Virus record (IMG/VR): IMGVR_UViG_3300010883_000131
Location: 1-37,921 of that record
Origin: a virus
DNA length: 37,921 nucleotides
Strand: one strand, 5' to 3'
The position numbers and the translations under genes were made by a program. Shown here piece after piece: positions 1 through 37,921 of this stretch (within the stretch, counting starts at the first letter, position 1; each line of letters starts with the position of its first letter). The notes beneath the pieces were generated by a model that was not told the DNA's origin, ran no database searches, and was given only the letters and a program-made list of their open reading frames with translations.

Positions 1-2
1 AG

Positions 3-2042
3 GCTGCTGCGAACAAGCTGTTTGCAAGCGACCAGAACCCGCACCTCCCCACGTTCAAGGAGAACTGGGCCGTGCTGGGCCAGATGGTAAAGACCATGCA
101 GACTACAGCGGTCGTAAATATGGCGAAGTCTTGGAAGACGGAGCAGATGGTACTTGAGACCCAGTTGAACGCGGCTGGGCTTGGTGTCAGCACGGAGATT
201 GAAGGACGGTTTGGTTCAGCGGGCAAGCAGTTCATCAAGGATAAGCATGGGGGAAAAATCGTCCGCCTCCCACAGCGAGGGCTTCTTGCAGCGGATGAGT
301 ACATGAAAACCACTCTCACGGAAATGTACGCCATGGGGTATGCGTTCCGTGCCGCCCGAAAGCGTGTCGCGGAAGGAGACATGACACAGGACCAGTCGGC
401 CCAGTTCATCGAATACCTGATGCAGTCAGATCAGAAGGCTGAACGGATCTGGATGCCAGCCTACCAGCAGGCACTCCGTCAGGCTTGGCAGTCAGACCTG
501 CCTAGTGTCGGCAACTGGGCGATCCAGTTCAGGAACGAGTACCCGGCTGCCAGATTTGTCCTGCCGTTCGTCGTGACTCCCGTAAACATCCTGATGCAAG
601 GGGTGGCGATGAGCCCCTTCTCGGTAATTTCATCCCTGAAGCACTGGTCTGACCTCAAGAAAGAAGGGATCGGTGCCGAGCAGCGGATGGAGTCAGTCGA
701 GAAAATGTACGACGGGTTCACAAACACGGTCCTCTCGGGCATGTGGATGGCGGTGCTGGCGGCCATGATCGACGAAGACGACCCCATGATTACCGGGACA
801 GAAATCGATGTCATGAGGGGGCGGCAGCGATACCCGTCAGGAAGAGAAGGGGAGTTGCCGACAATGTCTATCCGCCTCCCGTTCTCGGACAAGTGGTTCA
901 GCTACGCTCGCATCGAGCCGTTTGCCACGGCGACAGCCCTGACCATCGACCTCATGAAAACGGTCAAGCACTTGGGACAGGGGAACGGAGAAAAGGCCGC
1001 AGCGGATGTCTTCAAGGGTGTCTACGGTCAGGTTCAAGAGAAGACGTTTATGCGTGGGATCGCTGAGGTTACAGAAGCCCTCAAGGAATCCTTTGCGGGT
1101 AGACCCGTGCAGGGTGCGGGGGAATACCTTTCAAACATGACGGTGTCCTTTGTGCCTAACCTGTTCCGGTCAGTAGCACGCGCTACCCAAGAGTCCGTGC
1201 CGGAGCGGAAGGTTTCCAGAGAGCCGGGCAAGCAGCTTGTCAGCCTGCTTGATGTTACCCTCAAGAAAACCGAGATCCTGCCAGCCCTTGGACTCATCAA
1301 GGACCACCCGAAGGTGGACTTCAACGGCAGGGAGATCCCACGACACAAGAGCTTTGGTGTAGGTGGGCAGGCTGGAGACTTCGTCTACCGGCTGATTGTC
1401 CCTGCCAACGTGCGGACTACACACAGATTTGTCGGTGATGAAGTCATGCAGCGGTACAACAACCGCATTGATGACCCTCGCGACGCATACATCGGACCCG
1501 AAGCCCCTGAGCGATACTTCACGGTAGGGGGAAAGAAGAAGTGGATGAGTCCCCCGCAGTACCACGAATTCTGCCAGTTAGCGGGCGATCTCGGCAGGGA
1601 ATACGCACGCTCTCTCAACCTGAACGTGGACAACCCCTCGTCCATGGACATGGACAAGCTGAGGGAGGGCTACAAGAGAGGAAGGGCCTCTGCCAGAGAA
1701 TACTCCATTGAAAAGTTCTGGGGGGATGGGGAGTTGCTGCCGCTGATGGAGGAGGCTACAGCCGAAAGCCTCCGGCTCGACTCGCTCAAGTCAAAGGCCA
1801 GAATTCTGGCCCGTAAAAAGCCCACCCTAAAATCTCTCAGCAAGGAAGAAAAGGGGCTTCCCTACCGGATGCGCGCTGCTATCCTTGAACAGAGGGTAGA
1901 GCGGCATGAAGAGGAGCAGAGGGCCACTGCACAGGAGGTTGCCTCCGAGGGCATTGGTGACCGAGAGACAGCGGCGGCACACGGCGGAAGCGTTGGGGGC
2001 CGCAGGAGAATTCGGAAGGCCATCAGAACTTACGGGGATTAG
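3..2042 (+). CDS. Large virion (internal/ejection-like) protein, C-terminal part, 5' end outside window
   Basis: The frame is open from the window edge (first full codon at position 3) to TAG at 2042, so only the last 679 residues are seen. The sequence is mostly helical and charged, with no enzyme motif I can name. Two more hydrophobic stretches are visible, one near nt 555-600 (containing PFVVTPVNIL) and one near nt 720-790 (containing LSGMWMAVLAAMI). A proline-rich 'PF..TP.NI' block followed by a hydrophobic patch is, from memory, typical of the C-terminal parts of giant phage virion proteins (large polyvalent proteins, internal virion proteins). The length and the position next to small early genes fit an ejection or internal protein. 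The family call is inference; that it is a real, truncated gene is secure. Confidence 0.6.
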   Translation, partial: AAANKLFASDQNPHLPTFKENWAVLGQMVKTMQTTAVVNMAKSWKTEQMVLETQLNAAGLGVSTEIEGRFGSAGKQFIKDKHGGKIVRLPQRGLLAADEYMKTTLTEMYAMGYAFRAARKRVAEGDMTQDQSAQFIEYLMQSDQKAERIWMPAYQQALRQAWQSDLPSVGNWAIQFRNEYPAARFVLPFVVTPVNILMQGVAMSPFSVISSLKHWSDLKKEGIGAEQRMESVEKMYDGFTNTVLSGMWMAVLAAMIDEDDPMITGTEIDVMRGRQRYPSGREGELPTMSIRLPFSDKWFSYARIEPFATATALTIDLMKTVKHLGQGNGEKAAADVFKGVYGQVQEKTFMRGIAEVTEALKESFAGRPVQGAGEYLSNMTVSFVPNLFRSVARATQESVPERKVSREPGKQLVSLLDVTLKKTEILPALGLIKDHPKVDFNGREIPRHKSFGVGGQAGDFVYRLIVPANVRTTHRFVGDEVMQRYNNRIDDPRDAYIGPEAPERYFTVGGKKKWMSPPQYHEFCQLAGDLGREYARSLNLNVDNPSSMDMDKLREGYKRGRASAREYSIEKFWGDGELLPLMEEATAESLRLDSLKSKARILARKKPTLKSLSKEEKGLPYRMRAAILEQRVERHEEEQRATAQEVASEGIGDRETAAAHGGSVGGRRRIRKAIRTYGD

Positions 2043-2043
2043 C

Positions 2044-2439
2044 ATGAGACCGGGAAGCGAAGATTTTCACAAAGAGCTTAACGCACTCGGGGAGCTGCAC
2101 GACCTGAAGCAGCAGGACTACGGAACAGAAGTGGACCCGTTCGCCAACGTGCGAGCCGCTGAGGAGTTTGGTGTCCCGGCTTGGCTGGGTTGTCTGATCC
2201 GCATGAATGACAAGATGACCCGCCTCAAGAATTTCTCCAAAAAAGGCTCCCTCTCCAATGAGGGTGTTGAGGACTCGTTGCGGGACCTCGCCGTGTACTC
2301 ACTCATAGCCCTCTGTCTCTACAAGGAGCCTTCCAAGGAGAAGGCCGACATTGGGCCGGGTGGGATCGTAAGTGGTTTTATTAGGGAAGCGGACGATGGC
2401 GAAAGAACAGGCAATAAACAATCTCGTAGTTGTATCTGA
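2044..2439 (+). CDS. DUF1599/MazG-like nucleotide-associated protein
   Basis: 131 residues starting at the ATG just after the previous stop. The core reads KQQDYGTEVDPFANV, then an aromatic/Arg stretch (WLGCLIRMNDKMTRL), then a conserved E.S.RDLAVYSLIAL helix. The pattern 'DYG...F.N...R..DK..R......E...D...Y' is that of the DUF1599 family (nucleotide modification associated domain 1), which is related to all-alpha NTP pyrophosphatases of the MazG type. In phages such proteins are thought to act on deoxynucleotide pools or modified nucleotides. The acidic and basic residues needed are present. The last ~15 residues overlap the start of the next gene. The family assignment comes from motif memory, and the substrate is unknown. 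Confidence 0.65.
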   Translation: MRPGSEDFHKELNALGELHDLKQQDYGTEVDPFANVRAAEEFGVPAWLGCLIRMNDKMTRLKNFSKKGSLSNEGVEDSLRDLAVYSLIALCLYKEPSKEKADIGPGGIVSGFIREADDGERTGNKQSRSCI

Positions 2440-3265
2440 CACCCACTGCGGCTGCCGTCTCGGTCTCTGCCCACCCGGAGGGGTGTTCATGGACGAGGGC
2501 GGGATGTACAAGCCCAGCGTGCTCCAGAAAAAAGTCTGGAAGATGTGGAGGGAGTTCTGGGATGAGTTTGTTCCCCTCGCGACCCGTGGAGAACCCTACG
2601 CTGTCGTCTTCAACGGAGACATTGTCGATGGAGTCCACCATGGAAGCACCACCCAGATCAGCCACAACCTCGAAGACCAAGCGTCCATCGCTTACGAGTG
2701 TATGGCTCCGGTTGTTGAGGCTTGCGAAGGACGCTATTACCACATTCGAGGAACTGAAGCCCATGTCGGACAGTCTGCAAGGGACGAAGAGAGCCTCGCC
2801 AAGCGTCTCGGGGCCATTCCCAACGAAGAGGGGCAACACGCACGGTGGGACCTGTGGAAGATGTGCGGGCCGAAGCTCGTACATTTCCTGCACCACGTCG
2901 GCACCACATCTTCGGCTGCTTACGAAGCCACGGCGGTCTTCAAGGAGTTGATCGAGGAGTACGTCGAGTCAGCCAAGTGGGGACGCCGCCCGCCGGACGC
3001 CATCATCCGGTCTCACCGACACCGCTACATCATGTGCGAGATCCCCACTGGCAGCGACGCCGCCACGGGCAAGGGGAAGACTTCTACAGGCCACGCAATT
3101 GCAGCGGTAACTGGGTGTTGGCAAGGCAAGACGCCGTTTGTATGGAAGATCGCTGGAGCAAGACTCACGACGCCGCAGTTTGGCGGTCTGGTTGTGAGGT
3201 TCAAGGAAGATGAACTCTTTATAAGGAAACGGATATGGACGGTGGAGAGGTCTCGAACGGAATGA
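2396..3265 (+). CDS. Calcineurin-like metallophosphoesterase
   Basis: 289 residues from the ATG at 2396, which has AGGGA upstream; the gene overlaps the previous one by 44 bp. The dinuclear-metal phosphoesterase motifs occur in order: SDTHCG (D15, H17), NGDIVDG (D75), RGTEAH (residues 118-123, in place of the usual GNHE), a second-half His pair in FLHHVG, and SHRHRY standing for GHTH. Enzymes of this family hydrolyse phosphomonoesters or diesters, including nucleic acids and cyclic nucleotides. The phage substrate cannot be read from sequence. The 'RGT.AH' variant of the third motif is, as I recall, common in phage members. Role in host or phage nucleic acid metabolism is inference. Confidence 0.85.
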   Translation: MAKEQAINNLVVVSDTHCGCRLGLCPPGGVFMDEGGMYKPSVLQKKVWKMWREFWDEFVPLATRGEPYAVVFNGDIVDGVHHGSTTQISHNLEDQASIAYECMAPVVEACEGRYYHIRGTEAHVGQSARDEESLAKRLGAIPNEEGQHARWDLWKMCGPKLVHFLHHVGTTSSAAYEATAVFKELIEEYVESAKWGRRPPDAIIRSHRHRYIMCEIPTGSDAATGKGKTSTGHAIAAVTGCWQGKTPFVWKIAGARLTTPQFGGLVVRFKEDELFIRKRIWTVERSRTE

Positions 3266-3534
3266 GCTTCAAGAGATTAGTAGGACCGGGGGACGCAGTG
3301 TGGGACGAAATAGGGAAGCTCAAGCTGAAGAAGTGCCCATTCTGCGGGGAATACCCGGACTGGTCGTTCGCTGACGGCGACGACGACGGGCTGCAATGGC
3401 TGGTTCACTGCCAAGAGAGGACTTGTCACATCAAGCCCACCACCTCTTGGTCAGACGAGCCGGAGTTCTCTTCCCTGAAGTGGAATAGAAGGTTCGCTGG
3501 CGGCAAGCCGAGCGGTGGGAAGTGGATGGAGTGA
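3262..3534 (+). CDS. Small Lar-like zinc-ribbon protein
   Basis: 90 residues from the ATG at 3262, which overlaps the previous stop as ATGA; an in-frame ATG at 3235 with AAGGAAA upstream is an alternative start adding nine residues. It carries a CPFCGE knuckle near the N-terminus and a second Cys pair in CQERTC, followed by W-rich sequence and a 'SLKWNRRF' block. This is the layout of small phage zinc-ribbon proteins of the restriction-alleviation (Lar) type, in which the ribbon is followed by a W-N-x-R motif. Function is not established for most members. It is translationally coupled to the metallophosphoesterase. The region after it has no gene for 439 bp. Confidence 0.6.
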   Translation: MSFKRLVGPGDAVWDEIGKLKLKKCPFCGEYPDWSFADGDDDGLQWLVHCQERTCHIKPTTSWSDEPEFSSLKWNRRFAGGKPSGGKWME

Positions 3535-3565
3535 GCGATGCGCCAAAAAAAGACGAAAAAACTCG

Positions 3566-3593
3566 TTGACATCGTCTTGGCCACCCCTAAGAT
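3566..3593 (+). promoter_or_regulatory. Sigma-70-like promoter facing the 3.6-4.0 kb gene-free stretch
   Basis: A perfect TTGACA (3566-3571) is followed after 16 bp by TAAGAT (3588-3593), a 4/6 match to TATAAT. A-rich tracts lie just upstream (3546-3560). Transcription would start near 3600, about 370 nt before the next start codon, and run through the hairpin-rich region. Confidence 0.55.
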
Positions 3594-3599
3594 GTGACT

Positions 3600-3962
3600 G
3601 CTAACCAGATGAAAGAAATCGGCTGAAGGCGAGACAAATTCGGGGCAACAAAAGACACACGGGCGGGTTTGCTCCATCGCCCGAGACACTTGAAGCGAGC
3701 GTCTCTGGTCTCTCCGACTGTTACCCGACGGACCTCGCTAGTCCGATACTGGGAGCGAGTACAACTAAACCAATTCCGGGCAATGCTGACCCTTGCATCC
3801 CGGTGGGGGCAAACATCATACTCGTAGCCAGTAGACAGTCGCCAGCTAGATCACGAAGGGGGTTTGCCCCCGGAAAGGGAGCGGTGCGCACTAAGGGTCT
3901 TGCCGTCTTACTGCGTCTGCTAGATACTAGAGTGCAGTTGCCCGGTTCTTGTTGACGGCAAG
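3600..3962 (+). ncRNA. Putative structured RNA or long 5' leader in a gene-free stretch
   Basis: Positions 3535-3973 contain no convincing gene in any frame. Several perfect stems can be read by eye on the plus strand: CGGGCG/CGCCCG (3660-3665 with 3678-3683), CTCGCT/AGCGAG (3734-3739 with 3754-3759), a compound hairpin CCGGG..ATGC/GCAT.CCCGG (3776-3803), GGGGG-TTTG-CCCCC (3858-3871), and a 9-bp closing stem at 3899-3962. A sigma-70-like promoter sits immediately upstream. It could be a stand-alone small RNA, a structured leader controlling the downstream operon, or both. No known RNA family was recognised. Confidence 0.4.
3899..3962 (+). promoter_or_regulatory. Hairpin overlapping the ribosome binding site of the 3974 gene
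   Basis: CTTGCCGTC (3899-3907) is a perfect 9-bp complement of GACGGCAAG (3954-3962). The 3' arm runs into the Shine-Dalgarno sequence AAGGAG (3960-3965) of the gene starting at 3974. Inside the loop, ACTGC/GCAGT and CTAG/CTAG can pair further. The geometry would hide part of the ribosome binding site, as in a translational switch. This is inference from base pairing only. Confidence 0.4.
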
Positions 3963-3973
3963 GAGATCGAGTA

Positions 3974-4174
3974 ATGGAAGACGAGTTTGAACTGAGAGAC
4001 TGCCCCGACTGCGGCGACGCTCCTGACATCAAGGAGTACTACCGCAAAATAGAAGGGGTGTTGTTTAGCGGGGTCGTGTGTGAGACATGCAACTTGGCCG
4101 CGCTGCACTTCAGTACGCAGTCGGGCATGACCTTGTGGAACGAGATGGTTCAGGAGCAGAGTGGGAATGAGTAA
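3974..4174 (+). CDS. Small zinc-ribbon protein
   Basis: 66 residues, ATG preceded by AAGGAG. The protein is acidic with a CPDCGD knuckle at residues 10-15 and a second pair in CETCNL, followed by a short 'TLWNEM' block. It resembles the Lar-like ribbon protein at 3262 in layout (Cys pair, Cys pair, W-N motif), so the two may be related, but it is shorter. The ribosome binding site is part of a potential hairpin. It overlaps the next gene by 8 bp. Function unknown; DNA or protein binding is the usual guess for such ribbons. Confidence 0.6.
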   Translation: MEDEFELRDCPDCGDAPDIKEYYRKIEGVLFSGVVCETCNLAALHFSTQSGMTLWNEMVQEQSGNE

Positions 4175-4475
4175 CACTCGGTGGTTCTTGACGTATTGCC
4201 TGTGTGTCCTCGTCTTGTTTCACGCATGGATAATTGCAGCGAACGTCGCGGCCTTCTTTGTCCTTCCTTTCGCTACCGACTGGTACGTCGCTGTTCCGTG
4301 CATGTCTGCGATCCTGTTCCTCACGCTCGCTAGGGGCATTACTTGCCCGCTGACCGATCTTGAAAACGTCGTGAGGAAAAGGCTGGGGATGAAGCGGATC
4401 GGCGGGTTTTTTGGTCACTACTTTATCAAACCTTGGAGGCGATCGTGGGCAAGAAAAAAGAAGACTTCATCATAA
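4167..4475 (+). CDS. DUF2784-like membrane protein
   Basis: 102 residues from the ATG at 4167, overlapping the end of the previous gene. Two hydrophobic helices occupy roughly residues 5-35 and 40-60. They are followed by the block CPLTDLEN, a basic helix, and GGFFGHYF near the C-terminus. The combination 'CPLTxLEN...GGFxxHY' after membrane helices is that of the DUF2784 family, small bacterial inner-membrane proteins of unknown function; my recall is by motif. Such a protein is unusual among phage replication-side genes. The last 31 bp overlap the next gene. A role at the host membrane is inference. Confidence 0.65.
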   Translation: MSNTRWFLTYCLCVLVLFHAWIIAANVAAFFVLPFATDWYVAVPCMSAILFLTLARGITCPLTDLENVVRKRLGMKRIGGFFGHYFIKPWRRSWARKKKTSS

Positions 4476-4738
4476 CTCTCGAGGAGCTTGAGGCTGCACT
4501 GGGTGATTACCCGGATCACGTTAGGCCTGACGGGTTTCTGACCGCAAAGGAGTGGTCTAAAGAGTGGGGAACCAGTCTCCGCACAGCCCAGATGAGGATT
4601 TCTGAGGCGACCGACGCTGGGATCGTAAAGATGCGGAAGTACCGCCGCAAGAGCATTGACGGCGGCTCGTACACTGCGGCCCACTACCGGATCAGTCCAA
4701 GTCCGGGGGCATCGGAGAAATCAGACCCCGCTCCTTGA
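4445..4738 (+). CDS. Small helix-turn-helix-like protein
   Basis: 97 residues if the GTG at 4445 is used; it has GGAGG six bases upstream (4435-4439). No suitable ATG exists. The middle reads FLTAKEWSKEWGTSLRTAQ and continues into a basic wing-like stretch (MRKYRRK), the pattern of a winged helix-turn-helix that binds DNA. The N-terminus is helical (ITLEELEAALG). It is the last plus-strand gene before a convergent minus-strand gene with which it shares 47 bp at the 3' end. A regulatory role is inferred from the fold guess only. Confidence 0.5.
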   Translation: MGKKKEDFIITLEELEAALGDYPDHVRPDGFLTAKEWSKEWGTSLRTAQMRISEATDAGIVKMRKYRRKSIDGGSYTAAHYRISPSPGASEKSDPAP

Positions 4739-4961
4739 AGGCGTTGAGCAAGCCTTCGAGGTGGGCCATTTGCGTTGACATGCTGATCCCGTCGATCAAG
4801 GCGATCATGCTGTCGGTCCCAAAATCCTCGAATTCCTGCGTCCATGAGTAGAGGATATCGACGAGTTCCATGTCGATTTTCTCGATGCTTTGCCAGTTTG
4901 GCTCGCAGGTAACGACGTATCGGTGTCCGTTTATCTGTAATTCCGCGCGAGGTTTTCTCAT
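4692..4961 (-). CDS. Hypothetical protein, minus strand
   Basis: 89 residues read leftwards from an ATG at 4961, with AAGGAAAA immediately upstream on the minus strand. The sequence is an N-terminal strand-like segment (INGHRYVVTCEP) followed by acidic amphipathic helices. Nothing in it is recognised. It converges on the HTH-like gene and overlaps its 3' end by 47 bp, and it is isolated from the other minus-strand genes at 12-16 kb. No copy of their promoter element lies upstream. The good ribosome binding site and ordinary amino acid composition support a real gene. Confidence 0.5.
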   Translation of the reverse strand: MRKPRAELQINGHRYVVTCEPNWQSIEKIDMELVDILYSWTQEFEDFGTDSMIALIDGISMSTQMAHLEGLLNAFKERGLISPMPPDLD

Positions 4962-5037
4962 TTTTTCCTTGCTTTCCTCTAAGGGGGGGCTAGAATTCCC
5001 TTGAGTTCAGTTCTTTGACAATTTGAGGGAGGCGAAA

Positions 5038-6102
5038 ATGATGAACCCACATGAGGTCATCAGAAGACATTGCTGCTCTGACAAGTTCATGGGAGCAATG
5101 ATGAACGGGATGCTGAGGGCGTACAACCACATCTGGTGGGACCATACGAACGACCTCGAAGTCCTGTCGGTTGAGAAGACGTACTGGTGTCCATTGTACA
5201 ATCTGGACACCAACAGGCAGAGCAGGAAGTTTGTTCTCTCTGGAAAACTTGACAAGGTCGTCCGCGAGGATGGCTTGATTGTCCTTTATGACCACAAGAC
5301 GACATCGTCAAAGATCGGTGCCGACTCCGACTACTGGAGAGTTCTCCAGATCGAGGGGCAGCCAAAGCAGTACAAGATACTGCTCAGGGCTAACGGGATC
5401 GAGGTGGACAGGATTGTTTGGGATGTAGCCCGGAAGCCACAGATTAGACCGAAGAGAGTCTCGCAAGCGGGAAGAACTTCGATCTTGGGAACCGGGAAAT
5501 ACTACGACACAGACCTGACCGACGAGACGCTGGACGATCTCAATGGCAACAGGTTGGAGACAGAAAACCCCGAGATGTTCGAGGCGAGGGTGTTCGACGC
5601 GGTCCACGGAGACCCGACTGAATACTTCGCACGACGCTCGATTCCAACCTTGAGGGACGATCTCTACACCCACAACCAGAACATGTGGGACTTGTCGGGC
5701 AACATAGTCGCAGCGAGAAAGAGGTACGACACTTACAAGCGTCATACCTACAACGCTGGGGCTTGCTTCCAGTACGGAACGGCTTGCTCTTACCTTGGAA
5801 TCTGCGAGGGCAGCGATTCGCCCGATAGTGGAAACTGGGCAACAGGTGAAGTTCACCCCGAGCTGGACGTTGACGAGATCGAGAGCGACAAAGAGGTACT
5901 TACCAACAGCAGACTGAAATGCTTCCAGACCTGCCAGCGGAAACATCATTTCCGTTACGAACTTGGTCTGGAAAAACACAGTGCTAAGGACAGTGACGCA
6001 CTGTTTTTTGGAACCGTCTGGCATCACGTCATGGATGCGTACTGGGCGGAAGTTTCGGGATTCCAACTGGAAGGAGGCGATTCTGATGGGAACCGCAACT
6101 AA
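5038..6102 (+). CDS. PD-(D/E)XK nuclease with circularly permuted domain order
   Basis: 354 residues from the ATG at 5038, with GGGAGG upstream. Residues 41-140 hold a RecB/Cas4-like nuclease core: E46, LSGKLDKVV (D72), LYDHKTTS (D85, K87), a QPKQY helix (Q108) and ARKPQIRPKR. A Cys cluster follows (C243, C250, C256), as in iron-sulphur nucleases of this class. The segment that normally opens this family, 'S.SRL..F..C.RK..FRY..GL' and then 'FGT..H', appears instead at residues 287-330 (TNSRLKCFQTCQRKHHFRY, FFGTVWHH), after the Cys cluster. The domain order is therefore permuted. It overlaps a Sak4-like ATPase gene by 17 bp, pointing to recombination or end processing. Confidence 0.75.
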   Translation: MMNPHEVIRRHCCSDKFMGAMMNGMLRAYNHIWWDHTNDLEVLSVEKTYWCPLYNLDTNRQSRKFVLSGKLDKVVREDGLIVLYDHKTTSSKIGADSDYWRVLQIEGQPKQYKILLRANGIEVDRIVWDVARKPQIRPKRVSQAGRTSILGTGKYYDTDLTDETLDDLNGNRLETENPEMFEARVFDAVHGDPTEYFARRSIPTLRDDLYTHNQNMWDLSGNIVAARKRYDTYKRHTYNAGACFQYGTACSYLGICEGSDSPDSGNWATGEVHPELDVDEIESDKEVLTNSRLKCFQTCQRKHHFRYELGLEKHSAKDSDALFFGTVWHHVMDAYWAEVSGFQLEGGDSDGNRN

Positions 6103-6892
6103 GTGGCTTGAGAGTATCTCAAGGAAAACGTCAAGACGACCCACCGCGATGGTCATTATGGGCCAGCCGGGGGTCGGGAAGACGACAATGGGGGCTTGGG
6201 TTCCCGGCGGCTTGATGGTGCCATTCAAGCGGGAAAACTCCTACGACATCTTGAAGTTGTCGGGGTCAATTCCTGAAAACGTGCCGGTTTTACCGCCGGT
6301 AGAGAGCTGGCAAGGGTTTTTGGAACTGCTGGAAGAGTTGAGAACTCAAAAGCATGACCACAAGGCGCTTGTCATCGACACTCTGTCCTGCCTCGAACAC
6401 CTGTGCCACGAGTACGTGTGCAACAGGGATTTCGGGGGAGACTGGGGTGAAAGGGGATTTCAGTCCTACCATCGTGGGTATGTGATCTCCCTCGCCGAAT
6501 GGCGAGATATGCAAGATCGCTTGGATAATTTGCGTGACGAGAAGGGGATGACGATTGTGTTCTTGGAACACGTTCAGATCCGCCCCTTCAAGGACCCTGA
6601 GGGGACCGACTACGACCGTTACCAAGCGGCCTGCCACCAGAAGACGTGGCAGCTCACACACCAGTGGGCTGACGCTTGCCTGTACTACAAGTTTTACATT
6701 GAAGTTCAGGAAGATGGTGGCAAGACGAAGGCAAGGGGCGGGAAGTCTCGGATACTTTGTACCGAGCCAGACCCGTCTTACGATGCCAAAAACCGCATGA
6801 ATCTCCCTCGGGAGATTGAAGGCGGGGCCTCCGGCAAGGAGGCATGGTCGAACCTTACTGAAGCAATACTTAAAGCGAGAGTGGAGGAATAG
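6086..6892 (+). CDS. Sak4-like RecA-fold ATPase (single-strand annealing/recombination)
   Basis: 268 residues from the ATG at 6086, with AAGGAGG eight bases upstream. A Walker A motif GQPGVGKT lies at residues 26-33, and Walker B is in KALVIDTL (D98). The N-terminal segment SRRPTAMVIMG leads straight into the P-loop, the compact layout of phage Sak4-type ATPases that partner with SSB in annealing and replication-linked recombination. A later 'MTIVFLEHVQI' strand fits the RecA-fold core. It overlaps the upstream nuclease gene and sits three bases before the SSB-like gene. It could instead be a more distant AAA protein, but the neighbours favour Sak4. Confidence 0.75.
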   Translation: MGTATKWLESISRKTSRRPTAMVIMGQPGVGKTTMGAWVPGGLMVPFKRENSYDILKLSGSIPENVPVLPPVESWQGFLELLEELRTQKHDHKALVIDTLSCLEHLCHEYVCNRDFGGDWGERGFQSYHRGYVISLAEWRDMQDRLDNLRDEKGMTIVFLEHVQIRPFKDPEGTDYDRYQAACHQKTWQLTHQWADACLYYKFYIEVQEDGGKTKARGGKSRILCTEPDPSYDAKNRMNLPREIEGGASGKEAWSNLTEAILKARVEE

Positions 6893-6894
6893 TC

Positions 6895-7401
6895 TTGTCT
6901 CATTACATCAATGGGCAGAAGTATCTATGTCGTATTGAGGATCAGTTTTTCAGCACGACACCAAAGGGAACCGAGTTTTTTGCTCTGGTTGTCCGTCCTG
7001 TTGCGATGAAGCAGGGGGCGGACAGGGTCACGGTTGAAGGCGAGTTCGCTCGTCGCGTGTCCCTCTGGCTCAACAGCGACAGCAACGTGGAACGTTCCAC
7101 GGAGCGTCTCCAGTCCTTGTGTCCCGAATGGGATGGAAGCTGGGGGAGCCTTGACCCGGAGACTGAAGGCGGAACGTCCCTGAAGGGTGTCGAGGTTGAA
7201 CTTCGGAACTCTCACTCCCAGAGTGGCGACAAGGTCTACGACAACTTTGACTTCCTCCGCATCGCCGGGGCTGATTCTCACGTTTCAGACCCGGACGTTG
7301 CGAAGAAGCTCGACCGTCTCTACGGGACTGCGAAAAAGAAGAAACCAAAGCCCACGGCTGAGGCCACGGCTGAAGTTTCTGCTGACGAAGTCCCGTTCTA
7401 A
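6895..7401 (+). CDS. SSB-like / DUF669-type single-strand binding protein
   Basis: 168 residues from a TTG at 6895, with GGAGG (6884-6888) at good spacing; there is no ATG start that keeps the N-terminus. The N-terminal half is strand-rich with aromatic residues, consistent with an OB-like or DUF669 fold. The C-terminus is a low-complexity Lys/Ala/Glu linker ending in SADEVPF, very close to the acidic tip (D-D-I/L-P-F) by which SSBs bind partner proteins. Directly following a Sak4-like ATPase, it probably coats single-stranded DNA in the same pathway. The tail and the context are the evidence; the fold is inferred. Confidence 0.6.
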   Translation: MSHYINGQKYLCRIEDQFFSTTPKGTEFFALVVRPVAMKQGADRVTVEGEFARRVSLWLNSDSNVERSTERLQSLCPEWDGSWGSLDPETEGGTSLKGVEVELRNSHSQSGDKVYDNFDFLRIAGADSHVSDPDVAKKLDRLYGTAKKKKPKPTAEATAEVSADEVPF

Positions 7402-7422
7402 ACGTCGTTTGAGAGCGACGAA

Positions 7423-7485
7423 CCGTAGAAGGAGCCATCTCACGAGGGTTTCTTGGTCTGCCGGGTTCGATTCCCGGTCTGCGGT
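7423..7485 (+). tRNA. tRNA-like element 1, no D-arm
   Basis: CCGTAGA (7423-7429) pairs over all seven positions with TCTGCGG (7478-7484), with one U-G pair. The T-arm is perfect: CCGGG, loop TTCGATT, CCCGG (7461-7477). Only 31 nt lie between acceptor and T-arm. They can form one hairpin, AGGAGCC/GGTTTCT with a 10-nt loop, leaving no room for a D-arm. Total length is 63 nt against about 73 for a normal tRNA body. No CCA is encoded and the discriminator would be T. An anticodon cannot be assigned. It may be a degenerate tRNA or a tRNA-like domain of the larger RNA. Confidence 0.4.
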
Positions 7486-7564
7486 TTTGGTGTTTGCAGG
7501 ATCGACTGCGCTTCAAACTGGGCGAGCCGACCGGAGCACCATCCACGGGAAAGGACTCCCACCG

Positions 7565-7648
7565 GAACAGTCTGAAGCCGATGCACAGCCCGGAAGCACC
7601 CTCGGTTGCGACGCGGCTATGGGGTTCCCTCTCGGCTGAGGACTGTTC
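7565..7648 (+). other. Long-range RNA helix between the two tRNA-like elements
   Basis: Eight bases GAACAGTC (7565-7572) pair with GACTGTTC (7641-7648), and five bases AGCCG (7576-7580) pair with CGGCT (7633-7637), separated by a 3x3 internal loop. The enclosed 52 nt can form smaller stems (AGCC/GGCT). It is direct evidence that the 7.4-8.0 kb region is folded as RNA. Confidence 0.5.
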
Positions 7649-7651
7649 TTT

Positions 7652-7724
7652 GGGCCTGATCTGGCGAATCCTTGCGTATTTAGCCACGCACTGGGGCAAC
7701 CGGGTTCGATTCCCGGCAGGTCCA
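7652..7724 (+). tRNA. tRNA-like element 2 with G3:U70 acceptor stem, no D-stem
   Basis: GGGCCTG (7652-7658) pairs with CAGGTCC (7717-7723), and the only wobble is the third pair, G3:U70, the main identity element for alanyl-tRNA synthetase; position 73 is A. The T-arm is perfect and identical to that of element 1 (CCGGG, TTCGATT, CCCGG; 7700-7716). Between them, 7659-7699 holds a GG-containing stretch with no D-stem and a 5-bp hairpin TGCGT/ACGCA with an 8-nt loop (ATTTAGCC). The length (73 nt) is normal. The 5' end resembles the start of tmRNA, whose tRNA-like domain also lacks a D-stem, but no tag-coding domain is present. CCA is not encoded. Confidence 0.5.
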
Positions 7725-7934
7725 CTAAGGGAGAACGGGGAAGGGTTTACGGGGTAGAGGAGCGAAAGCTAGGGTTTAGAGCCACGCACCCAATTGCCGC
7801 TGAAGCCGGTTGGTATGCCAATCGGACAAGCAGACCAACCCCATCTCCCTGCAACTGTCCACGAGAGACTTACCGTGCGCGTGCTAGGTTACAACAGCAA
7901 CAGGCGGTATGGAGTTGTCTCGCAAGTGGGCTTT

Positions 7935-7998
7935 AGCGCAGACGGGCAGGGTCATTCCCTCCCAAGGCCACAAAGGGCGGCGACCCGTCTGCGCTTTT
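7935..7998 (+). terminator. Terminator-like 12-bp hairpin at the 3' end of the structured region
   Basis: AGCGCAGACGGG (7935-7946) pairs perfectly with CCCGTCTGCGCT (7984-7995), followed by TTTTATT. The 37-nt interior contains a smaller AGGG/CCCT hairpin (7948-7960). It ends the structured region 32 bp before the next start codon, as a terminator or an attenuator. Confidence 0.6.
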
Positions 7999-8026
7999 AT
8001 TACTTCATCTAGAAAGGGGGTCAGCT

Positions 8027-8608
8027 ATGACCTTGGATGAACAGGCGATGGCCCTTTACTCGGCCTACCCCCGCAAAGTTGCGCGGGGCGCGGCACTAAA
8101 GGCCATCAAGAAGTCCCTGATAATGCCCTCGGAGAAGGGCGGCATCGGCTACGACGCGATGATGGGAGCAGTCCTAGAATACGCGCTAGCCAAGAAGGGG
8201 CAAGAGTCCCGCTACGTTCCTCATCCATCCTCTTGGTTCAACCAAGAGCGGTGGGCCGACGACCGGAGTGACTGGTGGGAAGGGCGTAAGCCCGAAGTCC
8301 CCGCTGAAGCTGCCTTTGACAAGGTGCGGCAAGCCATCTCAAGGTTTGGGAGGGGCGACCCGAAGGGGGCAAGAGAATGGCTGCGGGACGTTGCTATCAC
8401 GTCTACAGTCAAGGAGCTTGGGTGGAATAATCTGTGCAACATGGACGATTTCAGTCGTACTGCTATTTTCAACCGTTTCCGCATACTCTATGAAGAGGGA
8501 GAGATTCGTGTCCGAAGAAGCCAAGGCGGAGGAGAGAGTCAGGGAGAAGAGCCACGAGGCTTATCTCGCCAGACAATACCCATTGAGGCTGCAAGAAAAA
8601 AGGCTTGA
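8027..8608 (+). CDS. Replication-accessory protein (helicase-loader/initiator-like)
   Basis: 193 residues; the ATG has AAAGGGGG upstream. The N-terminal third contains ALYSAYPRKVARGAALKAI and then YVPHPSSWFNQERW, the 'aYPrK..k..A.kA......YvPhpstWLn..RW' signature seen in phage replication proteins of the O/DnaC-loader group and in related helix-turn-helix proteins. The middle and C-terminus are helical and charged. It lies between the SSB-like gene and the RuvC-like gene. I see no P-loop, so it is not itself a helicase or ATPase loader; recruiting a replication protein to DNA is inferred. The hairpin 30 bp upstream may affect its expression. Confidence 0.55.
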   Translation: MTLDEQAMALYSAYPRKVARGAALKAIKKSLIMPSEKGGIGYDAMMGAVLEYALAKKGQESRYVPHPSSWFNQERWADDRSDWWEGRKPEVPAEAAFDKVRQAISRFGRGDPKGAREWLRDVAITSTVKELGWNNLCNMDDFSRTAIFNRFRILYEEGEIRVRRSQGGGESQGEEPRGLSRQTIPIEAARKKA

Positions 8609-8723
8609 AGAAGCCTTTGCAACCTATGTGGTGACAACTCCCGGCACACTGGAGGCGAGGGCTGCCCTCAAAGAGTACTTGCGGAAAGAGGAGGAGTACG
8701 ATGGTAAACATACTGGCGATTGA
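8508..8723 (+). CDS. Small charged helical protein
   Basis: 71 residues if started at the GTG at 8508, which has GAGGGAGAG upstream; an in-frame ATG at 8490 is an alternative. The sequence is almost entirely charged helix (Glu, Lys and Arg rich) with one neutral stretch (TYVVTTPGTLEARAAL), so a coiled-coil or adaptor is plausible. It overlaps the preceding gene by 101 bp and the RuvC-like gene by 23 bp. Nothing is recognised. The dense overlaps are the phage style here but also make the exact start uncertain. Confidence 0.45.
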   Translation: MSEEAKAEERVREKSHEAYLARQYPLRLQEKRLEEAFATYVVTTPGTLEARAALKEYLRKEEEYDGKHTGD

Positions 8724-9210
8724 CCCCGGAACCTACAAGTCGGGGTGGGCCATTGTCGGAGACGGCAACGCGGTCACGCAGTTCGGGAAGAGCGACAACA
8801 AGGAAGTCCTTGATGGCCTTCGACACGGACTGTACGGCTGGCACACCGCAAACCTAGTGGTTATCGAGATGATGACCAGCTACGGGAAGCCTGTGGGTGG
8901 CGAGGTCTTTGAAACGCTGGTGTGGATCGGCAGGTTCCTCGAGGCGGCTGAACATCAACCAACTACCCGCATCACGAGGCGGGAAGTAAAGAATCACATC
9001 TGCCGGGGACACCGGAAAAAGAATGATTCTCAGGTGCGTTCATGCCTCATCGAGAGATACGGACCCGATGTCAATGACGCCATCGGCACAAAGAAAGACC
9101 CCGGCCCACTCTACGGAGTGACCGGGGACGTGTGGGCTGCTCTCGCAGTGGGCGTGGCTTACAGAGACATCTACCTTATTGACAAACCCCCTGTCCTCGA
9201 TGAAAATTGA
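8701..9210 (+). CDS. RuvC-like Holliday junction resolvase
   Basis: 169 residues, ATG at 8701 with GAGGAGGAG upstream. The RNase H-fold motifs of RuvC are in order: LAIDPGTYKSGWAIV (D8), VVIEMMTSYG (E56) and GDVWAALAVGVA (D143). A basic middle segment (KNHICRGHRKKNDSQ) would contact DNA. RuvC-type enzymes cut four-way junctions symmetrically; in phages they resolve recombination and replication intermediates before packaging. Length is typical of the family. It closes the recombination module and its last codons lie inside a strong intrinsic terminator. Confidence 0.85.
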   Translation: MVNILAIDPGTYKSGWAIVGDGNAVTQFGKSDNKEVLDGLRHGLYGWHTANLVVIEMMTSYGKPVGGEVFETLVWIGRFLEAAEHQPTTRITRREVKNHICRGHRKKNDSQVRSCLIERYGPDVNDAIGTKKDPGPLYGVTGDVWAALAVGVAYRDIYLIDKPPVLDEN

Positions 9211-9224
9211 GGGCAGGGGGTTTT
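9185..9224 (+). terminator. Intrinsic terminator overlapping the end of the RuvC-like gene
   Basis: AACCCCCTG (9185-9193) pairs with CAGGGGGTT (9214-9222), with an inner CCTC/GAGG stem (9195-9198 with 9209-9212), and TTTT closes it. The hairpin covers the RuvC stop codon and the only ribosome-binding-site-like sequence of the next gene (GAGGGCAGGGGG, ATG at 9228). Confidence 0.75.
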
Positions 9225-9227
9225 CTT

Positions 9228-10115
9228 ATGCGCGAACGATCGAAGACTTGGGTGCTTGTTCCTCTCGCCGTGGCTCTTTGCTTGCTGTCGCTAGCAACGG
9301 ACCCTACGTTAGCGAGGGACTTTTTGGACTCGAGTATCCTAGTGAACGGATGTTCTGGGACAATAATTGGAAGGAACAAGACGGTCGCGATTGGGATCTC
9401 CGCCGCGCACTGCGCCTCAAGAGCCGGAGCGATAAGCTCCTTCTCGAACAGAGACGGAACCGGCGGGAACGTGACTTGGCTGGTGATTGACCGCCGGAAG
9501 GACCTGTCCCTGTTCAAGTGCCGCTCAGCGGCGACCATTGGCGTCTACCCTGTCCTCCAGAAGCCCTCAGAGGGCAAATACGAGGGCTGTGGGTATCCCA
9601 GTGGCAAAGGACCGGAGATTACCCAACTGACATACGAAGGGCTGTGGAACATCAAGAGCCTCCCGGAGAAGCGGTGGATGTTCAGGGTGGACAAGGGCAA
9701 GTTTCACAACGGCTGTTCTGGTGGCGGTGTGTTCGCTGGCGGGTCCTTGGTTGGTATCACGACGCACGGCAGCAAGAAGGACGAGCACCTGTTCGCCGCA
9801 CCTCACGCCCAGCTTGTGTCCTTTTTGGAGGAAGCACAGAAGGCTACTGAAGTCCCCGTCTTCGGGGGTGTGGACAAGGAGAGCCCTGAGGAGAAGATCG
9901 AATTCGGCGGCCTCAAGCTGGATGGAGACATTGACAGAACAAAGGCAATCATCCATATTCTGAAGTTGTTGCAGGAGCAACGGGAAGAGCTGGCCCGAAT
10001 CAGACGCACCCCGATTCGGGTGCAGATAATCGACCCGAGTACCGGGAAGGTGATCCAAGAGAAGGCCTACCCGTTTGGCACACCGATCAAGCTCATGCTA
10101 CCGAGGGCTAAGTGA
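9228..10115 (+). CDS. Secreted trypsin-like serine protease
   Basis: 295 residues from the ATG at 9228. An N-terminal signal peptide is clear: a basic MRERSK, a hydrophobic core (VLVPLAVALCLLSL), then a cleavage-like ALA-type region near residue 30. A chymotrypsin-fold triad follows: H61 in ISAAHC, D92 in RKDLSLF, and S164 in NGCSGGG. Cys residues beside the His and Ser resemble disulfide positions of exported proteases. The C-terminal ~90 residues are an acidic/coiled segment (ILKLLQEQREELARIRR) ending in a strand-rich tail. It probably acts in the periplasm or outside the cell. Its ribosome binding site lies in the upstream terminator hairpin. Confidence 0.8.
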   Translation: MRERSKTWVLVPLAVALCLLSLATDPTLARDFLDSSILVNGCSGTIIGRNKTVAIGISAAHCASRAGAISSFSNRDGTGGNVTWLVIDRRKDLSLFKCRSAATIGVYPVLQKPSEGKYEGCGYPSGKGPEITQLTYEGLWNIKSLPEKRWMFRVDKGKFHNGCSGGGVFAGGSLVGITTHGSKKDEHLFAAPHAQLVSFLEEAQKATEVPVFGGVDKESPEEKIEFGGLKLDGDIDRTKAIIHILKLLQEQREELARIRRTPIRVQIIDPSTGKVIQEKAYPFGTPIKLMLPRAK

Positions 10116-10177
10116 TGTGTGACGTAAAGACCTGCGAGTGTGAAGACTGCCCCTACTGCCCCTGTCACGAGGATTAG
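10115..10177 (+). CDS. 20-residue Cys-rich mini-protein
   Basis: The ATG at 10115 overlaps the protease stop as TGATG, so translation would be coupled. The whole product is MCDVKTCECEDCPYCPCHED: six Cys in 20 residues with acidic flanks. CxC and CxxC spacings suggest metal or disulfide chemistry. The next gene starts three bases after its stop. It fits exactly between two genes with no spare sequence. It could still be a chance frame, since it is so short. Confidence 0.45.
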   Translation: MCDVKTCECEDCPYCPCHED

Positions 10178-10179
10178 AC

Positions 10180-10410
10180 ATGCCTGTTGAATCAGTGGAG
10201 CTTGCGGCTAACGACTACGCGATGATGAAGATGCACGCCCTGAACGGCGCGCAGCAAGCCGCCAACGGCTTCAACGCACTGGTCGAGGTCATCCGTTACG
10301 AGCATCAGGAAGCCAAGAACATGGTTTCCCAGTCCGAGGCTCTTGGACACCGAATCGTGGAGGAGTCAGGTGCAGGGAAAAGCCGAAGCACTGAGCCAAG
10401 CGGGAAGTAA
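10180..10410 (+). CDS. Small hypothetical protein, Ala-rich helix
   Basis: 76 residues; the ATG has GAGG eight bases upstream. The first 55 residues form a long amphipathic helix (ELAANDYAMMKMHALNGAQ and on), followed by a polar Ser/Gly tail. No family recognised. It opens a run of three overlapping small genes that leads to the papain-like enzyme, and its 3' end overlaps the next small frame by 41 bp. Phages often place holins and spanins next to lysis enzymes, but this protein has no membrane segment, so I do not assign such a role. Confidence 0.5.
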   Translation: MPVESVELAANDYAMMKMHALNGAQQAANGFNALVEVIRYEHQEAKNMVSQSEALGHRIVEESGAGKSRSTEPSGK

Positions 10411-10579
10411 CGCAGAGTTACACCTAGCCCGGCTTGTTGCTATCAGGCTGTCTGCCAATAATGGCAGTCTCGCTACCGTCGTATCTACGAGAGTGGAGGA
10501 ACTTCGTGAAGACCTTGCTCGACAAGCTGATGGAGCGATGGGCTGGCGTTCGGATGCTGGAGGAGGAAGCGAAGGCTAA
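10370..10579 (+). CDS. Small hypothetical protein in an overlapping frame
   Basis: 69 residues from the GTG at 10370, with GGAGGA five bases upstream. Helical and charged (LHLARLVAIRLSANNG, then a VEELREDLARQ stretch), ending in a Gly-rich tail. It bridges the ~95-bp gap that would otherwise separate its neighbours, overlapping them by 41 and 74 bp. Nothing is recognised. The good ribosome binding site favours a gene; the long overlap argues for caution. Confidence 0.4.
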   Translation: MQGKAEALSQAGSNAELHLARLVAIRLSANNGSLATVVSTRVEELREDLARQADGAMGWRSDAGGGSEG

Positions 10580-10937
10580 GGACGTGGAGGAGATGCTCCG
10601 TATCAACCGCGAGGAGGTTCGAGCACATCTCCGCAACACGCTGGGCGGCAGCTTCAGCCCTGAAGGAGTGGAGACGGGCAGCACACATATCGGAGACGTT
10701 GTGCATCATCACGTTGAAACCAACACAGGGACGGGCGGCGGCGGGAAGAAGTGGATCGGCAAAGGGCTGATTGCGGCGGCCCTGCTCGGCAGCGGGGCTG
10801 GCGCGCCATTCCTCCTCAACCTGTTCGGCGGCGACCTGCCAGTTTTGGCTCCTCTCGGTGAGGGGTCCGAGTACGACCTTGAGCTGGGAGAGCCAGATGC
10901 GGTACCAAAAAACGCGAACGAGGATTCGGAACGGTGA
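10506..10937 (+). CDS. Small protein with one membrane-like segment
   Basis: 143 residues from the GTG at 10506 (GGAGGA upstream); an in-frame ATG at 10461 has a poorer site. An N-terminal charged helix (LLDKLMERWAGVRMLEEEAK) is followed by a Gly-rich linker, a single hydrophobic stretch near residues 88-112 (LIAAALLGSGAGAPFLLNLF) and an acidic tail. It directly precedes, and overlaps by 41 bp, the papain-fold enzyme gene. One membrane pass beside a possible cell-wall enzyme could suit a spanin- or holin-like part, but there is no lipobox and no firm evidence. Confidence 0.5.
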   Translation: MKTLLDKLMERWAGVRMLEEEAKAKDVEEMLRINREEVRAHLRNTLGGSFSPEGVETGSTHIGDVVHHHVETNTGTGGGGKKWIGKGLIAAALLGSGAGAPFLLNLFGGDLPVLAPLGEGSEYDLELGEPDAVPKNANEDSER

Positions 10938-11439
10938 CATCCTCGCCTTTCGGGGGACGCGATGCTTCTCTTGGCTTATCAAGTTCCGCACACTCAGCCG
11001 TGTGTCTCACGTCGGCGTTGCCATCTGGTTCGGGGACCGCCTTTGCTGCCTTGAGGCCATGGAGGGCAGTGGCGTCAGGCTGCACCCGGTCAGTAAGTTT
11101 ATCGAGGACGGAGAGTTCGTCGATTGGTACGAGCTTTACGATGAGTCCGTCAGCAGGAAGCAGATGACCGAGTTCGCGCTGTCTTGCTGGGGAAAGCGAT
11201 ACGCCTCGATCTGGCAGTTCATCCGCTCTTGGGGACTCGTCTGCCGGAGTTGGCTTGATAAGAACCAGTCACCACCAGACACTAATCCAGACAGATTCTT
11301 CTGTTCTGAGTTTGTGATGTCAGCACTCAGGGAGGGCGGGTACGCTGGCGAAGGATACGAAAAGCCCCCTTCTAGAACGTCACCCGGAGATATAGTGGAG
11401 TTACCGTGCCTACACAGGATGGGAAAGCTGAACCCTTGA
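10897..11439 (+). CDS. YiiX/NlpC-type permuted papain-fold enzyme
   Basis: 180 residues from the ATG at 10897, with GGGAGAG upstream. The N-terminus reads RNGDILAFRGT, then RVSHVGVAIW (H38), and the C-terminal half has DRFFCSEFVMSAL (C136) and SPGDIVELP. A 'GD...F' opening, His in 'SHVG' ahead of Cys in 'CSEFV' is the permuted NlpC/P60 (YiiX/YebB, LRAT-like) layout, in which the catalytic His precedes the Cys. Family members cleave peptidoglycan peptides or act as amidases or acyltransferases on lipids. A cell-wall or host-lipid role is inferred from the location. There is no signal peptide. Confidence 0.7.
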   Translation: MRYQKTRTRIRNGDILAFRGTRCFSWLIKFRTLSRVSHVGVAIWFGDRLCCLEAMEGSGVRLHPVSKFIEDGEFVDWYELYDESVSRKQMTEFALSCWGKRYASIWQFIRSWGLVCRSWLDKNQSPPDTNPDRFFCSEFVMSALREGGYAGEGYEKPPSRTSPGDIVELPCLHRMGKLNP

Positions 11440-11786
11440 TGTTTGACCGCTACGTTTACGACGCCGAGTGCGTAAAGGTGGTCGATGGGGACACGCTGAA
11501 GTTGGATGTTGACCTCGGGCTGGATTGCCGTCGATCTATCACGATTCGCGTACATGGCATCAACACGCCGGAGATGCGCGGTCCAGAGAGAGAGGAGGGG
11601 ATCGTATCTAGAAGCTGCCTCAAGGACTTCATTGACAAGTCGGACGGCGAGCTTATCATTCAGACGATACGGGACAAGACTGGGAAGTACGGGCGTTATG
11701 TCGCTCGCATCTTCAACAGCGACGGTCTGGATCTGGGTGAGGAGCTCGTCCGATTGGGGATGGCGGAAAGGGTGGACTATGGCTAG
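11406..11786 (+). CDS. Staphylococcal-nuclease-like (thermonuclease) protein
   Basis: 126 residues from the GTG at 11406, preceded by TGGAG; an internal ATG at 11439 is an alternative with a weaker site. The SNase OB-fold motifs are clear: KVVDGDTLKL (D27, D29), ITIRVHGINTPEMRG (R48, E56) and DKTGKYGRYVARI (R97), i.e. both catalytic Arg, the Glu and the metal Asp. Such enzymes cut DNA and RNA with calcium. No signal peptide is present, so it would act inside the cell or be released at lysis, perhaps degrading host nucleic acid. Overlaps both neighbours (34 and 8 bp). Confidence 0.85.
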   Translation: MPTQDGKAEPLMFDRYVYDAECVKVVDGDTLKLDVDLGLDCRRSITIRVHGINTPEMRGPEREEGIVSRSCLKDFIDKSDGELIIQTIRDKTGKYGRYVARIFNSDGLDLGEELVRLGMAERVDYG

Positions 11787-12135
11787 GCGCAAGAAGCGGA
11801 AGAGGAGCAAGCCCTCGACTAGAGGGGAGAAGGCGATGCTTGTCGATTACAAGGCGGTGTGGGACAAGCAGTGCGAGGACTGCCGGTGGATATACAACAA
11901 GCTGTACAAGACTTGCCCTAAGTGCGATGGAGTGAAGTGGGATCTTGTGGGGCGTGTGAGTGACCCTGATATATCCAGAGAGGCCGAGCCATCCTACACT
12001 CCGACGCAGGCAGAGATACGCGAGATGGCTGAAGAGATACGCAAGGACTGGGACGAAGACAGGCTCAAGCAACAGGAGGGATTCTGTAGCTGGAAGGTTC
12101 CGGTCAGCTTACTGGAAACCCCAGACGATTTATAA
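11779..12135 (+). CDS. Basic zinc-ribbon protein
   Basis: 118 residues from the ATG at 11779, overlapping the SNase stop by 8 bp. A strongly basic start (ARRKKRKRSKP) is followed by a CxxC pair in CEDCRW and a second in CPKCDG, 15 residues apart, a zinc ribbon. The C-terminal half is acidic and helical (AEIREMAEEIRKDW). Probably a nucleic-acid-binding protein; no family is recognised. It is the last plus-strand gene before the minus-strand island and ends 13 bp before a bidirectional terminator. Confidence 0.6.
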   Translation: MARRKKRKRSKPSTRGEKAMLVDYKAVWDKQCEDCRWIYNKLYKTCPKCDGVKWDLVGRVSDPDISREAEPSYTPTQAEIREMAEEIRKDWDEDRLKQQEGFCSWKVPVSLLETPDDL

Positions 12136-12148
12136 TTGCGCACGAAAA

Positions 12149-12183
12149 AAGCCTCAGTAAGCTATTGCTAGCTACTGAGGCTT
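12149..12183. terminator. Bidirectional intrinsic terminator between convergent operons
   Basis: AAGCCTCAGTA (12149-12159) pairs perfectly with TACTGAGGCTT (12173-12183), with GCTA/TAGC inside the loop. The A-tract at 12145-12150 gives a U-run on minus-strand RNA; TTCTTCC follows on the plus strand. It separates the gene ending at 12135 from the minus gene ending at 12191. Confidence 0.8.
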
Positions 12184-12190
12184 CTTCCGT

Positions 12191-12601
12191 TCAAACGGCG
12201 CGGGGAAATGGGACGTTGTTGACAACGTGAGGGTTTCTGGCCTTTACCACCTTGTACGGACGGGACGTTATGATCCCGTTCGGCTTCAGTGTTGACCCTG
12301 TGATGCGGCAGGCGTGTAACGCCCACCTCATCCCGCCCCGCGTGATCTCCTGAATATGGAGCACCACGCCGGGAACCTCCACCTTGTCATCGGGCGGATC
12401 TTCGATCGACTCGATTACGGCATTCCCCCTGAACGCCATTGACGTTGTTGTCCCGTCATGCTTTTCAAAGAACGGGCCTTCCTTCACTCGAATGCTGTCC
12501 CCCGGTCGGAGGATAAGATTCGAGCTATACTTGAACTCTTTGAGTAGATTCCGGTTGTCACCCCAGCCATTGGGGTTGTCCGGTGTTGGCGTAACAGCCA
12601 T
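12191..12601 (-). CDS. Hypothetical protein, minus-strand island unit A
   Basis: 136 residues from the ATG at 12601, with GGGAGA upstream on the minus strand. The N-terminus is Pro/Asn-rich, then a strand-rich body (LILRPGDSIRVKEG; VVLHIQEIT) and a basic C-terminus. It looks like a compact beta-fold of unknown family. It is a stand-alone unit: the sigma-28-like element A ends about 45 bp upstream of its start codon, and the bidirectional terminator lies 8 bp beyond its stop. Regulation with the other island genes is inferred. Confidence 0.55.
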   Translation of the reverse strand: MAVTPTPDNPNGWGDNRNLLKEFKYSSNLILRPGDSIRVKEGPFFEKHDGTTTSMAFRGNAVIESIEDPPDDKVEVPGVVLHIQEITRGGMRWALHACRITGSTLKPNGIITSRPYKVVKARNPHVVNNVPFPRAV

Positions 12602-12647
12602 GTAAATCTCCCTTGAGTGTGCCGGGTGAAGTTCCCCGGTACTTGTA

Positions 12648-12675
12648 TCATCGGCTTTGCTGCACCGGAACTTGA
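12648..12675 (-). promoter_or_regulatory. Sigma-28-like promoter element A
   Basis: On the minus strand: TCAAGTTC, a 12-bp spacer beginning CGGTGCA, then GCCGATGA. Same length and spacing as five other copies upstream of minus-strand units; resembles the FliA/SigD consensus TAAAGTTT-N11-GCCGATAA with one extra spacer base. Confidence 0.6.
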
Positions 12676-12688
12676 GTACCAATAAAAT

Positions 12689-12742
12689 AACCCCCGGCCA
12701 GAACACCGTGATTCCCTGACGGGCGGTGTCTGGTCGGGGGTT
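12689..12742 (-). terminator. Intrinsic terminator of the DUF932-like gene
   Basis: AACCCCCG..CCAGA.CACCG (12689-12708) pairs with CGGTG/TCTGG/CGGGGGTT (12724-12742), about 19 bp with one wobble and one bulge. Minus-strand RNA then reads TTATTTTATT. It lies just before promoter element A. Confidence 0.8.
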
Positions 12743-12749
12743 CTATCAC

Positions 12750-13547
12750 TTACGCTGCCACCGCCATGTCCAACAGCTTGTGCAACTGCATAGTCCTGCG
12801 AGAGAGAGTGGACAGCAGGCCGCCCTTGGTCTTCAGGGCTTCGGTGTAGGCGTTGTATAAACGCCAGACCGACCCCGTGCCAAGGCCGTCGTGCTGCTTG
12901 TGCTCCTCGTAGCTAGGCTCGTGGTACTCGTCAAGGACGTTGTCGGCCAGCGTCTTGGGAATAGCATCGTACTCCCTCCACGACCTGACGACGATGTCGT
13001 TGACTTCCTCGATATGCAGTTGCTTATTCTTGTAGGACTCATGCCTAGCCTCGATCTTGGCAGGCATCTGGTTGAACATGTTGACGCCCCGACGAATCAC
13101 TTCGTCAAGATCCGCCTCGATGTTCTTGGTGTGGCGTCTGGTCTCCTTGACCTCTCCGTGAAAGACGAGGTTGTCGCAGACCATGATCTTCGCACCCATG
13201 ACGAAACCGTAGGGGAATCGCTTGTTGTGTGCGTTGCGGACGCCCGCAAGCATAATAGCCTCGTCTCCGAGGCTGCTGCCAGCTTGACCGTCGTGACCAG
13301 AAGCCCGCCACGAGGTCAGCTCCATGAGACCAAAGTATTGGTCCCACAGCCCCGTTGCTTCGTCCCGGCTGTTGACGGCGTGTTTCTGGGACGTGACCTT
13401 CCACCCTGCCTGATCGAGAGCGCGGGCAGTCCGGTCGAATGCGTCCCAGTGCGAAATGGGTCTGTGCGTGTCTGTCCCGATGGCTGTCCCCATCCTCTGG
13501 AGTACCTCGGCAGAGACTTGCTTCGACCCGCTGGTGTAAAAACTCAT
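12750..13547 (-). CDS. DUF932-like phage/plasmid protein
   Basis: 265 residues from the ATG at 13547, with AAAGGAAA upstream on the minus strand. Characteristic blocks include PISHWDAFDRTARAL, a GLMELT strand, AHNKRFPYGFVMGAKIMVCD and LVFHGEVKETRRHTKN, followed by a long helical C-terminus. The 'CDNL.F......R.HT' segment is the core of the DUF932 (phage/plasmid-like TIGR03299) family, common on mobile elements, with no settled biochemical role. It is a one-gene unit driven by element B and closed by its own terminator, and is the largest gene of the island. Confidence 0.65.
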   Translation of the reverse strand: MSFYTSGSKQVSAEVLQRMGTAIGTDTHRPISHWDAFDRTARALDQAGWKVTSQKHAVNSRDEATGLWDQYFGLMELTSWRASGHDGQAGSSLGDEAIMLAGVRNAHNKRFPYGFVMGAKIMVCDNLVFHGEVKETRRHTKNIEADLDEVIRRGVNMFNQMPAKIEARHESYKNKQLHIEEVNDIVVRSWREYDAIPKTLADNVLDEYHEPSYEEHKQHDGLGTGSVWRLYNAYTEALKTKGGLLSTLSRRTMQLHKLLDMAVAA

Positions 13548-13595
13548 GGCTTTCCTTTCGTATAGCCCCAAAGAAATAAACCTTCGCTACAGTAG

Positions 13596-13623
13596 TTATC
13601 GGTATTATTGCACCGGGACTTTA
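13596..13623 (-). promoter_or_regulatory. Sigma-28-like promoter element B
   Basis: Minus strand: TAAAGTCC, 12-bp spacer beginning CGGTGCA, then ACCGATAA. Its -35 half begins with the perfect TAAAG of sigma-28 promoters. It lies ~49 bp upstream of the DUF932-like start codon. Confidence 0.65.
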
Positions 13624-13670
13624 GCTGACAAGGGAAAACATGAAACTTCTTCTGCTATCATGAAAACGTC

Positions 13671-13690
13671 GAACGATCGAACGATCGAAC
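13671..13690. repeat. GAACGATC direct repeat
   Basis: GAACGATC occurs twice in tandem (13671-13686) followed by GAAC, creating two palindromic CGATCG sites. It lies upstream of promoter B on the minus strand, next to the terminator of unit C; a binding site is possible but unproven. Confidence 0.5.
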
Positions 13691-13702
13691 ACCATGAAAA
13701 AA

Positions 13703-13736
13703 GGGGAGGGAGCAGGATTTCTCCCACTCCCTCCCC
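13703..13736 (-). terminator. Intrinsic terminator of island unit C
   Basis: GGGGAGGGAG (13703-13712) and CTCCCTCCCC (13727-13736) form a perfect 10-bp stem. The A7 tract at 13696-13702 yields a U-run at the end of minus-strand RNA. Confidence 0.85.
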
Positions 13737-13761
13737 TCGCAACACCCCCCGGTGCTAAACG

Positions 13762-14163
<402 letters not shown>

Positions 14164-14213
14164 AACTGCTCCTTTCAAGCGTTAGAACTAGAAGTTAGTG
14201 AAGCCTAGCTGTA

Positions 14214-14241
14214 GTATCGTCACTATTGCGGTGGACCTTTA
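14214..14241 (-). promoter_or_regulatory. Sigma-28-like promoter element C
   Basis: Minus strand: TAAAGGTC, a 12-bp spacer, then GACGATAC. The -35 half keeps TAAAG; the spacer here has CCGCAA rather than the usual GTGCA. ~51 bp upstream of the 14163 start codon. Confidence 0.55.
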
Positions 14242-14256
14242 GCACGAATACAAAAA

Positions 14257-14295
14257 AAGCCCCAGTCAGCCCTGATTAGGGGCTGGCTGAGGCTT
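14257..14295 (-). terminator. Intrinsic terminator of island unit D
   Basis: AAGCC.CAGTCAGCCC (14257-14272) pairs with GGGCTGGCTG.GGCTT (14280-14295), 15 bp with a single mismatch. The A7 tract at 14252-14258 provides the U-run on the minus strand. It ends the three-gene unit D. Confidence 0.85.
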
Positions 14296-14326
14296 GGCGG
14301 GATGGAACTATCATGATCTTGACTGC

Positions 14327-14428
14327 TTACCAGTTGCGGCCCTCCACCCATCGTGCCGTGAGATAAACTACAAGGCACAGGACGGCAAAGCCGAAGTAGG
14401 CAAGCATGTTGACAAGATGCGGGTTCAT
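14327..14428 (-). CDS. 33-residue single-pass membrane peptide
   Basis: Minus-strand ATG at 14428 overlaps the upstream gene's TGA as ATGA, with AGGGGGG at good spacing. The product begins MNPHLVNM, has one hydrophobic helix (LAYFGFAVLCLVVYL) and ends with a basic tail TARWVEGRNW. The positive C-terminal side suggests N-out/C-in or a small inner-membrane peptide. The strong ribosome binding site and coupling to the 14425-14697 gene support it despite the small size. Possible roles are membrane inhibitor or exclusion factor; not determinable here. Confidence 0.65.
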   Translation of the reverse strand: MNPHLVNMLAYFGFAVLCLVVYLTARWVEGRNW

Positions 14429-14697
14429 GGTTCCCCCCTAATCGTACCCTGCAAGAAGCGGAGGTGGTCCTCTGCTTGTCCGAGCAGGATATCAGGACGC
14501 TTTATCGCGTCAGTTACGTCGAAGCCCTCCTTGGCATACTCATCATCCATAATGACTATCTTGTCCACCACTGGGGGCGTGTCGCCCTGTCGTGGCTTCA
14601 TAATCATTGCAAACATGGTGCGTGGCTCCATCATTAGCTTCGACTCGAGCAGTCTGGCACACCCCGTAGGGTGTCGGGTTTCCCCGTCGTCAGGCAC
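14425..14697 (-). CDS. Hypothetical protein, second gene of unit D
   Basis: 90 residues if started at the GTG at 14697, chosen because GGGGAG lies eight bases upstream on the minus strand; an upstream GTG (14715) and a downstream ATG pair (14634) are alternatives. The N-terminus has DDGETRHPTGCARLLE, then a hydrophobic MFAMIMK strand and an acidic, helical C-terminus (VTDAIKRPDILLGQAEDHL). No family recognised. No promoter element lies directly upstream, so it is probably read from promoter D through the 14809 gene. Confidence 0.55.
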   Translation of the reverse strand: MPDDGETRHPTGCARLLESKLMMEPRTMFAMIMKPRQGDTPPVVDKIVIMDDEYAKEGFDVTDAIKRPDILLGQAEDHLRFLQGTIRGEP

Positions 14698-14715
14698 GGG
14701 GAGAACTCCCCGCAC

Positions 14716-14766
14716 ATCAAGGGGGGTCTACAAAAGCCCGACAATAAAAGCCCGACCCCCCTTGAT
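14716..14766. repeat. Perfect 13-bp inverted repeat with inner direct repeat
   Basis: ATCAAGGGGGGTC (14716-14728) and GACCCCCCTTGAT (14754-14766) are perfect complements. The 25-nt loop contains AAAAGCCCGAC twice, the second copy running into the 3' arm. No U-tract follows on either strand, so it is not a normal terminator. It separates two genes of unit D. Confidence 0.8.
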
Positions 14767-14808
14767 TCGCCCTAGCGCTGGCTCTGGACAGCACTAGCTT
14801 GCTCTCGA

Positions 14809-15207
14809 CTACTGTGCTGGGTGCTGATCGCTTGGAGGATCAGTCACGCCCGGCTGGTAGTCTTCGGTGCCCTCGGCCGCAAAGACGAGGTCACCGGCCT
14901 TTACCGCATTCCTGACTGCCTTGTAGGTCAGCAGGTTCTCGGCATTGGAGAATGAGGCGTTAGCCCACTTCTCCGAGTCTGTGGTCGTCATCTCGACGCT
15001 ACAGGGAGTGTCAATCGTTTCAACGATTGCGGCAGAGAAGGCGGTAGCGTCGTTGAAGGGGATGTTATTCCACACCAACTCACGCATCCCGCCGTACCAG
15101 CCAGCAGCACTCACGGACTGACCGACAATCGCCACGATTGCCTGATCGACCACGCGGTCGCTGTACTCGTCAGCGTTGAAGACAACCTTCAGTGTTGCAG
15201 TAAGCAT
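14809..15207 (-). CDS. Hypothetical protein, first gene of unit D
   Basis: 132 residues from the ATG at 15207, with GAGGAG eight bases upstream on the minus strand. The first half alternates strands and helices (TATLKVVFNADEYSDRVV; VDQAIVAIVG), the second is helical with a Pro-rich tail. Ordinary composition and a good ribosome binding site. No family recognised. Element D lies ~70 bp upstream, a longer leader than for the other units. It leads a three-gene unit with the 14425-14697 and 14327-14428 genes. Confidence 0.55.
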   Translation of the reverse strand: MLTATLKVVFNADEYSDRVVDQAIVAIVGQSVSAAGWYGGMRELVWNNIPFNDATAFSAAIVETIDTPCSVEMTTTDSEKWANASFSNAENLLTYKAVRNAVKAGDLVFAAEGTEDYQPGVTDPPSDQHPAQ

Positions 15208-15276
15208 CGCTTACTCCTCTCGGGGATACTGCCCCATCAGGCAAGGGTAATGTCCGCCCCTGCTCGGCTAACACTA

Positions 15277-15304
15277 CTTTCGGCACTTCTGCACCCAAAG
15301 TTTA
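15277..15304 (-). promoter_or_regulatory. Sigma-28-like promoter element D
   Basis: Minus strand: TAAACTTT, 12-bp spacer beginning GGGTGCA, then GCCGAAAG. The -35 half TAAACTTT is one base from the sigma-28 consensus; the -10 half keeps GCCGA only. Confidence 0.6.
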
Positions 15305-15362
15305 GGACGTTCGGCTGCGATAACTATCACTTTCTGCTATTCAGCGGAAAAAGAGACAAAAA

Positions 15363-15479
15363 AAGAGCCAGAACACTCCAGAGGACTTGGCAGAGGATCG
15401 AGAAGCCCGTCGCTTTGGCTCGTTGCCGTTGCATATTGCGGTCCTCGGTCGTGCGTCAGTCGTGCGTGTTCTGGCTCTT
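15363..15479 (-). terminator. Long composite hairpin/terminator of unit E, possibly a small RNA
   Basis: AAGAGCCAGAACAC (15363-15376) pairs perfectly with GTGTTCTGGCTCTT (15466-15479), 14 bp. The 89-nt interior contains a second aligned stem, GAGGAC/GTCCTC (15381-15386 with 15441-15446). On the minus strand the structure ends in GGCTCTTTTTTTG, a good U-run. It lies just beyond the stop of the 15490-15702 gene. The long interior is far more than a terminator needs, so a structured small RNA released from the 3' end of this transcript is possible. Confidence 0.6.
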
Positions 15480-15489
15480 CGCCTTGGCT

Positions 15490-15702
15490 CTACCAGAGCA
15501 GGCCGTCTAGCCCCTTTGTAGGCTCGCTACGCAGGGCTTGGAGTTTCTTTTCGCACGCTTGGCATTCGATGGCGTTGTAGGTTCCGGCCACATCCTGACG
15601 CATCCGGCTGAGTCTGCCACAAAGCGACATTGACTTCCCGGTATTGAATGCATGTGCCACGCCCACCTTTGAACCATTTTCGATCCTTGCGACGATAAGC
15701 AT
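15490..15702 (-). CDS. Small Cys-containing hypothetical protein
   Basis: 70 residues from the ATG at 15702, with CGGAGAA upstream on the minus strand. An N-terminal strand pair (LIVARIENGSKVGVAHAF) is followed by SLCGRL and later CQACEKK, so three Cys could form a partial zinc site. No family recognised, though the layout (short strands, then CxxC) is like small phage zinc proteins that recognise host factors. Stand-alone unit: element E ~47 bp upstream, long terminator just after its stop. Confidence 0.55.
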   Translation of the reverse strand: MLIVARIENGSKVGVAHAFNTGKSMSLCGRLSRMRQDVAGTYNAIECQACEKKLQALRSEPTKGLDGLLW

Positions 15703-15748
15703 AATCAGTTCTCCGTGAGGTGAAGTGATGTTCTCTCCGCTACCTGTT

Positions 15749-15776
15749 GTATCGGCATTACTGCACCACAACTTGA
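15749..15776 (-). promoter_or_regulatory. Sigma-28-like promoter element E
   Basis: Minus strand: TCAAGTTG, 12-bp spacer beginning TGGTGCA, then GCCGATAC. The best match to the shared pattern together with element A. Confidence 0.65.
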
Positions 15777-15855
15777 GTGGATTGCTTGGTTTGCTTGGGC
15801 GCAACAACTATCATTCGTCGGCATTACTATCATCAACAGACACGCGAGCGCAAAA

Positions 15856-15896
15856 AAAGCCCCGGAAGGGTGCACTTTGCACCGCTCCGGGGCTTT
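15856..15896 (-). terminator. Intrinsic terminator of unit G
   Basis: AAAGCCCCGGA (15856-15866) pairs with TCCGGGGCTTT (15886-15896), with an inner GGTGCA/TGCACC stem and a 3-nt loop. The A7 tract (15852-15858) gives the U-run on the minus strand; it lies four bases beyond the 15900 stop. Confidence 0.85.
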
Positions 15897-15899
15897 GGC

Positions 15900-16346
15900 C
15901 TAGATACACTCAAGACGGCTGTTGTTGTCCTGAGCTTTAGGTTTCGTCGTCTTCTGCTGCTGATTCTGCTGATTCTGCTGATTCTGCCCATTGTTCTTGT
16001 TCTTGTTCTTGGGGACAGAATCAACGCCTTGACGATACACGTCAACAGCCTGCTCAACAGCGGGGAGGTAGGAATCTGGCACACCGTTTGCCAAGACCGA
16101 TCGCACGCCGACCGCCCAGCTTGGGATGAGTGCGCCTCGCTCGAGTAAACTCTCAAGTTGGTCCCGACGAATCTCTTCGACGACGTGAGAAGGTATTCTC
16201 GGAGTTGTCGCAACAGCAACAGGCTCCGGGACAACCTCGCACTGAGCACGGTATTTCTCGGCCATCTTGACCGAATACCATGACCAACCAATTGCTACGA
16301 TGCTCAGGACTCCCATTGCAATCGTGATTCCAGTTTGAATGTCCAT
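15900..16346 (-). CDS. Membrane-anchored protein with Gln/Asn-rich tail
   Basis: 148 residues from the ATG at 16346 (GGAG upstream on the minus strand). An N-terminal hydrophobic segment (ITIAMGVLSIVAIGWSWY, residues ~6-25) is followed by a helical middle and a low-complexity tail with three Lys-Asn pairs (KNKNKN) and then NNGQNQQNQQNQQQ, encoded by 9-bp and 6-bp DNA repeats. It would be anchored in the inner membrane with the body facing the cytoplasm or periplasm. No family recognised. Unit G, the rightmost of the island, under element G. Confidence 0.6.
   Translation of the reverse strand: MDIQTGITIAMGVLSIVAIGWSWYSVKMAEKYRAQCEVVPEPVAVATTPRIPSHVVEEIRRDQLESLLERGALIPSWAVGVRSVLANGVPDSYLPAVEQAVDVYRQGVDSVPKNKNKNNGQNQQNQQNQQQKTTKPKAQDNNSRLECI
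15953..16012. repeat. In-frame short tandem repeats in the 15900 gene
   Basis: The plus strand shows TGCTGATTC-type 9-bp units repeated about three times, then TTGTTC 6-bp units repeated about three times. On the minus strand they encode Gln/Asn and Lys/Asn runs. Confidence 0.8.
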
Positions 16347-16395
16347 AATCGCTCACTCCAGTGAAGTAAAGGAAAGGTTCATTCCGCTGTTGTTG

Positions 16396-16423
16396 TTATC
16401 AGCATTCCTGCAACATAACTTGA
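16396..16423 (-). promoter_or_regulatory. Sigma-28-like promoter element G
   Basis: Minus strand: TCAAGTTA, 12-bp spacer beginning TGTTGCA, then GCTGATAA. Drives the 16346 gene with a leader of ~43 nt. Its -35 half overlaps a TTGACA on the plus strand (16420). Confidence 0.6.
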
Positions 16424-16449
16424 CAACTGCTGCCCGTTATCCTCACAAT
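16420..16449 (+). promoter_or_regulatory. Possible sigma-70-like promoter for the packaging operon
   Basis: TTGACA (16420-16425), 18-bp spacer, CACAAT (16444-16449, 4/6). It faces the membrane protein, protease and packaging genes and overlaps the divergent element G. It is the only plus-strand promoter candidate in the 415-bp gap. Confidence 0.35.
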
Positions 16450-16455
16450 GGGATT

Positions 16456-16761
16456 GTGGCGGAGGGAACAGTAGAACACCCAGATCACCCAGCTTACCCA
16501 AACTACTATCACCACTGGTACTATCACGATCAGGCTTACCCTAACTCTCCAGTCCCCCCAGCCTCCCCAGCATACGCACGCACGCGAGGCTACCCAAGTT
16601 AACATAGCCAACATTATCGGACGTTCGGCACACCATAGGTTGTGGTCGCCCGATCTATCACATACCACATGTAGTATGTCCGATCCCCGGAAAACCGAAC
16701 CGACCCCCCCCCTTCGGCATCGGGGGGTACGTAGTTATCCCCCCTCCACGGATACACCAAA
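16456..16761 (+). other. Gene-poor stretch with low-complexity sequence and hairpins
   Basis: The 16347-16761 gap holds element G, the possible plus promoter and no gene I trust. One open frame (GTG at 16456 to 16602, 48 codons) encodes a Tyr/His/Pro-rich peptide but lacks a ribosome binding site. Further on, ATCGGAC (16616-16622) pairs with GTCCGAT (16678-16684), enclosing ACATAC/GTATGT (16660-16665 with 16674-16679), and a CCCCCC/GGGGGG hairpin lies near 16704-16727. A structured leader of the downstream operon is the simplest reading. Confidence 0.4.
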
Positions 16762-17007
16762 ATGGGAACTCGGCTATCTTGGGTCTTCGTCTCCCTCGTC
16801 GGATTGGTGGCCATACAGGCGTTTGCGGTTGCCGCGATCACAGCGGTAGTGGTATTGTCCGAGGGTAACGTGCTGGGGATCGTGATTGCCTTGGTGCTTG
16901 TGAACGCCACTCTGAGCACGGCCATGTGGAGCTGGTGTCGCTTTTGTGAGGGTCGCCTCAGGGAAGCGGAGTGGGGTTCGGTCAAACCTGTGGAGAAGAA
17001 GCGATGA
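16762..17007 (+). CDS. Small two-helix membrane protein
   Basis: 81 residues from the ATG at 16762; the ribosome binding site is weak (ACGGAT only). Two hydrophobic helices: residues ~6-32 (WVFVSLVGLVAIQAFAVAA) and ~38-58 (VLGIVIALVLVNATLSTA), then a Cys/Trp turn and a charged tail. It overlaps the following protease gene by 4 bp. A holin would fit the two-helix form and position, but there is no lysis enzyme next to it, so this is only a possibility. Confidence 0.55.
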   Translation: MGTRLSWVFVSLVGLVAIQAFAVAAITAVVVLSEGNVLGIVIALVLVNATLSTAMWSWCRFCEGRLREAEWGSVKPVEKKR

Positions 17008-17897
17008 AGCGTCTGGGAGCGTCTTTCTTTTTGACCCTTGTTCTGTCTACTGTCCTGAGTGCTGCGGAGCCGGGTATCCCCCGTCACTTGCAGGACATCT
17101 CCGTCACCATCAAGGCGGGCTTCTCTGAGGGGTCGGGCGTTCTCTACGTCAGGGACGGCCAGTGCTTCGTCTGGACAGCGGCCCACGTCGTAGACGGTCT
17201 CCGTACCACCCGGAAGGTTGTAGACCCCAAGACGGGCCAGCAGAAGACCGTTGTGGAGTTCTCTGACGCCAAGGTCGTGAAGACGCTGATCGAGAGCGGC
17301 AGGACGGTGGGCCGTTACGAGCTGGACGCTCAGGTGTTGAAGTACTCCGACGCCACCCACGGCGAGGACTTGGCCATCCTCCGGGTACGGGCCAAGGGCC
17401 AGTTCAAGACGGGGGTCGCCTTCCATGCAGGGGAGTCACCGCCTGATCTGGGAACCCGCCTCTTTCACGTGGGAAGCCTGCTCGGATCTGTAGGAAGCGG
17501 GTCGATGACGGACGGGATCGTGTCTCAGCATGGTCGCTTGATCGGCAAGACGATATTCGACCAGACAAACGCCACCTCCTTCCCCGGCTCTTCTGGCGGG
17601 GGGATCTATCTTGCGGACAAGGGCACCTACGTCGGCATGCTCGTCCGAGGTGCCGGAGAGGGGTTCTCCCTCTACGTCCCTGTCCGCAGGATGCGAACAT
17701 GGGCCAAGGCGGCCAGTGTGGAGTGGGCGATGGACCCGAAGGTTGCCATGCCTTCCCAGAAGGAATTCGGCTCCATGCGGGTAGAAGACATCGGAAAGCG
17801 GGGCTGGAAGGTGGAAGCCAAGACGACCATCTACGGCCACGACTATGGGAAGACCAAGATCCTGAACCGGAGACCGACCCTTGTCGTCCCCAAGTGA
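17004..17897 (+). CDS. Secreted trypsin/HtrA-like serine protease
   Basis: 297 residues from the ATG at 17004, in ATGA-type overlap with the previous gene; GGAGAAG upstream. An N-terminal signal peptide (KRLGASFFLTLVLSTVLSA, cleavage after the Ala near residue 21) leads to a chymotrypsin fold: H61 in WTAAHVV, D122 in HGEDLAILRV, S197 in FPGSSGGGIY. These motifs are those of HtrA/trypsin-like proteases, without a visible PDZ domain. It differs in sequence from the 9228 protease, so two unlike secreted proteases occur. Placed directly before the terminase genes; it may instead process virion proteins, but the signal peptide argues for export. Confidence 0.8.
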   Translation: MKRLGASFFLTLVLSTVLSAAEPGIPRHLQDISVTIKAGFSEGSGVLYVRDGQCFVWTAAHVVDGLRTTRKVVDPKTGQQKTVVEFSDAKVVKTLIESGRTVGRYELDAQVLKYSDATHGEDLAILRVRAKGQFKTGVAFHAGESPPDLGTRLFHVGSLLGSVGSGSMTDGIVSQHGRLIGKTIFDQTNATSFPGSSGGGIYLADKGTYVGMLVRGAGEGFSLYVPVRRMRTWAKAASVEWAMDPKVAMPSQKEFGSMRVEDIGKRGWKVEAKTTIYGHDYGKTKILNRRPTLVVPK

Positions 17898-18462
17898 AAC
17901 TATTGCTGAGCGACTCAAGGCTGAAGGCAGATTCGACGACTTCAAGCAGAGGCGAGAAGAGCTTGTAGCCGAAGGACTGGCCAAAGGTGCGGCCTACGCG
18001 AAGGCCGCCTCGGAGTTCGGCGCGCCAGAGGCTCCGGGTATGTCTGCTCCACCCGCCCGTGAGACTCGGCGCGTCGTTCTTCCGAGTCCCAAGACAGAGC
18101 CGCTGTCCGATGTCTTTGAGGGCAAGAAGTCCACGCTGAGAGACGACTACCAGTGGGTTTACGAGAAGATCGCCGTCAGTAACGTCGAACCGGCTGAGGC
18201 CCCGTCGTCCGGTGCGTGGGGGCTGCTCCAGTTCGCCCAGAATGACCCAAAATCCTTTTACGTTGAGTGGATGCGTATGGTCGGCAAGCAGGTCGATGAA
18301 AACGCTGAACTCAGGGGGTTCGTGCAGGATGCCGCCCGCTCCACTTCTGAAATCGCAAGCATGCTCCGATCTCTCCAAGTTGCCCCTGTACTCTCAGGTA
18401 GAGAAGACGATGGGGGAGAACCTGCTCCAGCGGCAGATGCTTCTGGAGAAGGCTGGAGCTGA
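17881..18462 (+). CDS. Putative terminase small subunit
   Basis: 193 residues from a TTG at 17881 (GGAG ~11 bases upstream), overlapping the protease end by 17 bp. The N-terminus is a helical segment (ERLKAEGRFDDFKQRREEL, then GLAKGAAYAKAA) of the helix-turn-helix-like type that small terminases use to bind packaging sites. The rest is acidic and Pro/Ser-rich with a helical patch (WVYEKIA). Assignment rests mainly on being immediately before, and overlapping by 53 bp, the large terminase gene. Not recognised by sequence alone. Confidence 0.5.
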   Translation: MSSPSETIAERLKAEGRFDDFKQRREELVAEGLAKGAAYAKAASEFGAPEAPGMSAPPARETRRVVLPSPKTEPLSDVFEGKKSTLRDDYQWVYEKIAVSNVEPAEAPSSGAWGLLQFAQNDPKSFYVEWMRMVGKQVDENAELRGFVQDAARSTSEIASMLRSLQVAPVLSGREDDGGEPAPAADASGEGWS

Positions 18463-20113
18463 CAGGGAAACCCAGCGAATGCTCTGGGATGCCTGCTCTC
18501 GGGACATCCTGTACTTCGTGAACCTGTTCTGTTGGACGTACGACCCCCGGAAACCCAACCCGAAGATCCCATTCATCACCTACGAGTTCCAAGACAACGC
18601 CCTTTTGTGCCTCATGGAGTCTTTGCCGCACCGAAAAGATGACGGAAGCAACTTCAAGGGCCGCGACATCCTCATCGAGAAGAGCCGGGACATGGGTGCG
18701 AGCTGGATGTGCCTCACCCTGTTCTTCTGGGGGTGGCTTTTCCGCCCGATGCAGTCCTACCTGATGGTTTCCCGGAAGGAATCACTGGTGGATGGGGCTG
18801 GCGACTCCCTGTTTGGGCACATCGACTTCTTACTCAAGGGCGTTCCGGCTTGGATGCGGCCCCGGCTGACCAGAAACAAGCTCAAGCTCATCAATCTGGA
18901 CAACGGGTCAAAGATTGAGGGCGAGTCAACCAACGACAACATCGGCCGTGGCGGTCGCCGGGGTGCCATGCTGATCGACGAGTTCGCTGCTTTCGACGGC
19001 GGGGGCTGGGACACGCTCTCCGCGACGGCGGATACGAGCAATTGCCGGATCTTCAACTCGACCCCGTGCGGTACGGGCAACGCTTTCTATGCCCAGAGGC
19101 AGAAAGGGACGCCCCGGCTCCGACTCCACTGGCCTGACCACCCCGAGAAGGGGGAAGGGCTGTCTCACGACAAGGACGGGAACCCCCACAGCCCGTGGTA
19201 TGATGCCGAGATTGTACGCCGGGCACATCCTGTCGAGATTGCCACCCAGTTGGACATCGACTATCAGGGTTCCGCCTACCCCTTCTTCCCTCCAGACAAC
19301 CTTCGGGAACTGAAAAGGGAATACTGCCGAGAACCTTCACACATCGGGACGGTCTATGTCCAAGCCGGGTACGAACCTCTCTTCGAGGAGAACGATGTGG
19401 GAGACCTTCGCGTCTGGTGCGCGCTGGACGAAAAGGGCAGCCCTCCTGACGATCGTGATTACGTGGTGGGGTGCGACGTTTCTCAGGGTACTGGCGCCAG
19501 CGATTCCGCCATTTGCGTTGGTGACCGCCTCAGTGGCGAGAAGGTGGCTGAGCTTTGCACTAACCAACTCTCCGCGAACAAGTTTGCAGAGCTTGCGGTC
19601 ACAATTTGCCGTATGTTTTCAGGGCCGGGTGGAAGAGGTGCCTTCCTCATATGGGAAGCGACCGGACCCGGACGAACCTTCGGAAAGACCGTCATGGACG
19701 ACTGCCACTACTCGAACATATACTACATGACGGACGACCGAACAGTCCGAAAAAAGCAGAGCGACAGGCCCGGATGGTTCTCGACTGGCGATGGGAAAAA
19801 AGACTTGCTCAACGACTACAGGAACAATCTGGTCACACGAGCGTTCATCAACCCGTCAGATCGTGCCTTGAACCAAGCCGGGGAGTTCATCTACCTCCCC
19901 AACGGAAAGATCGAACACTCTGGATCAGTGAACTCGATTGACCCGACCGACCGGGGAGACAACCACGGAGATATTGTGATCGCCGACGCCCTGTGTTCAA
20001 AAGTCCTTCGGCGGGCCGCCCAGAAGCCTTCGCGGGAAACCCAAGGGACGCCAGTGATGTCCATGGCGTGGAGGCAGGAACAGCGACACGCGACCCAGAC
20101 TGAGGAGTGGTAG
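18410..20113 (+). CDS. terL: Terminase large subunit
   Basis: 567 residues from the ATG at 18410; other in-frame starts exist upstream within the previous gene. The packaging ATPase has an atypical P-loop, EKSRDMGASWM (residues ~90-100), of the 'KSRx(M)GxS' kind, Walker B AMLIDEF (~186-192) and a coupling motif FNSTPCGTGN. The C-terminal RNase H-like nuclease shows VGCDVSQGTGASDSA (D356) and a late acidic residue in IVIADALCS. It translocates genome DNA into the procapsid and cuts it. Portal follows two bases after its stop. Confidence 0.9.
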   Translation: MGENLLQRQMLLEKAGADRETQRMLWDACSRDILYFVNLFCWTYDPRKPNPKIPFITYEFQDNALLCLMESLPHRKDDGSNFKGRDILIEKSRDMGASWMCLTLFFWGWLFRPMQSYLMVSRKESLVDGAGDSLFGHIDFLLKGVPAWMRPRLTRNKLKLINLDNGSKIEGESTNDNIGRGGRRGAMLIDEFAAFDGGGWDTLSATADTSNCRIFNSTPCGTGNAFYAQRQKGTPRLRLHWPDHPEKGEGLSHDKDGNPHSPWYDAEIVRRAHPVEIATQLDIDYQGSAYPFFPPDNLRELKREYCREPSHIGTVYVQAGYEPLFEENDVGDLRVWCALDEKGSPPDDRDYVVGCDVSQGTGASDSAICVGDRLSGEKVAELCTNQLSANKFAELAVTICRMFSGPGGRGAFLIWEATGPGRTFGKTVMDDCHYSNIYYMTDDRTVRKKQSDRPGWFSTGDGKKDLLNDYRNNLVTRAFINPSDRALNQAGEFIYLPNGKIEHSGSVNSIDPTDRGDNHGDIVIADALCSKVLRRAAQKPSRETQGTPVMSMAWRQEQRHATQTEEW

Positions 20114-20114
20114 G

Positions 20115-21893
20115 ATGCCCAGCCCTAACGACCCCAAGCAGCTCATGCGTCTCCGTCGCGCGATGGAGTATTCTCGTTACAAGCTCCAGCCCTTCCGGGA
20201 AAGACACAAGGAGGCTGTTGAGCAGTCTGTCGGCGTGTATTACTCCGACAGCGGGGCCAAGAAGCCCGTACACGTCAACCTGATGGAGCTGGCCTCGAAC
20301 ATCTACGAACGCCAACTGGTTTCGAGACCCCCGCAGGTGAATGTCTTCTCTAGGCGGGATGGCATCTCCACGGCAGCCGAGAGGCTCGAATCGGTCGTCA
20401 ACGACCAGTTGCGCAGGTTTGACATTCACAAGGAGCTGCGGCGAGCTGTTCGCTCTGCATTGTTTTCCATCGGGATCATCAAGGTCGGCCAAGCCTTTCA
20501 GGGCTCGTATGAAGTTGACGGGTACGAGATCGACAAGAACAACCCGTTCGTGAAGCACATCCTTCTGGATGACTGGGTCCACGACATGACGGCCCGTGTT
20601 CAGGAGGAGTGTTCTTTCAAGGGCCACCGCTACCTCATGGATCTGGACGACGCCCAGTCCAACAAGGAGTTCAAGCGGAACGTCCGCTCCAAGCTCAAGG
20701 CCGGAGACCTCACCAACTACAACGAGGGCGGAGACGAACGGATCTCCTCACTGACCTCGGACGGCACGATGCTGCAAGAGAGATACATCGACAAAGTCGA
20801 GTTGTGGGAAATCTGGATCCCCAAGTCCAAGCTGCTGGTGACACTCGGACCCAATGATGGAGATCCACCCCTGCGGGTGGTGGAATGGGACGGCCCCGAA
20901 GACGGCCCCTTCCACACGTTATTCTTCAACGAGGTCGATGGGAACTCGATGCCACTGGCCCCGGCGATGCTGTGGCAGGGTCTTCACCAGATCGTCAACG
21001 GACTCTATCGAAAGCTGGACCGTCAGGCTCAACGCCAGAAGACCGTGGGGGTCGTGCGTGGGCACGATACCGAAGACGGAGACCGTCTGCGAAAGGCGAG
21101 CGACGGCGATGTCGTATCTATCAGTGGCGGAATGCCCATCGAGGAGGTCTCGACCGGAGGCATCAACCAGCAGAACTTCGCGTTCATGCTCCAGTCGAAA
21201 GAGCTGTTCAGTTGGCTGGCCGGAAACTTGGACGCTCTGGGAGGTCTGGGTGCACAGTCTGAGACTCTGGGTCAGGACCAGTTGCTGTTCTCCAGTGCCA
21301 ACCAGCGGGTAGCCGGGATGCAGGACGCGGTCAGGCTCTTCACCAAGGATGTCGTCTCAGACTTCGCCTACTACCTCTGGAGCGACCCGCTGGAAGAGTA
21401 CCCCGCAGAGATCCAGATGGGCAAGTTCGAGCCGCTGAAGACGAAGCTGAAGCCTGAGCAGCGGGAGAAATCGTTCTTCGAGTACGAACTTGATGTCGAG
21501 CCGTACTCGATGCAGTTCCAGTCACCCGGACAGAGATTGCAAACCCTCAACCAAGTTGTCCAGAGCGTGATTATGCCAGCCATGCCACTCATGCAGCAGC
21601 AGGGTATGGGCTTGGACATGGGCGCGCTGCTGAGAATTTACGCCCAGTACTCGAACATGCCTGAGCTGAACGAGATCGTCACCCAGCAGGGCGAGGCTCC
21701 TGAGCAGGGCATGGGGAGAGACGAGGAGTCCCAGAAGCAGCCACCCGTCACTCACCGCACCAACGAGAGAATCAGCAGGCCCGGAGCGACTAGGGGCGGG
21801 GCCGAGCAGGTCGCCATCAACAACATGATGGGCAACAAGATGCAGGCCAGTGAGCAAGACGCTGCCGCTAGACACACGGGAGGTGGTTCCTGA
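20115..21893 (+). CDS. Portal protein
   Basis: 592 residues; the ATG has GAGGAG and then GGTAGG just upstream. Position directly after TerL and length near 600 fit the dodecameric head-tail connector. The N-terminus is helical and basic (QLMRLRRAMEYSRYKLQPF), followed by NLMELASNIYERQL and a strand-rich wing; the C-terminus is a Gln/Gly-rich tail. The overall pattern (ERQL...PQVNVFSRR; ELRRAVRSALFSIGIIKVG) is, as I recall, common in podovirus-type portals. No catalytic motif. The next gene starts on its last base. Confidence 0.8.
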   Translation: MPSPNDPKQLMRLRRAMEYSRYKLQPFRERHKEAVEQSVGVYYSDSGAKKPVHVNLMELASNIYERQLVSRPPQVNVFSRRDGISTAAERLESVVNDQLRRFDIHKELRRAVRSALFSIGIIKVGQAFQGSYEVDGYEIDKNNPFVKHILLDDWVHDMTARVQEECSFKGHRYLMDLDDAQSNKEFKRNVRSKLKAGDLTNYNEGGDERISSLTSDGTMLQERYIDKVELWEIWIPKSKLLVTLGPNDGDPPLRVVEWDGPEDGPFHTLFFNEVDGNSMPLAPAMLWQGLHQIVNGLYRKLDRQAQRQKTVGVVRGHDTEDGDRLRKASDGDVVSISGGMPIEEVSTGGINQQNFAFMLQSKELFSWLAGNLDALGGLGAQSETLGQDQLLFSSANQRVAGMQDAVRLFTKDVVSDFAYYLWSDPLEEYPAEIQMGKFEPLKTKLKPEQREKSFFEYELDVEPYSMQFQSPGQRLQTLNQVVQSVIMPAMPLMQQQGMGLDMGALLRIYAQYSNMPELNEIVTQQGEAPEQGMGRDEESQKQPPVTHRTNERISRPGATRGGAEQVAINNMMGNKMQASEQDAAARHTGGGS

Positions 21894-22144
21894 TGGCACG
21901 AAACTACGCAAAGGAATACCGGGACTACCACGGGAAGCCCTCCCAGATCAAACGTCGATCTAATCGCAACAAGGCCCGCCGGAAGTTGCTTGCTGCCGGA
22001 GTGGTCCGTAAAGGCGATGGCAGGGATGTCCACCACAAGGACAGCAACCCGAACAACAACAGCCGGGCGAACCTCGCGGCTATCCTGAAGGGGAAGAACC
22101 GGAGCATGAATGGCAAGCGAAAAAAGCGAAAGAAGAAAACATGA
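21893..22144 (+). CDS. Small basic HNH-type nuclease-like protein
   Basis: 83 residues; its ATG overlaps the portal stop by one base. Very basic throughout. The segment DVHHKDSNPNNNSRANL matches the 'HH...N..N' core of HNH endonucleases (H-H pair, N, then a leading helix), but the preceding Cys pairs of many HNH proteins are absent. HNH proteins in packaging operons often assist terminase at cohesive or headful ends. The short length may mean a minimal domain. Start and stop overlaps point to one operon with the portal. Confidence 0.65.
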   Translation: MARNYAKEYRDYHGKPSQIKRRSNRNKARRKLLAAGVVRKGDGRDVHHKDSNPNNNSRANLAAILKGKNRSMNGKRKKRKKKT

Positions 22145-22443
22145 AAATCAAGTACACGGTAAATGGCAAGGAGCTAACGCCTGACGAGTTCAGGGCCAGA
22201 AAAGTTCCCGGTATTGATGCAAAAGGGAATGCTCCGTCTAATGTGCAAAAGGAATGGGAGGAGCATTTCTGCGAGGGTTCCGCAATACACCCAAAAGACA
22301 TCAAGGCTGCTGAGTCGCACGCCGCCAAGCACGGGGTTCCAACTTACTTTGATGGGCAAGGTAGGCCGAATTTTACTAGTATGAGGCATCAGGCCAGCTA
22401 CCTGAGGCTAATCGGTATGCACAACAAAGACGGAGTCATGTAA
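22141..22443 (+). CDS. Small conserved phage protein, unknown function
   Basis: 100 residues, ATG at 22141 overlapping the previous stop by four bases. It has an N-terminal strand pair (KIKYTVNGKELTPDEFRAR) and a C-terminal block GVPTYFDGQGRPNFTSMRHQ followed by YLRLIGMHN. That C-terminal pattern (GVPT.FD..GRP.F.S..H....LR..G..) is one I recall from many phage structural-gene clusters, but with no assigned role. A nucleic-acid or virion-assembly role is a guess. Confidence 0.6.
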   Translation: MKIKYTVNGKELTPDEFRARKVPGIDAKGNAPSNVQKEWEEHFCEGSAIHPKDIKAAESHAAKHGVPTYFDGQGRPNFTSMRHQASYLRLIGMHNKDGVM

Positions 22444-22904
22444 TGCCCATCATGAGCAAGGTTCTGGGAGCGAAAGAGTTTACACCGTTCGCGAAATCTG
22501 CGAAGGCGGGCCTGCTAAGTTTTCTGGGCGGCCTCTCCACTCCAAAAAAACGCAAGAAAAGGGGAGTGTATCGCCCAAAGCACGGGCCGGTGCCATCCGC
22601 CAAAGATCCACGGAGGGCGGGACAGTGGCGGAGAGTAGGCAACCGCTGGGTCCGGCAGAGATTCGGTCACGAAGCCCGGCAAAAACGGTACAACGAAAAC
22701 TACCAGAAGGCTTTCAAGAAAAGTGCCAAGGAGCAACTATTTGAGCAGGACTTGAGAAATCGCGTGGACAAGCGAATGCAGAAAATCACCCCGCCCGACC
22801 TGAGTCACGGGGGCAGAATAGCAAAGAAAAAGAAGCGTCGGCGGCCAGCCTCTCAAGGCAACCGGCTCCGGTCGCTTCTCGGTGGAGTTAGTTCTTACGC
22901 TTGA
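22443..22904 (+). CDS. Basic hypothetical protein in packaging operon
   Basis: 153 residues, ATG at 22443 on the last base of the previous stop. Very rich in Lys and Arg (STPKKRKKRGVYRPK; AKKKKRRRPASQG), with Trp-Arg motifs in the middle (AGQWRRVGNRWVRQRF) and a helical segment near residues 75-115. It could bind DNA or RNA inside the head, or act as a head-associated protein. No family recognised. It ends 14 bp before the scaffold gene start. Confidence 0.55.
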   Translation: MPIMSKVLGAKEFTPFAKSAKAGLLSFLGGLSTPKKRKKRGVYRPKHGPVPSAKDPRRAGQWRRVGNRWVRQRFGHEARQKRYNENYQKAFKKSAKEQLFEQDLRNRVDKRMQKITPPDLSHGGRIAKKKKRRRPASQGNRLRSLLGGVSSYA

Positions 22905-22918
22905 AGGAGCAAAAAACG

Positions 22919-23782
22919 ATGGCTGACGAGTACCAGATGGACGAGGGCGAACCGACTGAACTCCCAGAGGAGAATCCGGGCGAGGAACTCGTGGACGTAT
23001 TTGAGCCTGCGGCCTTCTCCGAAGAGTCGCCGGAAGAAGAGTCGGAGGGCGAGGAGCCTGAGGCGTCGGAGTCCAGCTTCAGAGACGAGCAGTATCTCTG
23101 GGGCCAACAGATCGGACTGACCCGCGATCAGGTCGAGGCGTTCGGGACGCCTGAAGCCTTTGACGGGATGGTTGAGAGAATCTCTTACGACGAGGAAGAG
23201 GGGGACGCTCCCGAGGCTCCGGCAGCAGCACCTGCAGAGGAGTTCACGAGCTTCGTCTTGGAGGACGCGGGCGACTACGACGACGGGATCGTCAAGTTTG
23301 TCGAGTACGCCAACGAGCAGCTCAAGAGCGTATCCGAGGAAGTTGCCGGTCTCCGTGAAGAGAACTCCCGCTTGATTCAGGCGGAACACGGTCGTCACGC
23401 GGAAACCAATGTTGCAGAATTCGAGCGGATCGTGAATACTATGGACGAAGCGACTTTCGGACGAGGTGAGCAGGATCTCCTGCCTAGCCATGAAGCCGAT
23501 TCTCGCATGAGGCTGGCTGAGGCGGTTTCACGACTGGGGCACGGGTACGAGGCAAGGGGTGAAGAAATTCCCCTGATGGCTCGATTGGTTGAAGAAGCCA
23601 GCGGTGCTGTCTTCGGCAACGAGATCAAGAATCAGACTCTCCGAAAAGTCTCAGAAAGGTCGCGTCAGCAAAGGTCACAAGCCTCGGCTGTCCCGACTCA
23701 CGAAGAAGCCTCCCCTCTCACGTCCGACGAAGCTGCCATCAAGGCGGCGACCGAGTGGCAGCAGGATCAGGGGTGGCGTTAG
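22919..23782 (+). CDS. Scaffold-like acidic protein
   Basis: 287 residues from the ATG at 22919 (AAGGAGC upstream). The first ~100 residues are extremely acidic (Glu/Asp with Pro and Ser), the middle is helical coiled-coil-like (EYANEQLKSVSEEVAGLRE), and the C-terminus is helical and more basic (KVSERSRQQRSQAS). This layout, directly before the capsid gene, is that of podovirus scaffolding proteins, which guide procapsid assembly through a basic C-terminal capsid-binding helix. No protease motif is visible. It is 29 bp from the capsid start. Confidence 0.7.
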   Translation: MADEYQMDEGEPTELPEENPGEELVDVFEPAAFSEESPEEESEGEEPEASESSFRDEQYLWGQQIGLTRDQVEAFGTPEAFDGMVERISYDEEEGDAPEAPAAAPAEEFTSFVLEDAGDYDDGIVKFVEYANEQLKSVSEEVAGLREENSRLIQAEHGRHAETNVAEFERIVNTMDEATFGRGEQDLLPSHEADSRMRLAEAVSRLGHGYEARGEEIPLMARLVEEASGAVFGNEIKNQTLRKVSERSRQQRSQASAVPTHEEASPLTSDEAAIKAATEWQQDQGWR

Positions 23783-23811
23783 AAACCAGCCTAAAAACAA
23801 GGACATAAAAC

Positions 23812-24873
23812 ATGGCCTACGTCGCCAGCGACTACCAAGACCTGATCGAGACCACGCTTCGCCATCTAGACAAGGTGAAGTGGACGGACCTCGTCGTGGA
23901 CCTCCAGCGCCACACGGCGATGCCCCAGCTCCTCAAGAAGAATCGCGTCGAATTCGGTTCGGGCCACGGCCACCAGTTCAATCTCCGCGTGGACAGCAAC
24001 AACGCTGCTCGCAACGTGAAACTGAACGAAGAAGACAACCCGACAACCACCGACACGCAGATTCGCGGCCAGATCGACTGGCGGCACAGCGAGACGCACT
24101 GGGCCATCGAAGAGCGGATCATTGCGATGAACCGCGAACCCGCCCGTCTCGTGAACCTTCTGAAGTCGTCTCGCATCGACTGCATGACCAGTCTCGCCGG
24201 ACTGATGGAAGAGAACTTCTGGGGCGCCCCTCCGGCCAAGGGCGACACTCTACAGCCTCTCGGCGTCAACTACTGGATCGCCCTCGGCGGCGAGACCGAC
24301 AAGGGCTTCTTGGGCAACCTACCTGAGAGTGGCGGCTACGTTGCTGGCGACAAGATCGGCGGCGTGGACCCTGCTGCATATACGCGGTGGAAAAATTACG
24401 TCGATTTTTTCTCGAAGGTTTCAAAGAGCGATCTGATCCGCGCTTGGCGGGAAGCTGCTGTCAAAACGGACTTCCGTCCGCCTGTTGACGGCCCCTACAA
24501 CAACGTAGGACAGGACTTCTCGTTCTATACTTCCTACGCGATCATCTCGCGGATGGAAGAGATTCTGGAGAGCCAGAACCAGAACCTTGGTAACGACGTG
24601 GCCAGCAAGGAGGGCGCTACAACCTTCCGTCGCACGTCGATCAACTGGGTTCCGTTCCTCGACGTGGATCAGGGCAACGTCGCCCAGAACCGCGTTTACG
24701 GGATCAACTGGAAAAACTTCATGCCGGTTTTCCTCAGCGGAGAATACATGCGAGAGTCGAAAGTGGCCCCGCATCCGCTGCATCACCGGACTATTACGCA
24801 GTACATTGACTGCACCTATAACTTCCTGTGTAACGACCGTCGCAGCCAGTTCTTGCTGCGGGACGTTTCCTAA
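23812..24873 (+). CDS. Major capsid protein candidate
   Basis: 353 residues; the ATG has AAGGA upstream. A helical N-terminus (MAYVASDYQDLIETTLRHLD), then a strand-rich body with E-loop-like basic/acidic segments and a C-terminal strand cluster (NWKNFMPVFLSGEYMRES; YIDCTYNFLCNDRR), consistent with an HK97-type or related capsid fold by length. Position directly after the scaffold, followed by its own terminator as is usual for a highly expressed gene, supports the call. Sequence alone would not prove the fold. Confidence 0.7.
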   Translation: MAYVASDYQDLIETTLRHLDKVKWTDLVVDLQRHTAMPQLLKKNRVEFGSGHGHQFNLRVDSNNAARNVKLNEEDNPTTTDTQIRGQIDWRHSETHWAIEERIIAMNREPARLVNLLKSSRIDCMTSLAGLMEENFWGAPPAKGDTLQPLGVNYWIALGGETDKGFLGNLPESGGYVAGDKIGGVDPAAYTRWKNYVDFFSKVSKSDLIRAWREAAVKTDFRPPVDGPYNNVGQDFSFYTSYAIISRMEEILESQNQNLGNDVASKEGATTFRRTSINWVPFLDVDQGNVAQNRVYGINWKNFMPVFLSGEYMRESKVAPHPLHHRTITQYIDCTYNFLCNDRRSQFLLRDVS

Positions 24874-24889
24874 GTAACTAGAACCGTTT

Positions 24890-24936
24890 AGCCTCCCGCC
24901 TTAGCAATCGCTGCCACGCGGGGCGGGAGGCTTTTT
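24890..24936 (+). terminator. Intrinsic terminator after the capsid gene
   Basis: AGCCTCCCGCC (24890-24900) pairs perfectly with GGCGGGAGGCT (24922-24932), followed by TTTTT. It sits 17 bp after the capsid stop codon; partial read-through would lower the expression of later structural genes relative to capsid. Confidence 0.85.
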
Positions 24937-24970
24937 GAAACTGGCAGCATCAAAGAAAGAAGCGTGAAAC

Positions 24971-25747
24971 ATGGCTATGGCACATCAAAGCGGAAACTCG
25001 GGCAAAGTCCTCGGTGGCGGGTTCGAGTACAAAATTCCTGTCAAGAACTGGGCACACGGACTCGAATCCGGCGGAAAGAGCGGGGTCTTCACCTTGGACG
25101 ACCTCCTGCCGTACACCGCAGCCGACTACGACGCCCTGAACAGTACCGTTGGTACTGGCGTCTTGGGTGCTGTGAACGGTTCGCCCAACGGAGAGGTCGA
25201 GCTGACTATCCCGGCAGGCAGTTCAACGAACGAAGACATCGTGTGTCTCAGTGCCAAACGAAACGGCATCGGGGCTTTGAAGTTCGTCAGCGGGAAGCAG
25301 AGTGCCGGTGCGATCAGGTTCAAGGTGAGCAACATCACAGTCCTGAGAGACCTCGTTGTCGGGTTCGTAGACTCGTCACTCACGCCCATCGTGACATCTC
25401 CAGTCCTTGCCGCCGACACGATGGCTGCGGTTGATTTCGTTGGACTGCGGGGACTTCTCAGCACTTCGTCTCTGGATCTCATCTACGGTGCTGACGCAAG
25501 TGCCCCCACGGTCCACAAGTCGGCGGCAAAGGTTCTCATCGCGGACACCTACGTCAACTTCAGTGTCCACTGTGACGGAACCAGCGTGCGTATGTTCATT
25601 GACGGAGTGAAGATCGGTGACAAGGTTCCTCTCGGTGATGTCGCCGCAACGGACCTGAAGCCGGTTGTTCTTCTGAAGCTCAGTGCCGCGATTCTCTCGC
25701 CACTGACTGTCACGGTTGACTCCTTCGCCGGAGCCAACGAACGATAA
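24971..25747 (+). CDS. Probable virion surface/decoration protein
   Basis: 258 residues; the ATG has a weak AAGAAAGAAG upstream. The sequence is almost wholly beta (alternating Val/Thr/Ser strands), with a lectin- or concanavalin-like stretch (FSVHCDGTSVRMFIDGVKIG, in which '..HxxGTxxxxxIDGV' is the jelly-roll edge of LamG/ConA proteins). It sits between two terminators just after the capsid gene, like head decoration or fibre proteins. It has Cys at only two places. Function as capsid decoration is inference from position and fold type. Confidence 0.55.
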   Translation: MAMAHQSGNSGKVLGGGFEYKIPVKNWAHGLESGGKSGVFTLDDLLPYTAADYDALNSTVGTGVLGAVNGSPNGEVELTIPAGSSTNEDIVCLSAKRNGIGALKFVSGKQSAGAIRFKVSNITVLRDLVVGFVDSSLTPIVTSPVLAADTMAAVDFVGLRGLLSTSSLDLIYGADASAPTVHKSAAKVLIADTYVNFSVHCDGTSVRMFIDGVKIGDKVPLGDVAATDLKPVVLLKLSAAILSPLTVTVDSFAGANER

Positions 25748-25776
25748 GCCCCAAGGGATTCGCCTCCCTTCAGCCG

Positions 25777-25817
25777 CAGGGGGCGGTGGTTTCACCGCCA
25801 TCGTCCCCTGTTCTTTT
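25777..25817 (+). terminator. Terminator-like hairpin after the decoration-like gene
   Basis: CAGGGG (25777-25782) pairs with CCCCTG (25805-25810), enclosing GGCGGTG/CACCGCC with a 4-nt loop, and TTCTTTT follows. The next gene starts 14 bp later, so some read-through is likely. Confidence 0.55.
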
Positions 25818-25831
25818 ACTAGGGGTATCGC

Positions 25832-27091
25832 ATGGCACTTCTCGGACTGAACTTCGGCGAGCTTCAGATAGAAGTCAACGAGTACCTGTTCGGCGGATCA
25901 GGTGCGCCGGTTGGCGCGACGAACATCGACATCGTCAAGCGGGTCATCCACTCGGGCTGCCGCCAGTTCTACAGCCCACCGCCAGTCGGGAGATACACCC
26001 ACGAGTGGAGCTTCCTGAAGCCCCTCACCAAGAGGACGATTCAGGCTCCCTACACCAACGGGGCCACAAACACGGCGTACTACCAGCACGTCGGAGCGAC
26101 CAGTGGCGACCGGCTGATGAAGGTCACCCGTCTGAGCGTCATTTCACGCAACGAGTCGCAGAAGAAATACACAACAGCAAGCAACCACGGGTTCGTTGTT
26201 GGCGACGTTGTGAGGATTCACGACCTAATCAGTGCCGGAGATACAGTCCACCACACCTTCACAATCGTTTCCGTTCCAACACTCGACTCGTTCGTGCATG
26301 ATGAAGCGTCAGTTGCGATTGATACAGAAGACTCAGTCGTTTCCAAGGACATCCCATCTTGGGCAGCGAACGGGCTGTTTGATTTCAACGGAGTCAGCTA
26401 CCCGATTGCCTCTGTCCTCTCCGGGGACAACGCCTACAAGTGCATTCTGGACCCAGACGACAACCCCGGAGCGGGTGGGCACCAGACCACGGCGACGTTC
26501 AAGATCCACCAAGACGACTACGACCTCGAAGCCGACTTTGGCCGTATCGTCGGGAACATCACCTTCTCCGAGGGAGACAACGCTTGGCACACAGTCAAGA
26601 TTGTCGGAGAGGGGCGAATAAGGGAGCTGCGGCAGAGAGATTACGCAGCCAGTTCCTCCACAGACCCGACCCTTGCTGCGATTGTCCCGAAAAACACTCT
26701 CGCGACATCAGCGACAGGCGGAAGCCGCACCCACCAGATCAGGTTCTGGCCCGCGATCACCAGCGCGGCAACCATCCACTACCGCTACGAGGTCAGGCCG
26801 CAAGCGCTGGAAGAGGACACCGACTACCCCTACGGTGCGGATGACCACTCTGATACAATCCTGTACTCCTGCCTGTGCGAAGCCGAACGAAGGATCGACA
26901 GGGAGGCTGGGGTCTACAAGATGCGGTTTATGGAGGCACTCGCCTCATCCATCGAGAAGGACGGTCGGGCAAACCGGCCAGAGTTGCTAGGATACAACAG
27001 CGATCAATCAGACGGGTTCGACCCCGAGCACACGCGAATCTTCGGCGGTCGAATCCGCCACAGGCAGCAAGACGGAACATTTCTGGAGTAA
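25832..27091 (+). CDS. Head-tail adaptor / tail-tubular-A-like protein
   Basis: 419 residues; the ATG has AGGGG upstream. The N-terminus is helical with an opening segment (LQIEVNEYLFGG; IDIVKRVIHSGCRQFYS), a central beta-rich insertion (residues ~110-250) and a helical C-terminus (LCEAERRIDREAGVYKMRF). The helix pattern at both ends, with a C-terminal '..EAE...D...G.....F...' block, resembles the tail-tubular-A/adaptor family of podoviruses, though this protein is about twice as long as T7's because of the middle insertion. The call is inferred from order (after capsid) and this pattern. Confidence 0.5.
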   Translation: MALLGLNFGELQIEVNEYLFGGSGAPVGATNIDIVKRVIHSGCRQFYSPPPVGRYTHEWSFLKPLTKRTIQAPYTNGATNTAYYQHVGATSGDRLMKVTRLSVISRNESQKKYTTASNHGFVVGDVVRIHDLISAGDTVHHTFTIVSVPTLDSFVHDEASVAIDTEDSVVSKDIPSWAANGLFDFNGVSYPIASVLSGDNAYKCILDPDDNPGAGGHQTTATFKIHQDDYDLEADFGRIVGNITFSEGDNAWHTVKIVGEGRIRELRQRDYAASSSTDPTLAAIVPKNTLATSATGGSRTHQIRFWPAITSAATIHYRYEVRPQALEEDTDYPYGADDHSDTILYSCLCEAERRIDREAGVYKMRFMEALASSIEKDGRANRPELLGYNSDQSDGFDPEHTRIFGGRIRHRQQDGTFLE

Positions 27092-27096
27092 CAATT

Positions 27097-27429
27097 ATGG
27101 CACTCATTGAACGCTGGGACTCCGTGCGAACCGCACTGTGCTCCGCCTTAAATGCAGACTCAGAGTCCGTCGATCTCAGGAATTCGTCCAGCGGGATTGT
27201 GATGTTCACAGCCAACCCCGGCGACGCAATCGACATCTTCGTTTCTCACGACGACTCCGATTTCAACAAGCTCGTCAAGTCTGACGGGGACGCGGTTCAA
27301 CTCGGGTCAGCAACCGCCCCGGTCGCAAACACGGCGATCCCACTGCCGGACGAGGTGTTTGCCGCACACTTCCTCAGGCTGGAAGTCTCCGGTTCCGACG
27401 TTACAGCCACATTTATGCTGAAGGGGTAG
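27097..27429 (+). CDS. Small beta-rich virion-like protein
   Basis: 110 residues from the ATG at 27097 (GGAG upstream). Strand-rich: SSSGIVMFTANPGDAIDIFV, then loops with Asp/Ser and a final strand pair (LRLEVSGSDVTATFMLKG). A compact beta-sandwich such as a decoration or fibre-attachment protein is plausible. It follows the adaptor gene by five bases and precedes the next structural gene by two, so it belongs to the structural operon. No family recognised. Confidence 0.55.
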   Translation: MALIERWDSVRTALCSALNADSESVDLRNSSSGIVMFTANPGDAIDIFVSHDDSDFNKLVKSDGDAVQLGSATAPVANTAIPLPDEVFAAHFLRLEVSGSDVTATFMLKG

Positions 27430-27431
27430 TC

Positions 27432-28094
27432 ATGAGCAAGCGGGCCATCTTCTTGGGCGGAAAGCGTGGCGGCTCGGTGCCGGTGGTCACTACCACGACC
27501 ACATGGCAGGTCTCCCATTCCGGCGATGACGGCTCGGGTATCGACAGCGGCATCGGCAGCACGGTGCTGTCATCCCTGCAGGCTGGAAACGAAACTTATG
27601 CGTATGTGACGAACATTGGCTACTACGCCTTCTTTAGATTTCTAAATGTGGGCATACCGCAGGGAGCGAACATCCACGCCGCCAAACTGACCCTCAGGAC
27701 ACGCGATGCCGCATCCGGGGGTACGGAAGGCGGAGACTTGGACCTGTACACCTTCAAGGTGGATGCCTTGGATGTGAACAGCAGCACTCGCCCCGCTTCT
27801 GATTCAAGCGTTTTCAACGATCTGGCCGACTCAACAACGGCGGTTGTGGACTGGACCCTCACCAGCAGCGTGAGTGACGATGCCGACTTGGACACCCCTG
27901 AAATAAAGACAGTTCTTCAAGAGGTTGTGGATCGCGGCGGTTGGTTAACAGGAAGCAACGTCACGTTTCGCACTTACAACACAAAAACAACCGAGACAAG
28001 CCCGACAGGCGTGGCAACCTGCTTACTCCACATCTCCGCCCACGAAACCGCCACTTCAACAGCAGCCAAGTTGACAGTTACCTACTCCTCCTAA
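27432..28094 (+). CDS. DNRLRE/CBM-like virion protein
   Basis: 220 residues; a typical start with a strong acidic/Thr-rich beginning (VTTTTTWQVSHSGDDGS). The body reads AFFRFLNVGIPQGANIHAAK, then LDLYTFKVDALDVN and a late WLTGSNVTFRTYN block, the pattern of the DNRLRE-type beta-sandwich (a '..y..aRF.nv.iP.ga.i..A.L.l' start, then an '..a...W...' close), found in secreted and cell-surface carbohydrate-binding proteins. In a phage this would be a head- or tail-attached binding protein. The family call is by pattern. Confidence 0.55.
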   Translation: MSKRAIFLGGKRGGSVPVVTTTTTWQVSHSGDDGSGIDSGIGSTVLSSLQAGNETYAYVTNIGYYAFFRFLNVGIPQGANIHAAKLTLRTRDAASGGTEGGDLDLYTFKVDALDVNSSTRPASDSSVFNDLADSTTAVVDWTLTSSVSDDADLDTPEIKTVLQEVVDRGGWLTGSNVTFRTYNTKTTETSPTGVATCLLHISAHETATSTAAKLTVTYSS

Positions 28095-28116
28095 CTGTCC
28101 TCGCAAGGAGAACACA

Positions 28117-28329
28117 ATGAGTCAACGACATGCAGTACAAGACGCGACGGGCGTTGTCGCCGCTGACGAAAACGGCGACATCCTGATCCTTGCTGGCCAG
28201 ACAGCAGACAAGCCCGGCGATGGAGATGAGGGCTACGCGCCCGGTGCCCTCTTCATTGACATGCAGGATGGCAAGCTCTACGTCAACCAGTCCGGGACTG
28301 TCTGGACGGTCGCCGGAAGTCACGCATAA
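28117..28329 (+). CDS. Small head/fibre-like protein
   Basis: 70 residues; the ATG has AAGGAG upstream. A Gly/Asp-rich protein with the block GYAPGALFIDMQDGKLYVNQ and then GTVWTVAG. A 'GY.PGALFID...G.LYVN.G' repeat unit is one I recall from phage head-fibre and small structural proteins. It follows the DNRLRE-like gene by 22 bp and precedes the large tail gene. Probable virion component; exact place unknown. Confidence 0.55.
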   Translation: MSQRHAVQDATGVVAADENGDILILAGQTADKPGDGDEGYAPGALFIDMQDGKLYVNQSGTVWTVAGSHA

Positions 28330-28349
28330 ACCCCTTTTAGGAGGATGCT

Positions 28350-31300
28350 ATGCCTCCTCGAAGAGTTCAAAAGCTCGCGTTCCCCGCGAAGGGGATCAAC
28401 GAGAACTTTGGGTACGAGGACCAGCCGCCCGGCACGACACCGGATGCGGAGAATGTGCGCCCACACACCTACGGCGTAGACAGTAAGGGCCGGATGCGGG
28501 GAGGCCAGCGTCCCGGCCTTTCTCCGTACGTGAAGGACAACAGCGGGAACGAGCTGAAATTCCGAGAGGCATACTCCGGGGACGGGGCAGGGGTCGGGCT
28601 GCCAATACAGCGGCTGCTGCAAATCCCGGCCGCCGAGTTCGACGAACACCTCGGCGACGGTCGGCTGTTTCACGCCGGGCTTTCCAAGACATCCGCAACA
28701 TACGAAGACGCTTCGGGCAACTCATCCCAGCTAAACGCCGGGGTAATAAACACCAACGAACACGACGCACTCCAGAGCAGAACCTACAACTGTTCAGCTT
28801 GGGACTCTGACGGCAGTTGCTACGTTGTGTGCGTCAAGGAGCTCAACCTGAGCGGTGTCCACTGGGATCCGGCCGAGGTGGGAGCTTTCGACGTAGAAAT
28901 CTACAAGTTCGACCGTGTCGGAGCGAGGCAGAGCTTTGCGGGCGGACACGAGACAACCTCAAACTGCACTGTCCCATGCCGTGTCATCAGCCCCGGCCGC
29001 CAAGTGCTGGGCGTGGCTATCTACAACTCTATCCTGTATCTCTGGGTCAGGAATGTCGCAAAAAGCACCCAGACTGCCTCGTTTTCCGGGTCGTTCATCT
29101 TCAGGGTCAATTGCTCCGACGGGTCGATGGTTGATGGGAACAACTCTCCCGCCAGCGACACCTACCCAGCCGCTTGGGCCGACTCGCATAGCGACACCAC
29201 GGTCACGACCGCTAACGGTCGCGGGCTTCTGGATGGGTGTGCTGGCATCGAGGAGGTAATCTGGACGACATCAAGTGACCCGTCCGTGCCATCGACTGCG
29301 AACGCAACCTCGTCGATCAGCCACAAGGTCAACAACCTCCTGTACTCCTCTCTGGGAGTGCTGTATGTCCTCACTTCCGGCGCAAGAAACAGCCTGTCGG
29401 GTTCGTGGCTGTTCTCCTTAGACATAGAAACGAGTTCTAGGATACAGGCCCACCTGATTCACGGAGGGCGGCTAGAGCCAGAAACCACCGCCGCCGAATA
29501 CCCGTCCACGAACAGTGTTTCTGTCGAGTGGACGGTAGTAGGAGTTCCTGCGGAGGGGACGATAGAACACGACCTCACCGGGGACGGCGGTGCCAAGGTC
29601 TGGGCGGTCACGTCAATAAACAACTCGGCGTTCTACAGCAAGACAGACAGGGTTTCCCTGTACGAGCCGAACAGGTCACTGAGCGTGCCGGAGACGAGCT
29701 TGGACGGCGGTGTGTCGGCCAAGTACACAGGGATGGGCAATGGAGACAGCGGCAAGGCAGACGCCCTCTTATCCGTCGCGCATGACCCGGTCAACGGAAT
29801 CTTGATGGTGTCTGGGGCACAAGTGTGCGGAGACGTGTCAGGCTCCCTGATTGCCCTCGACCCCTCCACGATGCTGCCCGTCCAGTACCAGATCGGAACG
29901 GTAGCCTACATTGGCGGAGGGTCTGGCTCAGAGCCGGGGCCAGTGAACGACATCGGCATCCTGTACAACAGCTCGGGATTTGACGAATCGCAGCCCAACT
30001 ACCCCATCACCGTGAAGGTTGGCGACGAGGTTGTCAGGGTAACTGGACTGCTGGGTGACGCCAGCGAGGAGGCTGGGCGAGACGACGTGCTGGACTGCGA
30101 CACGAGAGGTAGCTGCGGGACAACGGCCGTTTCTCAGCCAAAAGGAACCCCGATCTACCGCGTGTTCAGCATGGGGCCGGAAAACAACACCCTGTCGTGC
30201 ATAAGGGCAACCGGATACGACCTCCGCGAAGACTATCCGGGCACAACCTTCGCCGTGGGCAAGATCGGAACCACAAACACTATCAGGCTGCTGTCGAGCA
30301 TGAACATAGTCAGGGACTCCAGCAACAAGATTTCTCAGGAGGGGACCAACTCCCTCGGCTTGGGTAAAAACAACAAGGTGTTTGGGTCAAACGCTGGCTA
30401 CTCTTTCACCGGGGAGCTGAAAAGCCCAATAGACGATGAGCTGTCCCTCCCGCTGGCTATGTCTGCCCAGTTTGTTCGCAGGGAAACAGTCTCGCCAGAC
30501 GCGGGAACTAGGTCTTTGCAGCTTCTCGCTGTATGTGGCGGCGAGGTGGCTTTGGTGGAAAAGGACAAGTTCACAAGCAGGGACACCTCGTCGGAAGCAA
30601 GGCTCGCCGTGCTTGGCAGGTCGTCAATGTACGTCAGCGGAGCGTTCTACGGAGCCAACGCATACTTTTGTGACGGAAGCACCTACGTTGTCTGGTTCGG
30701 AACGGGGCAATTCCCTCTGGCTTGGGAAGCATCATCCGGGAACCTGCCGCTGGACAGGATGGGCAGGGCGGCCAAGCTCTCCGCGACTTGGCGTGGCAGG
30801 ATTGTTCTGTCTGGGATCTCGTCTGAGCCTAGAAACTGGTTTATGAGTGCCCTCGGAGACCCGCTCAACTGGGACTACTTCCCTGCCGTAACGCTGGAAA
30901 CCCAAGCGGTAGCCGGGAACAACAGTGACGCCGGGCTGTCTGGCGACATCATAAACACCCTTATCCCGTACAGCGACGACCTCCTCCTGTTCGGGGGAGA
31001 CCAGACGATCTGGCAAATGACCGGAGACCCGATGAGCGGTGGCCGCTTGGACCTTGTCGCCGACATTACCGGAATGGCATTCGGTGACTCTTGGTGCAAA
31101 GACCCGTTTGGCACGATCTACTTCTTCGGAAGCAAGGGCGGGGTGTTCAGGATGCTCCCCGGCCAGAAGCCGCAGATGCTCAGCCATACAGCCATCGCGG
31201 AGTCCCTGAGCAGTCTGGACATGGACAGCACGAGGATTCAGCTCGTCTGGAACAACCGCGAGATGGGCGTCCACGTATTCCTTACCCCCTACGACCTCGG

Positions 31301-31835
31301 GAAAAGCCAGAAGCACTACTTCTACGACGTGAGAACAGAGTCTTGGTGGAGGGACTCTTTTGCGAACACGGACCACAACCCAACCTCCGCCATGGCCGTA
31401 GACGGGTTTTCCGCGAACGACAGGACCATCCTTATCGGGACAAAGAAGGGCGGGGTCCTGAAGTGGGACCGGGGTTCAGACACCGATAACGGGACAGGCA
31501 TAGCAAGCCACGTCCGCATTGGCCCGATCAGGTCGATCAACCCGTTGTCTTCTGTAAGACTTGAAGAACTAGAGGGGACTCTGGCAAGCGGCTCGTACGG
31601 TATACTGTACGAGGTTATCAAGGAGAGTAGTTCTGAGTCAGCCGCAACATCCACGTCGGCACTGTTCTCCGGGGACATTCGCGGAACAACAAGAATGGTT
31701 GACCGCCGCAGGGCTGTTGGAAAAGAGTTGTACCTGAAGCTGTCTGGAGTCGCCGGTGAAGGCCCGTGGGCTATTGAGAGCTTCTCTTGCCTCTACAGTG
31801 ATCTTCCCGCGCCCGCGTCGAGGAGGTTCAGATGA
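28350..31835 (+). CDS. Large tail protein (nozzle/propeller-like)
   Basis: 1161 residues; the ATG has AGGAGG upstream. The N-terminus carries KGINENFGYEDQPPGTTPDA followed by GGQRPGLSPY, and the C-terminal third has WRGRIVLSGISSEPRNWFM, then DDLLLFGGDQTIWQMTGDP and TIYFFGSKGGVFRM. These are the blade-like repeats of the phage family related to T7 tail-tubular protein B (nozzle), which forms the distal end of short tails. At 1161 residues it is longer than T7 gp12, mostly through beta-rich insertions in the middle. Overlaps the next gene by four bases. Confidence 0.65.
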   Translation: MPPRRVQKLAFPAKGINENFGYEDQPPGTTPDAENVRPHTYGVDSKGRMRGGQRPGLSPYVKDNSGNELKFREAYSGDGAGVGLPIQRLLQIPAAEFDEHLGDGRLFHAGLSKTSATYEDASGNSSQLNAGVINTNEHDALQSRTYNCSAWDSDGSCYVVCVKELNLSGVHWDPAEVGAFDVEIYKFDRVGARQSFAGGHETTSNCTVPCRVISPGRQVLGVAIYNSILYLWVRNVAKSTQTASFSGSFIFRVNCSDGSMVDGNNSPASDTYPAAWADSHSDTTVTTANGRGLLDGCAGIEEVIWTTSSDPSVPSTANATSSISHKVNNLLYSSLGVLYVLTSGARNSLSGSWLFSLDIETSSRIQAHLIHGGRLEPETTAAEYPSTNSVSVEWTVVGVPAEGTIEHDLTGDGGAKVWAVTSINNSAFYSKTDRVSLYEPNRSLSVPETSLDGGVSAKYTGMGNGDSGKADALLSVAHDPVNGILMVSGAQVCGDVSGSLIALDPSTMLPVQYQIGTVAYIGGGSGSEPGPVNDIGILYNSSGFDESQPNYPITVKVGDEVVRVTGLLGDASEEAGRDDVLDCDTRGSCGTTAVSQPKGTPIYRVFSMGPENNTLSCIRATGYDLREDYPGTTFAVGKIGTTNTIRLLSSMNIVRDSSNKISQEGTNSLGLGKNNKVFGSNAGYSFTGELKSPIDDELSLPLAMSAQFVRRETVSPDAGTRSLQLLAVCGGEVALVEKDKFTSRDTSSEARLAVLGRSSMYVSGAFYGANAYFCDGSTYVVWFGTGQFPLAWEASSGNLPLDRMGRAAKLSATWRGRIVLSGISSEPRNWFMSALGDPLNWDYFPAVTLETQAVAGNNSDAGLSGDIINTLIPYSDDLLLFGGDQTIWQMTGDPMSGGRLDLVADITGMAFGDSWCKDPFGTIYFFGSKGGVFRMLPGQKPQMLSHTAIAESLSSLDMDSTRIQLVWNNREMGVHVFLTPYDLGKSQKHYFYDVRTESWWRDSFANTDHNPTSAMAVDGFSANDRTILIGTKKGGVLKWDRGSDTDNGTGIASHVRIGPIRSINPLSSVRLEELEGTLASGSYGILYEVIKESSSESAATSTSALFSGDIRGTTRMVDRRRAVGKELYLKLSGVAGEGPWAIESFSCLYSDLPAPASRRFR

Positions 31836-32239
31836 CACAAAGGCAACACCCAAGAGTTGTAGGAACTAGCCCCCGCAACCGCCGGGCCACAAACCTCTGG
31901 TCTGGCAAGCACGGCGTCATCAAGAAGCTGGGAATCGACCATAACGACCCGGACACAACACTCGATGTCAACGGGGCGATCACGTTCAGGAAGACAGCGG
32001 AACCCTCTAATCCAGACCCCGGCGCGACCGTCCTCTGGATGGACGACGGCAGCTACTTTGACGAGGGCGACGTTTTCGCTCGGGTAAACGTCCTCGGCAG
32101 GGTGAAAACCTTTGAGATTGTTGACTTCGTCGGCACGGACTACTTTGTAAGCGGCGTCCACTCCAGCGACGGCGGAGAATACGAGATCGAGTGCGTCCAT
32201 TCCAACGGTCAGGAATATTGGCTTGAGGGAGAAGTCTAA
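31832..32239 (+). CDS. Small tail-fibre-associated protein
   Basis: 135 residues, ATG overlapping the tail-protein stop by four bases. A basic N-terminus (RQHPRVVGTSPRNRR) gives way to DVNGAITFRKTAEPSNPDPG and TVLWMDDGSYF, a phrase style typical of the ends of phage fibre proteins ('..vnGai.fr..aepsnP..g..vLWmdDg'). The C-terminus is strand-rich. It may be a fibre tip or a short fibre. Its stop overlaps the start of the 708-residue protein by one base. Confidence 0.6.
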   Translation: MTQRQHPRVVGTSPRNRRATNLWSGKHGVIKKLGIDHNDPDTTLDVNGAITFRKTAEPSNPDPGATVLWMDDGSYFDEGDVFARVNVLGRVKTFEIVDFVGTDYFVSGVHSSDGGEYEIECVHSNGQEYWLEGEV

Positions 32240-34365
32240 TGCCTTCAAAACAAATCAGGGAATTTTTACAGACATCGGTCGATCCGGCTGTAGACGAAAC
32301 TTTTATAACAAGCGTGCGGCTGTCGGACCTGATGCTTTACCAGCAGTACGACGCCCCCTACACGAATTACGGGATCGAAGTAGACGACTTCTTCAAGTCG
32401 CTCGGTTACACATTTACCCCAGCCGGGGTGCATACCGGGTCGTCGGTAACTCTGACAAACTTGGGAGGACTAACGAACGGGGCCGGGTTCGTGAAAATCC
32501 TTCAGGACTCTTTGGTGGACCCAGCCTCGCTGCAACTCTGGGCATCCAAGGGGAGCTACACCGGGGGCAAATGGCAGCTCGAAGCCGGGTCCGTGGCGTC
32601 CTCTGGTCCAGCCGGTGAATTCAAGATTCAGAGCTACGTTGAGGGAAGCGAGTGGACTGACATCGTCACGGTAAACTCCGGGTCTCAGACAAACGACGAT
32701 CAATCGTCGCTTACCGCAAGAGACCGGCTCGCAGCCTCCAGCCTGAAGCTCGACGGCGGGAATATCCACTACCAAGACGAGGCCAGCAGTTTTACAAATC
32801 CGGCTGGCGGGTCTGACACGCTCCATCTGAATTTCAATATAAACCTGCAAATGATGGGCGGTGTCGATACCGCCGCCACCAATTACGTCAGGTGGGACTC
32901 AGACTCCAATACTCTGGAGTTCAAAGGTGCCCCGGTTTCAGACGCAGTCCTGAGCCCCGTCACAACCCACATCCTGATGGACGATTTTTCCCTGCTCGGT
33001 TTCGGGGGAGACAATGGAGCAGCGGGAAACTACCTGACTGCCGGGAAGACCGACGAGGGAGACGATTCAGAAGTCACCGGACTCCTTTATTCGGGGTCAA
33101 TGGTCTGGGCGACCAACCAGCAAGTAGATTTTGAGATCAAGAACCGGGACACCGGCGACGGCGGGGCATCCCTCACCCTGACGGCAGACAACGGGGAAAC
33201 AGCGGGGGATATGTGCGAAATCAGGTACGGAGCCTTGAGCAACGGATCGGCCAGCTCCGGGGTAATGTCCTTCGGGATTTACACAGACCACGGAGCTATC
33301 GGCGAGCCCTACCTGCCGATGGTGGTCGGGAAGATCGACCCATCCGACAACAAGGCACATGTGGGAATACACGGAAGCGCACACATCGAAGACGAGTTGC
33401 GGCTATACGGAACCGGCGTGAGCTTCCCCGGTCAGATGATCGGGGGCAGATTGCCAGCAGCAAAATACACCGGCCTCAAGGGACCGGGCACCATTGCGGC
33501 CAGCCATGTGTACGAGATGCCAGACGCGTTTCCCGGCTCGGACATGGTATTGCAGTCAACCGACGCTGGAGTTATGTCGTGGGTTACGCTCCCGTCCACG
33601 GGAACCGGAACGGTAAGTGCAGGACTCCAGTACAAGGTCGCTTACTACCCAAACGCTGGCAGCAACACGGTTGTAGACGACACCTCTTCCCTGTACTGGA
33701 GGAACGACAGGCTGGGCGTCAACGAATCCAACCCCCAGACCGACCTGCACCTGAAAAGCGCGACAGGGCCAACAATCCGCCTTGAGCACGAAGGAGGCGC
33801 GGTTGATGACGGCGACTTGCTCGGAGCAATTGAGTTCTACGGGTTCGACGACGGCCCGACCGACCTTGAAGGAGTCGGGGCAAAGATTGTCGGAGAGGCG
33901 TCTGGTGGCTGGGTCCACGACACAAACGAATACGACACTCAGGCAGAGCTTCAGTTCTGGACGACCCCCGGCGGAGATGCCGAGGGTCTGGCAAAACGGC
34001 TAACAATCAAAGATTCCGGTGTCGTCAAGTACGAGAAGGCTACCCACACAAACTTCCCCGCGCTGACCTTCGCAGCCACGCTCGACATAGACTTGGACAC
34101 CTCTAACCTCCACAAGATCACCCTCACCGGAAACGTGACCACCCTCACCTTCTCCAATTCCAAGGTGGGGCAGAGGTTCATTGTTAGGGTGTTGCAAGAT
34201 GGGTCCGGCTCACACACAATAGCTTGGCCCAGCGGGATAAGCTGGGCTAGCGGAGGCACGGCCCCGACACTCACAGCGACAGCAGGCCGGGCAACCGTTC
34301 TGGGCTTCCTGACAACAGGGTCAGACACCTACGACGGCTTCCTCATCGGAAAAGACATCGTTTAG
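32239..34365 (+). CDS. Tail fibre-like protein
   Basis: 708 residues. The N-terminus is helical (KQIREFLQTSVDPAVDETFI), probably the tail-attachment part. A long, Gly/Asp/Thr-rich strand-forming shaft follows, including DRLGVNESNPQTDLHLKSAT, a block found in many phage fibres ('..lgIgt.np...Lhv'), and a C-terminal strand region (LHKITLTGNVTTLTFSNSKV). No enzymatic motif is visible and no chaperone domain. It is the best candidate for receptor binding in the window together with the 34712 protein. Confidence 0.7.
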   Translation: MPSKQIREFLQTSVDPAVDETFITSVRLSDLMLYQQYDAPYTNYGIEVDDFFKSLGYTFTPAGVHTGSSVTLTNLGGLTNGAGFVKILQDSLVDPASLQLWASKGSYTGGKWQLEAGSVASSGPAGEFKIQSYVEGSEWTDIVTVNSGSQTNDDQSSLTARDRLAASSLKLDGGNIHYQDEASSFTNPAGGSDTLHLNFNINLQMMGGVDTAATNYVRWDSDSNTLEFKGAPVSDAVLSPVTTHILMDDFSLLGFGGDNGAAGNYLTAGKTDEGDDSEVTGLLYSGSMVWATNQQVDFEIKNRDTGDGGASLTLTADNGETAGDMCEIRYGALSNGSASSGVMSFGIYTDHGAIGEPYLPMVVGKIDPSDNKAHVGIHGSAHIEDELRLYGTGVSFPGQMIGGRLPAAKYTGLKGPGTIAASHVYEMPDAFPGSDMVLQSTDAGVMSWVTLPSTGTGTVSAGLQYKVAYYPNAGSNTVVDDTSSLYWRNDRLGVNESNPQTDLHLKSATGPTIRLEHEGGAVDDGDLLGAIEFYGFDDGPTDLEGVGAKIVGEASGGWVHDTNEYDTQAELQFWTTPGGDAEGLAKRLTIKDSGVVKYEKATHTNFPALTFAATLDIDLDTSNLHKITLTGNVTTLTFSNSKVGQRFIVRVLQDGSGSHTIAWPSGISWASGGTAPTLTATAGRATVLGFLTTGSDTYDGFLIGKDIV

Positions 34366-34374
34366 GAGAGCAGA

Positions 34375-34710
34375 ATGACATACGAAGAACTCACCCCGGA
34401 GCAGCAAGGGACCCTTCAGGTCTACCTGAAAGAACTCCGCCCTGCGGCCATCCAGTTCGCCGGATCATCGCACCGGGCATCCCTTCTGGGTGCTTCCTTC
34501 TCGAATCAGGTGCAGCCAGTTCTCGACCTGCTGGATGCTGGCGAGGAAATCCCGAACACCACGAACCTTGCTGGAGCCGAGGGGCTGCTGAAAGAGGACG
34601 TGGAAGAACTCTCCGGCGACGTGCAGGGCATCGGGGACGCATTTTCCCTTCCAGCAAAACAGGCTCTCTACCTGAAGGCCTGCGGACTCAACGCGATGTT
34701 CGGAGACTGA
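34375..34710 (+). CDS. Small helical protein between fibre and spike genes
   Basis: 111 residues; the ATG has AGGAGAG upstream. Predicted almost wholly helical (ELTPEQQGTLQVYLKELRPA; EGLLKEDVEELSGDVQG), acidic. No membrane segment and no family recognised. It sits between the fibre and the beta-helix protein, where phages often place small assembly chaperones or fibre-connecting proteins; that role is only inferred. Confidence 0.55.
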   Translation: MTYEELTPEQQGTLQVYLKELRPAAIQFAGSSHRASLLGASFSNQVQPVLDLLDAGEEIPNTTNLAGAEGLLKEDVEELSGDVQGIGDAFSLPAKQALYLKACGLNAMFGD

Positions 34711-34711
34711 C

Positions 34712-36073
34712 ATGGGTACGCCTACGAACTACTACGTCGATCCCGTCGATGGCACCGACGACGCGATGATGACAGACGGCCTGTCCGAAGCAAACGCTTG
34801 GAAGACGGTACAGTTTGCCCTTTCGGAGGGGATCGAGGGCGACCCGGCCTCTGCGAGCTACCCGCTAAGCCACGACACCACAAACGGAGTGCAGATCAAC
34901 ATAAAGGCGGGCGGGAGTGGGCCCACAAGCGTCATGGACGGCGGGGCTGCCATAGACGTGAACGGGACGTACGGCAGCTACGGCACTGCCGGGTCTCAAG
35001 CCTCCAACATCAGCCAAGCTGCGCCACTCATCTTCCGTGGATACCAGACGACTCCGGGCGATTGGTATCCCGGCAAGGCCGGAAGCGTGCCGACGCTGTA
35101 CGGCTACTACAACCCCGGAACTGGACGCGTGGACTACCCTATCATCTCTGACCAAACTTACGGAGGCACGTTCAAGATTTCTAGTCACCTCCTGTTCTAC
35201 GACTTGCATTTCGAAGCTGGCTCTAGCGGGACTGCCGCGCACGTCCAAGCGTACTCGGCCAACTCCTTTGTGAACTGCAAGTTTTCCGGCGGCGTGGCGG
35301 ACAACCCCATCCAGCTCTCAAACGACAACACTTTTGTCAACTGCCATTTTTCCAACATGGGTGACGACGACTCTTCAGACAACTGCATCAACCATAGTGG
35401 CGACGGCTTGACGCTGATCAACTGTGTCTTTGACTTCCGCAGCAGCTCATCGGCAGCACCCTTTTACATCATCAAGTCTACGGGGACAGGGTCTCACCAC
35501 TTTACCGGGAACGTGTTCATGTGCGGGCCGGGGTGTCGCGTAATGAACTGGAGCGGCACCCCCTCTGGCTCAGAAGCCGGTCTGCTGGTACTCATAAACA
35601 ACACATTTTACAGCAGCAACGCCGACGAAGGCGAGACGCTAGTGCAACCCTTCGGCGGAAACAACGTGGCAAAACGATTTCTGGCAATCGACAATCTCAC
35701 GGAAGGGTGGTCGCACGGCATGGTCCAGAAGTCAGCCAACAATGTCCTTGCGTGGGGAGGAAACTCCGCATACAACAACACGACAAACTTCCCCGACGGT
35801 ACAGATCCCGATGTCTGGTTCGAGTTCAAAGGTGGAAACTTTGGCGCAACAGCAGCCAACAGCAACAAAACCTTGGCACAATCCCCCTTCCTAGACGCAC
35901 CGAACAAGAAGATGTCTTGCAGGCCAGCCAGAACTTCCGGGGGCGACGAGGCCGTTGTCGGCCAGAGCGTCTCCCTGTGGGAAGAAGCCGACACGATTGT
36001 GAAGCGAGGGGACAGGGGGGCGGTCCCCCGAGGCCCGCTAACCCCGCCAATTGGCGGAGGAGTTGTAAGATGA
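34712..36073 (+). CDS. Tail-spike-like right-handed beta-helix protein
   Basis: 453 residues. The start TNYYVDPVDGTDDA followed by GLSEANAWKTVQ is the typical opening of right-handed beta-helix tail spikes ('..yyVD...G.D....G.s...ApwkTiq.Al'). The body shows short repeating strands with stacked Asn/Ser (NDNTFVNCHFSNM; GDGLTLINCVFDF; GNVFMCGPGC), as in pectate-lyase-like coils. The C-terminus has the SGGDEAVVGQ strand. It may bind or degrade surface polysaccharide. No catalytic pair can be assigned. Its TGA overlaps the next ATG. Confidence 0.7.
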   Translation: MGTPTNYYVDPVDGTDDAMMTDGLSEANAWKTVQFALSEGIEGDPASASYPLSHDTTNGVQINIKAGGSGPTSVMDGGAAIDVNGTYGSYGTAGSQASNISQAAPLIFRGYQTTPGDWYPGKAGSVPTLYGYYNPGTGRVDYPIISDQTYGGTFKISSHLLFYDLHFEAGSSGTAAHVQAYSANSFVNCKFSGGVADNPIQLSNDNTFVNCHFSNMGDDDSSDNCINHSGDGLTLINCVFDFRSSSSAAPFYIIKSTGTGSHHFTGNVFMCGPGCRVMNWSGTPSGSEAGLLVLINNTFYSSNADEGETLVQPFGGNNVAKRFLAIDNLTEGWSHGMVQKSANNVLAWGGNSAYNNTTNFPDGTDPDVWFEFKGGNFGATAANSNKTLAQSPFLDAPNKKMSCRPARTSGGDEAVVGQSVSLWEEADTIVKRGDRGAVPRGPLTPPIGGGVVR

Positions 36074-36702
36074 TTGACCTCGGAGACAGGCGAACGGGCG
36101 ACGACTTCTCGTTTATGTTTACCACCTACGGGCAAACCGGAAGCCCGCAGAATGCGATCGCATCCCCCGCTATAAACATCGGATGCTACAGGGGGTTTGG
36201 AAATGGTGTTGCTGCCAGCGATGACGAAAATATTACTGGCTTCAGCCAGCCAGCCATCCACGACAGCCGACCGGGGCTGTACCGGGTCGATGTTGATATG
36301 GACGACAACCCCGGCGATGTGACCTTTTTTGTCGCCGGACATGACTACTTCTTCGTCGTCCGCGAGGGTACAGTAGACAACGTGGATCTGGAGGGCATTT
36401 GCATCGCCACGTTTTCCATAGCCAACAGAGCGACCTTGCCGTTTGTGGGAATTGACGGAACAGTTGACGACGAAACTACGCCATCAGGAACAGCCTTCAG
36501 TTGCACCGGAGTGGCGGGCAACAAGGCTCTAAACTTCTACGAAAACCAGACCGTGCTATTCACAAGTGGAACCTTGAAGGGATTGGCGCACTTCATCACC
36601 GAAAGCACTGATGACGCCATTGTCGAACTGACAGTACAGGAAATGCCGAACGCCCCAGTGGTCGGCGACACATTCGTAATCCTCGGAACTAAAGGAAGCT
36701 AA
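36070..36702 (+). CDS. Beta-rich structural protein
   Basis: 210 residues from the ATG at 36070, overlapping the spike-gene stop (ATGA), with GGAGGAG upstream. Almost wholly strand-forming (FFVAGHDYFFVVREGTVDNV; ENQTVLFTSGTLKGLAHFI), with a Thr/Gly-rich centre and an insertion including TPSGTAFSCTG. It could be a spike-attached or base-plate-like protein. Not recognised as a family. Tight coupling to its neighbours puts it in the late tail operon. Confidence 0.5.
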   Translation: MIDLGDRRTGDDFSFMFTTYGQTGSPQNAIASPAINIGCYRGFGNGVAASDDENITGFSQPAIHDSRPGLYRVDVDMDDNPGDVTFFVAGHDYFFVVREGTVDNVDLEGICIATFSIANRATLPFVGIDGTVDDETTPSGTAFSCTGVAGNKALNFYENQTVLFTSGTLKGLAHFITESTDDAIVELTVQEMPNAPVVGDTFVILGTKGS

Positions 36703-36704
36703 CA

Positions 36705-37253
36705 ATGGCCAATGTCGTTTACAACCAATTCATGGATGATCTCGCCAATAAGCTGATTGATCTGGAGACCGACCTCTTCAAGGTTCGCCTCTGCATGACC
36801 AATACCATTTGTGACGCTGGCACCGGCACTACAGCAACCGACGATTCTGTCAGGCGTGCCGCAACCCTCACGATCCTCCAAGGCGTCGGGGCAGGCATAG
36901 ATATGTTCGACGGCGAGGTCAGTGGCACGACCTACGCCGTTGGCACCGACGATATCATCACCACCCCCACCATCAACCAAGCTACTGTCGCAGGCACAAA
37001 CCGCGTGAACTGGACCGGCGACAACGTGGAATGGCTGGCTGTCGGCGACGGCGGCAGCGGTGACGGAACCAGAAACATCCAAGGTGCATTGGTGTACTGG
37101 GAACCGGGCAGCGGCTCGCCGGGTGAAGGCGACCGCATCCCGGTCTGCTTCATCGACTTCGCCAGCGATATTGTGACTGACGGTTCCGACATAAAAATCA
37201 AGTGGGACGGCGGCGCAAGCTCAGGCAATATCCTCCGAATGCAGCAGGCGTAA
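36705..37253 (+). CDS. Phage structural protein of unknown function
   Basis: 182 residues; the start lies two bases after the previous stop. The N-terminus is MANVVYNQFMDDLANKLIDL, a pattern I recall from a family of small phage tail-region proteins ('..YN.f...l..g.idl.tD..kv.L'), then strand-rich with Thr and Gly and a late VCFIDFASDIVTDGSDIKI block. Possibly a tail-attached binding protein. The assignment is by pattern only. Confidence 0.5.
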   Translation: MANVVYNQFMDDLANKLIDLETDLFKVRLCMTNTICDAGTGTTATDDSVRRAATLTILQGVGAGIDMFDGEVSGTTYAVGTDDIITTPTINQATVAGTNRVNWTGDNVEWLAVGDGGSGDGTRNIQGALVYWEPGSGSPGEGDRIPVCFIDFASDIVTDGSDIKIKWDGGASSGNILRMQQA

Positions 37254-37281
37254 GACCGCGCCGTGCTCGGAGTGATGCTGC

Positions 37282-37921
37282 ATGTTCCAATTTCTCCTTG
37301 GATCAAAGAAACCGCCAACAATCCGCAACGCCTCGGTGCTGCTTGCGGAGCTGTCTGTCGTTGTGCCTTCGCTGCTGTCATCTGTCTCTCCCTCCACTCT
37401 GGAGGTGGAGATTGCGACGGTGCAGCCGGTGCTGGTCTCGTCCGTATCCCCCTCCCCTCTAGAGGTGGGGATTACGGCGTTTCAGCCGAGCTTGGTCTCG
37501 TCCATATCTCCCTCCCCTCTGGAGGTGGAGATTGCGGTAAGGCAGCCGTCCATACTGCGCATCAAAAGCGTATCGCCTACGCCCCTGACCATAGAGCTTG
37601 CGACATTGCAGCCGGGTGTAGCTTCCAGCTACAGCGTCTCCCCGTTGGTGGTGGAGTGGTCTATTCTGGCCCCCACCCCAGAATCATCTTTGGCCGCATC
37701 TCCGCTTGTGGTGGAGTGGTCTGTTCCGGCCCATGCCGCAGTTTCGCCTCTTGTAGCGTCTCCATCCCCTCCGGTAGTGGAGTGGTCTGCCCTGACCCAT
37801 ACCGTGGTGTCGTCTCTTGGCGCGTCACAGGTGGTATTGGAATGGTCTGTTTACGATCCCACGGTGGTGTCGTCTCTGAGCGCATCGCCGCTGATTGTGG
37901 AATTCGCAATCACGGCCCCGA
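37282..37921 (+). CDS. Repeat-containing tail/structural protein, 3' end outside window
   Basis: The frame runs open from the ATG at 37282 (CGGAG nine bases upstream) to the window edge, 213 codons seen. The N-terminus is short and basic (MFQFLLGSKKPPTIR), then repeats of ~20 residues, each centred on SPSPLEVEIA or SPLVVEWSV and ending in a QP or AP pair. These are beta-strand units separated by Ser/Pro turns. An alternative open frame (ATG 37274) is less convincing because its product is Gly/Cys-rich and lacks periodicity. A fibrous or surface protein is likely; nothing more can be said. Confidence 0.55.
   Translation, partial: MFQFLLGSKKPPTIRNASVLLAELSVVVPSLLSSVSPSTLEVEIATVQPVLVSSVSPSPLEVGITAFQPSLVSSISPSPLEVEIAVRQPSILRIKSVSPTPLTIELATLQPGVASSYSVSPLVVEWSILAPTPESSLAASPLVVEWSVPAHAAVSPLVASPSPPVVEWSALTHTVVSSLGASQVVLEWSVYDPTVVSSLSASPLIVEFAITAP
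37387..37566 (+). repeat. Three 60-bp tandem repeats
   Basis: Units start at 37387, 37447 and 37507, each beginning TCTCCCTCC or TCCCCCTCC and continuing with a conserved CT(G/A)GAGGTGGAGATT-type core. Later units (37573 on) diverge and differ in length. The repeats keep the reading frame of the 37282 gene. Confidence 0.8.

What the first reader, a model, noticed from the sequence alone, without database searches (positions are those of the whole stretch)
12648..16423. Six copies of a 28-bp sigma-28-like promoter drive a minus-strand gene island
Elements A (12648), B (13596), C (14214), D (15277), E (15749) and G (16396) share one layout on the minus strand: T(A/C)AA(G/C)-type -35 half, exactly 12 bp of spacer (usually with GGTGCA), and GCCGATAA-type -10 half. 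Each lies ~45-70 bp upstream of a minus-strand start codon. The halves match the FliA/SigD consensus TAAAGTTT-N11-GCCGATAA apart from one extra base. The conserved GGTGCA inside the spacer is not explained by sigma-28 and may be a phage-specific regulator site. A phage that captures the host flagellar sigma factor, or brings a look-alike, would be unusual.
Basis: partly seen in the sequence, partly recalled or inferred. Interest (0 to 1): 0.85.

Follow-up and report, generated by a model that had tools for sequence, protein, structure and literature searches.

The report
Phage genes with host flagellar promoters
An uncultured marine phage and its relatives carry a side-island of small genes, most with a promoter of their own that looks like those bacteria use for flagellum genes, so the phage probably reads these genes with the host's swimming sigma factor.

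Summary
Six minus-strand sites (12640-16424) share CTMAAG-N15-GCCGATAA. A model built only from relatives' sites recovers exactly these six in the 37.9-kb record at 22-41 bits; the next best scores 7.8. The same layout precedes island genes in at least seven other contigs. In held-out relatives the half-sites keep a fixed spacing (19 hits at N15, at most 6 at any other), while the spacer GGTGCA is conserved only in the window's sub-lineage. An invariant YA 7 nt after the -10 box fits a start site.

No sigma factor was found in the phage contigs. The terminase's relatives in bacterial genomes lie mostly in Planctomycetota and other PVC bacteria. Planctomycetota flagellin, FlgM and FliD genes carry the same half-sites at two spacings: N14, as in E. 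coli, and N15, exactly the phage layout. The 'extra base' thus has a host precedent.

Best reading: an accessory island of mostly single-gene cassettes with terminators, transcribed by host sigma-28 RNA polymerase. Host, timing and biochemistry are untested. A second exact, strand-specific intergenic 7-mer, RTGATAG, is unexplained.

The parts
12640..12676 (-). sigma-28-type promoter A (-35 T at 12675, predicted +1 A at 12640), for gene 12191-12601
13588..13624 (-). sigma-28-type promoter B (+1 predicted 13588), for DUF932-like gene 12750-13547
14206..14242 (-). sigma-28-type promoter C (weaker -10 GACGATAC; +1 predicted 14206), for gene 13762-14163
   Evidence: 22.6 bits with a model from relatives only
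15269..15305 (-). sigma-28-type promoter D (-10 GCCGAAAG; +1 predicted 15269), for gene 14809-15207 and possibly ORFs 14425-14616 and ~14331-14428
15741..15777 (-). sigma-28-type promoter E (+1 predicted 15741), for gene 15490-15702
16388..16424 (-). sigma-28-type promoter G (+1 predicted 16388), for gene 15900-16346
12191..12601 (-). island gene, 136 aa, unknown; 64-68% identical homologues behind the same promoter in two relatives
   Evidence: (no family)
12750..13547 (-). island gene, 265 aa, weak DUF932 match (below Pfam cut-off)
13762..14163 (-). island gene, 133 aa, unknown
14425..14616 (-). small ORF, 63 aa, unknown; its stop overlaps the next ATG (ATGA)
14809..15207 (-). island gene, 132 aa, unknown
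15490..15702 (-). island gene, 70 aa, unknown, 79% identical in the sister phage behind the same promoter
15900..16346 (-). island gene, 148 aa, N-terminal hydrophobic segment
15848..15902 (-). hairpin plus U-run (terminator-like) after gene 15900-16346
   Evidence: z -4.4
14246..14300 (-). hairpin plus U-run directly before promoter C
   Evidence: z -4.1
13690..13742 (-). hairpin plus U-run after gene 13762-14163, before promoter B
   Evidence: z -6.3;
12138..12194 (-). hairpin plus U-run ending the island after gene 12191-12601
   Evidence: z -7.9
15350..15480 (-). long hairpin plus U-run after gene 15490-15702, before promoter D
   Evidence: z -3.4
12743..16661 (-). nine intergenic copies of RTGATAG (starting at 12743, 13655, 14308, 15324, 15808, 15827, 16506, 16521, 16655); function unknown

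Best explanation
Each of the six elements is a promoter of the sigma-28 (FliA/SigD/WhiG) class: -35 TMAAG, 15-bp gap, -10 GCCGATAA, start about 7 nt further on at an A after a pyrimidine. They drive an opposite-strand island of small accessory genes, mostly one gene per promoter, with a terminator-like hairpin before most of the next promoters. No sigma factor was found in the phage contigs, so the host's sigma-28 RNA polymerase, in a planctomycete or related bacterium, most likely transcribes the island. That would restrict or time its expression to cells with active sigma-28, that is motile or flagellum-building cells. Shown: promoter anatomy, conservation, spacing, absence of a detected sigma gene, and the same layout at flagellar genes of Planctomycetota. 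Inferred: the host group, that this sigma reads the sites, when it does so, and why.
For: Cross-genome recovery of exactly six sites, 22-41 bits against 7.8 for the next. Eight sites in 7.3-kb L006/G001, six in the 46-kb contig G002, four in L239, plus L010, L012, L014, L110. In held-out relatives 19 hits at N15 against 0-6 at each other spacing. Information content over the -35 core (1.6 bits per position) and -10 core (1.4-1.5) is the same in both lineage groups, whereas spacer positions 11-18 fall from 0.90 to 0.40. No Sigma70 region 2 hit in 12 phage contigs, while controls rang. Terminase relatives in bacterial genomes are mostly Planctomycetota/PVC. 13 of 15 of those genomes have FliA_WhiG above cut-off. 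Exact TAAAG-N15-GCCGATAA lies upstream of FlgM (G071, G110; FlgM Pfam match), flagellin (G071) and FliD (G100). Upstream of 85 planctomycete flagellins, half-sites occur 13 times at N14 and 10 at N15, at most 3 at any other spacing, at most 2 antisense; FlgM loci 5 and 9. FliA consensus TAAAGTTT-n11-GCCGATAA: PMC2859248.
Against: No transcription data. The host is not identified: the closest terminase in a genome record (80%) is on a contig binned with a 'Deltaproteobacteria' MAG, and tetranucleotide comparison was inconclusive. The window is a fragment of unknown completeness, so a phage sigma gene could lie outside it; the 46-kb relative has none detected. The RNA-polymerase family search had no working control. 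Uniform N15 in the phages, against N14 or N15 in the phylum, leaves room for a particular sigma paralogue.
Confidence: 0.68

Rival explanations
1. The promoters are sigma-28-class but are read by a second, non-flagellar FliA/WhiG paralogue of the host that prefers the N15 gap, so the island follows another cell state.
For: Several of the searched genomes have two or three FliA_WhiG matches above cut-off. Genome G076 is not among those with a flagellin match but has four exact N15 sites, two of them upstream of non-flagellar genes (a TM protein and an OmpA-like protein). All phage sites are N15.
Against: N15 sites also sit at FlgM, flagellin and FliD, the classical flagellar class-3 targets.
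Confidence: 0.17
2. A phage-encoded sigma factor or activator in an unsequenced part of the genome reads the sites.
For: The window is a fragment; nothing identifies the reading factor directly. The spacer TGYARYAA and the RTGATAG sites are lineage-specific, as expected of a phage regulator.
Against: No sigma region 2 in 12 contigs including a 46-kb relative. The core halves match host flagellar promoters, which need no phage factor.
Confidence: 0.1
3. The repeats are not promoters but binding sites of a phage repressor or a recombination element between cassettes.
For: Cargo genes differ between relatives while the element stays.
Against: Two-part anatomy with fixed gap and free spacer, strand matching the gene, 39-62-nt leaders, YA at the expected +1, and a twin at flagellar genes.
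Confidence: 0.05

Closest known systems
FliA/sigma-28 class-3 flagellar promoters (E. coli consensus TAAAGTTT-n11-GCCGATAA, PMC2859248)
   Same: Both half-sites, their order, start-site distance.
   Different: One more base between the halves (12 between octamers); located in a phage accessory island; TCAAG is as common as TAAAG in some members.
Planctomycetota flagellin, FlgM and FliD promoters
   Same: Exact TAAAG-N15-GCCGATAA layout occurs.
   Different: N14 is about equally common there; the GGTGCA spacer is not a feature; host genes, not phage genes.
CtrA-controlled Alphaproteobacteria phages ('lytic deferment', PMC9437464)
   Same: Works like it: phage genes placed under the host regulator that governs motility appendages and cell type; sites concentrated in phage promoter regions.
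   Different: There the host factor is a response regulator binding operators; here the promoter class itself would be that of the flagellar sigma factor. No experiments here.

Membership tests
sigma-28 (FliA/SigD) promoter class | -35 TAAA(G) | tested here: met
   TMAA invariant and TMAAG in 21 of 24 sub-lineage sites (TMAAC in promoter D and one site each of L006 and L239); second base A or C
sigma-28 (FliA/SigD) promoter class | -10 GCCGATAA | tested here: met
   CGAT core near-invariant; C and D of the window deviate
sigma-28 (FliA/SigD) promoter class | fixed gap between halves as in known members | tested here: met
   N15 throughout; E. coli N14, Planctomycetota N14 and N15
sigma-28 (FliA/SigD) promoter class | transcription by sigma-28 RNA polymerase | not testable with these tools
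   needs in vitro transcription or a fliA mutant
phage with its own sigma factor | sigma-70-family gene in the genome | tested here: inconclusive
   none found but window and relatives are fragments
phage using a host motility regulator (CtrA-type strategy) | sites concentrated in phage promoter regions | tested here: met
   six of six in one island, none elsewhere
phage using a host motility regulator (CtrA-type strategy) | host regulator controls phage genes; phage adsorbs to flagella or pili | not testable with these tools
   host and receptor unknown

The most novel reading that the evidence does not exclude
A marine phage clade has wired a whole accessory regulon of interchangeable cassettes to the host flagellar sigma factor, so that these genes are expressed only in motile cells, with the RTGATAG sites as a second, lineage-specific control element. 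This would be a sigma-level version of the CtrA strategy.
Probability: 0.4. Interest if true: 0.82.

Novelty: new variant of a known kind. Interest (0 to 1): 0.66.

Why it matters
Six open-access paper searches turned up no phage with an array of flagellar-sigma promoters (subscription papers are not covered). If confirmed, it links phage gene expression to host motility state through the sigma factor itself, gives a lead on the host of an uncultured marine phage clade, and supplies many natural variants of a sigma-28 promoter in a phylum where promoters are little studied.

Tried and rejected
Sigma-70 promoters in the island: two found, 2.1 expected. Sigma-54 layout: the GG-to-GC distance in the spacer does not fit (read from the sequence). 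Single-subunit RNA polymerase: none found, but the control search also rang nowhere, so uninformative. Rfam RNA elements: none. Nearest cultured phages: none close; portal and capsid gave no match, terminase about 23-25%. Host by tetranucleotides: inconclusive, best a Rhodopirellula-labelled MAG at r 0.59. A stricter pattern in Planctomycetota gave only four hits. Whole-genome counts of exact half-sites show only a mild N15 excess (24 against 7-20 at other gaps), so the case rests on the sites upstream of flagellar genes. GGTGCA as an essential element: rejected by the relatives.

Full report
What was checked. The six sites exist as described. Aligned with 13 sites from two relatives they give a pattern: C-TMAAG(T), a gap, GCCGATAAC, and 7 nt further on a pyrimidine followed by an invariant A. 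Numbering the first T as -35 places that A at +1, which is the normal geometry of a bacterial promoter. A matrix built only from relatives' sites scores the six window sites 22.3-40.8 bits; the next position in the record has 7.8, and 4 Mb of simulated sequence never exceeded 18.8. There are no sites elsewhere in the window.

Anatomy. The island (about 12.1-16.7 kb) is on the minus strand between rightward genes: on one side a recombination/replication-type block (PD-(D/E)XK, Sak4-like AAA_24, RuvC-like), on the other the terminase and virion genes, with one trypsin-like protein on each side of the island. Leaders are 39-62 nt. Terminator-like hairpins with U-runs follow most genes, so the island is a row of promoter-gene-terminator cassettes. 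The 14809-15207 unit may also carry two small ORFs. None of the six main products has a confident family; one is DUF932-like below cut-off.

Relatives. Island homologues lie behind the same element in L006 and in the 46-kb contig G002 (the DUF932-like product 63-65% identical). More distant relatives with terminases about 80% identical (L010, L012, L014, and L110, a contig in a Red Sea MAG) have the same halves at the same spacing in the same region; the L014 island was read and holds mostly different genes. L239 was found with a DNA pattern scan. In held-out contigs N15 had 19 hits and other spacings 0-6. Some N15 hits of that loose pattern lie inside genes and are chance, so about 14 are real by position and sequence.

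The spacer. In the window's sub-lineage positions 11-18 are partly conserved (TGYARYAA; mean 0.90 bits); in the other lineages they are not (0.40). The cores are equally strong in both. GGTGCA is therefore a local feature: shared ancestry of the cassettes, or a lineage-specific preference.

Who reads it. No region-2 sigma match was found in twelve phage contigs; region-4 hits were below cut-off, and the one in the 46-kb relative falls in a frame that does not look like a sigma factor. A genome scan with a terminase alignment returned 28 loci, 11 labelled as Planctomycetota (Phycisphaerae, Sedimentisphaerales, Brocadiaceae, Rhodopirellula and others) and four from Verrucomicrobia or Lentisphaerae. 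13 of 15 of the genomes tested have FliA_WhiG sigma factors above cut-off, some several. In planctomycete genomes the exact phage layout sits upstream of FlgM (two genomes), flagellin and FliD (flagellin and FliD named from the N-terminal sequence, flagellin also by Pfam). Over 85 flagellin upstream regions the two spacings N14 and N15 stand out alone (13 and 10), and at FlgM loci 5 and 9. The phage layout is thus one of two natural layouts of the phylum's flagellar promoters; the E. coli consensus has N14 (PMC2859248).

Mechanism and confidence. I think it about 0.9 likely that these are sigma-28-class promoters, and 0.68 that the host's flagellar sigma factor reads them. The biological reason (expression only in motile cells, perhaps coupled to a flagellum- or swarmer-specific infection) is inference; the nearest parallel is CtrA control of alphaproteobacterial phages (PMC9437464).

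Unexplained. The heptamer RTGATAG occurs 26 times in four islands of the sub-lineage, all on the gene strand and none on the other, with single-base variants at most three times. All nine window island copies are intergenic. They lie 7-84 bp upstream of -35 boxes where a site follows. It is absent from the more distant islands. It could be an activator site, a cassette boundary or something else.

Noticed in passing
window 12743-16661 (minus strand); L006; L103; L239: Exact strand-specific intergenic heptamer RTGATAG: 26 sense and 0 antisense copies in four islands, upstream of the sigma-28-type promoters; no explanation.
   Followed up: partly
L222-L225 (genome G076): A planctomycete genome without a flagellin match has four exact TAAAG-N15-GCCGATAA sites, two upstream of a TM protein and an OmpA-like lipoprotein: possible non-flagellar sigma-28 regulon.
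   Followed up: partly
genomes G030-G041: Several Planctomycetota genomes carry two or three FliA/WhiG-family sigma factors above the family cut-off.
   Followed up: no
window 9207-10115 and 16971-17897: Two trypsin-like proteins with apparent signal peptides on either side of the island, kept in relatives.
   Followed up: no
L110: Contig in a 'Deltaproteobacteria' Red Sea MAG carries the phage island and terminase; either a mis-binned phage or a hint of another host.
   Followed up: partly
window 14331-14616 (minus strand): Two overlapping small ORFs (ATGA overlap), the second a ~32-aa putative membrane peptide.
   Followed up: no
window 16670-16703 and 18530-18563: 34-bp direct repeat, 76% identical, on either side of the trypsin gene.
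   Followed up: no
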